The position numbers and the translations under genes are program-made. The notes beneath the pieces were generated by a model. It made no database searches. It had not been told where the DNA came from and saw only the letters and a list, made by a program, of their open reading frames with translations. A stretch of DNA of 64,000 bases from Kovacikia minuta CCNUW1 (GTDB lineage: Bacteria > Cyanobacteriota > Cyanobacteriia > Leptolyngbyales > Leptolyngbyaceae). Location: assembly GCF_020091585.1 (NCBI RefSeq), contig NZ_CP083582.1, positions 3,906,001-3,970,000 on the forward strand. Reading direction: 5' to 3'. Below are positions 1 to 64,000 of the stretch, piece after piece; position 1 is the stretch's first letter, and each line of letters begins with the position of its first letter.

Positions 1-49
1 AGGACGCGAAGAGTGGGAAAACGATTAGCAGATTTTGCTTACCTCAAAA

Positions 50-439
50 TCAACCAGGTGAATCTGGGTTCCTCAGTTTCTCTAGTTCTGACCGAATTGT
101 GGCGATTTGTTCCGTCAATTCTTCCAGTTCTAGTTGAATATTGGGCGGCGCAGTTGGCGTTGTTGAAGCACTCCCAGAACTTGTGGAATGAGAAGTTCCG
201 GGAGCAGTTGTTCCCTGTTGTTTGCTGAGAAAATTATCAACAAAGGTGCGGGCTTCCTGCTCGGTCATTTCTCCTTTCTCAGCCCACTCCTGGGATAGCT
301 GGCTCCACTCCAATTGAAGTTTAGCGAGATTCTCATCCCGCTTTTGGGGGTCTTGTAACACTTCAATCAAAGTAGCTGTGGCACCAAGGGTAACGCGAAA
401 GCCCTTTTGGAGTGCTTGAACAAGATTATCGGAGTTCAT
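50..439 (-). CDS. Conserved hypothetical protein, phasin-like
   Basis: A 129-residue protein of unknown function. The first 75 residues are predicted to be helical (TLIEVLQDPQKRDENLAKLQ, then WSQLSQEWAEKGEMTEQEAR). A Ser/Thr/Pro-rich linker follows at about residues 78-98, and a short coiled-coil tail (LELEELTEQIATIRSELEKL) ends the protein. This plan resembles small phasin or granule-associated-like proteins of cyanobacteria, but the resemblance is general and no catalytic motif is visible. It lies just downstream of, and on the same strand as, another small unknown gene, so the two may be cotranscribed. No signal peptide is seen. Confidence 0.7.
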   Translation of the reverse strand: MNSDNLVQALQKGFRVTLGATATLIEVLQDPQKRDENLAKLQLEWSQLSQEWAEKGEMTEQEARTFVDNFLSKQQGTTAPGTSHSTSSGSASTTPTAPPNIQLELEELTEQIATIRSELEKLRNPDSPG

Positions 440-509
440 CTAAAGTAAGGTTCCTGTAATAACACTTAGTTGGGTGCCTCGATTTTACTTCAAGGGTGAA
501 GATTCTTAG

Positions 510-860
510 CTAATCAACCTGTTCCAAATATTGATTCACATCTTCTATTAGACGACTTAGTTCGGCTTCTGTCGTCAGACGAATATGTTCATCTCGTAAG
601 GTAATCAATACTTTGGCTGCAAAGGGGGAGGGCCAAATGTTGGGATTACAAAAAATTTCCAGAAAGACTTTCCCGGTATGCTGGTATTCCATTGGCTTCT
701 GGGGAGTTGCCCGTCCGCCCGGAGTTGCCTTTGCCGCAGCAACTTTGAGGCTATCCAGCAACTGGACAAGTGCCGTTTGCAAATCTCGTGCAGACTCCGG
801 CGAAAAGCCAAAGGTAACGGAACCTTCAACCAGGTTTAGGGTTAAGCGTGGGGAAGACAT
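510..860 (-). CDS. Conserved hypothetical protein
   Basis: A 116-residue protein I do not recognise by name. It starts MSSPRLTLNLVEGSVTFGFS, and a hydrophilic Lys/Ala/Gly/Pro linker (about residues 38-55) separates an N-terminal beta/helix part from a C-terminal part containing EIFCNPNIWPSPFAAKVLIT. It has no membrane segment or signal peptide. The next gene on the same strand starts about 70 bases further on, which suggests a two-gene unit. The reverse strand over this region is also open, but only the minus-strand frame has a balanced, folded-protein-like composition. Confidence 0.65.
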   Translation of the reverse strand: MSSPRLTLNLVEGSVTFGFSPESARDLQTALVQLLDSLKVAAAKATPGGRATPQKPMEYQHTGKVFLEIFCNPNIWPSPFAAKVLITLRDEHIRLTTEAELSRLIEDVNQYLEQVD

Positions 861-1250
861 AGGCGTGGGGAAGGGGAGTTTTGAGTTTTAATTTGGGGAG
901 GGGGAGTGGAGGGAGAGTTTTGAACTTTGAATTGCAAGAGGGGGAGTGGGGAATGAGGTTAATTTCCTTCACCAGGCTACTTTCTGCCACCTACCACCTG
1001 CCACCTGCCACCTGCCACCTTTCCCGCTCCCTTCATCATGTTACTGGTGTGGAGACACAAGTGATCGCTTTCTAGCCAGCCCCCAGGGCGATCGCCCCAC
1101 CCGTAGCCTCCCTTTACCCGCCAGATAGGAAAATCCTCCCGTGCCCTACGTCCCACTCCCCATCTTCTAGCGGCGTTTTAACCCAAAATAGGGTGTGGAA
1201 ACAGGACATAGGGTGTAGGGTTAGGGTATACAGGTTGGAAGAGAATTACC
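861..1250. other. Intergenic region with heptamer repeats
   Basis: No gene is recognised between the divergent gene starts. The stretch contains GGGGAGTGG-type purine runs and a tandem array with a 7-base period (CCACCTG/CCACCTA units near 990-1022). The promoters of the flanking genes must lie here, but I see no convincing -35/-10 pair. Confidence 0.6.
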
Positions 1251-2171
1251 GTGATTGTTGATAATCGCGCTCAAGTCCGGAAGGTTCTACTGATCACACT
1301 GGTGCTTAACCTGTTTGTGATGGGATTGAAGGCAGCCGTCGGCTGGGCAACGGGATCGCTGAGTTTATTAGCAGATGCCCTACACAGTGTGACCGATAGT
1401 GCCAACAACGTTCTGGGGCTGGTTGCCAGCCGATTTTCCTCACCCCGCCCCGATCGGGATCATCCCTATGGGCATCAGAAATTTGAAGCGGTGGGAGCAC
1501 TTGGCATCGCAGCATTTTTGGGGATCGCCTGTTTTGAAATTCTGCAAGGGGCAATCGAACGCCTCTTAACCCCGGATCGTCCACCCGTAAAAATTTCTGC
1601 GTCTGAACTTTGGATACTCCTGCTTGTGTTGGGAGTGAATATTTTTGTCGCCTTTTACGAACGTCGGGTCGGACAACGGATTGGGAGCCAAATCCTGATT
1701 GCGGATGCCAAACACACAATGAGTGATGTGTGGGTCACAATTAGCGTTATGGCCGGACTCATCGGTATCTGGGCATGGGGCTTTCAATGGTTGGATGTGG
1801 TGTTGGCATTCCCAGTTGCGTTGCTTGTATTTGCGAGTGGCTGGTCGGTGATCCAGGCAAACCTACCCTGGTTGGTTGATGAAATGGCGATCGCTCCGGA
1901 GGCCATTCACACAGTTGCTACCCAGGTTCCCGGTGTCCTTAACTGCCACGACATTGCTTCCAGAGGAGTCGTTGGACGACAAATTTTCATTGAAATGCAT
2001 CTGATTGTGGATGCCAAAGATGTAGAAACCGCCCATCGTATAACTGAAGAAGTTGAAGCTCGTCTGAATGACCGCTTCGGTCCAGCTCGCATCCTCATCC
2101 ACGTAGAGCCGCCTTCTTATACCTCTAGTCAAATTAGTTACGAGGCGGAGGGGATAAAGGATGAAGGATGA
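1251..2171 (+). CDS. Cation diffusion facilitator family transporter
   Basis: A divalent-metal/H+ antiporter of the CDF family in the cytoplasmic membrane, exporting Zn2+, Fe2+, Mn2+ or similar ions. It has six hydrophobic segments and the paired CDF metal-site motifs: LADALHSVTDSANN (about residues 40-53) and IADAKHTMSDVWV (about residues 150-162). HPYGHQKFE lies between them. The C-terminal third is the cytoplasmic dimerisation domain, with HLIVDAKDVETAHRITEEVE and ILIHVEPP. The start is a GTG that fits the family N-terminus. The last residues (GIKDEG) are read from a GGATGAA heptamer array, so the stop codon probably lies in repeat-derived DNA. Metal specificity cannot be assigned. Confidence 0.92.
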   Translation: MIVDNRAQVRKVLLITLVLNLFVMGLKAAVGWATGSLSLLADALHSVTDSANNVLGLVASRFSSPRPDRDHPYGHQKFEAVGALGIAAFLGIACFEILQGAIERLLTPDRPPVKISASELWILLLVLGVNIFVAFYERRVGQRIGSQILIADAKHTMSDVWVTISVMAGLIGIWAWGFQWLDVVLAFPVALLVFASGWSVIQANLPWLVDEMAIAPEAIHTVATQVPGVLNCHDIASRGVVGRQIFIEMHLIVDAKDVETAHRITEEVEARLNDRFGPARILIHVEPPSYTSSQISYEAEGIKDEG

Positions 2172-2353
2172 AGGATAAAGGATGAAGGATAAAAAGCGAA
2201 GAAATAAAAGGATGGAAGGAGTTAGAAGGGTGGAAAGAGTTAGAAGGGTGGAAGAATGATGGGGTAAAAAAGTCTGTAGATACTTTTTACCCTTTATCCT
2301 TTCCCTAACCCCCTAACCCCTGTCCCCATCACCCTTTTTCGTGGAGTCATCGG

Positions 2354-3928
2354 ATGCAATTTGTCAGCGACCCATCGATCGCCAGCAAAATCACCAAAAT
2401 GAAACAGCGTGTGCTGTGGCGAGATCCGCTAATGCAGCAACGAGATATTGATCAAACACGCTTGGTTCTAGATGATGGACAGGCAGACAGCCCCGAATTC
2501 TCCTTCCTGGTGTTGGGAGACAGCGGCTCCGGTCCCCATCGGGGACACAATCCTCAACGGCGGATTGCAGAACGAATGCTGCCCCACCGGGACGAATGCC
2601 GTTTCATTCTGCACACAGGGGATGTGGTCTACCTGGTTGGGTCGAGCGACTATTATCTCAAGAATTTCATTGAGCCTTACCGTGAATTTTTGGTGGGAGG
2701 AGAACGGTATAAGAGTATTCCCTACGATCGCATGGTTTTCAATCTGCCGTTTTTACCCGTTCCCGGCAACCATGACTATTACGATCTCCCGTTTCTGTAT
2801 GGCATATTAGCCCAGGCAACCCTACCCATTCGCCGTTTGCTGGAATCTCGCATCGATCTGGATGTGGGCTGGCGCGGTTCGGGGCAGGGAAATGTATATG
2901 CCCGTGCATTTTTAGATTATCTCAAAGCATTGGGTAACGCTGCGGAGGTAGATGCCCATCTTGCCCGTCACTACACCATTAGAACCAGCACGGGGTACTG
3001 TTTGCGCTACCAACCGGGGCACTTTACCCGCCTCCCCAACCGCTACTACACCTTCCGAGTGGGGGGGATTGACTTCTTTGCGCTGGACTCCAACACCTTT
3101 AATGCACCTGAACCTCCTCCCCCAACCCCATCCGGTGATCAATATCGCCGCCAGTTGGAAGTTCAACGGATGGATATGGAAAAGCAAATCCTGGAGATTT
3201 TAGAAGCTTCTGCCAACCTGGACCCCAACAAACCAGAGGAGGCAGAACAACTCGATGACCTGCACGCCAAGCTAGAGCAGTTAGAAGAGGTAAAGCAGGA
3301 CATTGATAAGCAACTCTCTCCCCCTAAGGGACCCGCGATCGACCTGGAGCAGTTGGAATGGTTGCAGCAACGGTTGATTGAGTCCTGGCATACCAAATCC
3401 GTGCGGGGGCGGGTGCTGTTCTTTCACCATCCTCCCTACGTTACGGAAGCAACCAAGTGGCACCAGGCGCAAACGCTCACAGTTCGCCGCAATCTCCGAC
3501 GAGCGCTAGACCCGGTTGCAGATGCGGTCAGTGAATTGGCCCAGGGTCGTCCAGTTGTCGATCTGGTGTTGAATGGTCACGCTCACTGCCTGGAGTATTT
3601 GCGCACCGTCGATACGGGTCATGCAGATGCGAATACCAACTGGATTGTGTGTGGTGGCAGTGGATATAGTCTGAGACGCCAACGAATGGAGGGCACAGAG
3701 TTGCAGGAGAGCTTTGAGGGGATGGCTCGGGGCGATCGTCGCACGGTCGCAAAATCACACTTATATGTCGGACGGAGCGGGCAGGGTTCCCAGAAGCGAC
3801 GCCCCTATTCCTGTCTCCGGATCGATGTGAAAGATGGCAGCCCGCCCAAATTTGTCGTGCGTCCAATCCTTGCTGAATATTCTCAGCGGCAATGGCGAGA
3901 CTATGACCTCGACCATTTTGAAATTTAA
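2354..3928 (+). CDS. Calcineurin-like metallophosphoesterase
   Basis: A 524-residue phosphoesterase with the dinuclear-metal signature in order: LVLGDSGSG (about residue 51), HTGDVVY (about residue 92), PGNHDYYD (about residue 138), FFHHPPY (about residue 357) and LNGHAHCLEY (about residue 397). A long Glu/Lys-rich helical insert lies at about residues 275-325, between the metal motifs, and probably forms a coiled-coil hairpin. There is no signal peptide, so the protein is probably cytoplasmic. The substrate is unknown. Heptamer repeats precede the gene, and no operon partner is apparent. Confidence 0.88.
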   Translation: MQFVSDPSIASKITKMKQRVLWRDPLMQQRDIDQTRLVLDDGQADSPEFSFLVLGDSGSGPHRGHNPQRRIAERMLPHRDECRFILHTGDVVYLVGSSDYYLKNFIEPYREFLVGGERYKSIPYDRMVFNLPFLPVPGNHDYYDLPFLYGILAQATLPIRRLLESRIDLDVGWRGSGQGNVYARAFLDYLKALGNAAEVDAHLARHYTIRTSTGYCLRYQPGHFTRLPNRYYTFRVGGIDFFALDSNTFNAPEPPPPTPSGDQYRRQLEVQRMDMEKQILEILEASANLDPNKPEEAEQLDDLHAKLEQLEEVKQDIDKQLSPPKGPAIDLEQLEWLQQRLIESWHTKSVRGRVLFFHHPPYVTEATKWHQAQTLTVRRNLRRALDPVADAVSELAQGRPVVDLVLNGHAHCLEYLRTVDTGHADANTNWIVCGGSGYSLRRQRMEGTELQESFEGMARGDRRTVAKSHLYVGRSGQGSQKRRPYSCLRIDVKDGSPPKFVVRPILAEYSQRQWRDYDLDHFEI

Positions 3929-4311
3929 TCGGGTTAAAAATAGGGGTCAATCAATCACCCAGTTGTGTGATTCTTATTGCGAGACGCGCGTTTTCATTAG
4001 ATGATGGGCAGCCTAAAGTAGCGACCCTTTTTCTCGAAATCTCAGGAACGGCTATTTGAGCAGTTGAATTCGTTTCTAACGAAGCTTTATACCGAGTGAC
4101 ACTACTCCAGTTGTTAAAGCGTCAACTTCCCCAAGCCCCAGGCATCTACCCCACTGATTTATCCAATGAGCAGTTTTCCAGAGTAGACGGCTATAGGTAG
4201 ATAGGCATGTTTTCCCCTTTGCTCCTACCACCTACCACCACCATCTGCCACCTACTCCATTTCCCCATCAAACATGGTCGTTTATTCCTTCATTATCAAG
4301 CGGGGTTAACC
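3929..4311. other. Intergenic region, nothing recognised
   Basis: About 380 bases between the phosphoesterase and the DUF928 gene. A reading frame upstream of position 4312 is open but consists mostly of CCACCTA-type heptamers, so I treat it as non-coding. No RNA gene or clear terminator is visible. Confidence 0.5.
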
Positions 4312-5082
4312 ATGATCTGTACGAAGCGTATCCGGTGTTTTACAGCTCTCACCCTTTCCCTACTTTTGCCTGTGCTAATGGTTCCTGCCCTCTCCGTACA
4401 GGCGGCCCCCTCCAGCCCAGCCCGATCGACCCCCAGAAAACTGGGTCTCAGCTTTAAAGCACCCAACCGGGGTGCGCCCTCCTCCACCACTGGAGGAGCC
4501 ACACGGGGGGGAGTGTGTTCCGCAGGAAATAAGGCGCTGTTGCCCCTGGTGCCCCAACAACAGGTCGGGTTGACCTTCTCCGATCGTCCCAGTTTCTTTC
4601 TGTACATGCCGCCTTCTCCCAACCAGACGGCTGAGTTCCTGCTGCTGGGGAACGACGACACGGAAGTGGTTTACCAAACCACCTTCTCCCTACCAACCAA
4701 AGCGGGAATTGTTCGTTTCGATTTGCCAACCGATGCGCCCGCACTCCAGGTTGGTAAGCAATATCATTGGTACGTGACCCTGATTTGCGATACAGCGAAG
4801 GGACCCAGTGGCAACCCCAGCGTTGAGGGATGGGTCGAACGGACTGAACCCAGTTCCCAGTTAGCGAAGGCAATCAAAGCCGCAAAACCTGCAAATCGCC
4901 CTGCCCTCTATGCAGAAGCAGGGGTATGGCATGAAACCGTGACCACCTTGGCTGACCTCCGCCGTCGCGATCCAAACAATCCAAAGCTGTTGGGCGATTG
5001 GAAGGAATTGATGAAATCAGTCGGTCTGGATTCAGTGGCGGCTGAACCTTTGTTTGATTGTTGCCTGGCGAAGAAGCAATGA
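4312..5082 (+). CDS. DUF928 family secreted protein
   Basis: A cyanobacterial protein of the DUF928 family. The start at 4312 gives a basic N-terminus followed by a hydrophobic core and an Ala-rich cleavage region (LSLLLPVLMVPALSVQAAP), a clear signal peptide. The frame extends upstream to 4207, but that part is repeat-derived. The mature protein has the family-type motif GAPSSTTGGATRGG (about residues 50-63), then a beta-rich domain (PSFFLYMPPSP, YHWYVTLICD). It ends with a helical part that often follows in this family (WHETVTTLADLRRRDPNNPK). The function is unknown. The family is often near CHASE2 proteins, as here. Confidence 0.85.
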   Translation: MICTKRIRCFTALTLSLLLPVLMVPALSVQAAPSSPARSTPRKLGLSFKAPNRGAPSSTTGGATRGGVCSAGNKALLPLVPQQQVGLTFSDRPSFFLYMPPSPNQTAEFLLLGNDDTEVVYQTTFSLPTKAGIVRFDLPTDAPALQVGKQYHWYVTLICDTAKGPSGNPSVEGWVERTEPSSQLAKAIKAAKPANRPALYAEAGVWHETVTTLADLRRRDPNNPKLLGDWKELMKSVGLDSVAAEPLFDCCLAKKQ

Positions 5083-5165
5083 GAGTAGGGGTGAGGTGTC
5101 AGGTGTCAGGTGTCAAGGGCGTGAGGTGTGGGGTGTGTGGGAAGAGTTTTGAGTTTTAAGTTCTA

Positions 5166-5266
5166 ATACCAATTTGAATTGAAAACGCGACAGATCGGGT
5201 AGGGGCGTTTGGCCAAATGCCCTTGCAGGATGTTGATGTGCCACGAAGACCATTTAATTTGGTATA
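5166..5266 (-). repeat. MITE-like palindromic repeat, family 1, copy A
   Basis: An element of about 100 bp with imperfect inverted ends (ATACCAATTTGAAT on the left, ATTTAATTTGGTAT on the right) and a palindromic centre around GGCGTTTGGCCAAATGCC. Two further copies occur in this window: one intact at 34635-34735, and one split by an IS110 element (12523-12564 plus 13864-13924). It encodes nothing and looks like a non-autonomous mobile element. Confidence 0.8.
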
Positions 5267-5362
5267 AGTTTTGAGCTAATTCTGACCCCTGACTCTCTTT
5301 TGATCCTCTGCCCTCTGCCCTCTGCCTACCACCTGACCCCTGACCCCTGACACCTAATTCTT

Positions 5363-6436
5363 ATGTGGGAAAAGCTGAAACAAAAGGTATGGCAATGGCG
5401 CGGAGTTTTGGTGACGGTTCCCAGTGTGACCGCAGTTGTCATTGGGATTCGTTCCCTGGGGCTGCTCCAACCACTGGAATTTCCACTTTTGGATCAATTT
5501 TTTTTGCTGCGATCGCGGGAGCCGATCGACTCGCGTATTGTCATCGTTGAATATAACGAAGCGGATATTAAAACCTGGAAGTGGCCCATTCCCGATGGCA
5601 CGCTGGCAAAACTGATAGAAACAATTAAGCGGCAGCAGCCCGCCGCGATCGGGTTGGACTTTTATCGGGATTTACCCGTTAATCCGGGGCAGGCAGCTTT
5701 AGCCCGTGTATTTGCCACCACCCCCAACCTGATTGGGGTGCAAAAAACTGCTGCCAGCGCGGATAGTTCTGCGGTCGATCCGCCCCCGCTGCTTAAGAAA
5801 CAGGATCAGGTGGGGGCAAATGACTTTATTCTGGATGCCGACAACAAAATTCGTCGAGTTCCTATTTCTCTTCTAGATAAAAAAACTGGAGAAAACATCT
5901 TCAGCTTTGGATTTCGCCTGGCGGCAATTTATCTGGAAAGCAAGCAGGTGCCGTTGGGGTTAACCCCCGATGAACTGGTGTACGCAGGTCCGGTGGTCTT
6001 TCCGGCATTTGATAAAAATGATGGGGGGTACGTGCGTGCGGATGACCGGGGCTATCAAATCATTCTCAATTACCGGGGGGAAGCCCATCGCTTTAACATC
6101 GTAACGATGACCCAGGTGTTGGAGAACCAGGTTCCCGCTGATTTAATGCGCGATCGCATTGTTTTGATTGGTCCCACCGCTGAAAGCCTCAAGGATCTCT
6201 TCCCTGTCCCTTACAGCAGTAGCCTCACTACACCAACCCGGATGGCTGGGGTGGTCATCCATGCTAACTTTATCAGCCAGATTTTGAGTGCTGCTCTGGA
6301 TGGTCGCCAACCCACCTTAAGAACCTTAAGCGAGCCGCAGGAGTGGCTATGGGTTTTATGCTGGTCTGCAATTGGAGCACTGCTGACCTGGGTTCAGCGC
6401 TACAGCGATCGCCCCCCTGACCCGGATATTGAGTAA
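5363..6436 (+). CDS. CHASE2 sensor domain, N-terminal part of a split cyclase
   Basis: This frame encodes an N-terminal membrane segment (about residues 14-35), an extracytoplasmic CHASE2 sensor domain (about 36-320, with IVIVEYNEADIKTW, AAIGLDFYRD and DRIVLIGPTAESLKDLF) and a first transmembrane helix (WLWVLCWSAIGALLTWVQ). It stops at RPPDPDIE, without the other two helices and the output domain usual for CHASE2 proteins. Those are encoded immediately downstream in another frame (6429-7580, 8-base overlap). A run of six C at 6412-6417 lies at the junction. Removing one C joins the frames as RPLTRILSNFLAAG, which reads naturally. This is therefore probably one gene with a frameshift, real or an assembly error. 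Confidence 0.82.
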   Translation: MWEKLKQKVWQWRGVLVTVPSVTAVVIGIRSLGLLQPLEFPLLDQFFLLRSREPIDSRIVIVEYNEADIKTWKWPIPDGTLAKLIETIKRQQPAAIGLDFYRDLPVNPGQAALARVFATTPNLIGVQKTAASADSSAVDPPPLLKKQDQVGANDFILDADNKIRRVPISLLDKKTGENIFSFGFRLAAIYLESKQVPLGLTPDELVYAGPVVFPAFDKNDGGYVRADDRGYQIILNYRGEAHRFNIVTMTQVLENQVPADLMRDRIVLIGPTAESLKDLFPVPYSSSLTTPTRMAGVVIHANFISQILSAALDGRQPTLRTLSEPQEWLWVLCWSAIGALLTWVQRYSDRPPDPDIE

Positions 6437-7580
6437 TTTCCTGGCAGCAGGCTGTCTGTTTGGAGCCAGCTACCTGGCTTTTCTCCAGGGCTGGTGGATT
6501 CCCGTCGTGCCCCCCCTGCTGGCACTTGCCGGATCATCTGTGACGGTTATTAGCTATGTGGCATTGTCGGCAGCGGATATGCGCCGCACCTTCGGGCGCT
6601 ATCTTACGGATGAAGTGGTTGCCAGTTTGCTAGAAAGTCCTTCCGGTCTGAAGTTTGGGGGCGAACGCCGCAAGGTCACGATTATGCTCTCTGACCTGCG
6701 GGGTTTTTCAGCAATTTCAGAACGGCTGCCACCCGAACAGGTGGTGACGATCCTTAATCTCTACCTGGGGGTAATGTCTGACATCATTACTCAATATCAG
6801 GGAACCATCAATGAATTTATTGGCGATGGAATTTTTGTCATGTTTGGTGCCCCTGTTTATCGTAGTGATGACTCACAACGGGCAATCGCCTGTGCGATCG
6901 CGATGCAGTCAGCGATGGATGGCGTGAATGAACAAAACCGGACACTCGGTTTACCTGCGATTGAAATGGGAATCGGCATTAATACCGGTGAAGTCGTAGT
7001 TGGTAATATCGGTTCTCAAAAGCGTGCCAAGTACACCGTGGTTGGCAACCATGTCAACCTGGCTGCTCGGATTGAATCCTATACGGTGGGTCGGCAAATT
7101 CTGATTTCAGAGGACACATTCAAAGATGCCGATGCTTCCATCGTCAAAACCAGTGGACAAATTCAGGTAGAACCCAAGGGAATTAAGGAACCCATCACCC
7201 TCTATGAAGTAAGTGGCATGGGTGGAAAATACAACATCTTTTTGCCTGAAGCAGCGGAAGTATTTGTTACCCTAGCTGCTGCCGTTCCTGTGCGTTACAC
7301 CGTTTTGGAAGGCAAACATCTGGTCGGAACTATTTTTGATGGCAGTTTGGTCAAACTCTCTGAAACGGGTGCAGAAATCTGGTCTGACCATTTCCTGATG
7401 CCCCTGAGTAACCTCAAAATTACTCTCCTGGTAACAACCGACGATGGGGTAGAACTAGACGACCTCTACGCCAAGGTGCTGGAAAAACCTGCTGCCACGG
7501 AAGGGTGTTTCCGCCTACGCTTTACAGGAATACCTCCAGAAGTGGCAACGGTTCTCGATCGCCTGCGGCAGAACGGTTAG
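6429..7580 (+). CDS. Adenylate cyclase with C-terminal PilZ-like domain (second half of CHASE2 cyclase)
   Basis: This frame begins with two transmembrane helices (about residues 3-50), followed by a class III nucleotide cyclase domain. Metal-binding aspartates are in MLSDLRGFSAIS and FIGDGIFVMFG. The substrate-site region AKYTVVGNHVNLAARIES has the Lys expected for ATP, which favours adenylate cyclase. About 110 C-terminal residues (VPVRYTVLEGKHLVGTIF to RLRFTGIPPEVATVLDRL) look PilZ-like. As written, the start would be TTG inside the end of the CHASE2 frame. A single fused protein broken at the C6 run (6412-6417) is more likely than two coupled genes. If expressed whole, it would make cAMP in response to an extracytoplasmic signal. 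Confidence 0.85.
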   Translation: MSNFLAAGCLFGASYLAFLQGWWIPVVPPLLALAGSSVTVISYVALSAADMRRTFGRYLTDEVVASLLESPSGLKFGGERRKVTIMLSDLRGFSAISERLPPEQVVTILNLYLGVMSDIITQYQGTINEFIGDGIFVMFGAPVYRSDDSQRAIACAIAMQSAMDGVNEQNRTLGLPAIEMGIGINTGEVVVGNIGSQKRAKYTVVGNHVNLAARIESYTVGRQILISEDTFKDADASIVKTSGQIQVEPKGIKEPITLYEVSGMGGKYNIFLPEAAEVFVTLAAAVPVRYTVLEGKHLVGTIFDGSLVKLSETGAEIWSDHFLMPLSNLKITLLVTTDDGVELDDLYAKVLEKPAATEGCFRLRFTGIPPEVATVLDRLRQNG

Positions 7581-7669
7581 GAAGTTATAGCAGGTGGTAG
7601 GTCGTAGGTGGTAGGTCGTAGGGGTCAGAATTAATTCAAAATTCAAAACTCAAAATTCAAAACTTATGC

Positions 7670-8779
7670 CTAAACCGGGTGGTAATAAAAAGCGACTCCC
7701 AGGATCAAGTAGGTTGCCAATAGCAACGCCCCATCTAACCAGTTGGAGCGCCCCCCAGAACTGATCAGGTTGGTGACTGCAACGGCGATCGCCATTGCCG
7801 CCACCTCAAACGGATTAAAGTTGAGATCCATCGGCTGACCAATCATGAACCCGATAAAGACCAGCACGGGGGCAACAAACAAAGCAACCAGTAAACTATC
7901 GCCTGTCGCCGCAGACACGGTCAGATCCATCTGGTTTTTGGTTGCCAACCGAATTACGGTGACGTACCCAGCAATGTCGCTAATAAAGGGAATCAAAATC
8001 ACCCCAGTAAATAGCGGTGTTAGACCCAGGCGGGCGGTTTCTGGCTCCACAACACCAACAAACAAATCAGATTCAAATGCAACGGCGATCGTGGATGCCA
8101 GTAGCACAACGATCCAGAAGTACAATTTGGATCGATTAGAGGCTTGGGCGGGATTTGCGGAAACATCGGGTGGGTCTTCGTCTGCCAACCCCATTTCATA
8201 CAAGTAGCTGTGGGTTCCGAGGGAAAATATCAAGGTCAGTCCATAGACAATAATCAGCACCGATGCGGTTGCGATCGAAATATTGCGAATCGCAACCACA
8301 TCCAGAATATTGGAAGTCGAAATGACCAGCGTTGGCAACCCGATCGCAATCACTGCCAGGGTCATGGATGATCCATTCACCTTTGCCAATATGGGCTTAA
8401 ATTCCTGCTCCTTAAAGCGTAAACCTCCGGTTAGCATTGCCAGTCCCAGAAGCAGCAAAAGATCACTCAGAATGGTTCCGGTAATGCTGGCTTGCACAAT
8501 GTCCACCAGTCCCGCATTCAATGCAACGAGCGCAATTACCAGTTCCGTTGCATTGCCAAAAATTGCATTCACCAGTCCGCCAACCGACGGACCGGTAACC
8601 ACAGCAATCTTTTCAGTTGCAGTGCTTAGCCAAATCGAGAGTGGAATGATGGCAAGGGCGGAAGTCACAAATACGGATGATGATCCCCAATGCAGAAAAT
8701 TAGCCGCGATCGAGAGGGGCACAAAAACGAGTAGAACCAGTGGGATTAAGGTTTTCGCTTTAACAAGGTGTGAAGACAT
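7670..8779 (-). CDS. CAX-like cation/proton exchanger, atypical second repeat
   Basis: A 369-residue, about 11-helix membrane antiporter of the Ca2+:cation antiporter superfamily. The first alpha-repeat is canonical (FGNATELVIALVALNAG, GNATEL at residues 75-80; then ASITGTILSDLLLLLG). The second repeat reads IPFISDIAGYVTVIRLATKN (residues 263-282), where CAX proteins normally have GNAAEH. The acidic ion-binding Glu and the His are therefore replaced by Gly and Tyr. GDSLLVALFVAP replaces the usual GSSIQIALFVAP. Transport of Ca2+ is thus uncertain, and Na+/H+ or other exchange is possible. A gap of only 12 bases separates it from pcxA upstream, so the two are probably one operon. Confidence 0.82.
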   Translation of the reverse strand: MSSHLVKAKTLIPLVLLVFVPLSIAANFLHWGSSSVFVTSALAIIPLSIWLSTATEKIAVVTGPSVGGLVNAIFGNATELVIALVALNAGLVDIVQASITGTILSDLLLLLGLAMLTGGLRFKEQEFKPILAKVNGSSMTLAVIAIGLPTLVISTSNILDVVAIRNISIATASVLIIVYGLTLIFSLGTHSYLYEMGLADEDPPDVSANPAQASNRSKLYFWIVVLLASTIAVAFESDLFVGVVEPETARLGLTPLFTGVILIPFISDIAGYVTVIRLATKNQMDLTVSAATGDSLLVALFVAPVLVFIGFMIGQPMDLNFNPFEVAAMAIAVAVTNLISSGGRSNWLDGALLLATYLILGVAFYYHPV

Positions 8780-8791
8780 TATGGATACTTT

Positions 8792-10129
8792 CTACTCGTT
8801 CATATTCTTGTAAGTTGCCACAGCAGAGGGAGAGATCCGATTCAGATAGCGGAAGATCCAATACTTAAAAATTGTGTCCAAAATCACCGGGAATGTGGCG
8901 ATAAACAGAAAAATAAAATCATGATTTGAGGGTAGCCCCAGGTGCCTGGCAATTCCATCCAGCAACACTTCCCAACCGTGGGGGGAATGGAACCCGACAA
9001 ACATATCGGTAAACAAAATAATGATGAATGCCTTGGCGCTATCACTCAAACCATAAACTGTTTCATCGATAAAAGACTTAAGCACAGCAATTCCCGGACG
9101 ATTGGTGGCAATAATAATCGCAAACGCAATCAACGAGAATAAATCAGCAAAAACATTCTTGATTGCATTTCCACTCAGGCTGCTATACTCCTCCTTCAAC
9201 TCCATCGCTCTGTCTTTCAGACGATCGTTCACTTCCTCCTCAGAGAGACGGGGAGTGTTACTAATTAACCCCTGGAATTTGAGTTTTTCTTCATAGGTTC
9301 TCAATTCCCTCAGGGCTTCTTCCTCTAATTCAAAGTTAATAAAGATTTGGGAGTTTTCCGGCGGTCGAAAATGATCTACGATCGGTCCCACAATAAACAC
9401 TTTTGTAATCTGCTGGGTCAACAGTGGAACAATGATCAGCAACAGCAAAAAGCGAATTGAAATATAGGTTTTCGCTCGGTTGCTGCGAAAGCTTTGAACC
9501 ACATGCTGCTCAGATTTAGGGTCAAGGTCACGCTTGATTCGATTCAGAGTCCCTGCAATTGATCTCGGCAATACGCCCGTTTTATCTAGAATAGAGTCAT
9601 CCTGATCACTGATTAGCTTCTCGGCTGAATAGGCTTGCCCTCTCACACCGATCGAATTGGTTTCAAAATTTGTTTGAATCAGGGAATCCGGTTGCTGGGA
9701 AACAGGCACTAAGGACAGGGCGTCAGGGGTTGCTGGTTTGTAGCGATCAATAATTTCATCAATGAACTTGAGTTTTTCTAAGATCACGGAAGCTCGATCC
9801 CTATCACCTCCACTATATGCACTGGAACGGGCACTGGCTGAAGGATCAGTGGTGTTAAAAACGACCCGACTTGCTTTAAATTCAGCAAGCCGAATTTCAG
9901 TGATTTTTAGATACTTCCTAAGCTCCGCCTGAAAGTAAGCGAAGGTATTTGCACTCAATTGCCCCGATCGATTAGAAATGGGGTTGCCACCGAAATGCTC
10001 GTCTTCGATCGCCTTAATCATCAGTGCGGCATCATAGGCTTGGTCAAGTGCCCTATCTGGTGTTCCTTCATACCAATACCTTGCATTTTGAAGGAACCGA
10101 TTTATCCTCGTCCAAAGTGATGTTCTCAT
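8792..10129 (-). CDS. pcxA: Proton extrusion protein PcxA (CemA family)
   Basis: An inner-membrane protein of the CemA/PcxA (CotA) family, needed for light-induced Na+-dependent proton extrusion in Synechocystis. The N-terminal half is soluble (YEGTPDRALDQAYDAALMIK, ITEIRLAEFKASR). The C-terminal half holds about four hydrophobic segments, including ISIRFLLLLIIVPLLTQQI and FLFIATFPVILDTIFKYWIF, and ends RYLNRISPSAVATYKNMNE, the family signature region. I chose the ATG at 10129 (MRTSLWTR). A TTG nine codons upstream is possible but has no better ribosome site. The exchanger gene follows 12 bases downstream on the same strand, consistent with a shared role in ion and pH control. Confidence 0.9.
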   Translation of the reverse strand: MRTSLWTRINRFLQNARYWYEGTPDRALDQAYDAALMIKAIEDEHFGGNPISNRSGQLSANTFAYFQAELRKYLKITEIRLAEFKASRVVFNTTDPSASARSSAYSGGDRDRASVILEKLKFIDEIIDRYKPATPDALSLVPVSQQPDSLIQTNFETNSIGVRGQAYSAEKLISDQDDSILDKTGVLPRSIAGTLNRIKRDLDPKSEQHVVQSFRSNRAKTYISIRFLLLLIIVPLLTQQITKVFIVGPIVDHFRPPENSQIFINFELEEEALRELRTYEEKLKFQGLISNTPRLSEEEVNDRLKDRAMELKEEYSSLSGNAIKNVFADLFSLIAFAIIIATNRPGIAVLKSFIDETVYGLSDSAKAFIIILFTDMFVGFHSPHGWEVLLDGIARHLGLPSNHDFIFLFIATFPVILDTIFKYWIFRYLNRISPSAVATYKNMNE

Positions 10130-10252
10130 AGCAGGAGCAGACTCGAAATGGTGCAATCGTCGGAGCAGATCGAACCGGACGCTTGAAAATAAAGTGTACT
10201 CTAGAACTTTAGATCACTCGTCATCCTAGCAAAGTCCCCCCAGAACAGCGCA

Positions 10253-12502
10253 GTGAATAATTTCATTAACCAAGAATTAGTCTGGATTACCGGTCCAACC
10301 CGCAGCGGCAAAACGACCCGCCTGGTGGAATGGTTTCGGCAGTGGGATGTAAGGCAGAGGGCAGAGGGCGGAGGGCAGAGGGCAGAAGGCAGTCCTCAGT
10401 CCTCTGCTTCAATTCAAAATTCAAAATTCAAAATTCAAAATTCCTCTCCCCCCACCCCCCTTCCCGGCATTCTCGTCCTCGCCGCGATTGGGGACAATCG
10501 GCTTGATCTGGTCGATCGCCTGACGGTTGCAACGGAGGGCAAATGTCCGTTTCACTCCACCACTCCTCAGGGCTTCTTTCAAGATGAAGTCACCTTGTTC
10601 TGGTCTTTGCTGGTGCAGGAATTGGATCTGAAGGCACAGTTTCCCCTGCGCCTGGCTCCAGAAAATGAACAGGAACTTGCCGCCCAATTGTGGCAACCAG
10701 AGCTGGATCGGGTGATTGTGCAACAATCTAGCATCGCAGTTACCCGTTTAGTACGGCGCGTGTTGGACCTGCGGCAACTGGCAGGACTGGCGGGTGTCCC
10801 CATTCAGGATATTCCAGCAATTTTGCAGCAGGGGTTTGGCGGGCAGGCTGATGAGTTACCCATCCCCACGGATGTTATTGGAGACCTGTTACAACGATGG
10901 CAGACCTGGTGTTTAGAGCGGGGCTTGTTGACCTATGGAATTACTGCCGGGTTGTACTGGCAATACCTTTTACCCCATCCCACCTATCGAGAGCATCTAG
11001 TCCAACGTTATCGGCTGATATTGGCGGATGATGTGGATGAGTACCCAGCGATCGCCCGTTCATTATTTGAAGTTCTCCTGGATGCAGGCGCAACGGCTGT
11101 CTTTACCTTTAACCCAGATGGGGCAGTGCGTTTGGGCTTGGGTGCCGACCCGGATGAACTCGAAACCCTGGCAGCACGTTGTCAGGTAGAACCGTTGAAC
11201 GATCGCCCTGTTCCTTCGCTGCTAGACGATTTAGGCAACTCTGTCGTAGAGCTAGTTACTGACCCGGTATTTCTTGCCAGTTTGCCGGAGTCGGTGCAGT
11301 TGGTGCAGACAACCTCCCGTGCCCAACTCCTGCGCCGTATGGCAGAAATTATCCTTGAGGCAGTTCAAACCCGTCAGGTGGAACCACGGGATGTGGCAGT
11401 TATCGCTCCTGGTTTAGACCCGATCGCCCGCTACAGCCTGGTCGAAATTCTTGCTAAGCACCAGATCCCCGTCGAGTCCCTGAATGACCAGCGCCCCCTC
11501 ACCAGTTCTCCCATCATCCGTGCCCTCCTCACCCTTCTGACGCTGGTCTATCCCGGTTTAGGGCAGCTTGTTGATCGAAATGCGGTCGCGGAAATGTTAG
11601 TTGTGTTATCAGAGAACAGGAGCCAGGAGCCAGGAGCCAGGAGCCAGGAGGAAATTCAAAATTCAAAATTCAAAATTCAAAATTCTTCCCCTACACCCCA
11701 CACCCCACACCCCACACCCCAGATTGACCCCGTCCGTGCCGGACTGCTTGCCGACTATTGCTTCGCACCTCACCCCGATCGCCCCCGCCTCCTACCCGTT
11801 GCCACCTTTCCCCGCTGGGATCGGCTTGGCTATCAGGCAACGGCTGCCTACGAAGAGATGCTGCGTTGGATCGAAATTCAGCAAACTCAACTGGACCAAC
11901 GCCTGATTCCGAATGCAGTTTCCTTGCTAGACCGTGCCATTCAGCACTTTTTCTTGGGCGGTGGTTCCCTCCCCTTTGACCAACTGGCAGCTTTGCGCCA
12001 ACTGCTTGAAACCGCTCAGCACTATTGGGAGGTCAGCAGCAGACTGAAACGGGGCGATCGCTACGAGTCTCCCGCCTACATGACGGTCAACCGCTTTATC
12101 CAACTGTTGCGGAGTGATACCGTCACCGCTAACCCCTACCCCGTGCGCCCCATCGGTCCTGCCAGCAACGCTGTTACCCTGGCAAATGTCTTCCAGTACC
12201 GTTCCAGCCGTCGCGCCCATCGCTGGCAGTTCTGGCTGGATACAGGCTCTCCCCGCTGGCTGATGGGGGTAGACGCCCTCTTTGCCGCTCCTTTATTTAT
12301 CCAGGCATGGTCTGGACGCCCGTGGACAGCAGCAGACACCCTGAATGCGAACGAACACCGTCTGCGCCGAATTTTGTTAGATCTGCTGGGGCGGGCTGGA
12401 GAACGGCTCTACCTCTGCCACAGCGACCTGGCAACCAATGGTCAAGAGCAAACAGGAATTTTGCTATCGCTGGTCAATGCCGCAGTTCCATTGTCGGTTT
12501 AA
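10253..12502 (+). CDS. P-loop recombinase/helicase-like protein with in-frame heptamer arrays
   Basis: A 749-residue protein that starts with a Walker A motif (VWITGPTRSGKTTRLVEWF, residues 10-28) and has the overall look of cyanobacterial 'recombinase family' proteins related to UvrD/AddB-type helicase-nucleases, for example LILADDVDEYPAIARSLFEV and LRRMAEIILEAVQTRQVEPR. I see no complete helicase motif set and no clear nuclease motif, so the function is inferred: DNA repair or recombination ATPase. The oddity is two low-complexity stretches encoded by intergenic-type 7-bp repeats: about residues 34-68 (RAEGGGQRAEG, QNSKFKIQNS) and about 455-492 (SQEPGARSQE, QNSKFKIQNS, TPHTPHPTP). Both leave the frame intact. 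The start may be GTG at 10253. Confidence 0.7.
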   Translation: MNNFINQELVWITGPTRSGKTTRLVEWFRQWDVRQRAEGGGQRAEGSPQSSASIQNSKFKIQNSSPPTPLPGILVLAAIGDNRLDLVDRLTVATEGKCPFHSTTPQGFFQDEVTLFWSLLVQELDLKAQFPLRLAPENEQELAAQLWQPELDRVIVQQSSIAVTRLVRRVLDLRQLAGLAGVPIQDIPAILQQGFGGQADELPIPTDVIGDLLQRWQTWCLERGLLTYGITAGLYWQYLLPHPTYREHLVQRYRLILADDVDEYPAIARSLFEVLLDAGATAVFTFNPDGAVRLGLGADPDELETLAARCQVEPLNDRPVPSLLDDLGNSVVELVTDPVFLASLPESVQLVQTTSRAQLLRRMAEIILEAVQTRQVEPRDVAVIAPGLDPIARYSLVEILAKHQIPVESLNDQRPLTSSPIIRALLTLLTLVYPGLGQLVDRNAVAEMLVVLSENRSQEPGARSQEEIQNSKFKIQNSSPTPHTPHPTPQIDPVRAGLLADYCFAPHPDRPRLLPVATFPRWDRLGYQATAAYEEMLRWIEIQQTQLDQRLIPNAVSLLDRAIQHFFLGGGSLPFDQLAALRQLLETAQHYWEVSSRLKRGDRYESPAYMTVNRFIQLLRSDTVTANPYPVRPIGPASNAVTLANVFQYRSSRRAHRWQFWLDTGSPRWLMGVDALFAAPLFIQAWSGRPWTAADTLNANEHRLRRILLDLLGRAGERLYLCHSDLATNGQEQTGILLSLVNAAVPLSV
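10351..10447 (+). repeat. Heptamer arrays inside coding sequence (first)
   Basis: Tandem 7-base units GGCAGAG (about 10351-10392), then TTCAAAA/ATTCAAA units (about 10411-10442), lie within the recombinase-like reading frame just after its P-loop. They belong to the same families seen between genes elsewhere, for example AATTCAAAATTC near 7630. Confidence 0.85.
11616..11723 (+). repeat. Heptamer arrays inside coding sequence (second)
   Basis: Three consecutive 7-base families lie inside the same gene: GAGCCAG units (about 11619-11650), AAATTCA units (about 11652-11686) and CACCCCA units (about 11693-11722). The reading frame stays open through all three. The protein equivalent is a Gln/Ser/Lys/Pro/His-rich linker. 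Confidence 0.85.
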
Positions 12503-12522
12503 TACCTGCCCCACAACACCTC

Positions 12523-12564
12523 ATACTAAATTAAATAGTCTTCGTGGCACATTAACATCCTGTA
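12523..12564 (+). repeat. MITE-like repeat family 1, copy B, left part
   Basis: The sequence from ATACTAAATTAAATAGTC to ACATCCTGTA matches the first 42 bases of the intact copy at 34635-34735. It is then interrupted by the IS110 element, and the remaining part resumes at 13864. Confidence 0.8.
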
Positions 12565-12681
12565 GCGATTGTCTTGGGTGTCAAGGGGTTGAGGAACAAC
12601 AGTTCACCTAAAAACGCCCAAGAGAAAGCGACAAACCGGAGGAGGGTTTGCGTGTCAGGGAGTGGAATGAAGGTGGACAAA

Positions 12682-13863
<1,182 letters not shown>

Positions 13864-13924
13864 CAAGGGGCGTTTGGCCAAACGCCCCTACCCGATCGGT
13901 CGCGTTTTCAATTCAAATTGGTAT
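13864..13924 (+). repeat. MITE-like repeat family 1, copy B, right part
   Basis: This part continues the repeat interrupted at 12564, from AAGGGGCG through the palindrome GGCGTTTGGCCAAACGCC to TTCAAATTGGTAT. It ends 11 bases before the stop codon of the neighbouring metallopeptidase gene. Confidence 0.8.
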
Positions 13925-13934
13925 CAGCTTCTCA

Positions 13935-16900
13935 TCAAACACTCAAACTTGCCTCACCCAGCAGATTCAGTCCAGTTTGCTTTCCGGTGCAAATTGGACA
14001 ATGACATGCCACAACAGGCGTCAAACCAGATGCCACCTCCGATTGAGTGGGCGTTATCGCCGTTAACCCAACCGAAAAAGCAGGTTCCACATTGACCAAA
14101 GCTGGCGCAGTAGGAGCGTTTGTAACCTGCCAACCTCCAGTTGCACTATAGGTATAATAAGTCGTTCCAATCAGGGTTTTAATTGAACCGCCAGAACCGT
14201 AGTAGTTTTTAATCTGGATCGAGCCATTGGAACCTAGCTTGAGGGTTAAATCGCTGCCGCTAATGGTAGCAGTTAAGTTTGCCAGACTATAGCCAGTCAG
14301 CTCTAAGGTGTCTGAAAGGCTACTCGCTTCAATTACATCATTTCCAGTGAAAGTTCCAACGGCATATCCCTTGAACACATTGTTGGCGCTGTTGGCAATG
14401 ATGTAGTCGTTGCCGCGCGAGTTAATCAGGTTTTCGATCGTGCTGTTGTACGCGATCGTGGTACCGAAACTGGAGGTGACAAATGCACCGCCCCCGCTGC
14501 GATCGTTGTAGGTCAGCCCATTATAGGCACCCTGGGTCGTCAAAATGCCCCCCTGATTGAGGTCAAAGCGGTAGCTACCCGAAACAGACAGCCCCGAAAA
14601 GTCCAGAGTATCAATGCCCCCGTTATCCCAAATCGATTGCTTAATTTGGGTCGTGGCATTCCCAAACGCTTCACCATTGACCACATAGTTGGAGACACTA
14701 GTGAAGGAATAGGTCGTCGCTGTCCCATTCTTGTTTTTCGCGCCATAGAGATATTGCAGCGCTCGAATATCATAGGCCATTGGAGTAATGGCTGCGGCAC
14801 CATCGAAGTTATAAGACATTAACGTATTTGTGGTGTTGTCCAATCCAGGTGAGAGAAACGGTCCACTTCCCGTGCCAGAACCGTTGTAATTACCAGGATG
14901 TTTTACCCCCAGAGCATGGAGGGTTTCATGAATCAGCGTCATATAGCCATGATTACCAGAAGTGCCTGAAAACTTGTTAACACTGTCTGTTTCATAGGCG
15001 GTCGTCAAATGTACATCCCCACCTAAGGGATCGGCACTGGGGTAGTAGGCATAGGCATAACTGGGTTCATCCGAGAACATATAGCGAAGCACACCATATT
15101 TGGTTGCTGTATCGGCAACTTCGACGAACCTGATGTTGATGAAAGATTCCAGAGATGCCAGAACTGCTCGTACATTATTTTTAATGGCGGTGCTGACCTC
15201 TGAGACGATCTCGGAACCGTAATAGGAACTCGCTCCAGCACTACTCAGAAAACTGTAGGTGATGATGCCGCCATTGGCGCTGGTATTCCAGTAGTAGTTA
15301 TAGGGACTGGGAGCTAAAAGCGCATCGATCGCGGTATTGCCTGTGGTCGTAAAACTCGCGATCGTGGGATTTGTAATGGTCAAATTAACGCTAATGGCGC
15401 TGTCGTCCCAGTCAATTCCTCGACTCAAGTTACTGTTGTTCGTTTCATTGCTTTCTCTGAAAGCATTCAGCGAATCGACAACCATGCCAATGTAATAGGT
15501 TTGGCTGCCACTCCAAAATGAATCCGTGGAACCGGGCAACAGCAGGTTCTGCGTCAGCATGGCAGTTGTCCCACCCGCCCCCAGAAAGCCAATGTCTCTA
15601 AAACCCAGCAGGCGATCGGCGGTTGTAATCGTTGTGTCTTTAGAGAGGTAGAACCCGACCCGAAAGGTTCCGGCATTCCCGATCCCTGCATTTCGGATCT
15701 GGAAATTGATGGCAGCAGCACTGCCCGCCTTGGACGCCGTCTGGGTATCAAAGAAAGCGCCGCGCAGATCCGGAGCTGGTACGGTGATTGCCACATCATC
15801 AAAATCGATCCCATTTCCCAGGTTGGCATTATTGCTTTCGCTGATCTCGCTAATAGCATTCAGGGAGTCCACAACCATCCCGATGTAATAGGTGCGGCTA
15901 CCACTCCAGAAAGCGTCGATCGAATTGGGCAGAAGTAGGCTGGCAGTTAACAGCCCGGTTGTTGTATTTGCTGCCAGCGCACTAATGTCAGAAAAGCCCA
16001 GGAGGCGATCGTCCGTTGTAATCGTGCTATCAGCAGACACATAGAACCCGACCCGAAAGGCTCCCGCATTGCCTGCACCCAAGTTTTGCACCTGAAACTT
16101 CGCTGTAATGCTATCGCCAGCGGTGAGCGGTTCCGTTACGTCAAACCAGGTTCCGCGCAAATCGACTGTGACAGGTGTGGCAGAAACATTCAGGGCATAG
16201 TTGGTGCTAACTCCCGACACGGGATAGACGCGAATATAGTAAGTTCCTGCTGCCAGTTGCCGATTGATTGACTCCGCCGCCGCCCCATTTGCATGAGATC
16301 CCACAATCGGGGTGCCGTCTTGTTTCAGTAATTGAACATCTGCGTCCCCACTCAAGCCATTCAGATCAAGCTTAAAATCACTGAGATTGCTAAGGCTAAA
16401 GCTGTAATAGTCATTCAAATCAGAGGGATCGAGGCGATCTCTGAATTGCCCAGTACCATTCAATCCCCCGATTTTGAATGCGGTGGCAAGCGTGTTACCC
16501 GCACCATCGATCGAGTTGACGCCTTGCACATAGGGAACTGCCTGCCACTGGGTGGGCAGTGCAGCCAGCGAACTGGCTGAAATCACGGACGTGTTGTTGG
16601 TTCCACCCATAAACCAGAGGGCGTTTTTACCATTGGTGTAATCGCGCCAGAGTAGATCGGGGCGATCGTCATTGTTAAAGTCTGCAACCCCTTCGATGCG
16701 CCAGTTTGTTGCAACTCGAGACAGGGAAGCGGATGAAACCACACTGGTGCTACTCGTGCCACCCATGAACCAGACAACATTGTTGCCCGTGGCATAATCG
16801 CGCCAGAGCAGATCGGGGCGATCGTCACCGTTAAAGTCTGCAACCCCTTCGGCATGCCAGTTTGTCGCTAACTGAGTCAGAAAAGTGGATGAAACCACAC

Positions 16901-17642
16901 TGGTATTGTGCGTGCCGCCCATGAACCAGATGGCGTTTTTACCATTGGTGTAATCGCGCCAGAGTAAATCGGGGCGATCGTCACCGTTAAAGTCTGCAAC
17001 CCCTTCGATGTGCCAGTTTGTTGCAACTTGAGCCAGCGAAGCCGATGAAACAACGCTGGTATTGTCTGCCCCACCCATGAACCAGATAACGTTATTACCG
17101 CTAGTGCGATGACGCCAGAGTAAATCGGGGTGATTGTCATTGTTAAAGTCTGCGACCCCTTCCATTTGCCAACTAGCAGACATTGAAGTGAGCAAACTAG
17201 CAGACATCACACTGGTATTGCTGGTGCCACTCATCGACCAGGAAGCAATACTGCCGTTGGCATAGTCACGCCAGAGAATATTAACTTGATGATCCGTCTG
17301 GCTTGTAAGGTTCAGGCTATAACTGGTACTTGCGTCAGTTTTGCCTTGATACACCCGAAGGTAATAAGTGCCAGGATTCAGGATAGTGTTGATGGATTCG
17401 GCTATTCCCGCGCTGTTTGTTGAAGATTGAATGACCGCGCCGCTACTATTCAATAGTTGCAGGTTAGCATCCGCACTCAGGTCCTTGACCGTGAGGTTCA
17501 AACTGCTACGCCTACCCAAACTGAAGTGGTAATAATCACTTGAATCCAAAGAATCGACGCGATCGACAAAAACCTGGGAATTTGATGTAGCATTAATCAC
17601 TCTGGCAGTGCCTAAAGTATTTCCTGCATAGTCTGCTGGCAT
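13935..17642 (-). CDS. Large M10 serralysin-like metallopeptidase with PPC, FG-GAP-like and CARDB domains
   Basis: A 1235-residue mosaic, probably exported. Domains in order: PPC (pre-peptidase C-terminal) about 1-115; FG-GAP/VCBS-like repeats of 52 residues (GVADFNGDDRPDLLWRDY type) about 118-375; second PPC about 385-490; two CARDB domains about 495-745 (DLRGTWFDVTEPLTAGDSI, DLRGAFFDTQTASKAGS); zinc peptidase about 750-970 with HETLHALGVKHPG near residue 904 (HExxHxxGxxH plus Pro); then a serralysin-type beta region. No N-terminal signal is visible, so type I secretion is likely. The C-terminus carries an unusual CHCPICTGKQTGLNLLGEAS tail. It probably degrades extracellular protein. Confidence 0.88.
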   Translation of the reverse strand: MPADYAGNTLGTARVINATSNSQVFVDRVDSLDSSDYYHFSLGRRSSLNLTVKDLSADANLQLLNSSGAVIQSSTNSAGIAESINTILNPGTYYLRVYQGKTDASTSYSLNLTSQTDHQVNILWRDYANGSIASWSMSGTSNTSVMSASLLTSMSASWQMEGVADFNNDNHPDLLWRHRTSGNNVIWFMGGADNTSVVSSASLAQVATNWHIEGVADFNGDDRPDLLWRDYTNGKNAIWFMGGTHNTSVVSSTFLTQLATNWHAEGVADFNGDDRPDLLWRDYATGNNVVWFMGGTSSTSVVSSASLSRVATNWRIEGVADFNNDDRPDLLWRDYTNGKNALWFMGGTNNTSVISASSLAALPTQWQAVPYVQGVNSIDGAGNTLATAFKIGGLNGTGQFRDRLDPSDLNDYYSFSLSNLSDFKLDLNGLSGDADVQLLKQDGTPIVGSHANGAAAESINRQLAAGTYYIRVYPVSGVSTNYALNVSATPVTVDLRGTWFDVTEPLTAGDSITAKFQVQNLGAGNAGAFRVGFYVSADSTITTDDRLLGFSDISALAANTTTGLLTASLLLPNSIDAFWSGSRTYYIGMVVDSLNAISEISESNNANLGNGIDFDDVAITVPAPDLRGAFFDTQTASKAGSAAAINFQIRNAGIGNAGTFRVGFYLSKDTTITTADRLLGFRDIGFLGAGGTTAMLTQNLLLPGSTDSFWSGSQTYYIGMVVDSLNAFRESNETNNSNLSRGIDWDDSAISVNLTITNPTIASFTTTGNTAIDALLAPSPYNYYWNTSANGGIITYSFLSSAGASSYYGSEIVSEVSTAIKNNVRAVLASLESFINIRFVEVADTATKYGVLRYMFSDEPSYAYAYYPSADPLGGDVHLTTAYETDSVNKFSGTSGNHGYMTLIHETLHALGVKHPGNYNGSGTGSGPFLSPGLDNTTNTLMSYNFDGAAAITPMAYDIRALQYLYGAKNKNGTATTYSFTSVSNYVVNGEAFGNATTQIKQSIWDNGGIDTLDFSGLSVSGSYRFDLNQGGILTTQGAYNGLTYNDRSGGGAFVTSSFGTTIAYNSTIENLINSRGNDYIIANSANNVFKGYAVGTFTGNDVIEASSLSDTLELTGYSLANLTATISGSDLTLKLGSNGSIQIKNYYGSGGSIKTLIGTTYYTYSATGGWQVTNAPTAPALVNVEPAFSVGLTAITPTQSEVASGLTPVVACHCPICTGKQTGLNLLGEASLSV
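16560..17290 (-). repeat. 156-bp internal coding repeats (FG-GAP-like)
   Basis: Near-identical blocks recur every 156 bases; CGCCAGAG recurs near 16645, 16801, 16957, 17112 and 17269. They encode 52-residue units with DFNGDDRPDLLWR and WFMGGT. The high DNA identity between units suggests recent duplication or gene conversion. Confidence 0.85.
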
Positions 17643-18465
17643 CGCAATATTTCCATCAAAAATTAAATGGTGTCATTCCAGCCTGACGCGTTGTTCCCAG
17701 GGTTTACCTATCTGACAAATAGAATTCATCCCTCCTTTGAACTAAGCAGAATCCTCAGTATCTACACGGTTTTGCCCTGAGCTTAAGCAGGTAAAAATTA
17801 ACTTGTTTCAAAGCAAGGTTAGAAATCCATGTGAATTGATCCTGCTTGAATTCACGTAATTTCTGGCTGGGTGCAGTAAAAAGACGATGGAAAGTCTTGA
17901 TGCACAGGTGGGTGGGTGGAAGCAAGGCATTCGGCAATTATTTTCGCTCTTTTTGATCGATGGTTTAGCAAATGCCTGTCCTTGTGGAAGACGGATCGCT
18001 TTTAAGGAAAAATGACTCAAAGAAGATGCCTGAGTGCGGGTGAGCGTAATGCAGTTTCTATCCCTGAATCTGTGGTTTATACGGTTTATTGCAAACCAGG
18101 TTTGGAAATTTAACTTGCAAAAAATGCTCTGTGTTAACACAGACAAAAATCATTAACCCAGACAAAAAACTGGGGAGTACGCGATCGTCCCAAGGAATTC
18201 CAAGCATCCGGTCGTTCCCCTGCACTGCTATAGCAGTCCTAAATCAGTTGTGAGAAGCATCCTGGTATCAGCGCAGTCAGCCCCAAATTTAAACTTTCTT
18301 TAAATTTATCTTTTTTGCTAAATAATGTTTGGCAATTCCCCACTTTTTGTGGGAACACTATTAGGTGAAACCAACCAAAGCACTTCATCAAAATTCGTTG
18401 AGATTGCAAGAGTCTATCCTTGCAGCGTAGCTTTCTATCCCATGAAGTGCCACGAAGTGTACCCC
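17643..18465. other. Intergenic region, no gene recognised
   Basis: About 820 bases between divergently transcribed genes. Short open frames on the minus strand (around 17755-18146) have no protein-like pattern. An open stretch upstream of the kinase start (18325-18465) is in frame but non-homologous in appearance. The AT-rich segment 18290-18330 is the most promoter-like part. Confidence 0.5.
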
Positions 18466-21336
18466 ATGTCTCATCCTGATTTTGCCTCTCGCTCCAAGCG
18501 TCGATCGCTGCGTACCATTCTGGTTATCCCCTTTGTCCTGCAAACCTTTGGAGCCGTGAGCTTAGTCGGGTATCTTTCTTTTCGAAATGGTCAGACAGCC
18601 GTGAATGAGCTTGCCAGCAAGCTACGGAGCGAAACATCAACCCGCATTCAAGATCAAATCTCGCGCTATTTGAAGTCTGCGGCACTCGTTAACCAAATTA
18701 ACCTGGACGACTTGCAGCGAGGGCAATGGAGCTTACAGGATCTCAAAAGTCAGGAGCGTCAAACCTGGCATATGCTGCGCCTGTTCCATCCCTCGATCCA
18801 GGCAAACGCCATTGCGACCCAGAAGTCATTCAGAGTTGTGCATCAATATAGGGGAGATGAGCCACGACTCATCGCAGTCAACGATCGTGGGGCGCTTTTT
18901 CGCTCCTACGCGATGGATGCGGAAGGGAAGCCAACCAAAGTCATGGAAACGGCTGAAAGTTATGATGTGCAAGCCAAGCCATACTACAAGGCAGTGGCAA
19001 AAAGTGGTAAGGCAACATGGGTTATTTTCCCGCATGCTACCCAGAAGTATATGCTGGTGAGCCTTGCCACTCCAATTTGGGATCAAAACCATCAGCTTAC
19101 GGGGGTCTTGCTCGGAACTTCCTCCCTGGCAGATATTTCCCAATTTCTCAATAGCTTCCAGGTGAGTGCGACGGGAGCGATGTTTGTCGTGGAACGCTCT
19201 GGTTTGCTCGTTGCCAATTCATCCGATCAACCGTCAATTATGATCAGCGGTGATGGGAAGCCGCAACGCCTGAAAGCAAGCGAGAGCGGCAATGCACTCA
19301 TTCGTCAGACTGCCCAGTACCTGAATAGCCGATCGGGGGGTTGGGCAACCATCAATGCTGTTCAACGGTCTGACTTTACCATTAATGGCGAACGACAGTT
19401 TGTCCAGGTCACACCGTTGAAAGACGACCACGGACTCGATTGGCTGGTTGTGGTTGTTGTCCCCGAAAAAGACTTTATGGGACAGATCAATGCTAACACT
19501 CGCTCTACGATTCTACTTTGTCTGGCAGCACTTGCGATTGCCATCAGCATTGGGATTCTGACTGCCCGTTGGGTTACGCGTCCCATTTTGCGGCTCAATC
19601 AGGCAGCCAAAGATATTACCATTGGCAAATGGGATCGGGACAGCGCGATCGACCTGAATCGCCATGATGAAGTTGGAGAACTTGCCGAGTCATTTAACAG
19701 CATGGCAAATCAACTGAAGTCTTCCTTTGAAACCCTGGAACAAAAGGTAGAAGAACGCACCGCAGAACTAGCGGAAGCAAAAGAGAAATCTGAGGTTGCA
19801 AACCAGGCAAAAAGTGAGTTTCTTGCCAATATGAGCCATGAACTGCGTACTCCGCTCAACGGTATTTTGGGTTACGCACAAATTCTGCAACGGGGGGAAG
19901 ATTTAACCGAACGGGGGAAGAAGGGAATTGACGTGATTTATCAATGCGGTAATCACTTGCTGAACTTGATAAACGATATTCTTGACCTGGCTAAAATCGA
20001 AGCTCGTAAGTTAGAACTCCATCCTGGTGATGTGTCTTTTCCGGTTTTCCTGGAAGGCATTGCAGAAATGATGCGGGTTCGCGCCGGTCAGAAGGGAATC
20101 CATTTCACCTTTGTAGCGGATGCAGATTTGCCGATCGGGGTTGTAATGGATGAAAAACGTCTGCGGCAGGTGTTGATTAATTTATTAGGTAATGCCATCA
20201 AATTTACTGACAGCGGTAGTGTCACGTTCAAAGTTAGAAAAATTCAGAACGAAGCCGTGGGAACGAAAGATGTTAGCGCTGGAGACCAACTGGAGGAACC
20301 TAGCAAAAATACCTTATTCCCCCTTCAGGATTCTCAACTCATTCGCCTTCGGTTTGAGGTGAAAGATACAGGCGTTGGCATATCCCCTGATGGCATAGCA
20401 AAGATTTTTCAACCCTTTGAACAGGTTGGGGATGTCAAAAAACAGTCGGAAGGAACGGGGCTGGGACTGGCAATCAGTCAGCAAATTGTGTCGTTGATGG
20501 GAAGTAGCCTTAAGGTGGAAAGTGAGCCTGGAGAGGGTAGCACCTTCTGGTTTGAAGTTGAACTACCCGAAGCGCAGGAGTGGACAGTTAGCCAGCGATC
20601 GCCCCAGCAAGAGTTCATCAGTGGGTTTATCGGCAATCAGCGCAAGATTATGGTAGTAGACGATCGCTGGGAAAATCGGTCTGTCCTCGTTAATCTGCTG
20701 GAACCTCTGGGATTTGAGCTAATTGAAGTGGGAAATGGTCAAACCGCATTAGAGGCCGCCAAGAGGTATTATCCTGACCTGATTATTACTGACCTGATGA
20801 TGCCAGGGATGGATGGCTATGAAATGCTGCGACAATTGCGCCAGATTCCAGAGTTAAAGGATATTCCCGTGATCGCCTCGTCTGCCAGCGTATTTGAGCG
20901 TAACCAGAATGAGAGTATTGCTGCCGGAGCAAATGCATTTTTACCCAAACCCGTTGAAGCTGCTGCCCTGCTGAAGCTATTGGAAAAACATCTTAATCTG
21001 CAATGGGTTTATGCTGATCAGTCAACTGAGATTGCAACTGAGATTGCAACTGAGATTGCAACTGGAGGTAAGACTCATGGAATTCATCCATCTCCATCTC
21101 CTTTACCTCCTAACGCAATGACTTTGCCTGATCCTGACATCCTGATTCAATTATATAAACTGGCACGGCAAGGGCGATTGATGGCGATCGAACAGCAGCT
21201 TAAACTTCTGGAAAAAACCGATCAACCATGTCTGGAATTCATCCAGGTTGTGCGGCAGCATGCAATTGAGTTTCAAGCCGAAAAAATTCGTTTGCTCATT
21301 GAAGGCTATCTTCCAACAGCAGGTGACAGGTGTTAG
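18466..21336 (+). CDS. Hybrid sensor histidine kinase (dCache-HAMP-HisKA-HATPase-REC)
   Basis: A 956-residue membrane kinase. From the start at 18466 ([20 protein letters not shown]): TM1 about 18-38; extracytoplasmic dCache-like sensor about 45-340; TM2 ([20 protein letters not shown]); HAMP ([18 protein letters not shown]); HisKA with phospho-acceptor His458 ([16 protein letters not shown]); ATPase with [10 protein letters not shown] and [11 protein letters not shown]; receiver with Asp776 ([15 protein letters not shown]); and a C-terminal helical tail that may act as an HPt-like module but shows no clear His motif. A 12-base unit repeated three times (about 21025-21060) gives [13 protein letters not shown] between receiver and tail. 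I preferred 18466 over the upstream 18325 start because the family N-terminus begins here. Confidence 0.92.
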
Positions 21337-21687
21337 ATGCCAGGTAAGAAAGGAGAGAAGAGGGAAGGGCTAAGAATCAGAATTCACTGTTAATCCTAAA
21401 CGCATTCATCAAGGTCACAACGTATGAACGGTTATTCATATGTGACAATCCTTCCAAATTCAATTTCTGGCACACAAAAAACCGTATCTTTCCTGATTAC
21501 TAAAGAGTCGTTCGTATTCCGGAGTGAGTTGTTTTAGCTGAACCCTGGGAACGACTTGATAGCCCTAGCTCCAAAGGTTGGGACATCTCGTGTGTTTGAA
21601 ACCCCTGGTCTCTGGCTATTGCTTCCCTAACATCTGTCACCTAGTACCTACCACCTGCTAGACTGTTCCCTTCTCTGGACAAATTCT
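21337..21687. other. Intergenic region, no gene recognised
   Basis: About 350 bases with short heptamer stretches at both ends (CAGGTGACAGG near 21318, ACCTACCACC near 21645). No gene, RNA or clear terminator is seen. Confidence 0.5.
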
Positions 21688-22881
21688 ATGAATTTTTCAA
21701 GGATTGTGACCATTGTTACCCTGTGTTCCTTGTCGGGAGTATCCTTTGTTGGCGGTTTTTTGGGCATTTTTAGTAGCCACAGCAACAACCCCTCACCGCC
21801 CGATGATGACAAAGATGCAACGAAACCTGATCCAAAGACTCAGAAAGCAAAACTGAAATCGCAAACTGCGATCGCAACCCCAGAAAAATTACCCAATCAA
21901 CAACCCCATAAAGCCAAAAAACAGCAGCCATCAAAGGGTACTGCTCAAAAAAGAACTACTCAGAAGCTTGCAAAATTACCGTTGACATCATCCCTTTCCC
22001 TACCTTCTACGATGGAAGGCAATCAAAAGTCGCAGCGTCAACGATCGTCCTCTAATCCGGTGTGGAACCGAACCAAATTTACGCGAAGCACGGGGGCAAT
22101 TGCTGCTCCAGAAACGATTTCATCAACCCAATCGGTTAGTGCCAGACAGGAGCAACCGTCAACGGATGCAACGCTGGCTTTCATGGTGCCCTTGAAGGAC
22201 ATTGAAGGCCATTGGGCTCAATATTACATTGAAAATCTGGCTTCCAGGGGCGTGGTTCACGGGTTTCCGGATGGCAGTTTTCGCCCCAATCAGCAGATCA
22301 CCCCCAGTGAGTTTGCGACCATCACCCGAAATGCTTTTCAAGGCTCATCTGCGGCTCCTACCTATTATGATTTGCAATTCCATACATCGGAAGGGGTGGC
22401 AACTCGGGCAGACGCGGCAGCCTATGTTTATCAGGTTCTATCGAAATCTGAACCCGCTTTATCCGTAACCAGGGTTGAGGTGAATGGTGAAGTGGCGCAT
22501 CCGGGTGCCTATTCTCTGGCAGCAGCGAGCGATCCTCGATTGGGCAGGGGAAACAACTTTCCCACCGTATCCCGTGCCATTCAGCAGGCAGGAGGTAGCC
22601 TCGCTTCAGCCGACTTGCGCCAGGTTGAGGTTCACCGGCTCACAGAAATGGGAACCAAACGGGTGATTAAGGTAGATATCCAAAAAATGCGGCAAACGGG
22701 CGATCGCACCCAGGATTTGGTGTTGCAACAGGATGACAAACTGGTCATTCCAACGGCTGTGTCTAAAGCCCAGCCCGCAATTTCGTCACCAGAAAAACTA
22801 TCGAAGTTCTCAAAACCAACTCAACCAACTCCTCAACCTCTGAAAGCAGAATCTCAATTACTTGAGATAAATACAAATTGA
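21688..22881 (+). CDS. SLH and SLBB domain envelope protein
   Basis: A 397-residue exported or membrane-anchored protein. Residues 5-28 are hydrophobic (IVTIVTLCSLSGVSFVGGFL), followed by a long Lys/Gln/Ser/Pro-rich disordered segment to about residue 165. An SLH domain at about 170-225 (FKDIEGHWAQ type: LKDIEGHWAQYYIENLA, GFPDGSFRPNQQITPSEFA) would bind the peptidoglycan-linked polymer of the cell wall. It is followed by an SLBB-like domain at about 255-360 (VEVNGEVAHPGAYSL to DDKLVIPTA), as in polysaccharide-export proteins. A link between cell wall and polysaccharide or fibre export is plausible but inferred. Confidence 0.82.
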   Translation: MNFSRIVTIVTLCSLSGVSFVGGFLGIFSSHSNNPSPPDDDKDATKPDPKTQKAKLKSQTAIATPEKLPNQQPHKAKKQQPSKGTAQKRTTQKLAKLPLTSSLSLPSTMEGNQKSQRQRSSSNPVWNRTKFTRSTGAIAAPETISSTQSVSARQEQPSTDATLAFMVPLKDIEGHWAQYYIENLASRGVVHGFPDGSFRPNQQITPSEFATITRNAFQGSSAAPTYYDLQFHTSEGVATRADAAAYVYQVLSKSEPALSVTRVEVNGEVAHPGAYSLAAASDPRLGRGNNFPTVSRAIQQAGGSLASADLRQVEVHRLTEMGTKRVIKVDIQKMRQTGDRTQDLVLQQDDKLVIPTAVSKAQPAISSPEKLSKFSKPTQPTPQPLKAESQLLEINTN

Positions 22882-23041
22882 GTCTCAGATCCCCTTTTCT
22901 AGCAGATGAACCAGGTGAATCGAATCAGGTTCAGCGAAACATTGTGGGGATCTCAGCTTCCAAATTTCCCATCGTGTAACCACCGGAATCATTAGTAGCA
23001 GCGTTAACATTGCAGAATGAGTTTCTGCGGAGAGATCGCTG

Positions 23042-24841
23042 ATGATGGATCGCGTGCTGGTCGATCGCTACGAAATCCGTAAGCAACTGGGCAAGAAACC
23101 TGGACGCCAAACTCTGCTGGCATGGGATCGACAAGTCAAGAATCTAGTAGTTATAAAGTTACTCAGTTTTAGTCAGGAATTTGTTTGGGATGACCTGAAA
23201 TTATTTGAGCGAGAAGCAGAAACCTTACGCACACTCTCCCATTCAGCGATTCCGCAGTACCTGGATTTTTTTGAAGTGACTTTACCCCACGCCCACAGTT
23301 TTGCACTCGTTCAAAGCTATGTAGAGGGAGATTCACTGGAATCGCACTTAAAATCAGGGCAGACATTTAGCGAGCTGGACGTAAAACAACTTGCTGTGTC
23401 GCTGTTGGAAATTCTGGTTTACTTACACGATCGCCAACCACCCGTTATCCATCGGGATATCAAACCTAGCAACATTCTGTTGAGAAACCGCTCTGGAAAT
23501 TCGATTGGTGATGTCTATCTGGTGGATTTTGGTTCTGTGCAAACTCTAGCTGCAACCGAAGGCGGAACAATTACAATCGTTGGCACCTTTGGCTACATGC
23601 CTCCAGAACAATTTGGCGGGCGTACCGTTCCTGCATCGGATTTGTACGGGCTAGGTGCAACACTGATTTATGTGGCAACGGGAAGACATCCTGCCGATAT
23701 TCCTCAGAAGCAACTGAAGTTACAATTCGAGTCCTTAACTACGCTGAGTTCTGAGTTGACCCAGTGGTTAGCACGTTTGGTAGAACCAGGTCTGGATGAA
23801 CGGTTTGTATCAGCGGCGGCAGCATTGCAAAAAGCAAACAGCCTTAATACACATCAAAAGGTGTACATTGAACAACCTGCGGCAGAAATTACACTCACTC
23901 CGATCACTAAACCTCCTAGCAGTCGAATTGAGTTATCAAAATCAGCAAATCTGCTGACCATTCAATTTCCTCAAACATTATCCAAACGAACTCATTCACC
24001 ATCCCCACTATTCAAAAACGTTCCTGTTTGGTTTACTGTCGGTCTAATGCTTGCTTTCATCAATCCGGCTTTACCAGTTTCTCTTTTGCCTCTGTGGATC
24101 AGTGGCGTCTGTCTAGAGCAAATTATTTTAAGGTTCTTCAGACGACCTCTCACCAAATGCAACAGTCTCAGAATTGATCAGCACCAAATTACCCTTAACC
24201 TTTACGAACAGGACAAACTCAAAACGTCAATTTTTAGCCCTCGTCAAAAGATCACGGGTCTGGAGTACCGTATCGGTGATGAAGGCTGTTACGCATTAAC
24301 TATCTGGGCAGATAAGCAGTATGAGTTGAGCAGTCGTGACTCACTCTCTGCCCAAGAGTTGCAGTGGCTAGCCTATGAACTCGGAAGGTGGTTGGATCTA
24401 CCTATTCAACAAACTAAGCAGCACCTACCATTGCCCATCGCCCTGTTTCGCAAAGGAGTACCAGAGATTCTTCCATCTCAAGCTGTTGTCGAAAAACCGA
24501 TCGACAGCAAGATTGTTTTGTTAAAAAGACCGGGTTGGATTGATATTTTAATTCCGTTCAATTCGAGCCAGAATACTGATGGCTACACCCGACTTTATAT
24601 TGATCATCAACAAATTCACCAAACCTCTGCATTCAAAAAAGATCCGCTTCCTAGCTTGAGAATGGCTATTAACGCAATCGAGTACCACAGCCACAGCGAT
24701 AACTCAGATGGTTTTCTAAGAGTTTGGGCTGGACGGCAGAGATATGATTTGGGAGAAGATGGCTCACTCTCCGCAGCGGAACTTGACTGGTTGGCATATG
24801 AACTCAGTCAGTGGTTGGGATTGCCAGTTTACCGAACTTAA
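23042..24841 (+). CDS. Serine/threonine protein kinase
   Basis: A 599-residue Hanks-type kinase. The kinase domain (about 9-275) has the lysine in NLVVIKLLSF, HRDIKPSNILL with catalytic Asp139, VDFGSVQTL as the DFG segment and GTFGYMPPEQFGG as activation/APE segment. The glycine-rich loop (LGKKPGRQTL) is degenerate. A hydrophobic stretch (about 325-365, VPVWFTVGLMLAFINPALPV) anchors it to the membrane. The C-terminal region carries two related modules, each ending SLSAQELQWLAYELGRWLDL or SLSAAELDWLAYELSQWLGL. These look like a duplicated regulatory domain. Two ATG codons (23042, 23045) are adjacent and the first is used here. Confidence 0.93.
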   Translation: MMDRVLVDRYEIRKQLGKKPGRQTLLAWDRQVKNLVVIKLLSFSQEFVWDDLKLFEREAETLRTLSHSAIPQYLDFFEVTLPHAHSFALVQSYVEGDSLESHLKSGQTFSELDVKQLAVSLLEILVYLHDRQPPVIHRDIKPSNILLRNRSGNSIGDVYLVDFGSVQTLAATEGGTITIVGTFGYMPPEQFGGRTVPASDLYGLGATLIYVATGRHPADIPQKQLKLQFESLTTLSSELTQWLARLVEPGLDERFVSAAAALQKANSLNTHQKVYIEQPAAEITLTPITKPPSSRIELSKSANLLTIQFPQTLSKRTHSPSPLFKNVPVWFTVGLMLAFINPALPVSLLPLWISGVCLEQIILRFFRRPLTKCNSLRIDQHQITLNLYEQDKLKTSIFSPRQKITGLEYRIGDEGCYALTIWADKQYELSSRDSLSAQELQWLAYELGRWLDLPIQQTKQHLPLPIALFRKGVPEILPSQAVVEKPIDSKIVLLKRPGWIDILIPFNSSQNTDGYTRLYIDHQQIHQTSAFKKDPLPSLRMAINAIEYHSHSDNSDGFLRVWAGRQRYDLGEDGSLSAAELDWLAYELSQWLGLPVYRT

Positions 24842-24859
24842 AACTTCACTTGAGACGCT

Positions 24860-25540
24860 TTAGCGCCTGATTAGATTAGGTTTAAACGGGTGGGAGTGCG
24901 ATCGTCGTTCAGTTAAATGGCAGTAGAAACGATAGCTCCAACGAACCAGATCCAGGAGAAAGTAGGGCACGCGCAGTCTCAGCGGAGAAAGAATCGGAAG
25001 GTATAGCCAGTAATACGTTCGCTTCAAGTTATCCCACTTCAGGCAGGTTTCCTCCTGGAGAAAGTCTGATATATCCACAACCAACCCCCTGCCTTCAAAC
25101 ATCATCACGTTGCGACCATGAACATCATGGGGATAGAGTCCACGACTGCGTGCATATGCCAGAGCCTGGTCAATGTCCTGGATCACCCGCTTGGGGATAC
25201 GCTTACCCAGATGCATACAGTCGTAGAGGGTAATACCTCGTAGCCGCTTCAGCACCAGGAAATCTTTTCCAGCGTACAAACACTCAGAGAATGAAGGGTG
25301 AGATCCCAAGCGCTGGTAAACCTCCCATTCTTCCTCAAAACCGGGACGACCGGGTGCATAAATTTTCACAACTACATCCGGGTAATCGGGGTGATAAAAC
25401 ACGGCGGCATAGTTTCCTGTTCCCAGTAATTGCCAGGGAGGTGGAACGTGATGAACAACGACTGGATTATGGGGATCAAGGCTCTCAATCTGAAGCTCAG
25501 GAAGGAGTTCTTGATGGATACTCTCGACTAGCCGATCCAT
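24860..25540 (-). CDS. Kinase-like protein, divergent
   Basis: A 226-residue protein with a small kinase-like fold: nucleotide-loop GTGNYAAVFY, lysine in DVVVKIYAPG, catalytic-loop-like YPHDVHGRNVMM and DFG-like VVDISDF. The HRD is replaced by HDVHGRN, as in RIO or choline-kinase-like families, so the substrate may not be protein. The start at 25540 (MDRLVESIHQ) is preferred because the open frame upstream (to 25630) is read from GGTGACAGG-type heptamers. It is convergent with the Ser/Thr kinase gene, with 18 bases between the stops. Confidence 0.75.
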   Translation of the reverse strand: MDRLVESIHQELLPELQIESLDPHNPVVVHHVPPPWQLLGTGNYAAVFYHPDYPDVVVKIYAPGRPGFEEEWEVYQRLGSHPSFSECLYAGKDFLVLKRLRGITLYDCMHLGKRIPKRVIQDIDQALAYARSRGLYPHDVHGRNVMMFEGRGLVVDISDFLQEETCLKWDNLKRTYYWLYLPILSPLRLRVPYFLLDLVRWSYRFYCHLTERRSHSHPFKPNLIRR

Positions 25541-25675
25541 ATAGCAGGTGACAGGTGTGAGGTGACAGGCTTCGGCGTGAGCGCTCAGCCGAACGGTGTC
25601 AGGGAAGAAAAAGCCCGTGACAGAAAGCACCAGAATAACTCAGCCACTTATCGAATCACAAGGCTATCAGTAATC

Positions 25676-26810
25676 AGCTATTAACCCGGCACTAATTGAG
25701 CTTGCATCTTGTTTGATGCATAGGCAATGAACGGATGCTCAAAATACTTGACAATTCGTGCTGGTAACTTCTGCAACTTGCTGAGATGAGAAATGATTCG
25801 TTGCTTCATTTGAGCCAGATTGCGAGACGGTGGCTTCGAGTGAACTCCCTGTTTGACATCACCATTGAGATACTCGGTGGGATTGAGTTCCGGTGAGTAA
25901 GATGGCAACAAAAACAGTTCAATCTCCTGTTTGTGCGCTGCTAACCATTGCTGCACTTGGCCGCCGCGATGTACCGGATGTTGGTCTACAATCCAAAACA
26001 ATTTGCGCTCTCGCTTGGCAATCAGCCGCTCCAGAAATGTCAAAAACACGGCTTGTGTGAACTTGCTGGTGTAGAGCATAAAGCGAATATTACCCTGGTT
26101 GCTGACGCTGGCAATGAAGTTGACTCGCACTCGTTGCTTCTGACTCAGATGAATCTCAGGCGTTTCTCCAATCGGTGCATATCCTCGTCCTGCTTGAGCA
26201 TCTGAGCGCAGTCCTGACTCATCCCCCAAGGCAATCTCGGCTCCTTCAGTTTTGGCACGGTGCTCAATGCTCGGGTAGGTGTGCTCTAACCACTCCTCTA
26301 CGGCTTCTGGGTCTTGCTCATAAGCTCGTTTGAGCGGTTTCTGGGGACTGTAGCCCCAGCGCCACAAATACAACCCCACCGTCCGGATCGGCATCTCAAC
26401 CCCACACTGCTGCTCAATCAAGTCTTGAACTGCTCGGCGGGTCCAGAGGGCACTATCAATCTCTAATTCCTCAGGAAAATGTCCTTGCATCAACTCCTGG
26501 AGGCGGTTTTCTTACTCCAAGCTCAAGCTGCGTCCAACCCCTACTTTGCGTCCGCGTTGCTGCTGATGGAGGGCAACTTCTCCCATTTCTTGGTACTGCT
26601 GCCACCAATCTGAAACGGTGTTGCGGTGTACCCCTAAGTAGCTGGCTATATCCACAAATCGCTTCCCTTGCTGGCGCAGTCGAATCGCTTGTTGCCTGAG
26701 ATAGTCTTGAGTATTTGGATCGAGTAGTCGGGCATCTGGTTTATTCATGCTTCCATTGTACTAATTGCCTCATTCCCTCTGCACGCTCTTAACCTGCCGG
26801 GTTAAAAGCT
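25676..26810 (-). mobile_element. IS630-family insertion sequence
   Basis: An element of about 1.13 kb with 17-base terminal inverted repeats, AGCTATTAACCCGGCAC at 25676-25692 and the complement of AGCTTTTAACCCGGCAG at 26794-26810 (15 of 17 matching). It contains a single transposase gene interrupted by an in-frame stop. The transposase stop codon lies inside the left terminal repeat. A perfectly symmetrical TA target duplication is not evident. Confidence 0.8.
25681..26748 (-). pseudogene. IS630 family transposase, interrupted by an in-frame TAA
   Basis: The first segment (26748 to 26512) encodes a helix-turn-helix domain (LRQQGKRFVDIASYLGVHRN, VSDWWQQYQEMG). The second (to 25681) encodes the DDE catalytic domain with ALGDESGLRSDA, IVDQHPVHRGGQ and LPSYSPELNPTEYLNGD. 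Both are in the same frame, separated only by one TAA at 26512-26514 within SLSLE-stop-ENRLQELMQG. A C-to-T change of CAA would explain it. No shift is needed, so this is a nonsense mutation, not the programmed frameshift seen in some IS630 elements. The second segment could only start at TTG 26493 or ATG 26490. The element is probably inactive. Confidence 0.85.
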
Positions 26811-27021
26811 AGAACTTGGTATAGCGCTACTGACAAAGGTTAGGACAAATTGAACGGTTGAAATGGTTCTATATTAGTCATTTGCCCTCTGCCCTCTGCC
26901 TTCTGCCTCCTGCTATAACGAGTAGGAGGGCGATTGAACGCTGTTAGTGTTGCGTTTGTGAGAAGGGAAAGGGCGATCGGTGTTATGGAGAGGCAGCGAT
27001 CGTGGGTTAACACGTTGGTTT

Positions 27022-28206
27022 TCAGTCCATCGCCAACTGCGATCCCCAAACATCCTGGGGGCGAAAGGTTTGATCGGTTGGGATGGGGGCGACGAATTCA
27101 CTCAGTAGGAATTTGCCAGCTTCGATCCATTGCTTCAGTTCCAGGGCGACCTGTCGGGAAAGGAACAGGCTAGCCAGGGGTGCAACTCGCACGGGTTTGC
27201 CATCTACCACAATTCGCCCTGATTTGAGTTGGGCATAGGTCACCAAGCCAAAAGTGGGACGCACTCGTCGGGGAATGGAAAAGTCTACGATCGGTGCCAC
27301 CAGTTCCTGATCCTGAACTGCGCAAGCTGCCACCACTGCTTCATGCAGGACAGGTAAGGGGACACCGACCCCCAACATTAACGAAGGACCGTAGCTTTTG
27401 AAGTAACATCCCCGCACCCAACGGGCATCCATTTGCTTTGCATCCCCAATCAGTGCCAGGGTCGCTGCGGGACCGATCGGGGTGCGATTGGGTAGGCGTT
27501 TTTGCAATGGAAAATGTTGGGTTCCCTCCCAGGCAACATACCCAATGCCTCCCCCCAAAAAGATGCGGGTGCCAATTCCAACCACCTGCAAGTCTGGATC
27601 GTTCAGTAAAGGGGAAATGGCTCCAGGGTTGGAGTAAACGGCGTTTGCCAATCGAGGTTGCAAAGGACCGAGATAGGTAAATAGGGGACGATCTCCCCCA
27701 TTCACTCCCACAATGAAGTTCTGATACAAGTTGCGTGGGTTAAACAGATAAAACTGGTTAATCGTATCGCGGGTAATCGTCGTTTCAAAGGAGGCACGTG
27801 GGTAGCAATCGGTTACTTGCCCCAGTGCCCGCAGGGAAACGGGTTTGCCCGCAATCAAGTCTTCAATCACATAGCCACCGCCACCTTTCTCCCGCACTTC
27901 CTCGCCATCGCTTGCTTCCGCTGCCTGCGTTGCCCCCAGATACAGATCGACGGCTCCAAACCCAGAGTAGGCAGGAACACCACCCACCCAGCACTGACGA
28001 ATTTTAATCGGTGGATCGGTGTGCCCCAGGTTAAGAATCGCCCCAGAAGATTCCATCGGCTCAAAGGTGCCTGTGGTAATCACATCTACCTCTTTTGCTG
28101 CCTGCGTCACCCCCACTTCGGCAACCCGCGTTTTTAACTCCTCCACGGTTAACACGACGGCATGTTGACGGCTAATTTTGTCGTTGATTTCGGCGATCGA
28201 TCGCAT
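27022..28206 (-). CDS. DUF39 / homocysteine biosynthesis family protein
   Basis: A 394-residue protein of the DUF39 family. Archaeal members are implicated in homocysteine formation from aspartate semialdehyde, and the cyanobacterial role is not established. Recognisable stretches: MRSIAEINDKISRQHAVVLT, TTGTFEPMESSGAILNLGHT (about 44-63), GGVPAYSGFGAVDLYLGATQ (about 75-94) and FLGGGIGYVAWEGTQH (about 215-230). No CBS or ferredoxin domain follows, so this is the short form. It stands alone, with heptamer-rich DNA downstream. Confidence 0.85.
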   Translation of the reverse strand: MRSIAEINDKISRQHAVVLTVEELKTRVAEVGVTQAAKEVDVITTGTFEPMESSGAILNLGHTDPPIKIRQCWVGGVPAYSGFGAVDLYLGATQAAEASDGEEVREKGGGGYVIEDLIAGKPVSLRALGQVTDCYPRASFETTITRDTINQFYLFNPRNLYQNFIVGVNGGDRPLFTYLGPLQPRLANAVYSNPGAISPLLNDPDLQVVGIGTRIFLGGGIGYVAWEGTQHFPLQKRLPNRTPIGPAATLALIGDAKQMDARWVRGCYFKSYGPSLMLGVGVPLPVLHEAVVAACAVQDQELVAPIVDFSIPRRVRPTFGLVTYAQLKSGRIVVDGKPVRVAPLASLFLSRQVALELKQWIEAGKFLLSEFVAPIPTDQTFRPQDVWGSQLAMD

Positions 28207-28384
28207 ACAGCTTCATCCACAGGAAGGAATTAGACTAAAACAAGGAGATTGAATTGAGAATTAAGAATTCAGGATAAAAAATTAAAAATGTTTACCAGGC
28301 AGTTCCCTGTACCTGCGTCCATCCCCTAAACATGAAAAATTCTTTCCCGACTCCCCACGCCCCACGCCCAACTCCCCATTTATT

Positions 28385-29158
28385 ATGTCTCTCGCAAAAG
28401 ATTCAAAGCCATTAGAAGATACCCTACAGGAAGATTGGGAGGTTATTTTTCCTCCAGGTGACTTACTGAGTGATGAACCACCCTTGGAAACTGAACGGCA
28501 TCTGCGGCAACTAGTACTTTTGATTCAATGTCTGGAATGGTGGTGGCGTGATAGGCAAGACTTTTACGCTTTTGGCAATCTCACCATTTATTACAGTCCC
28601 CGCCAGCGCAAGTCTGAAAACTTTCGAGGCCCAGACTTTTTCGTGGTATTGGGAACGGAACGGAAACCCCGGAAAAGTTGGGTGGTATGGCAGGAGGATG
28701 GGAAGTATCCCAATGTGATTGTGGAGGTTCTGTCTTCCACCACGGCAGCCACCGATCGGGGGCTAAAGAAACAAATTTATCAAGACATTTTTCGCACTCC
28801 AGATTATTTCTGGTTTGAACCCAATACCCTGGAGTTTAAGGGATTTCATCTGGTCGATGGTCAGTACGAAGAACTTCAGCCCGACGAGCATGGGTGGCTG
28901 TGGAGCCGTCAACTCCAGCTTTACCTCGGCATTCATGACTCCGTGTTGCGGCTGTTTACGCCCGGTGGCGAGCTAATTCCTACCCCAGAGGAAGTTGCAG
29001 TACAAGCTGATCAACGCGCCGAGCAGGAATGGCAACGCGCCGAGCAGGAACAGCAACGCGCCGAGCAGGAACGGCAACGCGCCGAGCAGGAACGGCAACG
29101 CGCAGAACGCCTGACAGAAAAGCTGCGAGAGCTGGGAGTCGATCCATCGGATTTGTAA
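28385..29158 (+). CDS. Uma2 family endonuclease-like protein with coiled-coil tail
   Basis: A 257-residue protein with the Uma2/DUF820 PD-(D/E)XK nuclease-like fold, abundant in cyanobacteria and of unknown role. The putative active site is spread over GPDFFVVLG (Asp), NVIVEVLSSTT (Glu) and GLKKQIYQ (Lys). After residue 200 the chain becomes a heptad coiled coil (QRAEQERQRAEQER). It is encoded by near-identical 21-base direct repeats at about 29011-29106, and ends with LTEKLRELGVDPSDL, the common Uma2 tail. The number of heptads may vary by slippage. The gene has no obvious partner. Confidence 0.9.
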   Translation: MSLAKDSKPLEDTLQEDWEVIFPPGDLLSDEPPLETERHLRQLVLLIQCLEWWWRDRQDFYAFGNLTIYYSPRQRKSENFRGPDFFVVLGTERKPRKSWVVWQEDGKYPNVIVEVLSSTTAATDRGLKKQIYQDIFRTPDYFWFEPNTLEFKGFHLVDGQYEELQPDEHGWLWSRQLQLYLGIHDSVLRLFTPGGELIPTPEEVAVQADQRAEQEWQRAEQEQQRAEQERQRAEQERQRAERLTEKLRELGVDPSDL

Positions 29159-29172
29159 CGTAAACCCCTTTG

Positions 29173-29280
29173 CTAGAACGCCGGTACAGAAACCGGGTTT
29201 CTTCTCTGAGATGCTCAAGTTTTGTTGAATATCCTCACCAGAAACCCGGTTTCTCGAAATACTGTACCGATGCTCTAGTG
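29173..29280 (+). repeat. MITE-like palindromic repeat, family 2, copy A
   Basis: A 108-base element with inverted ends (CTAGAACGCCGGTACAG and, complemented, CTAGAGCATCGGTACAG) and two internal copies of the palindrome AGAAACCCGGTTTCT. A second copy in the opposite orientation lies at 34373-34482. Confidence 0.8.
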
Positions 29281-29330
29281 TTGCTTACTCCCTGACACCT
29301 GACACCTGACACCTGACACCTGCTACAAAT

Positions 29331-29831
29331 TCAAGGCTCGACCCGATCCATCAGGCGGAAATGGGCAATTTGCGCAATTTCTGCGAGGGCTTGGGTGATT
29401 TCTGTTTCAATATCGTTTTGCAATCGTCGATCGAACGCTTCCAGAATGCTCGTTTTTGTGTGATTTTTGACTGCAATGATAAACGGAAACCCAAATTTGC
29501 CTTTGTAAGTCTGATTGAGCCGTTGAAAGCGCTCAAACTCCTCGGTTGTCAGGCGATCTAACCCGACTCCTGCCTGTTCTTGCACCGATGCTGCTGCCAT
29601 TTTTGCCTTACTGCCCAGGTCTGGATGCGCCTGGATCAATGCCAGTTGCGATTCCTGGCTCATTGCCCTAACACCATGCACCATTGCCTGATGGAGCTGA
29701 TTGACATCGGCAAATGGACGCTTTTCCCATGCCTGATGGGCGATCGCAGGCATATCCTCAAATACTGCCCCCAGGGCGGCAACAAAGGCGTCCCGATCCA
29801 GTTGATTCAGTTCGGCGATCGAGTAAGGCAT
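29331..29831 (-). CDS. uraD: 2-oxo-4-hydroxy-4-carboxy-5-ureidoimidazoline decarboxylase
   Basis: OHCU decarboxylase, which converts OHCU to S-allantoin in uric acid degradation. At 166 residues it has the normal length. Family motifs: LNQLDRDAFVAALGAVFED at the N-terminus, LIQAHPDLGSKAKM (about 84-97, catalytic His), EEFERFQRLNQTYKGKFGFP and FIIAVKNHTK (about 113-125). No other purine-degradation gene is in the window, so it acts with uricase and HIU hydrolase encoded elsewhere or is a stand-alone remnant of the pathway. Heptamer repeats (CTGACAC units, 29292-29323) abut its end. Confidence 0.92.
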   Translation of the reverse strand: MPYSIAELNQLDRDAFVAALGAVFEDMPAIAHQAWEKRPFADVNQLHQAMVHGVRAMSQESQLALIQAHPDLGSKAKMAAASVQEQAGVGLDRLTTEEFERFQRLNQTYKGKFGFPFIIAVKNHTKTSILEAFDRRLQNDIETEITQALAEIAQIAHFRLMDRVEP

Positions 29832-29971
29832 AGAACCTGAGGCAAGAAATAGTGATTAGTGCTGTCAAGTATAGACAACCCAGTAAGCAACATCATTTTA
29901 CTGGGTGCTCGCATTAACTGTTGTCGCTAACTTTGATAGGCTACACTTGATTTGTCTTCAGGATTCACGAT

Positions 29972-30154
29972 TTGCCAACCCATAAGCAACTAGAAACGTC
30001 AGTATTTCTCTGTCAGTTGCTCTCCAATCTGTACCAGCCGATTCAAGTTTTTCGCTTCGACCAAAAGCTTAAGACGCTTTACATCCAGGCTGGAAGGGAA
30101 GATGAGATAGCGCTTGTAATTGATGAAGATGGAACTTGGGAGTTTGTTCTATGA
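29972..30154 (+). CDS. Small DUF6888-like protein
   Basis: A 60-residue protein starting with TTG (MPTHKQLETSVFLCQLLSNL). The pattern SVFLCQLLSNLYQPIQVFRF, then YIQAGREDEIALVIDEDGTW, resembles the small cyanobacterial proteins assigned to DUF6888. Its stop codon overlaps the start of the next gene (ATGA), so the two are translationally coupled. Such small overlapping pairs are often toxin-antitoxin-like, but no toxin fold is visible. Confidence 0.65.
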   Translation: MPTHKQLETSVFLCQLLSNLYQPIQVFRFDQKLKTLYIQAGREDEIALVIDEDGTWEFVL

Positions 30155-30357
30155 CATCCGATTTGTCTCAGATGACGAATACTGAGTTAAAGCAGTATAT
30201 TTCTGAACATCGAAATGATGAAGCAGCTTTTCGAGCCGCTTTGGAAGTATTAATGAGCCGCCGTAACCCCGCCAATCTTCAACCCTATCCTTTTGATCTG
30301 GCAAATCCTGAGAGCGAAGTTGAAGCCATTTTAAAGGCGAAGTTCAACCAGGACTAG
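30151..30357 (+). CDS. Small DUF6887-like protein
   Basis: A 68-residue protein. The ATG at 30151 shares ATGA with the stop of the preceding gene, which decides the start over an upstream ATG at 30136. The sequence (LSQMTNTELKQYISEHRNDE, then FRAALEVLMSRR) matches the pattern of cyanobacterial DUF6887 proteins, which usually accompany DUF6888. It is acidic and helical, and its function is unknown. Confidence 0.65.
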   Translation: MTSDLSQMTNTELKQYISEHRNDEAAFRAALEVLMSRRNPANLQPYPFDLANPESEVEAILKAKFNQD

Positions 30358-30643
30358 TAGAAGTAGTTTAACGAGGCGCTTATATTGCCCATAAGCAGAA
30401 TAAGAAATGTATACGAGCGACAAATAGGATGGCAAGTTTCCTCTAGTCATGGGCGGCAGCAACACCCTGCCCGTAATCAATCTCGACCCTGCAAAAATAA
30501 AGACAAAATAGCGATCGATTTACCGAAGGAGTTGAAACCTAATTGGGTTTGACTTATGAACCTATAGTAAATAGTCTCTGAAAAACCAGCTATATTAGTC
30601 TTTGTTTAGTGCAAAATCATTTCTTTCTGTAAGTCTTAAATAT

Positions 30644-32758
30644 ATGAGCGAAGAACAACCACCAGGAGGAGGAGATTCATCCCCAAAAATCTCACCTACT
30701 GAACGAGGAATAGGACTTGCCCTTGCTGTTGCAGTCTTACTAACTTTTATAGTCCTTGTACTCAATCCACGCTCAATGGATGGTGGGACTATGGCAATAG
30801 TTAGGTTTTTAGCAGCTACATTTGCTGGAATAGCAGGCTATTTATTTTCAGGAAATCTTGGATTGGAAGCAAAGATTCCTTGGAGCAAAACTCAGATAAG
30901 AGCAACAGGGGCGTTTGCAGCATTTGTGCTTGTGTTATTCCTCTTCTTTGTTGGAGTGCCTGGTCTAGATGATACAGATAAAAGCAAGCATGGGACTGAT
31001 AGTTCAGGCACAGAACAGTCTCGATCTCCTATATCAGTGCAGTATTGGATAGGTTTTAACGGCTATCCAACCTTGACGCTCTCATTTCTTAATCAAAAAT
31101 TTGATAGTGAAGTAATTTCACAGATACTTTCAGAAGTTTTTGCAACTGATAAGCGTCCTATTATTCATTCGGAAAATCCTGTCTTCAAGAATATCGAGAA
31201 ATTCATAAGAGAAAGTAGAAATCAAGATACGCTTATCAGAGTAAATAAGGAAAATGAACAACTTACCTACTACTCAAACAACCCGAAAGTATTAAAAAAG
31301 AAAGATGATGGCAACAGTGGAAAAAAGCTAAATATTAACAATAACGACGGCTCAATCAAGCGCTCTAGAAGTAATCTAATTCCAGCGGATCGAATTGTTT
31401 ACGAGAGTGAAACCGATAACTTTCACTTCGCATCACTTTTAATGCCTTTTCAAGCAGCGAATGAAGAAGCAAAATATACTTCACTTGTAATAGACAAATA
31501 TGTGGAAACTGGAAGTGAATACCGAATAGTACAGTTTCCCAAGCTTTCGAGTTTTAACAAACTTGCAATCCTAGATGATTGGAGTGGGGAAGATGTTAAC
31601 ACTTCAAATAATATATGGATTAAAAGATTGATAGAAGGAAATCCAAGTAGCCGAGGTTTTTTTGCTTTCGTTTACTATCTGAAAAAGTCGTTAACTGTCA
31701 ACCAAGAAAAAGGATGTGGTTCCGATCCAATACCAGAAAGCTGGGTATGGAGATATATGCCTTCTCCGTATGTTATGTTTCTTGATATAGAGAACAAGAA
31801 TAGTTCAGTTATACAAATAGGTTCTGTAGACATTGGATTGCTGGAAAAGAGTTCTTACGAACTTACGCCTACTGACAGGAGAAGTTCTCTGGCTTCGATC
31901 TATTCCAAACAAACTCAAGCATTTGATATGCCACTCCAACCGAATCAACACTTATTCATACCAATTGAGTTTGGGTTTGACACAGAATCTCAAAGAAAAG
32001 CTTTTGAAGAATTTGAGAATATTCCTCAATCATCAAGCAAGGAAGGAATTGAAACTGTTGACGATGTTACAAGCACCGAGATCTACATTGGAAAACCTTT
32101 AAGTAAGCAAAAATATATTGAATCAGGTTGTGATAAAGATGGATTGAGCGGTTCACATAAGTGCATCGAGACTTCATCTCAAAAGGTAAGTTTAAGAAAA
32201 GATTTTATTTCAAAATTAGAAAGTTTAGAAGAAGTCCTAAATCGAGTACCAAAGAGATTTGCAGTCGGCTCAATATTATCAGTTAGTTCTATCGAGATAG
32301 ATGGTCGAAAAATAGACATTCGACCACCAAAAGATGAAGCTAACCTTTCGATTCCCTTTAAAAGAACAGCTATACGAGGACTTAGCTGTCCACATTTATT
32401 AGTTTTTAGTCCTTATCAAGAGCGCTGGTTTTACTTGGGTACTGTAATAACTGGAAGAAATTCAAAGTATCTAAAAAGCTATGATCATCGAAATCTTGAT
32501 ATAAAAGCTTCCAAAATCAGATTAGAGGAACGAGAAAAAGAAGTGTCATATATTGATTCTATAGCTATTGAATTTACCGATCCAAAAACCCAATCCCCTA
32601 GAAAAGTTTCCCCACCAATTCCAGAGTTACTTTATGTCGATGAAAAATATCTCACCCTAAATCAAGGGGACTCCTTTGAAATTAATTTAGGAAATATGGT
32701 TCCGCCTGGTGCAACAAACTTGAAATTTGAAATTAATGGATATTATGAAACTTTATAG
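30644..32758 (+). CDS. AT-rich membrane protein of unknown function
   Basis: A 704-residue protein not recognised. After MSEEQPPGGGDSSPK come three hydrophobic helices: about 22-42 (LALAVAVLLTFIVLVL), 49-70 (AIVRFLAATFAGIAGYLFSG) and 88-106 (AAFVLVLFLFFVGVPG). A large soluble region of about 600 residues follows, rich in Lys, Ser, Asn and Ile, with no catalytic motif I can name. The C-terminus (DSFEINLGNMVPPGATNLKF) looks beta-sandwich-like. Base composition is clearly more AT-rich than neighbouring genes (many AAA, ATA and AAT codons), which suggests acquisition by transfer. The start at 30644 is preferred to a TTG at 30602. Confidence 0.75.
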   Translation: MSEEQPPGGGDSSPKISPTERGIGLALAVAVLLTFIVLVLNPRSMDGGTMAIVRFLAATFAGIAGYLFSGNLGLEAKIPWSKTQIRATGAFAAFVLVLFLFFVGVPGLDDTDKSKHGTDSSGTEQSRSPISVQYWIGFNGYPTLTLSFLNQKFDSEVISQILSEVFATDKRPIIHSENPVFKNIEKFIRESRNQDTLIRVNKENEQLTYYSNNPKVLKKKDDGNSGKKLNINNNDGSIKRSRSNLIPADRIVYESETDNFHFASLLMPFQAANEEAKYTSLVIDKYVETGSEYRIVQFPKLSSFNKLAILDDWSGEDVNTSNNIWIKRLIEGNPSSRGFFAFVYYLKKSLTVNQEKGCGSDPIPESWVWRYMPSPYVMFLDIENKNSSVIQIGSVDIGLLEKSSYELTPTDRRSSLASIYSKQTQAFDMPLQPNQHLFIPIEFGFDTESQRKAFEEFENIPQSSSKEGIETVDDVTSTEIYIGKPLSKQKYIESGCDKDGLSGSHKCIETSSQKVSLRKDFISKLESLEEVLNRVPKRFAVGSILSVSSIEIDGRKIDIRPPKDEANLSIPFKRTAIRGLSCPHLLVFSPYQERWFYLGTVITGRNSKYLKSYDHRNLDIKASKIRLEEREKEVSYIDSIAIEFTDPKTQSPRKVSPPIPELLYVDEKYLTLNQGDSFEINLGNMVPPGATNLKFEINGYYETL

Positions 32759-32862
32759 TTTCGATATGCCTCTGAACTTACTTTGGTGCAAAAACTAGAG
32801 GATGATGGCAAGAAATAGAAGGGTTCAGTTTAGCCAATGAAGCAAAGGTGAGAGAGAAAAAT

Positions 32863-34275
32863 ATGGCGACTTCTTCTATGCCCAATGCAACTCGGACTGA
32901 AACGGACAGTATGGGGCCGATCGAAGTCCCTGCCGATCGCTATTGGGGGGCGCAAACCCAGCGATCGCTGCGATATTTCTTCATCGGTGAGGACTTGACC
33001 CCCAAGGAAATGATTTGGGCATTGGCGATCGTCAAGAAAGCGGCGGCGCTGGCAAATCTGGAATTGGGCAAATTGCCGGAGGAAAAAGCCCAGTTAATTA
33101 TCCAGGCGGCAGAGGAAGTGATAGATGGCGAACTGGATGATCACTTTCCACTGCGCGTTTGGCAGACGGGCAGCGGCACTCAGAGCAATATGAATGTGAA
33201 CGAGGTGATTGCCAATCGGGCGATCGAGCTTGTGGGAGGGGTTTTGGGTAGCAAAAATCCAATTCATCCCAACGATCACGTCAATATGTCCCAGTCCTCT
33301 AATGATGTGTTTCCCACCGCAATGCACATTTCGGTGGCGATCGCCCTGCACCAAAGCCTCCTGCCCAACCTTAAAAAAATGCGCGATGCTTTGGATGAAA
33401 AGGCAAAAGCCTGGGCAGAAATTGTCAAAATTGGGCGGACTCACCTGCAAGACGCCGTTCCCCTGACTCTAGGGCAGGAATTCTCCGGTTATGTGGGACA
33501 ACTGGATGACAATCTGAAGTGGATCGAGGCAGTTTTACCCGATTTGTATCAACTGGCGATCGGGGGTACCGCTGTTGGCACCGGATTAAATGCACCCAAG
33601 GGCTTTGCCGAAAAAGTTGCCAGTCACATCAGCGAGATAACCCAACTTCCCTTTGTTTCTGCTCCCAATAAATTCACCTTGATGGCTGCCCACGATGCCC
33701 TCGTCCGTACCAGTGGCAGCCTCAGAACCCTGGCAGCCTCCCTGCTCAAAATTGCCAATGACATTCGCTTTCTGGGGTGTGGCCCCCGCTGTGGTTTTGC
33801 AGAACTTCACTTACCAGACAATGAACCCGGATCATCCATCATGCCAGGTAAGGTAAATCCGACCCAGTGTGAAGCCATGACCATGGTTGCAGCCCAGGTC
33901 ATTGGCTATGACACTGCGGTTGCGTTTGCAGGCTCGCAGGGGCATTTTGAGTTAAATGCCTATAAGCCGCTAATCGTCTTCAACCTGATTCAGTCGATCA
34001 ATTTACTGGCAGATAGCTGCAACAACTTTACGGATTTTCTTGTGGTGGGTCTGGAACCGAACCAGAAGAAAATTGATACCTTCCTGAACCAGTCTCTGAT
34101 GTTGGTTACCGCGCTCAATCCTGTGATTGGATATGACAAAGCGGCGAAGGTGGCAAAACTCGCTTCTGAGAAGGATCTAACCCTCAAACAAGCCTGCCTG
34201 GAACTGGGCTATGTCTCCGCGGAAGACTTCGATCGCATCGTCGATCCCTACAAAATGGCGCATCCGCAGGGATAA
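32863..34275 (+). CDS. fumC: Class II fumarate hydratase
   Basis: Fumarase C converts fumarate to malate as a soluble homotetramer. Signatures: [20 protein letters not shown] (about 103-122), [14 protein letters not shown] (about 138-151), and the superfamily signature [16 protein letters not shown] (about 324-339). The length (470 residues) is normal. The start is ATG 32863, preceded by a purine-rich GAGAGAGAAAA. A GTG at 32848 is a weaker alternative. The GC-rich composition contrasts with the AT-rich orphan just upstream. It is transcribed alone. Confidence 0.95.
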
Positions 34276-34372
34276 TTGGCGCGATCGTCTTCAATCTAAG
34301 GAGTGGGGAGTAGGGAATTGTCGAGTCTGGTCATTTGCTTTTGGGTTATGCCGCTCATGACTAATCACGAGT

Positions 34373-34482
34373 GCCTAGAGCATCGGTACAGTATTTGAGA
34401 AACCGGGTTTCTGACCAGGGTTATGCAACGAAACCTGGGCAGTTTACAGAAGAAACCCGGTTTCTTTACCAGCGTTCTAGTG
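34373..34482 (-). repeat. MITE-like palindromic repeat, family 2, copy B
   Basis: This is nearly the reverse complement of 29173-29280: the ends read CTAGAGCATCGGTACAG and CAGCGTTCTAGTG, with two GAAACCGGGTTTCT / GAAACCCGGTTTCT blocks. The middle differs, as expected for an old mobile repeat. Confidence 0.8.
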
Positions 34483-34634
34483 TCCCACGAGAATCTTGAT
34501 TATTTTTAACAAACTTGCCCGTTGAACAAACAGGAGCCAGGAATCAGAGGCTAGAGGAAGCCCAGATCCCTGCTTTCGGATTGAATTTAATTCGATTCAA
34601 CGGATTACTTCGCAGAAACGGGGATCGGAGGGTT

Positions 34635-34735
34635 ATACCCAATTAAATAGTCTTGGTGGCACATCAACATCCTGTAAGGGCGGTTTGGCCAAACGCCCCT
34701 ACCCGATCTGTCACGTTTTCACTTCAAATCGGTAT
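34635..34735 (+). repeat. MITE-like palindromic repeat, family 1, copy C
   Basis: An intact copy of about 100 bases, from ATACCCAATTAAATAG to CTTCAAATCGGTAT, with a central GTTTGGCCAAAC palindrome. It shows what the IS110 target looked like before insertion (CATCCTGTAAGGGCGGTTTG). Confidence 0.85.
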
Positions 34736-35289
34736 GAGAGCGCTAATCAGGAAATCGGGGTTGTGTTTTGGAAGGGCCAGATGCCCTAAGCTCAGCTCGA
34801 AGAAACCTAATGTCCAGGATTGGGTGACGGCTCCTTTGGTTGTGCAGGAGCAGAAAACCACAGATATTAACCTGGCCATCTTTGATCTGGCGTTCCGAAC
34901 CGCCCTCATCCCCCAACCCCTTTTCCCATCAAAGGAGAAGGGGAGTCAGATTCAAAGTCCCTCTCCCATTTTGGGCGAGGGATTTAGGGTGAGGGCAGGT
35001 GTATTCCCAACAGTTGACGGGTTAATATACGGTTTGTCTTTTGTTCTGCTTTTTATAAAAAGTGGACTATAAGGTTTCATATAATTTGGTTTTAGGGAAT
35101 ATCCATCGTTCTGAAGCTCTCAACCCTCTGGCGCACTCTTTTTTATTTTTATACTTCCTCTAGCACCCTAACTTGTTCCTTCCCCCCCTTTCCTTTGCCC
35201 CAAAGTTCGTCAATAATGCTTTCATTAACCTGGTCAATACCTTCGACAACCTTTCATCCCTTTGAGATGAATCTATAGGAGACACTGGC

Positions 35290-36156
35290 GTGAAACTAGC
35301 AGTTTATGGAAAAGGTGGAATTGGCAAGTCCACAACGAGCTGTAATATCTCGGTAGCCCTGGCACGACGCGGTAAGAAAGTTCTGCAAATTGGCTGCGAC
35401 CCCAAGCACGATAGTACTTTTACGTTAACGGGTTTCCTGATTCCAACTATCATCGACACGCTTCAGGAGAAAGACTACCACTACGAAGATGTCTGGCCCG
35501 AAGATGTGATTTATAAAGGTTATGGCGGTGTAGATTGTGTTGAAGCAGGCGGTCCCCCAGCAGGAGCTGGATGTGGCGGCTATGTCGTCGGTGAGACGGT
35601 GAAACTGCTCAAAGAGCTGAATGCCTTCGATGAGTACGATGTGATTCTGTTCGATGTACTGGGTGATGTGGTCTGTGGTGGTTTTGCCGCACCGCTCAAC
35701 TATGCCGACTACTGTATGATTGTCACAGACAACGGCTTTGACGCCCTGTTTGCGGCAAATCGGATTGCTGCCTCAGTGCGCGAAAAAGCTCGTACCCATC
35801 CCCTGCGCCTGGCTGGTTTGATTGGTAACCGGACTGCTAAGCGGGATTTGATTGAAAAATATATCGAAGCAGTTCCGATGCCCGTTCTGGAAGTGCTGCC
35901 CCTAATTGAAGACATTCGGGTTTCCCGTGTCAAGGGCAAAACCCTGTTTGAAATGGCAGAAACCGATCCCTCTCTCAATTACGTCTGCGATTACTACCTC
36001 AATATTGCCGACCAAATTCTGGCTCGTCCTGAAGGTGTCGTCCCCAACGATTCACCCGATCGCGACCTGTTCTCCCTACTGTCCGATTTCTACCTCAATC
36101 CTCATACACCAAAAGTCAAAACGGAGGAGGAAGAATTGGATCTAATGATGGTCTAA
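35290..36156 (+). CDS. chlL: Light-independent protochlorophyllide reductase, iron-sulfur ATP-binding protein
   Basis: ChlL is the nitrogenase Fe-protein-like electron donor of dark-operative protochlorophyllide reductase (chlorophyll synthesis in darkness). The P-loop GKGGIGKST is at residues 7-15, and the [4Fe-4S] ligands are Cys95 ([11 protein letters not shown]) and Cys129 (GDVVCGGFA). It forms a homodimer that delivers electrons to ChlN-ChlB. The length (288) is standard. The start is GTG 35290, preceded by AGGAGA. chlN lies downstream on the same strand with one small gene between, the usual cyanobacterial arrangement. chlB is not in the window. Confidence 0.97.
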
Positions 36157-36307
36157 GGAGGGAGTTAGGAGTTAGGAGTTTTAAGTTATGAGTTTTGAGT
36201 TATGAGTTAACAAAGGGGCGTCATTCAACCTTGTAATGAAATACCCCCAGGAAAACTTAAAATTCAAAACTCAAAACTTAAAACTTAAGTTCAAAACTCC
36301 ATTAGCC

Positions 36308-36754
36308 GTGAATACCCAGCAGATTCGTCAGTCCGTTCGAGATAAGTGGCTTAGCTACTACAAAGAAAATCGTCAATGGCTCAGCCGTCTGGGCGTTTGG
36401 GTTAACTGTGATGGGCAGCGTCGCCCTTCTTCAGGGTTTATCCTGGCGACCCTCTCCGTTTTGGAACCCCAGTTAGCCCATTTGTTGCCGTTGATTGTGG
36501 ATCTCAGCAGCAATCCCGATCGCATCATCCTTGCCCTGGGGCTGAACTTCAACCCCGAAGAGGAGCTAGAAGCACTCAAAGCGAAGGAAGCAAATTCTCA
36601 AAATGGGGAAACCCCTGGTGAGATTTCAGAAGCCAAACTAAAAATGCTGCCTGCCGCCAGCGATGAATTTAGCCTACCGACGCCCCAGGAAGCCATCAAA
36701 GTTCGTTCCCAACTGGACGAATCCTGTCGAGGCTCCCGCGACCATCGGGACTAA
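36308..36754 (+). CDS. DUF5331 protein between chlL and chlN
   Basis: A 148-residue protein found between chlL and chlN in many cyanobacteria (DUF5331); its function is unknown. The conserved part is NTQQIRQSVRDKWLSYYKEN to about residue 85 (LIVDLSSNPDRIILALGLNF). The C-terminal half is low-complexity and variable. I chose GTG 36308 (VNTQQIRQ read as Met) because the open frame upstream to 36236 is read from TTCAAAA/CTTAAAA heptamers. Its conserved position suggests a role with the protochlorophyllide reductase, but nothing in the sequence proves it. Confidence 0.8.
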   Translation: MNTQQIRQSVRDKWLSYYKENRQWLSRLGVWVNCDGQRRPSSGFILATLSVLEPQLAHLLPLIVDLSSNPDRIILALGLNFNPEEELEALKAKEANSQNGETPGEISEAKLKMLPAASDEFSLPTPQEAIKVRSQLDESCRGSRDHRD

Positions 36755-36846
36755 GTGAGGGTGAGGAGTGAGGGGGTGATGGGAGTTTTAAGTCTTAAGT
36801 TTTAAGTTCTAAGTTGAAAGAGAGAAGGTGAGGGGGAATATTTTTT

Positions 36847-36900
36847 ATCCCTCATCCCTCATCCCTCATCCCTCATCCCTCATCCCTCATCCCTCATCCT
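36847..36900 (+). repeat. Heptamer array (TCATCCC)n
   Basis: About eight uninterrupted CCCTCAT units lie directly upstream of chlN, followed by CCACCTA units. This is the cleanest heptamer array in the window. Confidence 0.9.
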
Positions 36901-36941
36901 TTCCCTACCACCTACCACCTACTTCCCTTCAGAGAAATTGA

Positions 36942-38351
<1,410 letters not shown>

Positions 38352-38358
38352 CCATATC

Positions 38359-38395
38359 AGTAGGATGGGCAAAGGGCGCGATCGCCCATCCTACT
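38359..38395. terminator. Hairpin between chlN and a convergent gene
   Basis: AGTAGGATGGGC (38359-38370) pairs perfectly with GCCCATCCTACT (38384-38395), with a 13-base loop that contains a GCGATCGC-type site. It lies 8 bases after the chlN stop and 12 bases before the end of the gene on the other strand. A bidirectional terminator is likely, although no U-run follows. Confidence 0.6.
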
Positions 38396-38406
38396 CTACT
38401 GAAATC

Positions 38407-39474
38407 TCAGACAGATGCGTTACGGGCGTATTGGTTATTAATCAAGTTGATCAGCTCAGCATAGTTGTGTCGATCAGATACTCCTCCAGCGTCAGCAATC
38501 AAATCGAAGGAACCATCCATATTCAACGACCAACCAAGGTCATAATTTCCTTCTAGAACTGCAACAATATCGGCTTTTACTTTTTGCCCGTCGTAACCAC
38601 GAACATCACTATCAACCAGTACCGTAAAGCCTAGTTGCCCAAGAGACAGCTTCAGGAGTTCCAAGTCTGTCATCTTGGTGCGAATTACGCTGAAATGTCC
38701 ACCGCCTGTGATCAAAATCTGACGCAATCGCTCAAAAAGTTCTGGAGGAATATCAAGTTTGACCCCAATAAAACTCAGATACCCTGGCGGTTCACTCAGA
38801 TGTACGAAACAGCCTTCAGCTTGGGAGTATCTCAATTGCTTGAACTCAGAAATCGCTCCTTTAAAGTTCTCATCTAACCAATGAGCCATCGCTTGTGAAT
38901 AAGTTCGTAGCCAGCTAAATTCCGGCATTGAAAATCTTTCAAGTCTTCCGAGGACAGCAACAATACGATACACTTCAAATCGATTTCTCTCGTCCAATGC
39001 TTTTTTCAATGCAGAAGCTAAAGCACGGGAAACGGGTGGTTGCTCGTATACCAAAGTTGCTAGCTCGTTAGCATCTCTCGGCAGAGTCAGTTGTTCACCC
39101 TCAACAACAAGGACGTAAGGATTCAAAATAGCTTCAACTCGAAAGGCTAACTCCTCAAGCTTAAATGGTTTGGTCATGTAATCTAGCATTGGTGGAAATG
39201 TCCGCACCTCAGTTACATCAGAAATAAGCAACAAGATAGACGCTTCTGTACGGCTTTGGATTTCACTGAATAAAGCACCATTATCATTCAGCAGATACTC
39301 TCTGATGATGACTAGATCAGGCTCAAACGCTTGGAAGACGCTCATCGCTGCATTGAGGTTTTCGGCAGAAGCTATTTGATAATTCTGTCTATTTCTATTT
39401 AAGAAGTTGTAGATGCGATCGCGGATTTTTTGGTCACTATCAACAATCAGAATTTTGGCAGTAGCCATAGCCAT
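38407..39474 (-). CDS. Pseudo-receiver protein fused to a Ycf35/DUF1257-like domain
   Basis: A 355-residue protein. Residues about 1-120 form a CheY-like receiver (AKILIVDSDQKIRDRIYNFL, with YMTKPFKLEEL as the Lys-Pro switch), but the phospho-acceptor position reads DLVIIREYLL, with Arg where Asp is expected, so phosphorylation is unlikely. A helical middle region (about 130-235) is followed by a C-terminal domain from HFSVIRTKMTDLELLKLSL to LINNQYARN. This resembles Ycf35/DUF1257, a small conserved protein of cyanobacteria and plastids. The start ATG 39474 follows AGGAG at good spacing. It is convergent with chlN. The function is unknown, and it may be a phosphorylation-independent regulator. 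Confidence 0.75.
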   Translation of the reverse strand: MAMATAKILIVDSDQKIRDRIYNFLNRNRQNYQIASAENLNAAMSVFQAFEPDLVIIREYLLNDNGALFSEIQSRTEASILLLISDVTEVRTFPPMLDYMTKPFKLEELAFRVEAILNPYVLVVEGEQLTLPRDANELATLVYEQPPVSRALASALKKALDERNRFEVYRIVAVLGRLERFSMPEFSWLRTYSQAMAHWLDENFKGAISEFKQLRYSQAEGCFVHLSEPPGYLSFIGVKLDIPPELFERLRQILITGGGHFSVIRTKMTDLELLKLSLGQLGFTVLVDSDVRGYDGQKVKADIVAVLEGNYDLGWSLNMDGSFDLIADAGGVSDRHNYAELINLINNQYARNASV

Positions 39475-39816
39475 TAGAGTACTCCTGCGCTAGTTTTTCC
39501 ACCGCGTTGCACCCTAGAAATAGAACATCAGCTTCCTTGCAAATTAAATTTCTTACTTGCAAGAATACCCAAAAATGAAAAGCCATCAGAACATCGCAAT
39601 TACTTACGGACTTGTGATGAACTATACAATAGCTCAAACTTTCAGTTCATTTAATGCTCTTTGAAATCATCTTTGACCCAAGCGCTGTTCAAACGCTACT
39701 CTTTGGTTATTGTGCGGTGGCAGATAACCTCGAACACTCATCGATAACCTGCGTACCACTACACCAACGCCGCGTTGTGCCGCACAACTCACAGAGGACT
39801 TTTATACTACCAAAAG

Positions 39817-40259
39817 TTACAGCCATGATTCCAGAGAAAAAGGCTGCGCTTGCTGAATTCGGACAAAATCGCTGTCGGCAGACACAACAATAAGACTATG
39901 CTGGATTGCTGTTGCTACAATCCAGAGATCATGATCACAAATCCTAAATCTCCAACGCTTGTACTTCGGCGTTTATTTTTAACTTTAGGCGCAAATTGAT
40001 TGAAAACTGCCGTTTTGAGTTGACTGTAGAGAATGGCGGTTTCTTCATCAATGAAGTATAAATCAACATTTGCTAGAAAAACTTGAACCGCTGCAAGGTT
40101 TTGAGCTTTTCGTTCTGATTTTTCGGTCATGTAGAGTAGTTCACCATACGTGATGATGCTAACACCGATTTCGTTGATAGAACGAGAACGCAATGCAGTG
40201 ATGACGCTAGGAGTGTTATTGATGATGTAGCTGCAATGATTGGTATCCAGGAGATACAT
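39817..40259 (-). pseudogene. PIN-domain (VapC-like) toxin, frameshifted
   Basis: The frame from ATG 40259 encodes a PIN ribonuclease toxin (MYLLDTNHCSYII with the first Asp; SIITYGELLYM with Glu). It derails after [11 protein letters not shown]. From about 39938, the other frame continues as expected for the family, [20 protein letters not shown] then [20 protein letters not shown], and stops at 39817-39819. One missing base near 39938-39942 restores the full gene. Without it, the catalytic DHD and final Asp are lost. The antitoxin gene 11 bases upstream is also damaged, so the module is probably dead. Confidence 0.8.
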
Positions 40260-40270
40260 GGATGATGTGA

Positions 40271-40531
40271 TTAAAACTGAGATTTGGAGCGAGTCTCATG
40301 AACAAAGCAGAGGCACTCTTCTAAATCGTTTCCCTACCACGTTCCTGCAAACTTTAAAAGGTCAATTGCTTTACCTCCTCGTTTAATCGGAGGCAACCGA
40401 CGGAGTGTGCGATGACTGATACTCCTTTTGTTTTGCAGGGAATCTATAAAGTCGCTGACCAAGGAAAGTTGATCAGGTGGTAGTTGAGCTAATTGCTGCT
40501 CAATTTTCTGGCGCAATTCTAGATAGGTCAT
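40271..40531 (-). pseudogene. Antitoxin partner of the PIN toxin, premature stop
   Basis: It begins MTYLELRQKIEQQLAQLPPD at ATG 40531, a common cyanobacterial antitoxin pattern ending in KRGGKAIDLLKFAGTW. A TAG at 40334-40336 follows. Beyond it the same frame continues GNDLEECLCFVHETRSKSQF to a TAA at 40271-40273, which matches how these antitoxins normally end (GTWQGDDLEECL). A single CAG-to-TAG change explains the truncation. The short product could still bind DNA but lacks the usual toxin-binding tail. Confidence 0.75.
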
Positions 40532-40612
40532 CAAGTATCTCACTATGTTAGTTGCTTATTTTCTTGTTTCTTAATTTTACTGTTCAACTTTAACGGAAGA
40601 TTGAATTTTCTT

Positions 40613-40735
40613 ACGCCCCAATATCAATTAAGGGTTGGTGGTATTCGAGTTTTGTATGATGTGGTGGAACAAGTCGTTGAGATTCTGGCAGTTGAGTCAC
40701 AGAAGACATTGTATCAGCGAGATCTGGTTGACTAG
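40613..40735 (+). pseudogene. RelE/ParE-type toxin fragment
   Basis: Only the C-terminal strands of a RelE/ParE toxin remain (QYQLRVGGIRVLYDVVEQ, VVEILAVESQKTLYQR), ending in TAG at 40733-40735. No start codon or N-terminal half is present. Confidence 0.6.
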
Positions 40736-40740
40736 TGTGA

Positions 40741-40845
40741 TGATACGGTGACTCAGATCAAAGCTGGAAAATTTGACGCGATCGATCTTGAGAGCTTGAT
40801 AGAGGAGATTGAAGGTTTGGCAGGACGCGATCAGCGGAGGGCATA
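40741..40845 (+). pseudogene. DUF29 protein fragment
   Basis: This short frame reads VTQIKAGKFDAIDLESLIEE then IEGLAGRDQRRA before TAG at 40843-40845. It matches the N-terminal region of DUF29 proteins (IKAGKFxxIDLESLIEEIE), without the remaining two thirds. It follows the RelE fragment directly, so 39.8-40.85 kb is a small graveyard of accessory genes. Confidence 0.6.
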
Positions 40846-40850
40846 GAAGG

Positions 40851-41885
40851 CTAACGAAGAAATTTCCGAATTAGATGGCGAAGATGCAGCATCCATCGTT
40901 GTAGGAGTGTTGGCGGCTGAGCGGGTAAGGGCGATCGTTCCTCCTGTTTATAACCCATTACAGGAGATGCACCGATCGCCTCATAAAGCTTATACTCACC
41001 ACTTTTCCCAGGAATTTTCACCAGAAAGGACTGATTTACCACAACCTGATCCTTGACCTCGTTGTAGGCATCCTCAGAAATCAGAAGGGTGGTGCCAAGG
41101 GTTTTGTTTGCAGTTTCAATCCGGCTGGCAAGATTGACCGCATCGCTGATCGCAGTCCATTTCGGGTTTTTAGGGTCGCCGATCGTTCCAATCACCGTAT
41201 TGCCGTAGTGAATCCCAATCCCAATTCGCAACCGATGGTGATAGAGCGCTTCCAGGGAAGGATTCAACCGCTCCAGTGCATCCAGCATATCCAGTCCGGC
41301 TCTGACTGCCCGTTCCACTGCCCGATCGGGATTTTCGATGCCAAACAGTGCCATTAACCCATCGCCCATGTAAACGTTGATGATGCCTCCATGACGCTGA
41401 ATTTCCTGGTTCATCAGTTGGAAATAGCGATCGAGGACATAAATCACGTCGTAGGGCAGAAGCGCTTCTGAGAAAGAAGTGAATCCCCGAATGTCGGCAA
41501 ATAGAATCGCGATTTGCTGCTCCAAGCCTTTGAAACTAGGGGCAACTTTGCCAAACGCTTCATCATGGAACATGCCGATATCATGGGCATCTAGAGACAG
41601 CCGCCGCAGGGCAATTTTGCCCTCACACACAATCTCGGTCTGACAGGCAAGCCGCACCTCTGGCGTAAAATTCAACCGTTGCGCCAAAGCCTGCTCCGCC
41701 AGATTGCGGGGACTACAGTATTCCAACCCTTCCGTAACCAACACTCTGCACGTCGAGCAACGGGCATTACCCCCACACACATGGGTATGGGGGATGCCCG
41801 CTTCCAACGAAACATCGAGTAATGTAAACGATTCCTGCCCCGGTTCAATCAGGCGATCGTCGGGCAGATAGTAGACTTGACGCAT
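40851..41885 (-). CDS. Adenylate cyclase with N-terminal [2Fe-2S] ferredoxin domain
   Basis: A 344-residue protein that joins a plant-type ferredoxin domain (about 1-95; ligands Cys37, Cys43 and Cys46 in HVCGGNARCSTC, and Cys81 in RLACQTE) to a class III nucleotide cyclase (about 120-320). Metal-binding Asp residues are in LFADIRGFTSFSE and YMGDGLMALFG. PKWTAISDAVNLASRIET carries the Lys and Asp typical of ATP-using enzymes. It has no membrane segment. cAMP synthesis controlled by cellular redox state or iron-sulfur status is a reasonable inference. A last hydrophilic tail (RWMLHLRHLIRKFLR) is basic. Confidence 0.9.
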   Translation of the reverse strand: MRQVYYLPDDRLIEPGQESFTLLDVSLEAGIPHTHVCGGNARCSTCRVLVTEGLEYCSPRNLAEQALAQRLNFTPEVRLACQTEIVCEGKIALRRLSLDAHDIGMFHDEAFGKVAPSFKGLEQQIAILFADIRGFTSFSEALLPYDVIYVLDRYFQLMNQEIQRHGGIINVYMGDGLMALFGIENPDRAVERAVRAGLDMLDALERLNPSLEALYHHRLRIGIGIHYGNTVIGTIGDPKNPKWTAISDAVNLASRIETANKTLGTTLLISEDAYNEVKDQVVVNQSFLVKIPGKSGEYKLYEAIGASPVMGYKQEERSPLPAQPPTLLQRWMLHLRHLIRKFLR

Positions 41886-41996
41886 ACAGGACTTTTCCAG
41901 GCACCTGTTGGGATCTACCCTCTATTAATCCCTAAATCCGGAGAGGAGGGAGGTGGGGGAAAGGATGAAGGATGAAGGATGAAGGATAAAAATTTG

Positions 41997-42599
41997 TCAT
42001 TTGTCATTTGTCATTGGGCTATGTCCTGTTTTCTCCTGACTCCTGATTCCTGACTCCTGACTCCTGCTATAAAATGTCAGGGCTATGTTACCGTAAGCCT
42101 TCTGACGACAAATTTCTAGAGAGGATGGAATCGGCAAATCTAATTGATCGCCGCGATGCTCTACCGCCAGTTCTCCTTCGGGTGCCAAAAGCTGGTAGTG
42201 GGCGATCGCTTCAATCACAGGTTTATACAAGTCACTGGCGTAGGGTGGATCAAAATAAATCCGGTCAAACTGCTGACCCTCCAATGTTTTGATCCGCTGG
42301 CGCACATCCCCTCGCAGTATCTGAAAGGTTTGGTCTGGGTTTGCAACCTGCTGCCAATTTTCCCGAATAATGGCACAGCCACGGGGCGATCGCTCAATTC
42401 CCACTGCTAACGCCGCCCCCCGACAGAGGGCTTCTGCTCCCATTGCACCACTACCCGTACATAGATCAAGCCAGCGGCAATCTGCGATCGTCCCCTGCCA
42501 AATGTTAAACAGCGCCTCTCGTACTAGAGAAGGTGTGGGACGAGTATCTTGTCCTGAAAGCGTTTTAAGCTGGCGATTACCATAAATTCTTAAACTCAT
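41997..42599 (-). CDS. rsmD: 16S rRNA (guanine(966)-N(2))-methyltransferase
   Basis: RsmD methylates G966 of 16S rRNA during small-subunit assembly. Visible: MSLRIYGNRQLKTL, RPTPSLVREALFNIWQG (about 21-37), the SAM site WLDLCTGSGAMGAEAL (about 43-58) and catalytic FDPPYASDLY (about 116-125). About 20 C-terminal residues (SQESGIRSQEKTGHSPMTND) are read from CAGGAGT/GTCATTT heptamers, so the natural stop has been lost or moved into a repeat array. The methyltransferase fold itself is complete. Confidence 0.9.
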   Translation of the reverse strand: MSLRIYGNRQLKTLSGQDTRPTPSLVREALFNIWQGTIADCRWLDLCTGSGAMGAEALCRGAALAVGIERSPRGCAIIRENWQQVANPDQTFQILRGDVRQRIKTLEGQQFDRIYFDPPYASDLYKPVIEAIAHYQLLAPEGELAVEHRGDQLDLPIPSSLEICRQKAYGNIALTFYSRSQESGIRSQEKTGHSPMTNDK

Positions 42600-42860
42600 G
42601 TCAGGCTATAAGCTCTCAGCACCATTGGAAATTGTTTGGTGCGTTACCCTTCGCTAACAACACCCTACAACCTAATGGTAAGAGTTTTTCTTGGTAGAAT
42701 CGGGTCACATCTTAAGGAGTGGGCGATCAACTTAATTGCAAGCAGACTTCAAGGCGGGAGTCGCAAAGCGTGGCTCGTTTAATGGCTTAGAAGCAGCTTT
42801 GTTGAGTGACAACTAACATAGTTTTGAGTTCATTTTACGAGGGCGCGATCGAAATAACGG

Positions 42861-43169
42861 ATGAAAGCAATTAAAGTGATGGCAACTGTTGACCAGCAGG
42901 GACAGTTGGCTTTAGATACGCCGTTGTTAATTAATCAAAATAGCCGAGTCGAAGTGACTGTGCTGATTCCAGAGGCGTCCGAAAGCGATGAAGACGATGA
43001 ACCGAAAGAGATGGTATTAGAGAGCTTACGGCAGTCTTTGCAGGATGCCAACGTGGGAAGGACTCGTCCGATCTCTGAATTTGGCTTTAACGCTTCAACA
43101 TCGCGTTTGAGTTCAGAATACAAAAAACGCTCCCCGAAGGGAGCGTGCTTTTCCAAGCTATTTGCTTAG
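42861..43169 (+). CDS. Antitoxin-like small protein running into the psbA terminator
   Basis: A 102-residue protein. The first 75 residues (MKAIKVMATVDQQGQLALD, SRVEVTVLIPEASESDEDDE) match a common cyanobacterial small antitoxin-like family. The normal end after TRPISE is replaced by FGFNASTSRLSSEYKKRSPK and GACFSKLFA, which is read through the psbA terminator hairpin. The stop lies only 4 bases from the psbA stop on the other strand. No toxin gene is adjacent. This is probably an orphan whose 3' end was replaced by DNA next to psbA. Confidence 0.6.
   Translation: MKAIKVMATVDQQGQLALDTPLLINQNSRVEVTVLIPEASESDEDDEPKEMVLESLRQSLQDANVGRTRPISEFGFNASTSRLSSEYKKRSPKGACFSKLFA
43121..43146 (-). terminator. 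Rho-independent terminator of psbA
   Basis: In psbA orientation the stem ACGCTCCC, loop TTCG and stem GGGAGCGT are followed by a T-run (43122-43126 complemented). It lies 27 bases beyond the psbA stop codon. It also falls inside the convergent antitoxin-like reading frame. Confidence 0.88.
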
Positions 43170-43173
43170 AGGA

Positions 43174-44256
43174 TTAACCGTTGATTGCAGGAGCTTGCAG
43201 GGCAACGGGGGTTGCTTCACCAGAAGCCAGGTCCAGGGGGAAGTTGTGAGCGTTGCGCTCGTGCATCACTTCCATACCCAGGTTGGAGCGGTTCAGCACA
43301 TCAGCCCAGGTGTTAACAACCCGACCTTGGGAGTCAAGCACTGATTGGTTGAAGTTGAACCCATTCAGGTTAAACGCCATCGTGCTGATGCCCATAGCGG
43401 TAAACCAGATACAAATCACGGGGAATGCACCCAGGAAGAAGTGCAGCGCACGGGAGTTGTTGAAGCTGGCATATTGGAAGATCAACCGACCAAAGTAACC
43501 GTGAGCGGCAACGATGTTGTAGGTTTCTTCCTCTTGTCCGAACTTGTAGCCATAGTTCTGGGACTCAGACTCGGTTGTTTCCCGCACCAGAGAAGAGGTG
43601 ACGAGAGAACCGTGCATGGCGGAGAACAAGGAACCACCAAACACACCAATGACTCCCAACATGTGGAAGGGGTGCATCAGGATGTTGTGCTCAGCCTGGA
43701 ACACAAACATGAAGTTAAAGGTTCCAGAAATACCCAGAGGCATGCCATCAGAGAAAGAACCTTGCCCAATGGGGTAGATCAGGAAGACAGCGGTTGCAGC
43801 AGATACAGGAGCACTGTAAGCAACACAAATCCAGGGGCGCATACCCAGACGGTAGCTCAGTTCCCACTGACGACCCATCCAGCAGAAGATGCCAATTAAG
43901 AAGTGGCAAACAATGAGCTGGTAAGGACCACCGTTGTATAGCCATTCATCCAGAGAAGCGGCTTCCCAGATGGGGTATAGGTGTAGGCCGATCGCATTAG
44001 ACGAGGGCACTACTGCACCGGAGATGATGTTGTTGCCATAGATCAGGGAGCCTGCGACTGGCTCACGAATCCCATCGATGTCAACGGGGGGAGCAGCAAC
44101 AAAGGCAATGATGTAGCAGATGGTAGCGGTCAGCAGGGTGGGAACCATGATGACACCAAACCAACCCACGTAAACGCGGTTGTCGGTGCTGGTTACCCAC
44201 TCACAAAACCGATCCCATGCATTACCGCTTTCGCGTCTTTGTAATGTCGTTGTCAT
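43174..44256 (-). CDS. psbA: Photosystem II D1 protein
   Basis: A 360-residue D1 reaction-centre protein in the thylakoid membrane, binding P680 chlorophyll, pheophytin, QB and the Mn4Ca cluster. All key residues are present: Tyr161, Asp170, Glu189-His190, His198, His215, Ser264, His272, His332, Glu333, His337, Asp342 and Ala344, followed by a 16-residue extension ([16 protein letters not shown]) removed by CtpA. Gln130 marks the D1:1 (low-light) form. Gly80, Phe158 and Thr286 exclude the D1' form. Transcription is monocistronic, with a long AT-rich leader upstream and a strong terminator downstream. Other psbA copies are expected elsewhere. Confidence 0.98.
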
Positions 44257-44385
44257 AATTTTGATGAGTCCAAAAAACTACAGAATTTCCGTAGCCAAAA
44301 AATGAATCCGGGTAAATAAACCCGTGAATTCATATTATTTACATTCGTTTTTGTTTTTCCAGCAAAATTTGTAAATTTTTGTCAA
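44257..44385 (-). promoter_or_regulatory. psbA leader and promoter region
   Basis: AT-rich DNA upstream of psbA. In gene orientation a TTGACA lies at 44380-44385, and a TAAATA at 44336-44341 lies 18 bases after a TTGCTG (44360-44365). Which pair is used is uncertain. The leader contains a small hairpin (CGGGT/ACCCG, 44309-44324) and an imperfect dyad near 44279-44295 (CTACGGAAATTCTGTAG), candidates for light or stability control. The rest of the gap to 44879 is AT-rich and shows no gene. Confidence 0.4.
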
Positions 44386-44879
44386 CCTCTTCTGCAACAT
44401 TCGTTCAAAGAAGCATTGCCCAAAAACCAGCCTTTTATCTTAAAGTACCCATAAACAGGCTTTATCCGGTATTGATAGGTGGCAATCCAGGATGTTTAGT
44501 TATTAAAGATTTGTAAACACCTTGTTTGCTCTTTCTTGTGTATTTTTTTTGTAACTCTTAGCCTGTAATGATCGTAGGAAATATAGACCCTTCAGAATGG
44601 ATGGATTAATTTCCCCTCTTTACTACAAATATCTAAATAAATAGAAATATTTCTTCATCTGAATTGTGTAAGAAAGGTTTGCAATTCTTTACCTTTATTG
44701 TTGCGATCGCCCCTGATTCATCGCTCGATGTCGGTCAGGTTGAAGGACTTAGACTATTAGGACTGATGCACAGGTGTTTAGATCCCGGCTTCTGGGGAAA
44801 AATTCCAGCACCGCAGGCTTACTTGCCCTAGAAGCTGGAGATCTTTGCATGAATCTGACGTGAACCTTAGGCGACCAAC

Positions 44880-45971
44880 GTGAATCTAGACAGGCAGATT
44901 AGCACCCAGGCAAGGATTGAGGAGCAATATCGGCGAATTCAGCAGGAGTTAACAGGTGGGGCGGTTGCCCTTGTAGGAGTTTTTTGGCTAGGAACCATCT
45001 GGTACCACCTGATAGAGGGCTGGCGCTGGGTTGATGCTGCCTACATGACGATGATTACCCTGGCAACGGTCGGCTTCCTGGAGGTTCAACCGCTGGGCGA
45101 TCGGGGTCGCCTGTTCACCATGAGCCTGATTTTGCTGGGAGTTATCAGTATTGGCTACATTGTCAACCGATTTACAGAAGCTCTGATTCAGGGCTATTTT
45201 CAAGCAGGGCTGAGGATTCAGCGACAGCGACGAATTATGGAAGCACTCTCTGGACATTACATTATTTGTGGCTTTGGTCGGATGGGACGACAGGCTGCCC
45301 TGGAGTTTCAGTCAGAAGGGGTTCGCTTTGTTGTCACCGATTCCCAATCCGATCCCATTCATGCTGCTCAGGAACTGGGGTTCCCCGCACTTCAGGGTGA
45401 CGCGACCCTGGACGAAACTCTGCTCAAACTGGGAGTGGAACGGGCAGTCTGTATCATTGCAGCGTTGCCCTCCGATGCTGAAAACCTTTACACAGTTCTT
45501 TCGGCAAAGACACTAAATCCCATGATTCGGGCGATCGCCCGTGCCAGCAACGAAGAAGCCCTACAAAAGCTTCAGCGGGCTGGAGCCGATGCTGTGATTT
45601 CTCCTTACATCACCGGGGGCAAACGGATGGCAGCGGCTGCCCTGCGCCCACAGGTGATGGATTTTGTCGATGGTATTTTGACCGGAACCGATCGCACATT
45701 CTATATGGAAGAATTTCAGCTTGATGCCAGTACTTGCCCCCATGTCGGCGAAAGCCTGAGGGAAGCTAAGTTGCGATCGCAGTCGGGTGCTTTGGTGTTG
45801 GCAATCCGACGCAGCGATGGCACCCTAATTAGTGGCCCCAATGCCGACACCACCTTAATGCAGGGCGATCAGCTAATTTGCATGGGCACAGCCGAACAAC
45901 TCCGCCGCCTGAACCAGATCCTCTGCCCAATTCGCTCCGATTCACCGCGACCGCCAAGACATGGGCAGTGA
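44880..45971 (+). CDS. Potassium channel with RCK (TrkA-N) domains
   Basis: A 363-residue two-helix channel. TM1 is about 27-45, then a pore loop with filter TLATVGFLEV (about 61-70), TM2 about 78-98, an NAD-binding RCK domain from HYIICGFGRMGRQAALEF (about 125-250) and a RCK-C domain to the end. The filter is TVGF instead of TVGYG, a variant common in cyanobacterial channels of this type. It probably forms a ligand-gated K+ channel in the plasma or thylakoid membrane. The start is GTG 44880, and it is divergent from psbA. Confidence 0.87.
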   Translation: MNLDRQISTQARIEEQYRRIQQELTGGAVALVGVFWLGTIWYHLIEGWRWVDAAYMTMITLATVGFLEVQPLGDRGRLFTMSLILLGVISIGYIVNRFTEALIQGYFQAGLRIQRQRRIMEALSGHYIICGFGRMGRQAALEFQSEGVRFVVTDSQSDPIHAAQELGFPALQGDATLDETLLKLGVERAVCIIAALPSDAENLYTVLSAKTLNPMIRAIARASNEEALQKLQRAGADAVISPYITGGKRMAAAALRPQVMDFVDGILTGTDRTFYMEEFQLDASTCPHVGESLREAKLRSQSGALVLAIRRSDGTLISGPNADTTLMQGDQLICMGTAEQLRRLNQILCPIRSDSPRPPRHGQ

Positions 45972-46189
45972 GGAGTGAGGGGGGAAATTACAGCGGTTTT
46001 CAAATCAGTCAGCCATAGCTTCGTGAATCTGGGTGTGGGGTGTAGGGTGTGGGGTGTGGTGAATGCAAATGAAAACGGCTGTAATTATGAGTTAATTCTA
46101 ACTCCTAGCCCCTAGTCCCTAACTCCTAGCCCCTAGCCCCTAGCTCCTAGCCTCTGACACCTGATCCCTGACACCTGATCCCCCTTCCC

Positions 46190-46396
46190 CTAATCCAGCT
46201 TCAACGCATTTACAGGAACATCATCCCAGGACTCCACGGTTCGCATTCTGACAATCCAACCGGATTCCTTCTGAAACTCGGTTAAATTCTCCTCAAACGA
46301 TCGATTGCACTCCTGTGCCTGGTCTTTGTCATAACAAGCAATACAGGAATAGATTAGACCTGATGGATCAATTTGTTCGTTCACCCAAATAGCCAC
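46190..46396 (-). CDS. Conserved small cyanobacterial protein
   Basis: A 68-residue acidic protein of unknown function. It has two cysteines (YSCIACYDKD), an aromatic-rich middle (EFQKESGWIVRMRTVESW) and the tail DDVPVNALKLD. Its balanced composition and sharp boundaries against surrounding heptamer DNA support a real gene. No partner gene is nearby. Confidence 0.7.
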   Translation of the reverse strand: MAIWVNEQIDPSGLIYSCIACYDKDQAQECNRSFEENLTEFQKESGWIVRMRTVESWDDVPVNALKLD

Positions 46397-47010
46397 AGCT
46401 AAACCTCCATAAAGGATTGAGAATTAAGAATTGAGAATTAAGGTGAGGCGGAACTACACAAAAGTTTTCTTGGAGTAGAAATGTTGCAGAGAGCGATGAT
46501 TTCCCAGCTCTTACCTGCTGCGATCGCTGCCAAAATGGTTTTTCTCATTGCATCTCCAGGCTGGCAGAGGATGCGATCGGGCGAAGCCTTGGGGCATTGG
46601 GCTAATCCTGCTACCTGAGGTTTGCTCTTTACCCTAACGCATTGATAATGGGGCAGAGCGATTGTTGTCAGTCTGGACAAAAAGTTGCCCTTTAAACCGA
46701 TTCATCATACCAGGCGTGGGATTGGGAGGCTCTTTAGGAAAGGATTTCTATAGAATTCTTTGTCACAATTTAAACAAGGAGACTGTATTGCCGCTGACAA
46801 CTATAGCGATCCTACATGGATTGGGAGAAAGGGTTCCAATGGCATCCATTCTCTCAAAGCCTCTCCATCTCACAACTGAGTTAGGACTGCTATCGCGATC
46901 CGATCTGGATTGTGAAAGGGCTTTCCCGTAGGGAAAGACTTTCACAACTCTCCTTTTTCAGAAATGATTCAGGATTGCTATATAGGATGCACTTACCTGG
47001 GAAAAACCCT
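46397..47010. other. Intergenic region with a nested hairpin
   Basis: About 610 bases with no credible gene. Open stretches here (46438-46680 on the minus strand, 46662-46931 on the plus strand) do not look like protein. A nested hairpin lies at 46911-46948: outer arms TTGTGAAAG/CTTTCACAA, inner arms CTTTCCC/GGGAAAG, followed by CTCCTTTTT. The hairpin has the look of an interspersed palindromic repeat or terminator. Confidence 0.55.
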
Positions 47011-47847
47011 ATGCCTGACATTAAAGAACAAATGACCGATCGCCTGTTAAGGAAATTCATTCCACCCTATCGGTTTATTCGGATTCAGGCAAACACCATC
47101 GATCGCAACCACGTCCACCAAACAGCACTGGATAACCTTTCAATTCGGATTCTCAATTGGAATATTGCTAAAAATAACCACGACCCCATTTGGTTAAAGG
47201 ACTTTCACAAAATTCTGGAGCAGTATCAGCCCGATTTGATTTTTTTACAGGAAGTTCGGTTAGGAACAGAAGCAGAACATGCCGTTCATTTGTCAGATAT
47301 GAGTTGGAGTTTTGCCCCCAATTTCATTGATGCTCACCATAACGCCTATGCTGGAATTTTGACCGCTGCAAAAACAAATCCGCAAATTAGTCAGGCGATC
47401 GTTACCGAACACCACGAGCCAATTGTTAAAACCCCTAAGGTCTCCCTCGTCACCCTTTATCCCCTATTGCACCAATCAGAAAAACTTCTGGCAATTAATA
47501 GCCATCTCATCAACTTTGTCAGCTACAACAAATTTCAAACACAGCTTCATCAACTCGAAACGATTCTTTCCCAACATCAAGGACCAATCATATTTGCAGG
47601 CGATTTTAATGTCTGGAATTGGACAAGAGCAGCCCTGCTCGATCAGGTAGTTGCTCGCTTACAATTAATTCCAACTACCTTTGCCCCCAACGATCGCAAA
47701 AACATCAAACGGTTTCTCCTCTCCCCACCCCTGGACTATATTTTTTACCGAGGATTGAGGCAGAAAAAAGCAAATACGAAAGTTCTCAATCATATTTCCT
47801 CCTCCGACCACAAACCCATGCTTGCAGAGTTTTCATGCTTATCGTAG
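47011..47847 (+). CDS. Endonuclease/exonuclease/phosphatase family protein
   Basis: A 278-residue member of the EEP superfamily (DNase I fold). Catalytic-site motifs in order: ILNWNIAKNN (about 46-55), DLIFLQEVRLG (about 76-86), LAINSHLINF (about 166), FAGDFNVWNW (about 196), LDYIFYRG (about 241) and SSDHKPMLAEF (about 264). The substrate may be nucleic acid, phosphoinositide-like or another phosphoester. The start at 47011 (MPDIKEQMTD) is chosen; ATGs at 46987 and 47032 are alternatives. No signal peptide is visible. Confidence 0.85.
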   Translation: MPDIKEQMTDRLLRKFIPPYRFIRIQANTIDRNHVHQTALDNLSIRILNWNIAKNNHDPIWLKDFHKILEQYQPDLIFLQEVRLGTEAEHAVHLSDMSWSFAPNFIDAHHNAYAGILTAAKTNPQISQAIVTEHHEPIVKTPKVSLVTLYPLLHQSEKLLAINSHLINFVSYNKFQTQLHQLETILSQHQGPIIFAGDFNVWNWTRAALLDQVVARLQLIPTTFAPNDRKNIKRFLLSPPLDYIFYRGLRQKKANTKVLNHISSSDHKPMLAEFSCLS

Positions 47848-47947
47848 ATATCAGGTATCAGGTATTAAGTGTCAGGGGATGGGGATCAAGAATCAAGCAA
47901 AAAAGCAGTTTGAGTGAAGGGGTCAGTTTGCCCTATATCTACTATCA

Positions 47948-48034
47948 ACTCAAAACTCAAAACTCAAAACTCAAAACTTAAAACTCAAAACTCAAAACTT
48001 AAAACTTAAAACTTAAAACTTAAAACTCAAAACT
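47948..48034 (+). repeat. Heptamer array AAAACTC/AAAACTT
   Basis: About twelve tandem 7-base units, switching between AAAACTC and AAAACTT, lie upstream of the cardiolipin synthase gene. It is the longest intergenic heptamer run in the window. The same units recur at 59768-59803 and, more degenerate, near 36260. Confidence 0.9.
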
Positions 48035-48070
48035 CCCTCCATCCCTGAACACCCATTACCCATTACCCCA

Positions 48071-49513
48071 ATGGCAATCGATATTAACTTTTTGAAACTC
48101 TATAGCACTACCGCTCTACTGGTACACCTATTAGGGATTTTGAACGCAGCGCATGCAGTGATGAATGTGCGATCGTCGCAAGGAGCGATCGCCTGGAGTA
48201 TTTCACTGATTACCTTTCCCTGGGTAGCCATGCCCCTGTACTGGATTTTGGGTAGAAATCAATTTCATGGCTATGCCGAAGTAATGCGCTCTGTGTTTAA
48301 CAAACATAAGGAACTGGTTCGCCACGGTTATGAGGAATTGATGGAATATAAAACAGCGCTGCCTGAGCACTTGGAAGTTCTGGAGCGGCTTGCCGAAAGG
48401 TTTAGTGGCATTCCCTTTACCTGTGGCAACGCGGCTGAGTTATTGATTGATGGCGAGCAAACTTACGGAGCAATTTTGCGTGCGATCGCTGCTGCCACCG
48501 ACTACGTTTTGCTGCAATCCTATATTATTAACGATGACACGAGCGGTAATCAGTTTAAGCAAGCGCTGATTGCCAAAGTCAACCAGAATGTTCGGGTTTA
48601 CGTCCTCTACGATGAAATCGGGTCTAAAAAAATGACCCGTGCCTACATGCGATCGCTGCGGGAACATGGCGTGCAGGTGAGTGGGTTTCGCACCACTAAA
48701 GGCAAAGGAAATCGGTTCCAGCTTAACTTTCGGAATCACCGCAAAATTATTGTGGTGGATGGAGAAACTGGCTTTGTCGGTGGATTAAATATTGGCGACG
48801 AATATCTGGGAAAAGATCCTAAACTAAGCCCCTGGCGCGACACTCACCTGCGGATCAAAGGTCCGTCAGTCCAACGCCTGCAAGTCTCTTTTCTACAGGA
48901 TTGGTATTGGGCAACGGGTAAACTCCTGGATGCCCGTTGGGTCGTGCAACCCGACCTCAAAACCAATGCCACAGCCCTGGTTTTACCCACCGGACCGGCT
49001 GATTCCGTGCCTGCCTGCAATCTGTTTTATGTCAATGCAATTAACCTGGCTCAGACCCGTCTTTGGATCGCCAGTCCCTATTTTGTACCGGATGAATCAA
49101 CCCTATCCGCTTTAAAGCTGGCTGCTATGCGGGGTGTGGATGTCCGGATCATCTTACCCAACCACCCGGATCACCTGTTTGTCTACCTTTGCTCCTTCTC
49201 CTACTACAATGAAATGCGATCGGCAGGAATTAAGTTCTACCGCTTCAAGGAGGGATTTATGCACCAAAAAATTATTTTGATCGATCGCGATCTTGCTGGA
49301 GTCGGAACCGTTAATTTGGACAATCGCTCATTTTTCCTCAACTTCGAGGTTATGGGCTACGTCATCCACCCCAGTTTTATAAACCGGGTTGAGAAAATGC
49401 TCCAGGATGACCTGGCTGCCTCAATCTCAGTTGATTTAACGGAGTATGACCAGAAACCGCTCTGGTTTAAGCTAATTGTCAGAATCGCCCGGTTGCTATC
49501 TCCAATCCTCTAG
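48071..49513 (+). CDS. cls: Cardiolipin synthase (PLD superfamily)
   Basis: A 480-residue membrane enzyme that makes cardiolipin from phosphatidylglycerol in bacteria. Two N-terminal hydrophobic helices (about 10-30 and 38-58, WSISLITFPWVAMPLYWIL) are followed by two HKD motifs: FRNHRKIIVVDGETGFVGG (about 217-235) and MHQKIILIDRDLAGVGTVN (about 397-415). The length matches bacterial Cls. Many cyanobacteria lack abundant cardiolipin, so the physiological product is an inference from family. ATG 48071 follows a heptamer array and is transcribed alone. Confidence 0.88.
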   Translation: MAIDINFLKLYSTTALLVHLLGILNAAHAVMNVRSSQGAIAWSISLITFPWVAMPLYWILGRNQFHGYAEVMRSVFNKHKELVRHGYEELMEYKTALPEHLEVLERLAERFSGIPFTCGNAAELLIDGEQTYGAILRAIAAATDYVLLQSYIINDDTSGNQFKQALIAKVNQNVRVYVLYDEIGSKKMTRAYMRSLREHGVQVSGFRTTKGKGNRFQLNFRNHRKIIVVDGETGFVGGLNIGDEYLGKDPKLSPWRDTHLRIKGPSVQRLQVSFLQDWYWATGKLLDARWVVQPDLKTNATALVLPTGPADSVPACNLFYVNAINLAQTRLWIASPYFVPDESTLSALKLAAMRGVDVRIILPNHPDHLFVYLCSFSYYNEMRSAGIKFYRFKEGFMHQKIILIDRDLAGVGTVNLDNRSFFLNFEVMGYVIHPSFINRVEKMLQDDLAASISVDLTEYDQKPLWFKLIVRIARLLSPIL

Positions 49514-49592
49514 GGGAGTAGGAGGGAATGTCACAGATTTTGCCCGTCTGCTTCGCCCCTACCCACTCACGAACTTATTTAATTTCCATCCC

Positions 49593-50925
49593 CTAAGCTA
49601 AAAGCTTGAGAACCTTCACCGCTACGGCAAGGCTCTCTTCATAGAGAACTTCCCGTCCCCAACGCTGCAACTGCTGGCTCAGCAGAAACTCTGCCTTTTG
49701 ATCGTTGATTGCTGTCACCATTTCTGTGCGGGCTGCCTGGGCGCTTCCGCCTGCTTCCATGCGCATGCATCCAGTTGTTTCAGAACAGAGAATCGTGCTG
49801 CAATTGGCGCTTGGGTTGCTGGAGGCAAGGCGAAGACCAATTAAATCACCGATAATTTCGCCTGCATCAGCAGTTGGAATTGCAGCCAGTTCCGCTTCAA
49901 CTTCCCGTTGATTAGGTCCTTTAAACAGGATATGTTTCAGGTCGTAATCCCCTCCTGTTTCCTTATAGGCAACAGGTTCCCATTTCAAGCGGACTGGCAA
50001 TCCAGCCCAAAAACATCAGTGCCTGTGCCGCATTCCCTTTCTCGTAGTCAATGGTGATGCGATCGATTTCTCCGATATCTGCTCGCCGCTCTGGGGGGTC
50101 AAAGGTTTCGGCGGTCAACTCCTGCCAGGGCAACAGTCGGTGCCAGTTCAAGTCGGCGACGGAGATGCCCTTATCGATCAATTCCTGGATCTTGATAAAC
50201 TCGGACTCCGGATCGCTGAAGTAACAGGAATCCATAATGATGCAGTTGCAAGCATCCACAACCCGCTTGAACAGGTCTTGCTCTGGATTGGGTGTTGCTT
50301 TCCACCAAACGAATTTGGGGAGATTCTGGATCAGGAGGGATGCAGCCAAATCTCCAACCCGGTTCAACGCCTCTTTTGTTCCTCGCAGGTTGACATACTC
50401 CGAGCAAACCAGATTATCTCCAGTCACTTTTTGCACAGGACAATAGGCTGACACCTCAGCCGCAACCCCCTTATCCTCTCCTAAAGTAGGGCTAAGGGTA
50501 ATAATGCGGCGAGGGTTGAGGGCAGCGATCGCATCATTCACACTTAACCCCCGCAGATTGGGATTAGCAATACTCATTCGCTCTGCCGGTAACTTCGCCA
50601 CTTCCTGCCGCAAATGCACCAGAGTTTGGGGATCGACCCGACCTGTGATGGGTAACCCGTAAATCCTCTGAGCCTCATTCACGGCTGCCTTAGTCACCGG
50701 CCCATGAATTCCATCCACCGGACCATCGTAAAACCCTAGAATCGCCAGCAGTTGCTGAAACTCTTCCGGTTCATAGATCACCATACAGAAAGTAGATGCC
50801 CGGGTTGCAATCAGAGCTGCACTATCCCCGCTCTGATGGTTCCAAATCGAATTCAACTCCTCCTCAATTTCGTGAAGGGTGACATCTTTCGGCTTTTGCG
50901 GAGCAACGACAGAAGTTGTAGTCAT
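49593..50925 (-). pseudogene. opcA: Glucose-6-phosphate dehydrogenase assembly protein OpcA, frameshifted
   Basis: OpcA is the allosteric activator of G6P dehydrogenase in cyanobacteria. The frame from ATG 50925 encodes its first 310 residues, including the peptidoglycan-binding-like N-terminal part (LAILGFYDGPVDGIHGP) and the OpcA core. It then ends in SPLEMGTCCL. The remaining about 130 residues (LKWEPVAYKETGGDYDLKHI onward) continue in another frame to 49593. One extra base at about 49991-49992 (GG on the plus strand) causes this; removing it gives the natural GWIASRLKWEPVAYKE. It lies next to zwf in the fbp-tal-zwf-opcA order. Either an assembly error or recent inactivation. Confidence 0.9.
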
Positions 50926-51204
50926 AAGTTAGGTGTCAGGTGTCAGGTGGTAGGTGGTAGGGGAAGGATAAAGGATAAAAGCAGAGGGCAGAGGTGGTAA
51001 GGGTCAGGTGTCAGGTGTCAGGAAGTTTTGAATTTTGAGTTTTAAGTTCTGAGTTAGTCATGGGTAATGGGGTTTAGGGGATAACTGACAAGAACAAGGG
51101 GGTACAGGGGATAAAAAAATAAACTACCCACCTCAAAACTCTTTATAATCCTTTCCCTTCTATCCCTCATCCTTTCCTATCCCCCATCCCTCATCCTTCT
51201 TTTT

Positions 51205-52734
51205 TCAGAGCCGTCTCCATTTCCGTCCATCTCTATTCAGGAGCAGTTCCGCTTCAACTGGTCCCCAGGTTCCGGCTTCGTACAGGGGAATCGCATCGGG
51301 ATCGGCAGGAGCATCCCAAACCTGTAGTAAGGGCGTCAAAATGCGCCAGGAGGCTTCGACCTCATCACCGCGGGTAAACAGGGTTTGATCACCTAACATG
51401 CAGTCCACGAGCAGACGGGCGTAGGCATCCGTATTCGGCTGTCCAAAGGCATTGTCATACCGGAAATCCATATCAACAGGACGAGTTCGTAACGAGTTAC
51501 CCGGCGTTTTGACATCAAACCGTAAAGAAATGCCTTCATCCGGTTGAATTCTCAGGGCAAGCACATTGGGATTCATCTGCTGAGCAGCGGATTGGAACAT
51601 CAGAAAGGGAACTTCCTTAAACTGAATGGCAATTTCCGAAACTCGCTTTGGCATTCGTTTGCCAGTCCGCAAGTAAATTGGTACTCCTTTCCAGCGCCAG
51701 TTGTCGATATAAAGCTTGAGCGCCGCATAGGTCGGTGTAGTGGAATGGGGAGCAGACCCTTCTTCTTCACGATAGCCCGGAATGGGTTTTCCCTTCATCC
51801 AACCTGCCGTATACTGCCCGCGAGTTGAAGTTTTAACCAGATCTTCCACATCTGCCAGACGGGTTGCCTGCAACACCTTCACCTTTTCCCCCCGGATGCT
51901 GTCTGCATCCAGCGAGTTGGGGGCTTCCATGGCGGTCAGGCAGAATAACTGCATCAGGTGGTTTTGCACCATGTCGCGGAGTGCCCCGGAGGTTTCGTAG
52001 TAGCCTGCCCGACCTTCTAAACCAACTGTTTCAGCGACCGTGATTTGGATGTGATCGACAAACTGACGATTCCAGAGCGGCTCGAAGATGGCATTGGCAA
52101 ACCGGAATACCATCAGGTTTTGAACGGTTTCCTTCCCTAAGTAATGGTCAATCCGGTAAACCAGGCGTTCGTCGCAGGCTTTACGCACCACCCGATTGAG
52201 TGCCTGGGCTGAGTTCAAATCCCGTCCGAACGGCTTTTCAATGACCAGACGTTGCTTTTTAGGGTCCTCAATCATTCCGGCTGCCCCTAGCTGAAGAATT
52301 GCCTCAGCAAAGAACTTGGGCGCAACAGATAGATAGAAAACCCGATTGCCCCGGGTTCCCCGTTGTTCATCCAGAGTGCTGAGGAACATTTTCAGCTTCT
52401 GGTAGCTATCGGGGTTGTCCATATCGGCGGAGCAGTAGTACAAGCCTTTCGCAAACTCATTCCAACTTGCTTCCGACCCCAATCCACTACCGAATTGCTC
52501 AACCCCCTCCCGCATGTGATCACGGAAGAAGTCGTGGCTCCAATCTCGACGGGCAACCCCAACTACGGTGAGCTCAGGTGGCAAGCGACGTTCACGCTTC
52601 ATCTGATAGAGCGCGGGAACCAGCTTGCGCTGAGTTAAATCGCCAGATGCGCCAAAAATGACAAGAATCTGTGGTTCTGGAATGCGATCCTGCTGTAAAC
52701 CAATTCGGAATGGATTTTCAAGAAGGGCGACCAT
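51205..52734 (-). CDS. zwf: Glucose-6-phosphate 1-dehydrogenase
   Basis: First enzyme of the oxidative pentose phosphate pathway, the main NADPH source in the dark. The NADP-binding N-terminus is [20 protein letters not shown] (about 26-45). The substrate and catalytic signature is [16 protein letters not shown] (about 196-211). At 509 residues it is full length and undamaged. Upstream tal and downstream opcA are both frameshifted. It starts at ATG 52734. About 280 bases of heptamer-rich DNA separate it from opcA and about 210 from tal. Confidence 0.97.
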
Positions 52735-52947
52735 AGGCGGGGGAGGGGGGGTAGGTGGTAGGTGGTAGGGGTCAAGGGTCAGGGGTCAGGGGAGAAGATT
52801 GGGGAAGGGAGGGAGGGGAGGGGAAGGGGGAAGATGAGGGGGAGGGGGAAGTAGGGAAGTAAAGAGATCGAGAGACGAGGGATAGAGATGGACGATCGTT
52901 TTTATCCTTTATCCTTTCCCTACCACCTACCACCTACCACCTGCCAC

Positions 52948-54094
52948 CTACACCGCTGCTAGCCGTTTTACTTTGTCTTCCAGGGAATCCATCAGGGATT
53001 GGAAGGGTTGAACGAATTTGTCGATCCCTTCGATCAGGAGTTTGTCCATAACCTGATCCAGGTCGATCGCCACATCCGGGTCTTTGAGGCTGGCAATCAA
53101 TTGCTGGGCAGCATCCAGATTTGACTCGATGCGATCGTCCACATTGCAATGATCGGCACACGCTTCAATGGTAGAGGGTGGGAGCGTATTGACTGTATCC
53201 GCTCCTACCAATTCATCAACATACATAACATCGCTGTAGTTGGGATTTTTGGTACTGGTGCTTGCCCATAGGAGCCGCTGGACTTTCGCGCCTTTTGCTA
53301 CCAGTGCCTGCCAGCGATCGGTTTGAATAATTTTCTTGTACTCCTGATAGGCAATTTTGGCATTGGCGATCGCCACCTTGCCTTCAATGGCCTTCAGTTT
53401 GGCAGCCAGTCCTGGTTCGGTGCGCCCCTTCAGCTTCTGCTCAATCAGATCGTCTACCATCGCATCGATCCGGCTGAGGAAGAAACTGGCAACCGAGGCG
53501 ATCGTGCTGATATCCCCCCCATTGGCAACCCGCTTCTCCAGACCACGGATGTATGCCCAGGCAGTATCCACATAGCTCTGAACCGAAAATAGGAGGGTCA
53601 CATTCACGTTGATCCCCTCGCTGATTACCTGCTCTACAGCCGGAAACCCTTCCGGGGTGCCAGGGATTTTGATCATCACATTTTCCCGTCCAATTTCCTT
53701 GTAGTAGCGACGGGCTTCCTGAATGGTGGACTCGGTATCACGGGCGATCGTGGGGGGAACCTCAATACTGACGTAGCCATCCAGCCCCTTAGATTGCTCA
53801 TAGATAGGACGGAAGATGTCGCAGGCATTCCGGATATCTTCAAAGATTAGAGATTCATAGATCCTCCAGGAGGGGTTTGCCTGCTTTGATCCCAGCTTCA
53901 ATATCAGCATCGTAGATTTTGTTGCCCGCGATCGCCTTCTCAAAAATTGCTGGATTTGACGTGATCCCTCGCAGCCCCCACGTCTCAATCAAGCTTTTTA
54001 GTTCACCCGATTGAATAATGTCGCGGCTCAGATTATCCATCCAGATACTCTGACCCAGGGCTGCAATTTCTAGTAGATGGTTTATAGCGGTCAT
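52948..54094 (-). pseudogene. tal: Transaldolase, frameshifted
   Basis: Transaldolase transfers dihydroxyacetone units in the pentose phosphate pathway. The frame from ATG 54094 encodes the N-terminus (SIWMDNLSRDIIQSGELKSL, GITSNPAIFEKAI) and stops at 53855. The rest (IYESLIFEDIRNACDIF onward, with the Schiff-base region NVMIKIPGTPEG and LLWASTSTKNPNY) is in another frame to 52948. One missing base near 53863 restores GKPLLEx-IYESLIFED. The C-terminal frame could start only at unlikely upstream codons giving a non-homologous MRRGGCEGSRQ leader. Real inactivation or a sequencing error. Confidence 0.9.
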
Positions 54095-54190
54095 GTTTTT
54101 GCTCCTTAATCAGGTGTCAGGTGATAGGTATCAGGGGTCAGAGTTATTTCTCTACCACCTGACACCTAACACCTACTACCTACTTACTCA

Positions 54191-55255
54191 TCAACTTCTT
54201 GCAATCAATTTCTCTTCTTTCTCCCGTGCCTCTTCCTGTATAAAAGATTCAACCAGCGAAACATCCTCCTTACTGCCGATGATTAGAGGAGTGCGGGCAT
54301 GAATTTTGTCTGGAATGACATCCAGGATATCCTGGGTTCCGGTGCTGGCCCGTCCCCCTGCTTGCTCAATTAAGTAGGCCAGGGGCGCAGATTCATAAAG
54401 CAAGCGCAGCTTCCCCTCTGGCTTTTTCAATGTACCGGGATAGAGGAAAACACCCCCCTGAAACAGGATGCGGTGAAAATCCCCCACCAGGGCACCGCTG
54501 TAGCGGGCAGTATATCCCTCGTGGCGGTGAACGTAGCGGGTATAGTTGCGAATTGATTCATCCCATTGCCAGAAGTTGCCTTCATTTACACTGTAGATGG
54601 GGCCATGTTCGGGAACCTGAATGTTTTCATTCGAAAGAATGAATTCTCCCAAACTGGGGTCGAGGGTAAAGGCATGCACACCTCTCCCAATTGAATAGAC
54701 CAGCATTGTACTGGGACCATAGAGAATATAGCCCGCCCCAAGCTGTTTGCGACCACTTTGCAAAAGGTCACTGGCTGTTCCCTCCAGGTCTTCCCCTTCC
54801 TGCTGCCGAATGGCAAAAATCGATCCAACATTAATATTGGTATCGATGTTAGAAGAACCATCGATCGGATCATAAAGCAGGGTATAGCGCCCGATCGGGC
54901 AGTTTTCGGGGATATAGTAGGGCTTTTCCATTTCTTCAGAAGCAAGGCGGCAAACCATCCCGCTTTGCTTGAATACAGAGATGAACACCTCATTGGCATA
55001 GATGTCCATCTTTTTGACGGTTTCACCCTGAACATTGACATCCCCTGTAAAACCCAAAACGCCTTCCATCAAACCAGCACGGCTGAGGCGACGGGCAATC
55101 AGTTTGCCTGCCAGCGCAATCCGGTTCATTAGAGCACTCAAATCCTGCGCGTCGGGTGAAAAGCTCTGAAGTTGCTGGAGGACGTGACGGGAAAGTGTAG
55201 TGCAGTCACGATCCAGTGCGTATTCGTGATCGAGGGGTGGATAGGCATCGACCAT
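54191..55255 (-). CDS. fbp: Fructose-1,6-bisphosphatase class I
   Basis: It hydrolyses fructose-1,6-bisphosphate to fructose-6-phosphate in gluconeogenesis and sugar-phosphate recycling. Metal-site motif [20 protein letters not shown] (about 125-144) and the substrate/catalytic signature [11 protein letters not shown] to [20 protein letters not shown] identify class I. The length (354) is normal. It is the first gene of the fbp-tal-zwf-opcA cluster known from filamentous cyanobacteria, on the minus strand about 100 bases before tal. The start is ATG 55255. The gene is intact. Confidence 0.96.
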
Positions 55256-55530
55256 TTCTTTACTCCTCCCTGTTGAAGTGGGCTAAACCCGAAAGGTTCC
55301 AGGGTTTAGATGCCTTGTGATTCATTTACTATCTTAAGGAGTCAATCCAAAATCGACAGGGAACTTTAGGTCATCTACAGAAATGAGGCGCTGAATGTGC
55401 TCTGTAGCACACGTTATCGGACTGTTGATTGGAGATTGCAATTGGGGCAGTGGTAATGGGTCATCGGTCATCGGCAAGGGTTTATTTAAGCTGAATTTTC
55501 TACTCCCGATTTCCTGCTCCCGTTGCCTAT

Positions 55531-56808
55531 TTAATTCGACAGATAAATTTCTTTGTTAGCGGTTTCTTGTGCTTTTTTCATTGCGTTTGATAGGGGTTGT
55601 TCTCCTAACAAAGCGCTAATAAATTGGTTGTTGAAATTCATCCGAATGGTGGGCAGGTTTTCTCCTGCTTGCCAGATGGTTGCGTAGCCAGCCCCCTTTG
55701 CGAAGGGGGCATAAAGAGGGTTTTTATTATATCCGGTTGTTGCCAATACCGATCGGCGGGAAGGTAGGGCTAACCCCTGTTTTGCCCAAGTTTTCATCCC
55801 TTCTTTCCCCGTGAGATAGGCAATTAACTTCCATGCTGCCTGTTTGTGTTTTGTTTTGCGATTCATCACATAGGCAACGGTAAATGCCATTGTTCTCGGT
55901 TTGCCATTAACTGTGGGAACTTCTGCGGTAGCAAAGTCCAATTTAGAAAACGTTTCTTTAAAGTAGGGAATCGACCACGGACCTTCAATTACCATTGCCG
56001 CTCTGCCCTGTCCCAGCATTTCGCTGCCCCAGGTTGCACCAACATCCGTGGGTTGGGCGGAGGAGCGATCGCCCCGATACTGATTCACAATAAGTTGCAG
56101 TCCTTTGATGCTTTCTGGTTCAGCAAAGGTGGCATATCCCTGCGAATTGATTAAACTGCCACCAAACGCTTGAATCATAATCGTTTGTCGCGCCAATTCT
56201 GGGGCAACTCCAAACCCATATTGATCAATTTTTCCGTCTTTATTTCTATCAATGGTTAATTTCTTCGCGTCAGTTAAAAATTCATTCCAGGTTTTTGGAG
56301 GTTGGGTGATTCCTGCGGTAGCAAAAGCTTTTTTGTTATAGAAAAGGGCAAGGGTAGAAAAATCCTTAGGTAAACCAAATAACTTACCTTTGGATTGAAA
56401 AGCCTTTAATAAAGAAGGTTCAAAATCTGCCAGATCAAAGTCAGGCGTAATGTAGCGATCGAGCGGTTCTAAAACATCATACTTCATCAACAAAGGTGCT
56501 TCAAAGGCATCCAAATAAAAGACATCGGGTGCCACATCCCCGATTAATCGGGTTTTAATTACGTCCATGTATTCACTATTGATGACTTCATATTTGACTT
56601 TGATAGTTGGATTCTTTGCCTCAAAGTCTCGAATCACCTGATCTAAAAGCTGTTTTTCATTTGGGTTACTTTGCCACCCACTCAGCCGAATCGTAATGGT
56701 CTCCCCAGCCTGAACCACCGGTTCCTGATGGCGACAACCGGTCAGGGCGATCGCTACCATTGCCAGGAAACTAACGCCGATCGCTTTCACAATTCCATCT
56801 GCTAACAT
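55531..56808 (-). CDS. ABC transporter sugar-binding lipoprotein with EF-hand-like loop
   Basis: A 425-residue solute-binding protein of family 1 (maltose-binding type). Signal peptide with lipobox IALTGC puts the lipidated Cys at residue 25. Typical motifs are DVFYLDAFEAPLL, LFGLPKDFSTLALFYNKKAF and GRAAMVIEGPWSIPYF. A loop at residues 187-198 (DRNKDGKIDQYG) has the spacing of an EF-hand calcium site, seen in some sugar-binding proteins. No permease or ATPase genes are adjacent, so the transporter partners are elsewhere. It starts with ATG 56808. The substrate is probably a mono- or oligosaccharide. Confidence 0.9.
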   Translation of the reverse strand: MLADGIVKAIGVSFLAMVAIALTGCRHQEPVVQAGETITIRLSGWQSNPNEKQLLDQVIRDFEAKNPTIKVKYEVINSEYMDVIKTRLIGDVAPDVFYLDAFEAPLLMKYDVLEPLDRYITPDFDLADFEPSLLKAFQSKGKLFGLPKDFSTLALFYNKKAFATAGITQPPKTWNEFLTDAKKLTIDRNKDGKIDQYGFGVAPELARQTIMIQAFGGSLINSQGYATFAEPESIKGLQLIVNQYRGDRSSAQPTDVGATWGSEMLGQGRAAMVIEGPWSIPYFKETFSKLDFATAEVPTVNGKPRTMAFTVAYVMNRKTKHKQAAWKLIAYLTGKEGMKTWAKQGLALPSRRSVLATTGYNKNPLYAPFAKGAGYATIWQAGENLPTIRMNFNNQFISALLGEQPLSNAMKKAQETANKEIYLSN

Positions 56809-56844
56809 TTCATCCTTCTGCCTTCTGTCCTCTGCTTTCTTGCA

Positions 56845-57525
56845 TTAATAAGGCGGTTCAGCAGGTCCATCATAGCCACACATTCCCGTCCGGGGTGAAT
56901 TAACGAGCGGCAATGGATCACCGTAATTCTGATGCGGGTGACTTTCGGTGTGTTCGTCACACAAGGTTCCTTCGGTCTGATCTTCGTACACGCATTCCAT
57001 ACATAAGTGGGTTGCAGGTATGCCACATTCAATGCAGGCATACTCTGGCGGATTGTTTCGCGCCATCAGGGCGATCGGTTTTGGTGTCAGGGGTTTTCCT
57101 TCCCGCAGGTCAACACATTTGACAATCGTCTCCGAGGATGTCCCAAAATCGTAAATGTGGGTGAGTTCGCCGCCATGTTGAAACACATCACTCAGTTTCC
57201 GCCGCTTTCCCACTTCCCGCGCAAACCCGCCCCCCAGGGAAAACTGGCTCATATGTCCGCAGCATTCCAGCCAGATTGCCCGCAAATAATTATCCAGGTC
57301 TTGCAGGGTTTTGGAACCGCGCATTTCGAGGTCGAGCCAGAAATCATTGCGGTAAGCATCCTGAATGCGCAGGTGATAAAGCGGTTCACTGTTACCTTTT
57401 TTACCCTCAGCTGCTGCGATCGCCTCCCGTCGCTGGGGACAGGTCGCCAAATGTTTGGTCATGCCTGCCTTAGAAAGCTCTTTGCCACAGTAGGCGCAGG
57501 TTCCCTTCGATTGTTTACGAGCCAC
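56845..57525 (-). CDS. pRiA4b ORF-3-like protein with zinc-finger-like ends
   Basis: A 226-residue protein. The central part (YHLRIQDAYRNDFWLDLEMR, LQDLDNYLRAIWLECCGHMS, LTHIYDFGTSSE) matches the plasmid pRiA4b ORF-3 family of unknown function, found on mobile elements and chromosomes. An N-terminal CAYCGKELSKAGMTKHLATC and a C-terminal CIECGIPATHLCMECVYED are probable zinc-binding modules. The arrangement finger-core-finger suggests nucleic-acid or protein binding. It precedes the sugar-binding protein gene on the same strand, 36 bases apart, perhaps by chance. Confidence 0.82.
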   Translation of the reverse strand: MARKQSKGTCAYCGKELSKAGMTKHLATCPQRREAIAAAEGKKGNSEPLYHLRIQDAYRNDFWLDLEMRGSKTLQDLDNYLRAIWLECCGHMSQFSLGGGFAREVGKRRKLSDVFQHGGELTHIYDFGTSSETIVKCVDLREGKPLTPKPIALMARNNPPEYACIECGIPATHLCMECVYEDQTEGTLCDEHTESHPHQNYGDPLPLVNSPRTGMCGYDGPAEPPY

Positions 57526-57689
57526 GATCGCACTCCTAATTCGATATCGTTTGGGTAAGTGATAAATTTTAGCTTAAGGCAGAGAGTAGAAGGGGGGACT
57601 ACTTTCCTTAGGAATGGGAATTAAATAATATCGGCAATTCCAGGCGTCAGGGCTTAGAGGGTGTTTTAAAAGTTGAGAGAAGTAGCAAT

Positions 57690-57812
57690 TTACGCTAACC
57701 GCCGCACCATAATGTGGATCATGGCGAGGTAGATAAAAGCCTCGGATGTTTCGGGTGACAACTCGTAGTCTCGAACCAAGCGCCGACAGTGCATGAGCCA
57801 ACCAAAGGTGCG
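57690..57812 (-). pseudogene. IS5-family transposase C-terminal fragment
   Basis: Forty residues remain: RTFGWLMHCRRLVRDYEL, SPETSEAFIYLAMIHIMVRR, LA and stop. This is the end of an IS5-type DDE transposase (family pattern RTFGWLxxxRRLxxDYE). It follows an in-frame TAG at the end of another transposase fragment. No inverted repeats were found, so the element is not complete. Confidence 0.75.
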
Positions 57813-58088
57813 CTAATAAGCATAACTTCGGGCATGAAATCGATGTTCTCTCACCACGGGCAACACTGGAGGGATCTCAACCTGCTGCACTCGATACGAC
57901 CCTTTCCGCTGATCTTGGGAGGGCGGTTTCGACGAGTTTTGGCTATTGCGCCCAATCTGCTTGGCGTTTTCTGCTTTCAATTCCTCGTATTGCCGTTGTA
58001 ATTGCTCGATGCGTCCCAAAAGATAACGCTTTACACTGTCCCGCGTTTGTGCCCAGTCGCAATCGCTAAACGGCTCAATCGAGGGCAA
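57813..58088 (-). pseudogene. Transposase N-terminal fragment, IS66-like
   Basis: Ninety-one residues with a leucine-zipper-like helix (LLGRIEQLQRQYEELKAENA) followed by NSQNSSKPPSQD, the usual N-terminal pattern of IS66-type and related transposases. It ends in HARSYAY-stop, and the IS5-type fragment continues in the same frame. The two pieces come from different elements joined together. Confidence 0.6.
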
Positions 58089-58147
58089 ACGGTTTCACTC
58101 ATCTCGCTACCCTAACAGCTACTGCTGGCGCTCTCGATTAAATTCTG

Positions 58148-58675
58148 TCAACCCCTTGAACGGTTACCCTCTAGCTTAAGGGAATCATCGTTGATCGGTG
58201 GATGCAATAAACCTGCTTGAATCTGCTGCGATCGCAATGCCTCAACTTGTTCAGTGGTTTGGAGCCGTTCCAACCCCAGTTCAATCTGGGGATGCTTCTC
58301 CTTGAAGCGCCGGACAATTATGGGCAGAACCGTGTTGAGGGCTGGACCCGTAAAGCCAACAGTAAACTTTCCGATTTCGCCCCGTCCCGTCTGCTGTGCC
58401 AGTAGGATGGCGTGTTCTGCTTGATGAAGGGTTTTGCGAGCGTCAGTCAGATCATGCAACTGCTGGAGAACCAGTACCCCCAGCACCAATTGATAGTCCT
58501 TGCGCGGTCGTCCTCCTTGCGTTGGAAACAACTGGGCGAGGTCTGTGGTCGGCAGTTGCTCTAGAAGATGCGTGCGGAACGTCCCTGCCCACGACTTCTC
58601 TAGCCGTTGGCGACGGGACTTGTCTAGAAACGACCAGTTATCGGTTGGAGATGGAGGGGCAGTTTGATCTGTCAT
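58148..58675 (-). pseudogene. Chimera of transposase N-terminus and LysR regulator fragment
   Basis: This 175-residue open frame has two unrelated parts. Residues 1-84 are the N-terminus of an IS1182/IS5-like transposase (HLLEQLPTTDLAQLFPTQGG, RPRKDYQLVLGVLVLQQLHD). From about residue 83 it becomes a LysR-type regulator effector domain (RGEIGKFTVGFTGPALNTVL, RRFKEKHPQIELGLERLQTT, ALRSQQIQAGLLHPPINDDS). That part is also truncated, lacking its DNA-binding half and its end. The junction lies near 58425. It looks like fused debris, not a functional protein. Confidence 0.7.
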
Positions 58676-59010
58676 TTCTGTAGCCTAGCCGATCTGCGAT
58701 CTGGTACACGGTCTTCTCGCTACCTTTTTGCCGCCCCGTCCACATTTGACAATAACTCCACTTCGGCTTACTGATCTGAAAACCCCTGGAAGTAGATCGA
58801 CGACCCACTTAAGAATATTTGCCAGATTAAGCATTCTTCATCGCAGGCTGTTCAACTTCTTCGTTAACTGGGTGTCTGGTTTGATTGCCTATCCTTATAG
58901 GAGAAGAAGCCTTGCTTAGACTTGGGCTTAAAAGCCCCACCTGCTTTGCCTCCTGCTATTTTTTAGTCTCGTCGAACTGGCTTTAATGTGGCTCTGTTCA
59001 TCTTCATTCG
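58676..59010. other. Debris region, unresolved
   Basis: About 335 bases downstream of the PrcB-like gene. The minus strand near 58690-58790 contains a protein-like stretch (RQKGSEKTVYQIADRLGYR) that may be another regulator or transposase remnant, but I cannot assign it. No intact gene is seen. Confidence 0.4.
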
Positions 59011-59586
59011 TTAGCAGCTTGAGGTAACCCGTTGCCCTTTAAGTTCAACGGGAAGTGGTGATTTTGGAATCGAAACAAACACAGTCGGTGTCGAAGGTTC
59101 CTGAGTCACCAGGCAACTTTTATCGGGAGCGATTTCACTGTAGTGGATAACCCAGCGATCGCCGCCCTCACCTTGTTTTAGTTCAACACCATCAACTCGC
59201 ACACTGTAGCCCCCTGTTCGTTGTGAACCAGAGGTTAAACCAATGATGGTTTGATGGGTAAAATCGACTTTCGGAGCGGGGGGCTTTTGCAGATTCGCAT
59301 CCAACCGGGTGGTACGCTGCCAGAATTTAGTCCAGGATTCCTGATCTTGATACACAAAAGCCTTAGGGTTAGGCTCAAACCCCTCCTCTAGCGGAGTTGA
59401 ACCAAAGTTAAGAACCTTAAACCGGATAGATGAATTCATTGTGACCACTTTATAAGACGAGGAGGACTGGAAAGCAAGCGGTGAATCGGAAGATGGCTGA
59501 GTAGTGGAATAGAGGCTAGCGATCGCAACAGTCAACGACAGGAGAAGTGAAGCGATGACCGGATGCACTGGATGTTGGTCAGACAT
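59011..59586 (-). CDS. PrcB-like protease-complex family protein
   Basis: A 191-residue secreted or anchored protein. From ATG 59586 (MSDQHPVHPVIASLLLSLTV) there is a signal or anchor helix. The C-terminal domain has the PrcB pattern: FVYQDQESWTKFWQR, VDFTHQTIIGLTSGSQRTGG, YSVRVDGVEL and CLVTQEPSTPTVFVSIPKSP. In spirochaetes PrcB belongs to a surface protease complex. The role in cyanobacteria is unknown, though a subtilisin-like gene lies next to it on the same strand. The upstream extension to 59625 is from a C-rich repeat. Confidence 0.75.
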   Translation of the reverse strand: MSDQHPVHPVIASLLLSLTVAIASLYSTTQPSSDSPLAFQSSSSYKVVTMNSSIRFKVLNFGSTPLEEGFEPNPKAFVYQDQESWTKFWQRTTRLDANLQKPPAPKVDFTHQTIIGLTSGSQRTGGYSVRVDGVELKQGEGGDRWVIHYSEIAPDKSCLVTQEPSTPTVFVSIPKSPLPVELKGQRVTSSC

Positions 59587-59842
59587 GGGGGGATGGGGGG
59601 TGGGGGGTGAGGTGGGGAGTTTCAAACAAGTTCATTGTTTTGAAGTGATTGCTTATTTGAAGCGATTACCCAAAGGTTAGTTCCGAGATAGAGGGAGGAG
59701 GGAGGAGGGAGGAAGGATGAAAGAGTATGTGAGTCAGAAGTTAGGCAGTTAAGAAACCAGTAGTCAGAATTAACTCAAAACTCAAAACTTAAAACTCAAA
59801 ACTCTTCACCCCAAACCCTACACCCTACACCCCCTCACCTCA

Positions 59843-62159
59843 TCAAGCTGCGCCACGAGCCATGGCCATGGCTCGCCGGACTGCCGCATCTGCATTCACC
59901 ATACCGCTGCCGGTGGTGGTGTCGTAACCTGCGCTACCCAGGTCAAAGGCAGTTTGAGACAGAATTTGCTGAACTTGTACCGCACTCAAACTACTGTTTG
60001 CACTCCACACGAGAGACGCAATTCCAGTTACATTGGGTGTAGCAGCAGAAGTGCCGTTAAACCGGGTGTCGAAGCCATAGCTAACCACACCTGTGGTGGA
60101 ATTCCGGGTAGCATTTGTGGCAATCACTTCGGAGGGAGCCATGAGAGTCAACCCGGTGCCATAGTTTGACCCCCACCAACCGGAATAGGTAATCCGATCG
60201 CCAGGTGTGGTTGTGTTGCCATACCAGTCCGTTCTACCCCAGGAAGCACCCACCGCAATTACATTACTATATTGGCTTGCCAGGGATGCCGGGTCGCTAA
60301 TTGTGGATGCATCATCATTTCCTGAAGCAATGACAAACAATGCATTATTCTGATTATTGGCAACCAGGTTCCTAAATGCGGTGGGAATGCCACCTCCACC
60401 CAGGCTCATGTTAATGACTAACCGTTGGCCGTTGTTATTTGCCTCATTGATCATGTTTTGCGTTGCTTCCGCCAACGATTGATCGTTAGCATTGCCATCT
60501 AAAACATCAATGTGGAAAACGCGAGAGTTCCAGTTGATGCCGCTCATACCGAGACCGTTGTTGCTGTTGGCAGCAATAATCCCCTGGACATCGGTTCCGT
60601 GGGAGGTGGTTCGTTGCGCGTTAGTAAACACCCGGAAGTAGTCATCCCGGTAGTTGTTGGTGTAAACGGTGGTGGTTCGCAAATCGTAATGGATGGCTCC
60701 ATTGGCATCAGCTCCTAACCCAGTGTCCTGCACACCAACCAGGATATTATTTGAGCCAGTGGTAAACCGCCATGCGTTGTGAACCCCCGTCATATGAAGA
60801 TTCCACTGCTGGTTGAACAAGGGATCATTGGGTGTAACCGATAGGTTGATGGTGCGATCGGCAAAGCGGATGGTGTCAATTCCTTCGAATAGGATTTGCC
60901 GACCATCATTTAAATTAATCGCATCAAAGACCCGTGTACCATTGCCAGGATTATACAAAACGCCGCCGCCTGAGGTATCTGCATAGTTAAAACTGACGCT
61001 GGTAGACAGCAGATTAGACAGGTCTAGGGTGTCTCGTAATCCATTACCAAAGTCAACGTTGCCATTACCGGAGACGATCGTGCGCGCATAGCTACCAGCG
61101 AAGTCAAATCTATCTGCGCCCAGCGTTCCATACTCTGTACGAGTGCCGTAATACCAGGGAGTATCCCGCACTCATTCCAAGACTATAGTTGGTGGAACCG
61201 CTATATTGATAAACCTGTACGTAATAGTCGCCAGCGGTCAAAAATCGGTTAATTGACTCATTGGCACTTCCCCCCGCAGTAGAACTGGTAATGAAAGCGC
61301 CGTTACTGTTGTACAGTGCCACATCCGCATCGGCACTCAACCCGGTAAGCGAGAGGTGCCAGTTAGTGCTTTCTGTCAGTTCAAAGTGATGCCAATCGCT
61401 GGCGTCACCGCTACCCACATAGTCATTCCAGCCACGCGAACTACGGTTGATGTTACCCAAATCGTGGGCACTAAAACGGCTGCTGCCCGGATCGGTTGCC
61501 GGTCCTGCACCATTTGTATTCAGGTGGTAATTGGTGGTGGAACCTGCAAAGGAGTGAACTTGCAGATAGTAGGTTCCCGCCGCCAGGAAACGGCTAATCG
61601 ATTCGTTGCTGGCTCCTCCAGCGTTAGAGTAGGTGATGAGTCCACCGCTGCTGTTGTAGAGGTAAAGATCGGCATCAGCACTCATGCCAGAGAGGGAAAA
61701 GTTGGCAACACCGGCGTTGGTCATCCGCACGCGGAAGAAGTCATCGGCATCGCTGGTGCTGACGGAGTCGTTCCAGTTGAAATTAAAGTTGTTCAGATCA
61801 CCAATGTTATAGGCAGTGCCCCGGTTGTTGCCGACAAAATCCGTCGTGGTAACACCGACTCCGGCTGAAGGGGCAAGGGCACCAATGGACAGTCCGGAGT
61901 TGAGTGTATCGATCGATTGGCTGGAGTTTGAGCCAGAAAACCGAGTGTTCGATCCATAATTTCCACCAAACTGACGACCACCGGAAAAGGCAGCCACGTT
62001 TGAACTGCCTGATCGGGATTGGTGACTCCCCCAACGAACAGAGTCAAACTGTTCAATATGGGAGTCAGAAAACAGTCTTAAAGCCTGCTGTCCCTGGGAC
62101 GGAGTAGCAGTGGGGGCAACTGCATCGAACCCCTGTAACCGATTCATCTGTGTGAGCAT
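59843..62159 (-). pseudogene. Subtilisin-like serine protease with two PPC domains, frameshifted
   Basis: An exported S8 protease. The first frame (ATG 62159 to about 61165) encodes a Ser/Gly-rich N-terminus and two PPC domains (NSVSTSDADDFFRVRM type; AAGTYYLQVHSFAGST, TAGDYYVQVYQYSGST). The catalytic part continues in another frame to 59843: ILVGVQDTGLGADANG (Asp), TTSHGTDVQGIIAANS (His) and FNGTSAATPNVTGIAS (Ser). One extra base in the CCC run at 61165-61167 (GGG in gene orientation) causes the break; removing it joins SLGMSADTPWYYGTRT. Order PPC-PPC-peptidase is unusual, since PPC is normally C-terminal. Assembly error or real loss cannot be told apart here. Confidence 0.87.
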
Positions 62160-62420
62160 ATTGTTTCCTGGGGGCAATACGTAAAGTAATAGGGTCAAAT
62201 ATCAATTTGCTGAGTTGAAGGCATCGTTCGTCTTGAAGAAGATGGCTGTCATTCAAAGGAACCTGTTGTGAACCTATCGGTGCATGCTTTGAACCTTATG
62301 CAGAAGCAGTACAAAACTTTACAGTTGGATGAAATCTTTTCTCCTCCAAATCCCTGCCCCCTATTGCCGCCCGATGTTTTTAGTTAAGATTGTGTCCGGC
62401 GATCGCATTCAACACACATC

Positions 62421-63509
62421 ATGAGCAACACCTTTGGACATCTGTTTCGGATTACAACCTTTGGCGAATCCCACGGTGGGGGTGTGGGCGTTGTGATTGA
62501 TGGTTGCCCGCCCCGGTTGGAGATTACAGCGGCAGAAATTCAGTTTGAACTTGATCGCCGCCGCCCCGGTCAAAGCAAAATCACCACACCACGTAAGGAA
62601 GACGATCGTTGCGAAATTCTATCGGGTGTATTTGAGGGCAAAACGTTGGGTACCCCAATTTCTATCCTGGTTCGCAACAAAGACCAGCGATCGCAGGACT
62701 ATGACGAGATGGCAGTCAAATATCGCCCTTCCCACGCCGATGCCACCTATGATGCTAAATATGGAATTCGCAATTACCAGGGAGGAGGGCGTTCTTCCGC
62801 CAGAGAGACGATCGGGAGGGTGGCAGCGGGGGCAATTGCCAAAAAAATCCTCCATCAAGTTGCCGGTGTTGAAATCGTCAGCTATGTCAAACGGATCAAA
62901 GACCTGGAAGGCATCATCGATCCAGAAACCGTCACGCTAGAACAGGTCGAAAGCAACATCGTCCGCTGCCCTGACCCGGAAGCCGCCGATCGCATGATTG
63001 ATCTGATTGAGCAGATCCGCAACCAGGGTGATTCCCTCGGTGGCGTGGTCGAATGCGTCGTCCGCCATGTCCCCAAAGGTCTGGGAATGCCCGTATTCGA
63101 CAAACTGGAAGCCGATTTGGCAAAAGCGGTTATGTCTCTTCCTGCCACCAAAGGGTTTGAAATTGGCTCCGGTTTTTCAGGCACCTTGATGACAGGCAGC
63201 GAACATAACGACGAATTTTACACCGATGACGAGGGCAATATCCGCACCGTCACCAATCGTTCTGGTGGGGTTCAGGGGGGTATCTCCAACGGAGAAAATA
63301 TCCTCATCCGAATCGCCTTCAAACCCACCGCCACCATCCGTAAGGAGCAACGCACGGTCACCCATGAAGGGGAAGAAGTTACCCTGGCAGCCAAAGGTCG
63401 CCACGATCCCTGCGTTTTACCCAGGGCTGTGCCAATGGTGGAAGCGATGGTTGCCCTTGTCTTGTGCGATCACCTGCTGCGTCAGAAAGGACAATGCGAA
63501 GTGCTTTAG
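62421..63509 (+). CDS. aroC: Chorismate synthase
   Basis: It converts 5-enolpyruvylshikimate-3-phosphate to chorismate, last step of the shikimate pathway, with reduced FMN as cofactor. Signatures: [20 protein letters not shown] (residues 6-25), [17 protein letters not shown] (about 47-63), and the FMN-binding [20 protein letters not shown] (about 111-130). The length (362) is standard. ATG 62421 follows a GCGATCGC-type site. It is alone, followed by a very strong hairpin. Confidence 0.97.
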
Positions 63510-63539
63510 GATAATGGATTAAGTAATCTGCACAGGTCA

Positions 63540-63598
63540 GGTTGAAGCTACGAAACCCAACACTCCCGTTGCAAGTGTTGGGTTTCGTAGCTTCAACC
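63540..63598. terminator. Perfect 25-bp hairpin after aroC
   Basis: The arms at 63540-63564 and 63574-63598 are perfect complements (GGTTGAAGCTACGAAACC on the left, GGTTTCGTAGCTTCAACC on the right, plus seven more base pairs) around a 9-base loop. It starts 31 bases after the aroC stop. No U-run follows. It may end transcription, but its core (CCCAACACT) is of the kind found in interspersed cyanobacterial palindromes, so it may equally be a mobile repeat. Confidence 0.6.
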
Positions 63599-63731
63599 CA
63601 ACCGATGAAAGTTGATGTTATTTAATTCTCATGCCTTAGCTGTGCTGATTCAGGTTAATCCGAAGGGAAACATGATCGTATCACCCAACCTTTTCAAACA
63701 TCCTCTTGAATGGGTCTCTTTAAAGTAGGAA

Positions 63732-63755
63732 CCGCCTGAACAAACGTTCAGGCGG
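63732..63755. terminator. Small GC-rich hairpin
   Basis: CCGCCTGAAC and GTTCAGGCGG pair perfectly around AAAC. It is placed between the convergent ends of aroC and the IMP-dehydrogenase-like gene. A second perfect 10-bp inverted repeat (ATTCTTAAGA/TCTTAAGAAT, 63833-63865) lies closer to the latter. Either could terminate transcription. Confidence 0.5.
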
Positions 63756-63880
63756 AGTGTGGTGTGAGGAGTGAACGGAAACATGCGTCTCCGCTCTCTT
63801 CATTGTAGACGACCCATTTCTGTTTTCCAGGGATTCTTAAGAAGACGAGAAAAAGTCTTAAGAATTTGATCAGAGTTCAG

Positions 63881-64000
63881 CTATTTCCCCATGCCTAGCT
63901 GCTGGGCTTTCTGGTAGACCTTCCCTTCCGTCAGGAGGGAGGGAGCAATCACGACTTCAACCTGTTGCATTTCTTTAATATTTTTTGCCCCCAAAGTCCC
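63881..64000 (-). CDS. IMP dehydrogenase-like (GuaB3-type) protein, C-terminal end
   Basis: Only the last 39 residues are in the window: GTLGAKNIKEMQQVEVVIAP then SLLTEGKVYQKAQQLGMGK and TAG at 63881-63883. The pattern KEMQQVEVVIAPSLLTEGK is the end of the GuaB-related IMP dehydrogenase proteins of cyanobacteria. The gene continues beyond the right edge, so the active site cannot be checked. Confidence 0.6.
   Translation of the reverse strand, partial: GTLGAKNIKEMQQVEVVIAPSLLTEGKVYQKAQQLGMGK

Follow-up and report, generated by a model that had tools for sequence, protein, structure and literature searches.

Here, we describe a gene of Kovacikia minuta CCNUW1 that encodes a pseudo-receiver, a helical linker and a DUF1257 domain in a single protein, an architecture that is well supported. 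The gene is an open reading frame of 355 codons with an ATG start, and it lies within the window, the whole stretch of 64,000 nucleotides that was analysed. Its features, in window coordinates, are listed below, each with its basis.

38407-39474, minus strand: fusion gene, pseudo-receiver plus helical linker plus DUF1257 (ORF, Pfam)
39482-39486, minus strand: AGGAG, Shine-Dalgarno-like, 7 nt 5' of the ATG (read from the sequence)
39121-39474, minus strand: pseudo-receiver domain, residues 1-118 (Pfam, paralogue alignment, model)
39436-39438, minus strand: codon of Ser13, which replaces the second Asp of the acidic pair (paralogue alignment)
39301-39303, minus strand: codon of Arg58, at the position of the phospho-acceptor Asp (paralogue alignment)
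39223-39225, minus strand: codon of Ile84, which replaces the switch Thr (paralogue alignment)
38701-39120, minus strand: orphan linker, residues 119-258 (model, homology searches)
38410-38700, minus strand: DUF1257 core, residues 259-355, Slr0376-like subfamily (Pfam, tree, model)

Both Pfam matches fall in one continuous frame, and the fusion of a receiver-like domain with a C-terminal DUF1257, which a preliminary description of this DNA had proposed, is real. Two overlapping genes were rejected in view of the continuous frame and the loss of the free protein's start Met at the junction; TTG codons lying in frame at 250 and 254 leave a small chance of an internal start.

Residues 8-112 matched Response_reg (PF00072, 33.9 bits; Pfam gathering cut-off, 30.2 bits), and the modelled domain has a CheY-like fold, to which known receiver structures match at Z about 15. 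The closest paralogues of the fused receiver are a tandem pair of OmpR-type regulators encoded in the same genome (C1:141-142 kb; 46-50% identity, with 49% and 46% for the two in the alignment). In the alignment with these two, Asp12 and Lys102 are retained, and Arg58 together with the Pfam match bears out the earlier claim of a CheY-like domain with Arg in place of the phospho-acceptor Asp. A phosphorylatable receiver has the acidic pair, the phospho-Asp, the Thr/Ser and the Lys all present; the fused domain does not have them all, and it fits instead the definition of a pseudo-receiver, a recognisable receiver that lacks the residues for phosphotransfer. With these replacements the domain is dead, its phosphorylation chemistry lost. 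Compared with these paralogues, the fused receiver is 4-5 residues shorter over the alpha4-beta5 stretch (gap before DYMTKPF), and residues 87-104 were mostly modelled at pLDDT <50 (AlphaFold); because this stretch is both shortened and poorly modelled, the usual dimer face of the receiver may be spoiled. Dimerisation or docking without phosphorylation is common among pseudo-receivers (PMC12632262). Pfam found no Trans_reg_C winged helix in the fusion protein, which places it outside the OmpR/PhoB regulators.

The linker was modelled as two short strands, four helices (to residue 203) and a low-confidence stretch. Used alone as a query, it matched only itself in 388 cyanobacterial genomes and 42 order-level genomes. 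The best matches otherwise were weak (E about 0.002-0.009), to BrxC proteins and to a protein of 302 amino acids that itself matches TPR faintly; the resemblance to TPR is weak, and no clear family was assigned. Two origins for the linker were rejected. Alignments to the end of a Ycf46 ATPase, starting from residue 148, ran across two adjacent genes and reflected no real similarity, and the linker-only search gave no Ycf46 match. A worn winged helix found no sequence support, and the linker could not be aligned to the effector domain of the parent regulators.

The C-terminal region matched DUF1257 (PF06868) at residues 278-353 with 50 bits (E 3.7e-13), above the Pfam gathering cut-off of 22.2 bits, so that the profile mismatch that would have counted against the original assignment was not found. 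The family also contains Ycf35, which sits in a DUF2997-ycf35-ferredoxin cluster (PMC4284462), and the domain had been called Ycf35-like. Membership in DUF1257 stands, but identity with Ycf35 proper does not: the domain lies in another subfamily in the tree, and the genome has a canonical Ycf35 of its own. Among 73 domains placed in a tree, the fused DUF1257 pairs with that of a second fusion in the same genome (L005; support 90/86) inside a group of 117-amino-acid proteins adjoining AAA ATPases; a branch of 1.39 (support 99/99) separates this group from the canonical Ycf35 and the L002 group. Because the tree rests on few columns and bootstrapping had not converged, its fine branching is rough. 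Judged by sequence, the tree shows the fused domain in a separate subfamily of 116-117-amino-acid proteins that adjoin a Ycf46-like AAA+ ATPase; it does not group with the ferredoxin-operon proteins that make up Ycf35 proper.

Length, operon order and the literature, rather than the sequence of Slr0376 itself, suggest that this subfamily corresponds to Synechocystis Slr0376. Slr0376 has 116 amino acids and is listed among the signature proteins that all or most cyanobacteria share (PMC2823733), its gene is the last of the stress operon slr0373-slr0374(ycf46)-slr0376 (PMC7496141, PMC7283877), and that gene ranks among the most strongly expressed (PMC3516471). The fused core is 62-64% identical to the Slr0376-like copy of the same genome. 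No residue that is invariant across the compared proteins has changed in the fused copies, and the free protein's tail of about 20 C-terminal residues is missing from them; three (the fusion gene, L005 and L140) terminate in NAS or close by. The fusion protein is accordingly not a free, tailed member of the subfamily.

The DUF1257 part had a pLDDT of about 83-96 in the full-length AlphaFold model. Modelled alone, the core was a compact alpha/beta domain (mean pLDDT, 89; pTM, 0.81) in the order strand, helix, four strands, helices. Foldseek gave no match to it at E <0.001, and a search by sequence for a solved structure of a DUF1257 protein found none. A second structural aligner returned many KA1/AMPK alpha C-terminal domains, all at Z <8 and below the level of a shared fold; the best, the KA1 domain of Chk1 (Z 6.6; 78 aligned residues; rmsd 3.2), is a lead only.

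The genome of K. minuta CCNUW1 contains six DUF1257 copies, two of which are fusions. The five besides the gene at 38407-39474 are as follows.

L001: canonical Ycf35, 128 amino acids, preceding a ferredoxin gene in the same operon
L002: DUF1257 copy, 126 amino acids, adjoining an AAA+ ATPase
L003: DUF1257 copy, 117 amino acids, adjoining a Ycf46-like AAA+ ATPase
L004: DUF1257 copy, 117 amino acids, lone
L005:1519-2259 (G000:C1:1992885-1993622): HisKA plus DUF1257 fusion, 246 amino acids

The free Slr0376-like homologue adjoins an AAA+ ATPase in relatives as well as in K. minuta. Separately, L141:1930-2574 encodes 214 amino acids with one DUF1257, and its second half is perhaps a strongly diverged repeat of the domain.

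L005 carries HisKA (40.1 bits; cut-off, 26.9) and DUF1257 (58.2 bits) by Pfam, has Tyr in place of the phospho-His (SYEIQSPLN versus SHELRTPLN) and has no ATPase domain. Its DUF1257 is the closest relative of that in the fusion gene, at 71% identity. The two proteins might dock as a former kinase and regulator would, uniting two DUF1257 cores; the same genome encodes both, each has its nearest DUF1257 relative in the other, and both have lost the phospho-residue and the C-terminal tail. Such a paired complex is nevertheless improbable: the two genes lie 1.95 Mb apart, and the loci of the parent kinases, at about 189 kb, and of the parent regulators, at about 142 kb, are close without adjoining. 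Elsewhere, L045:1039-1941 encodes a 300-amino-acid degenerate histidine kinase that has a Leu close to its phospho-His motif and seems to contain a further DHp-like stretch, and an intact soluble kinase of 241 amino acids adjoins it.

Further fusions occur outside the species. L140, from another genus of the same family, encodes 229 amino acids with a helical N-terminal part and a DUF1257, and a single comparison showed a weak similarity of the N-terminal part to L005 (E 8e-4). Two more cyanobacteria have NTPases of the NACHT type that carry DUF1257 at the C-terminus.

L056:3-2570 (Hydrococcus sp. Prado102): NACHT plus DUF1257, cut by the contig edge; NACHT 20.3 bits, below the cut-off of 26.7
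L174:1-2241: NACHT (38.2 bits) plus DUF1257, with one in-frame stop between the two parts

Across these proteins, the Slr0376-like DUF1257 domain is promiscuous in fusions. The domain had been put forward as a signal-output or partner-binding module; the pseudo-histidine-kinase and NACHT fusions strengthen the idea of a transferable module, whereas signal output is still conjectural. One version of the latter would make DUF1257 a true output domain, switched by binding of a ligand or partner at the pseudo-receiver in the manner of CikA, whose pseudo-receiver binds quinone. DUF1257 does occupy the place of the parent regulator's effector domain, but we regard this reading as doubtful.

A second full-length receiver-DUF1257 protein was sought in 388 cyanobacterial genomes (top few candidates scored per genome), with none found; a scan of the genome collection gave no full-length relative of the fusion protein, and neither plasmids nor phages nor viral contigs gave a match to DUF1257. 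No description of a receiver-DUF1257 fusion was found in those parts of the literature that were available to the search. As a singleton in all searches, the fusion is species- or genus-specific on present data, and with no orthologue in the genomes searched, no cross-species conservation is shown for the fusion itself. Against paralogues, dN was 0.2-0.4 with dS at or near saturation, from which it follows that each domain has long been under constraint; this does not date the fusion. At 0.39, the GC3 of the fusion gene lies below that of chlN (0.60) and of the cyclase gene (0.55), which may reflect a different origin. Singleton status, this low GC3 beside neighbouring genes at 0.55-0.60 and the loss of several receiver residues would all suit a lineage-specific chimaera of little or no function, heading for loss. 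We consider that unlikely, in view of the intact 355-codon frame with its good ribosome-binding site, the retained invariant DUF1257 core and the low dN at saturated dS.

The fusion gene is convergent with chlN (36945-38351, plus strand), and the preliminary description was correct on this point. It had also named the position beside chlLN, which proved uninformative. The order chlL-DUF5331-chlN is kept in 12/12 relatives; in none of the 12 is chlN followed by the same gene as here, and none has the fusion at that place. With so variable a neighbour, lying next to chlN says nothing about function, and a chlorophyll-related function was rejected. Directly upstream of the fusion gene, 39915-40259 encodes a PIN-domain protein of 114 amino acids, possibly from a truncated toxin gene. 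The region 40851-41885 encodes a 2Fe-2S ferredoxin domain (Fer2, 37.3 bits) fused to an adenylate/guanylate cyclase catalytic domain (Guanylate_cyc, 77.3 bits).

We tentatively favour a chimaera that acts as a phosphorylation-independent scaffold or competitor, bringing a Slr0376-type partner to another complex. The mechanism that we infer for the protein as a whole would begin with the duplication of an OmpR-type receiver; the linker and a Slr0376-like DUF1257 copy would have taken the place of the DNA-binding domain. The pseudo-receiver would then need no phosphorylation to serve as a surface for dimerisation or docking, with the helical linker as its spacer, and the fused core would bind the partner of free Slr0376. 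The first candidate partner is the Ycf46 ATPase, to which gene neighbourhood by itself points. If the core does bind that partner, the fusion protein would be a scaffold or competitor that moves it elsewhere, and L005, with its dead histidine-kinase dimerisation domain, may do likewise from a second dock. No binding partner of DUF1257 was found in the literature searched, and we know of none. A protein-binding module is suggested because the core recurs with an AAA+ ATPase (in an operon), with NACHT (in a fusion) and with two dead two-component domains. A wider and more speculative proposal, to which we give little credence, is that the Slr0376-like core is a general cyanobacterial adaptor for AAA+ and STAND-type NTPases, and that its captures mark an undescribed signalling or stress-response module.

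The free form of DUF1257 is an unexplained signature protein that is abundantly expressed and shares a stress-responsive operon with Ycf46 (PMC2823733, PMC3516471, PMC7496141). Domain fusions reveal the partners with which a domain is used, and here the set comprises receivers and kinase dimerisation domains that are dead, together with NACHT NTPases, and indicates a protein-binding module. The fusions offer a handle on what a widespread protein of photosynthetic lineages binds, together with direct tests.

Several known systems invite comparison. CikA, NblR and FrzS (atypical OmpR-type regulators or pseudo-receivers) likewise have a receiver fold without a working phosphorylation site, but where atypical OmpR-type regulators carry a winged-helix output, the fusion protein has a helical linker and DUF1257. 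The NACHT NTPases L056 and L174 end in a DUF1257 of the same subfamily, whereas a repeat-bearing STAND-type NTPase takes the N-terminal place of the receiver. The subfamily is also common to the fusion protein and the Slr0376-like protein adjoining Ycf46 (slr0373-slr0374-slr0376); the free protein is about 116 amino acids long, with an MSHFS start and a C-terminal tail, and the fused copy lacks both the start Met and the tail. Ycf35 of plastids and cyanobacteria shares the Pfam family DUF1257 with the fusion protein but differs in subfamily.
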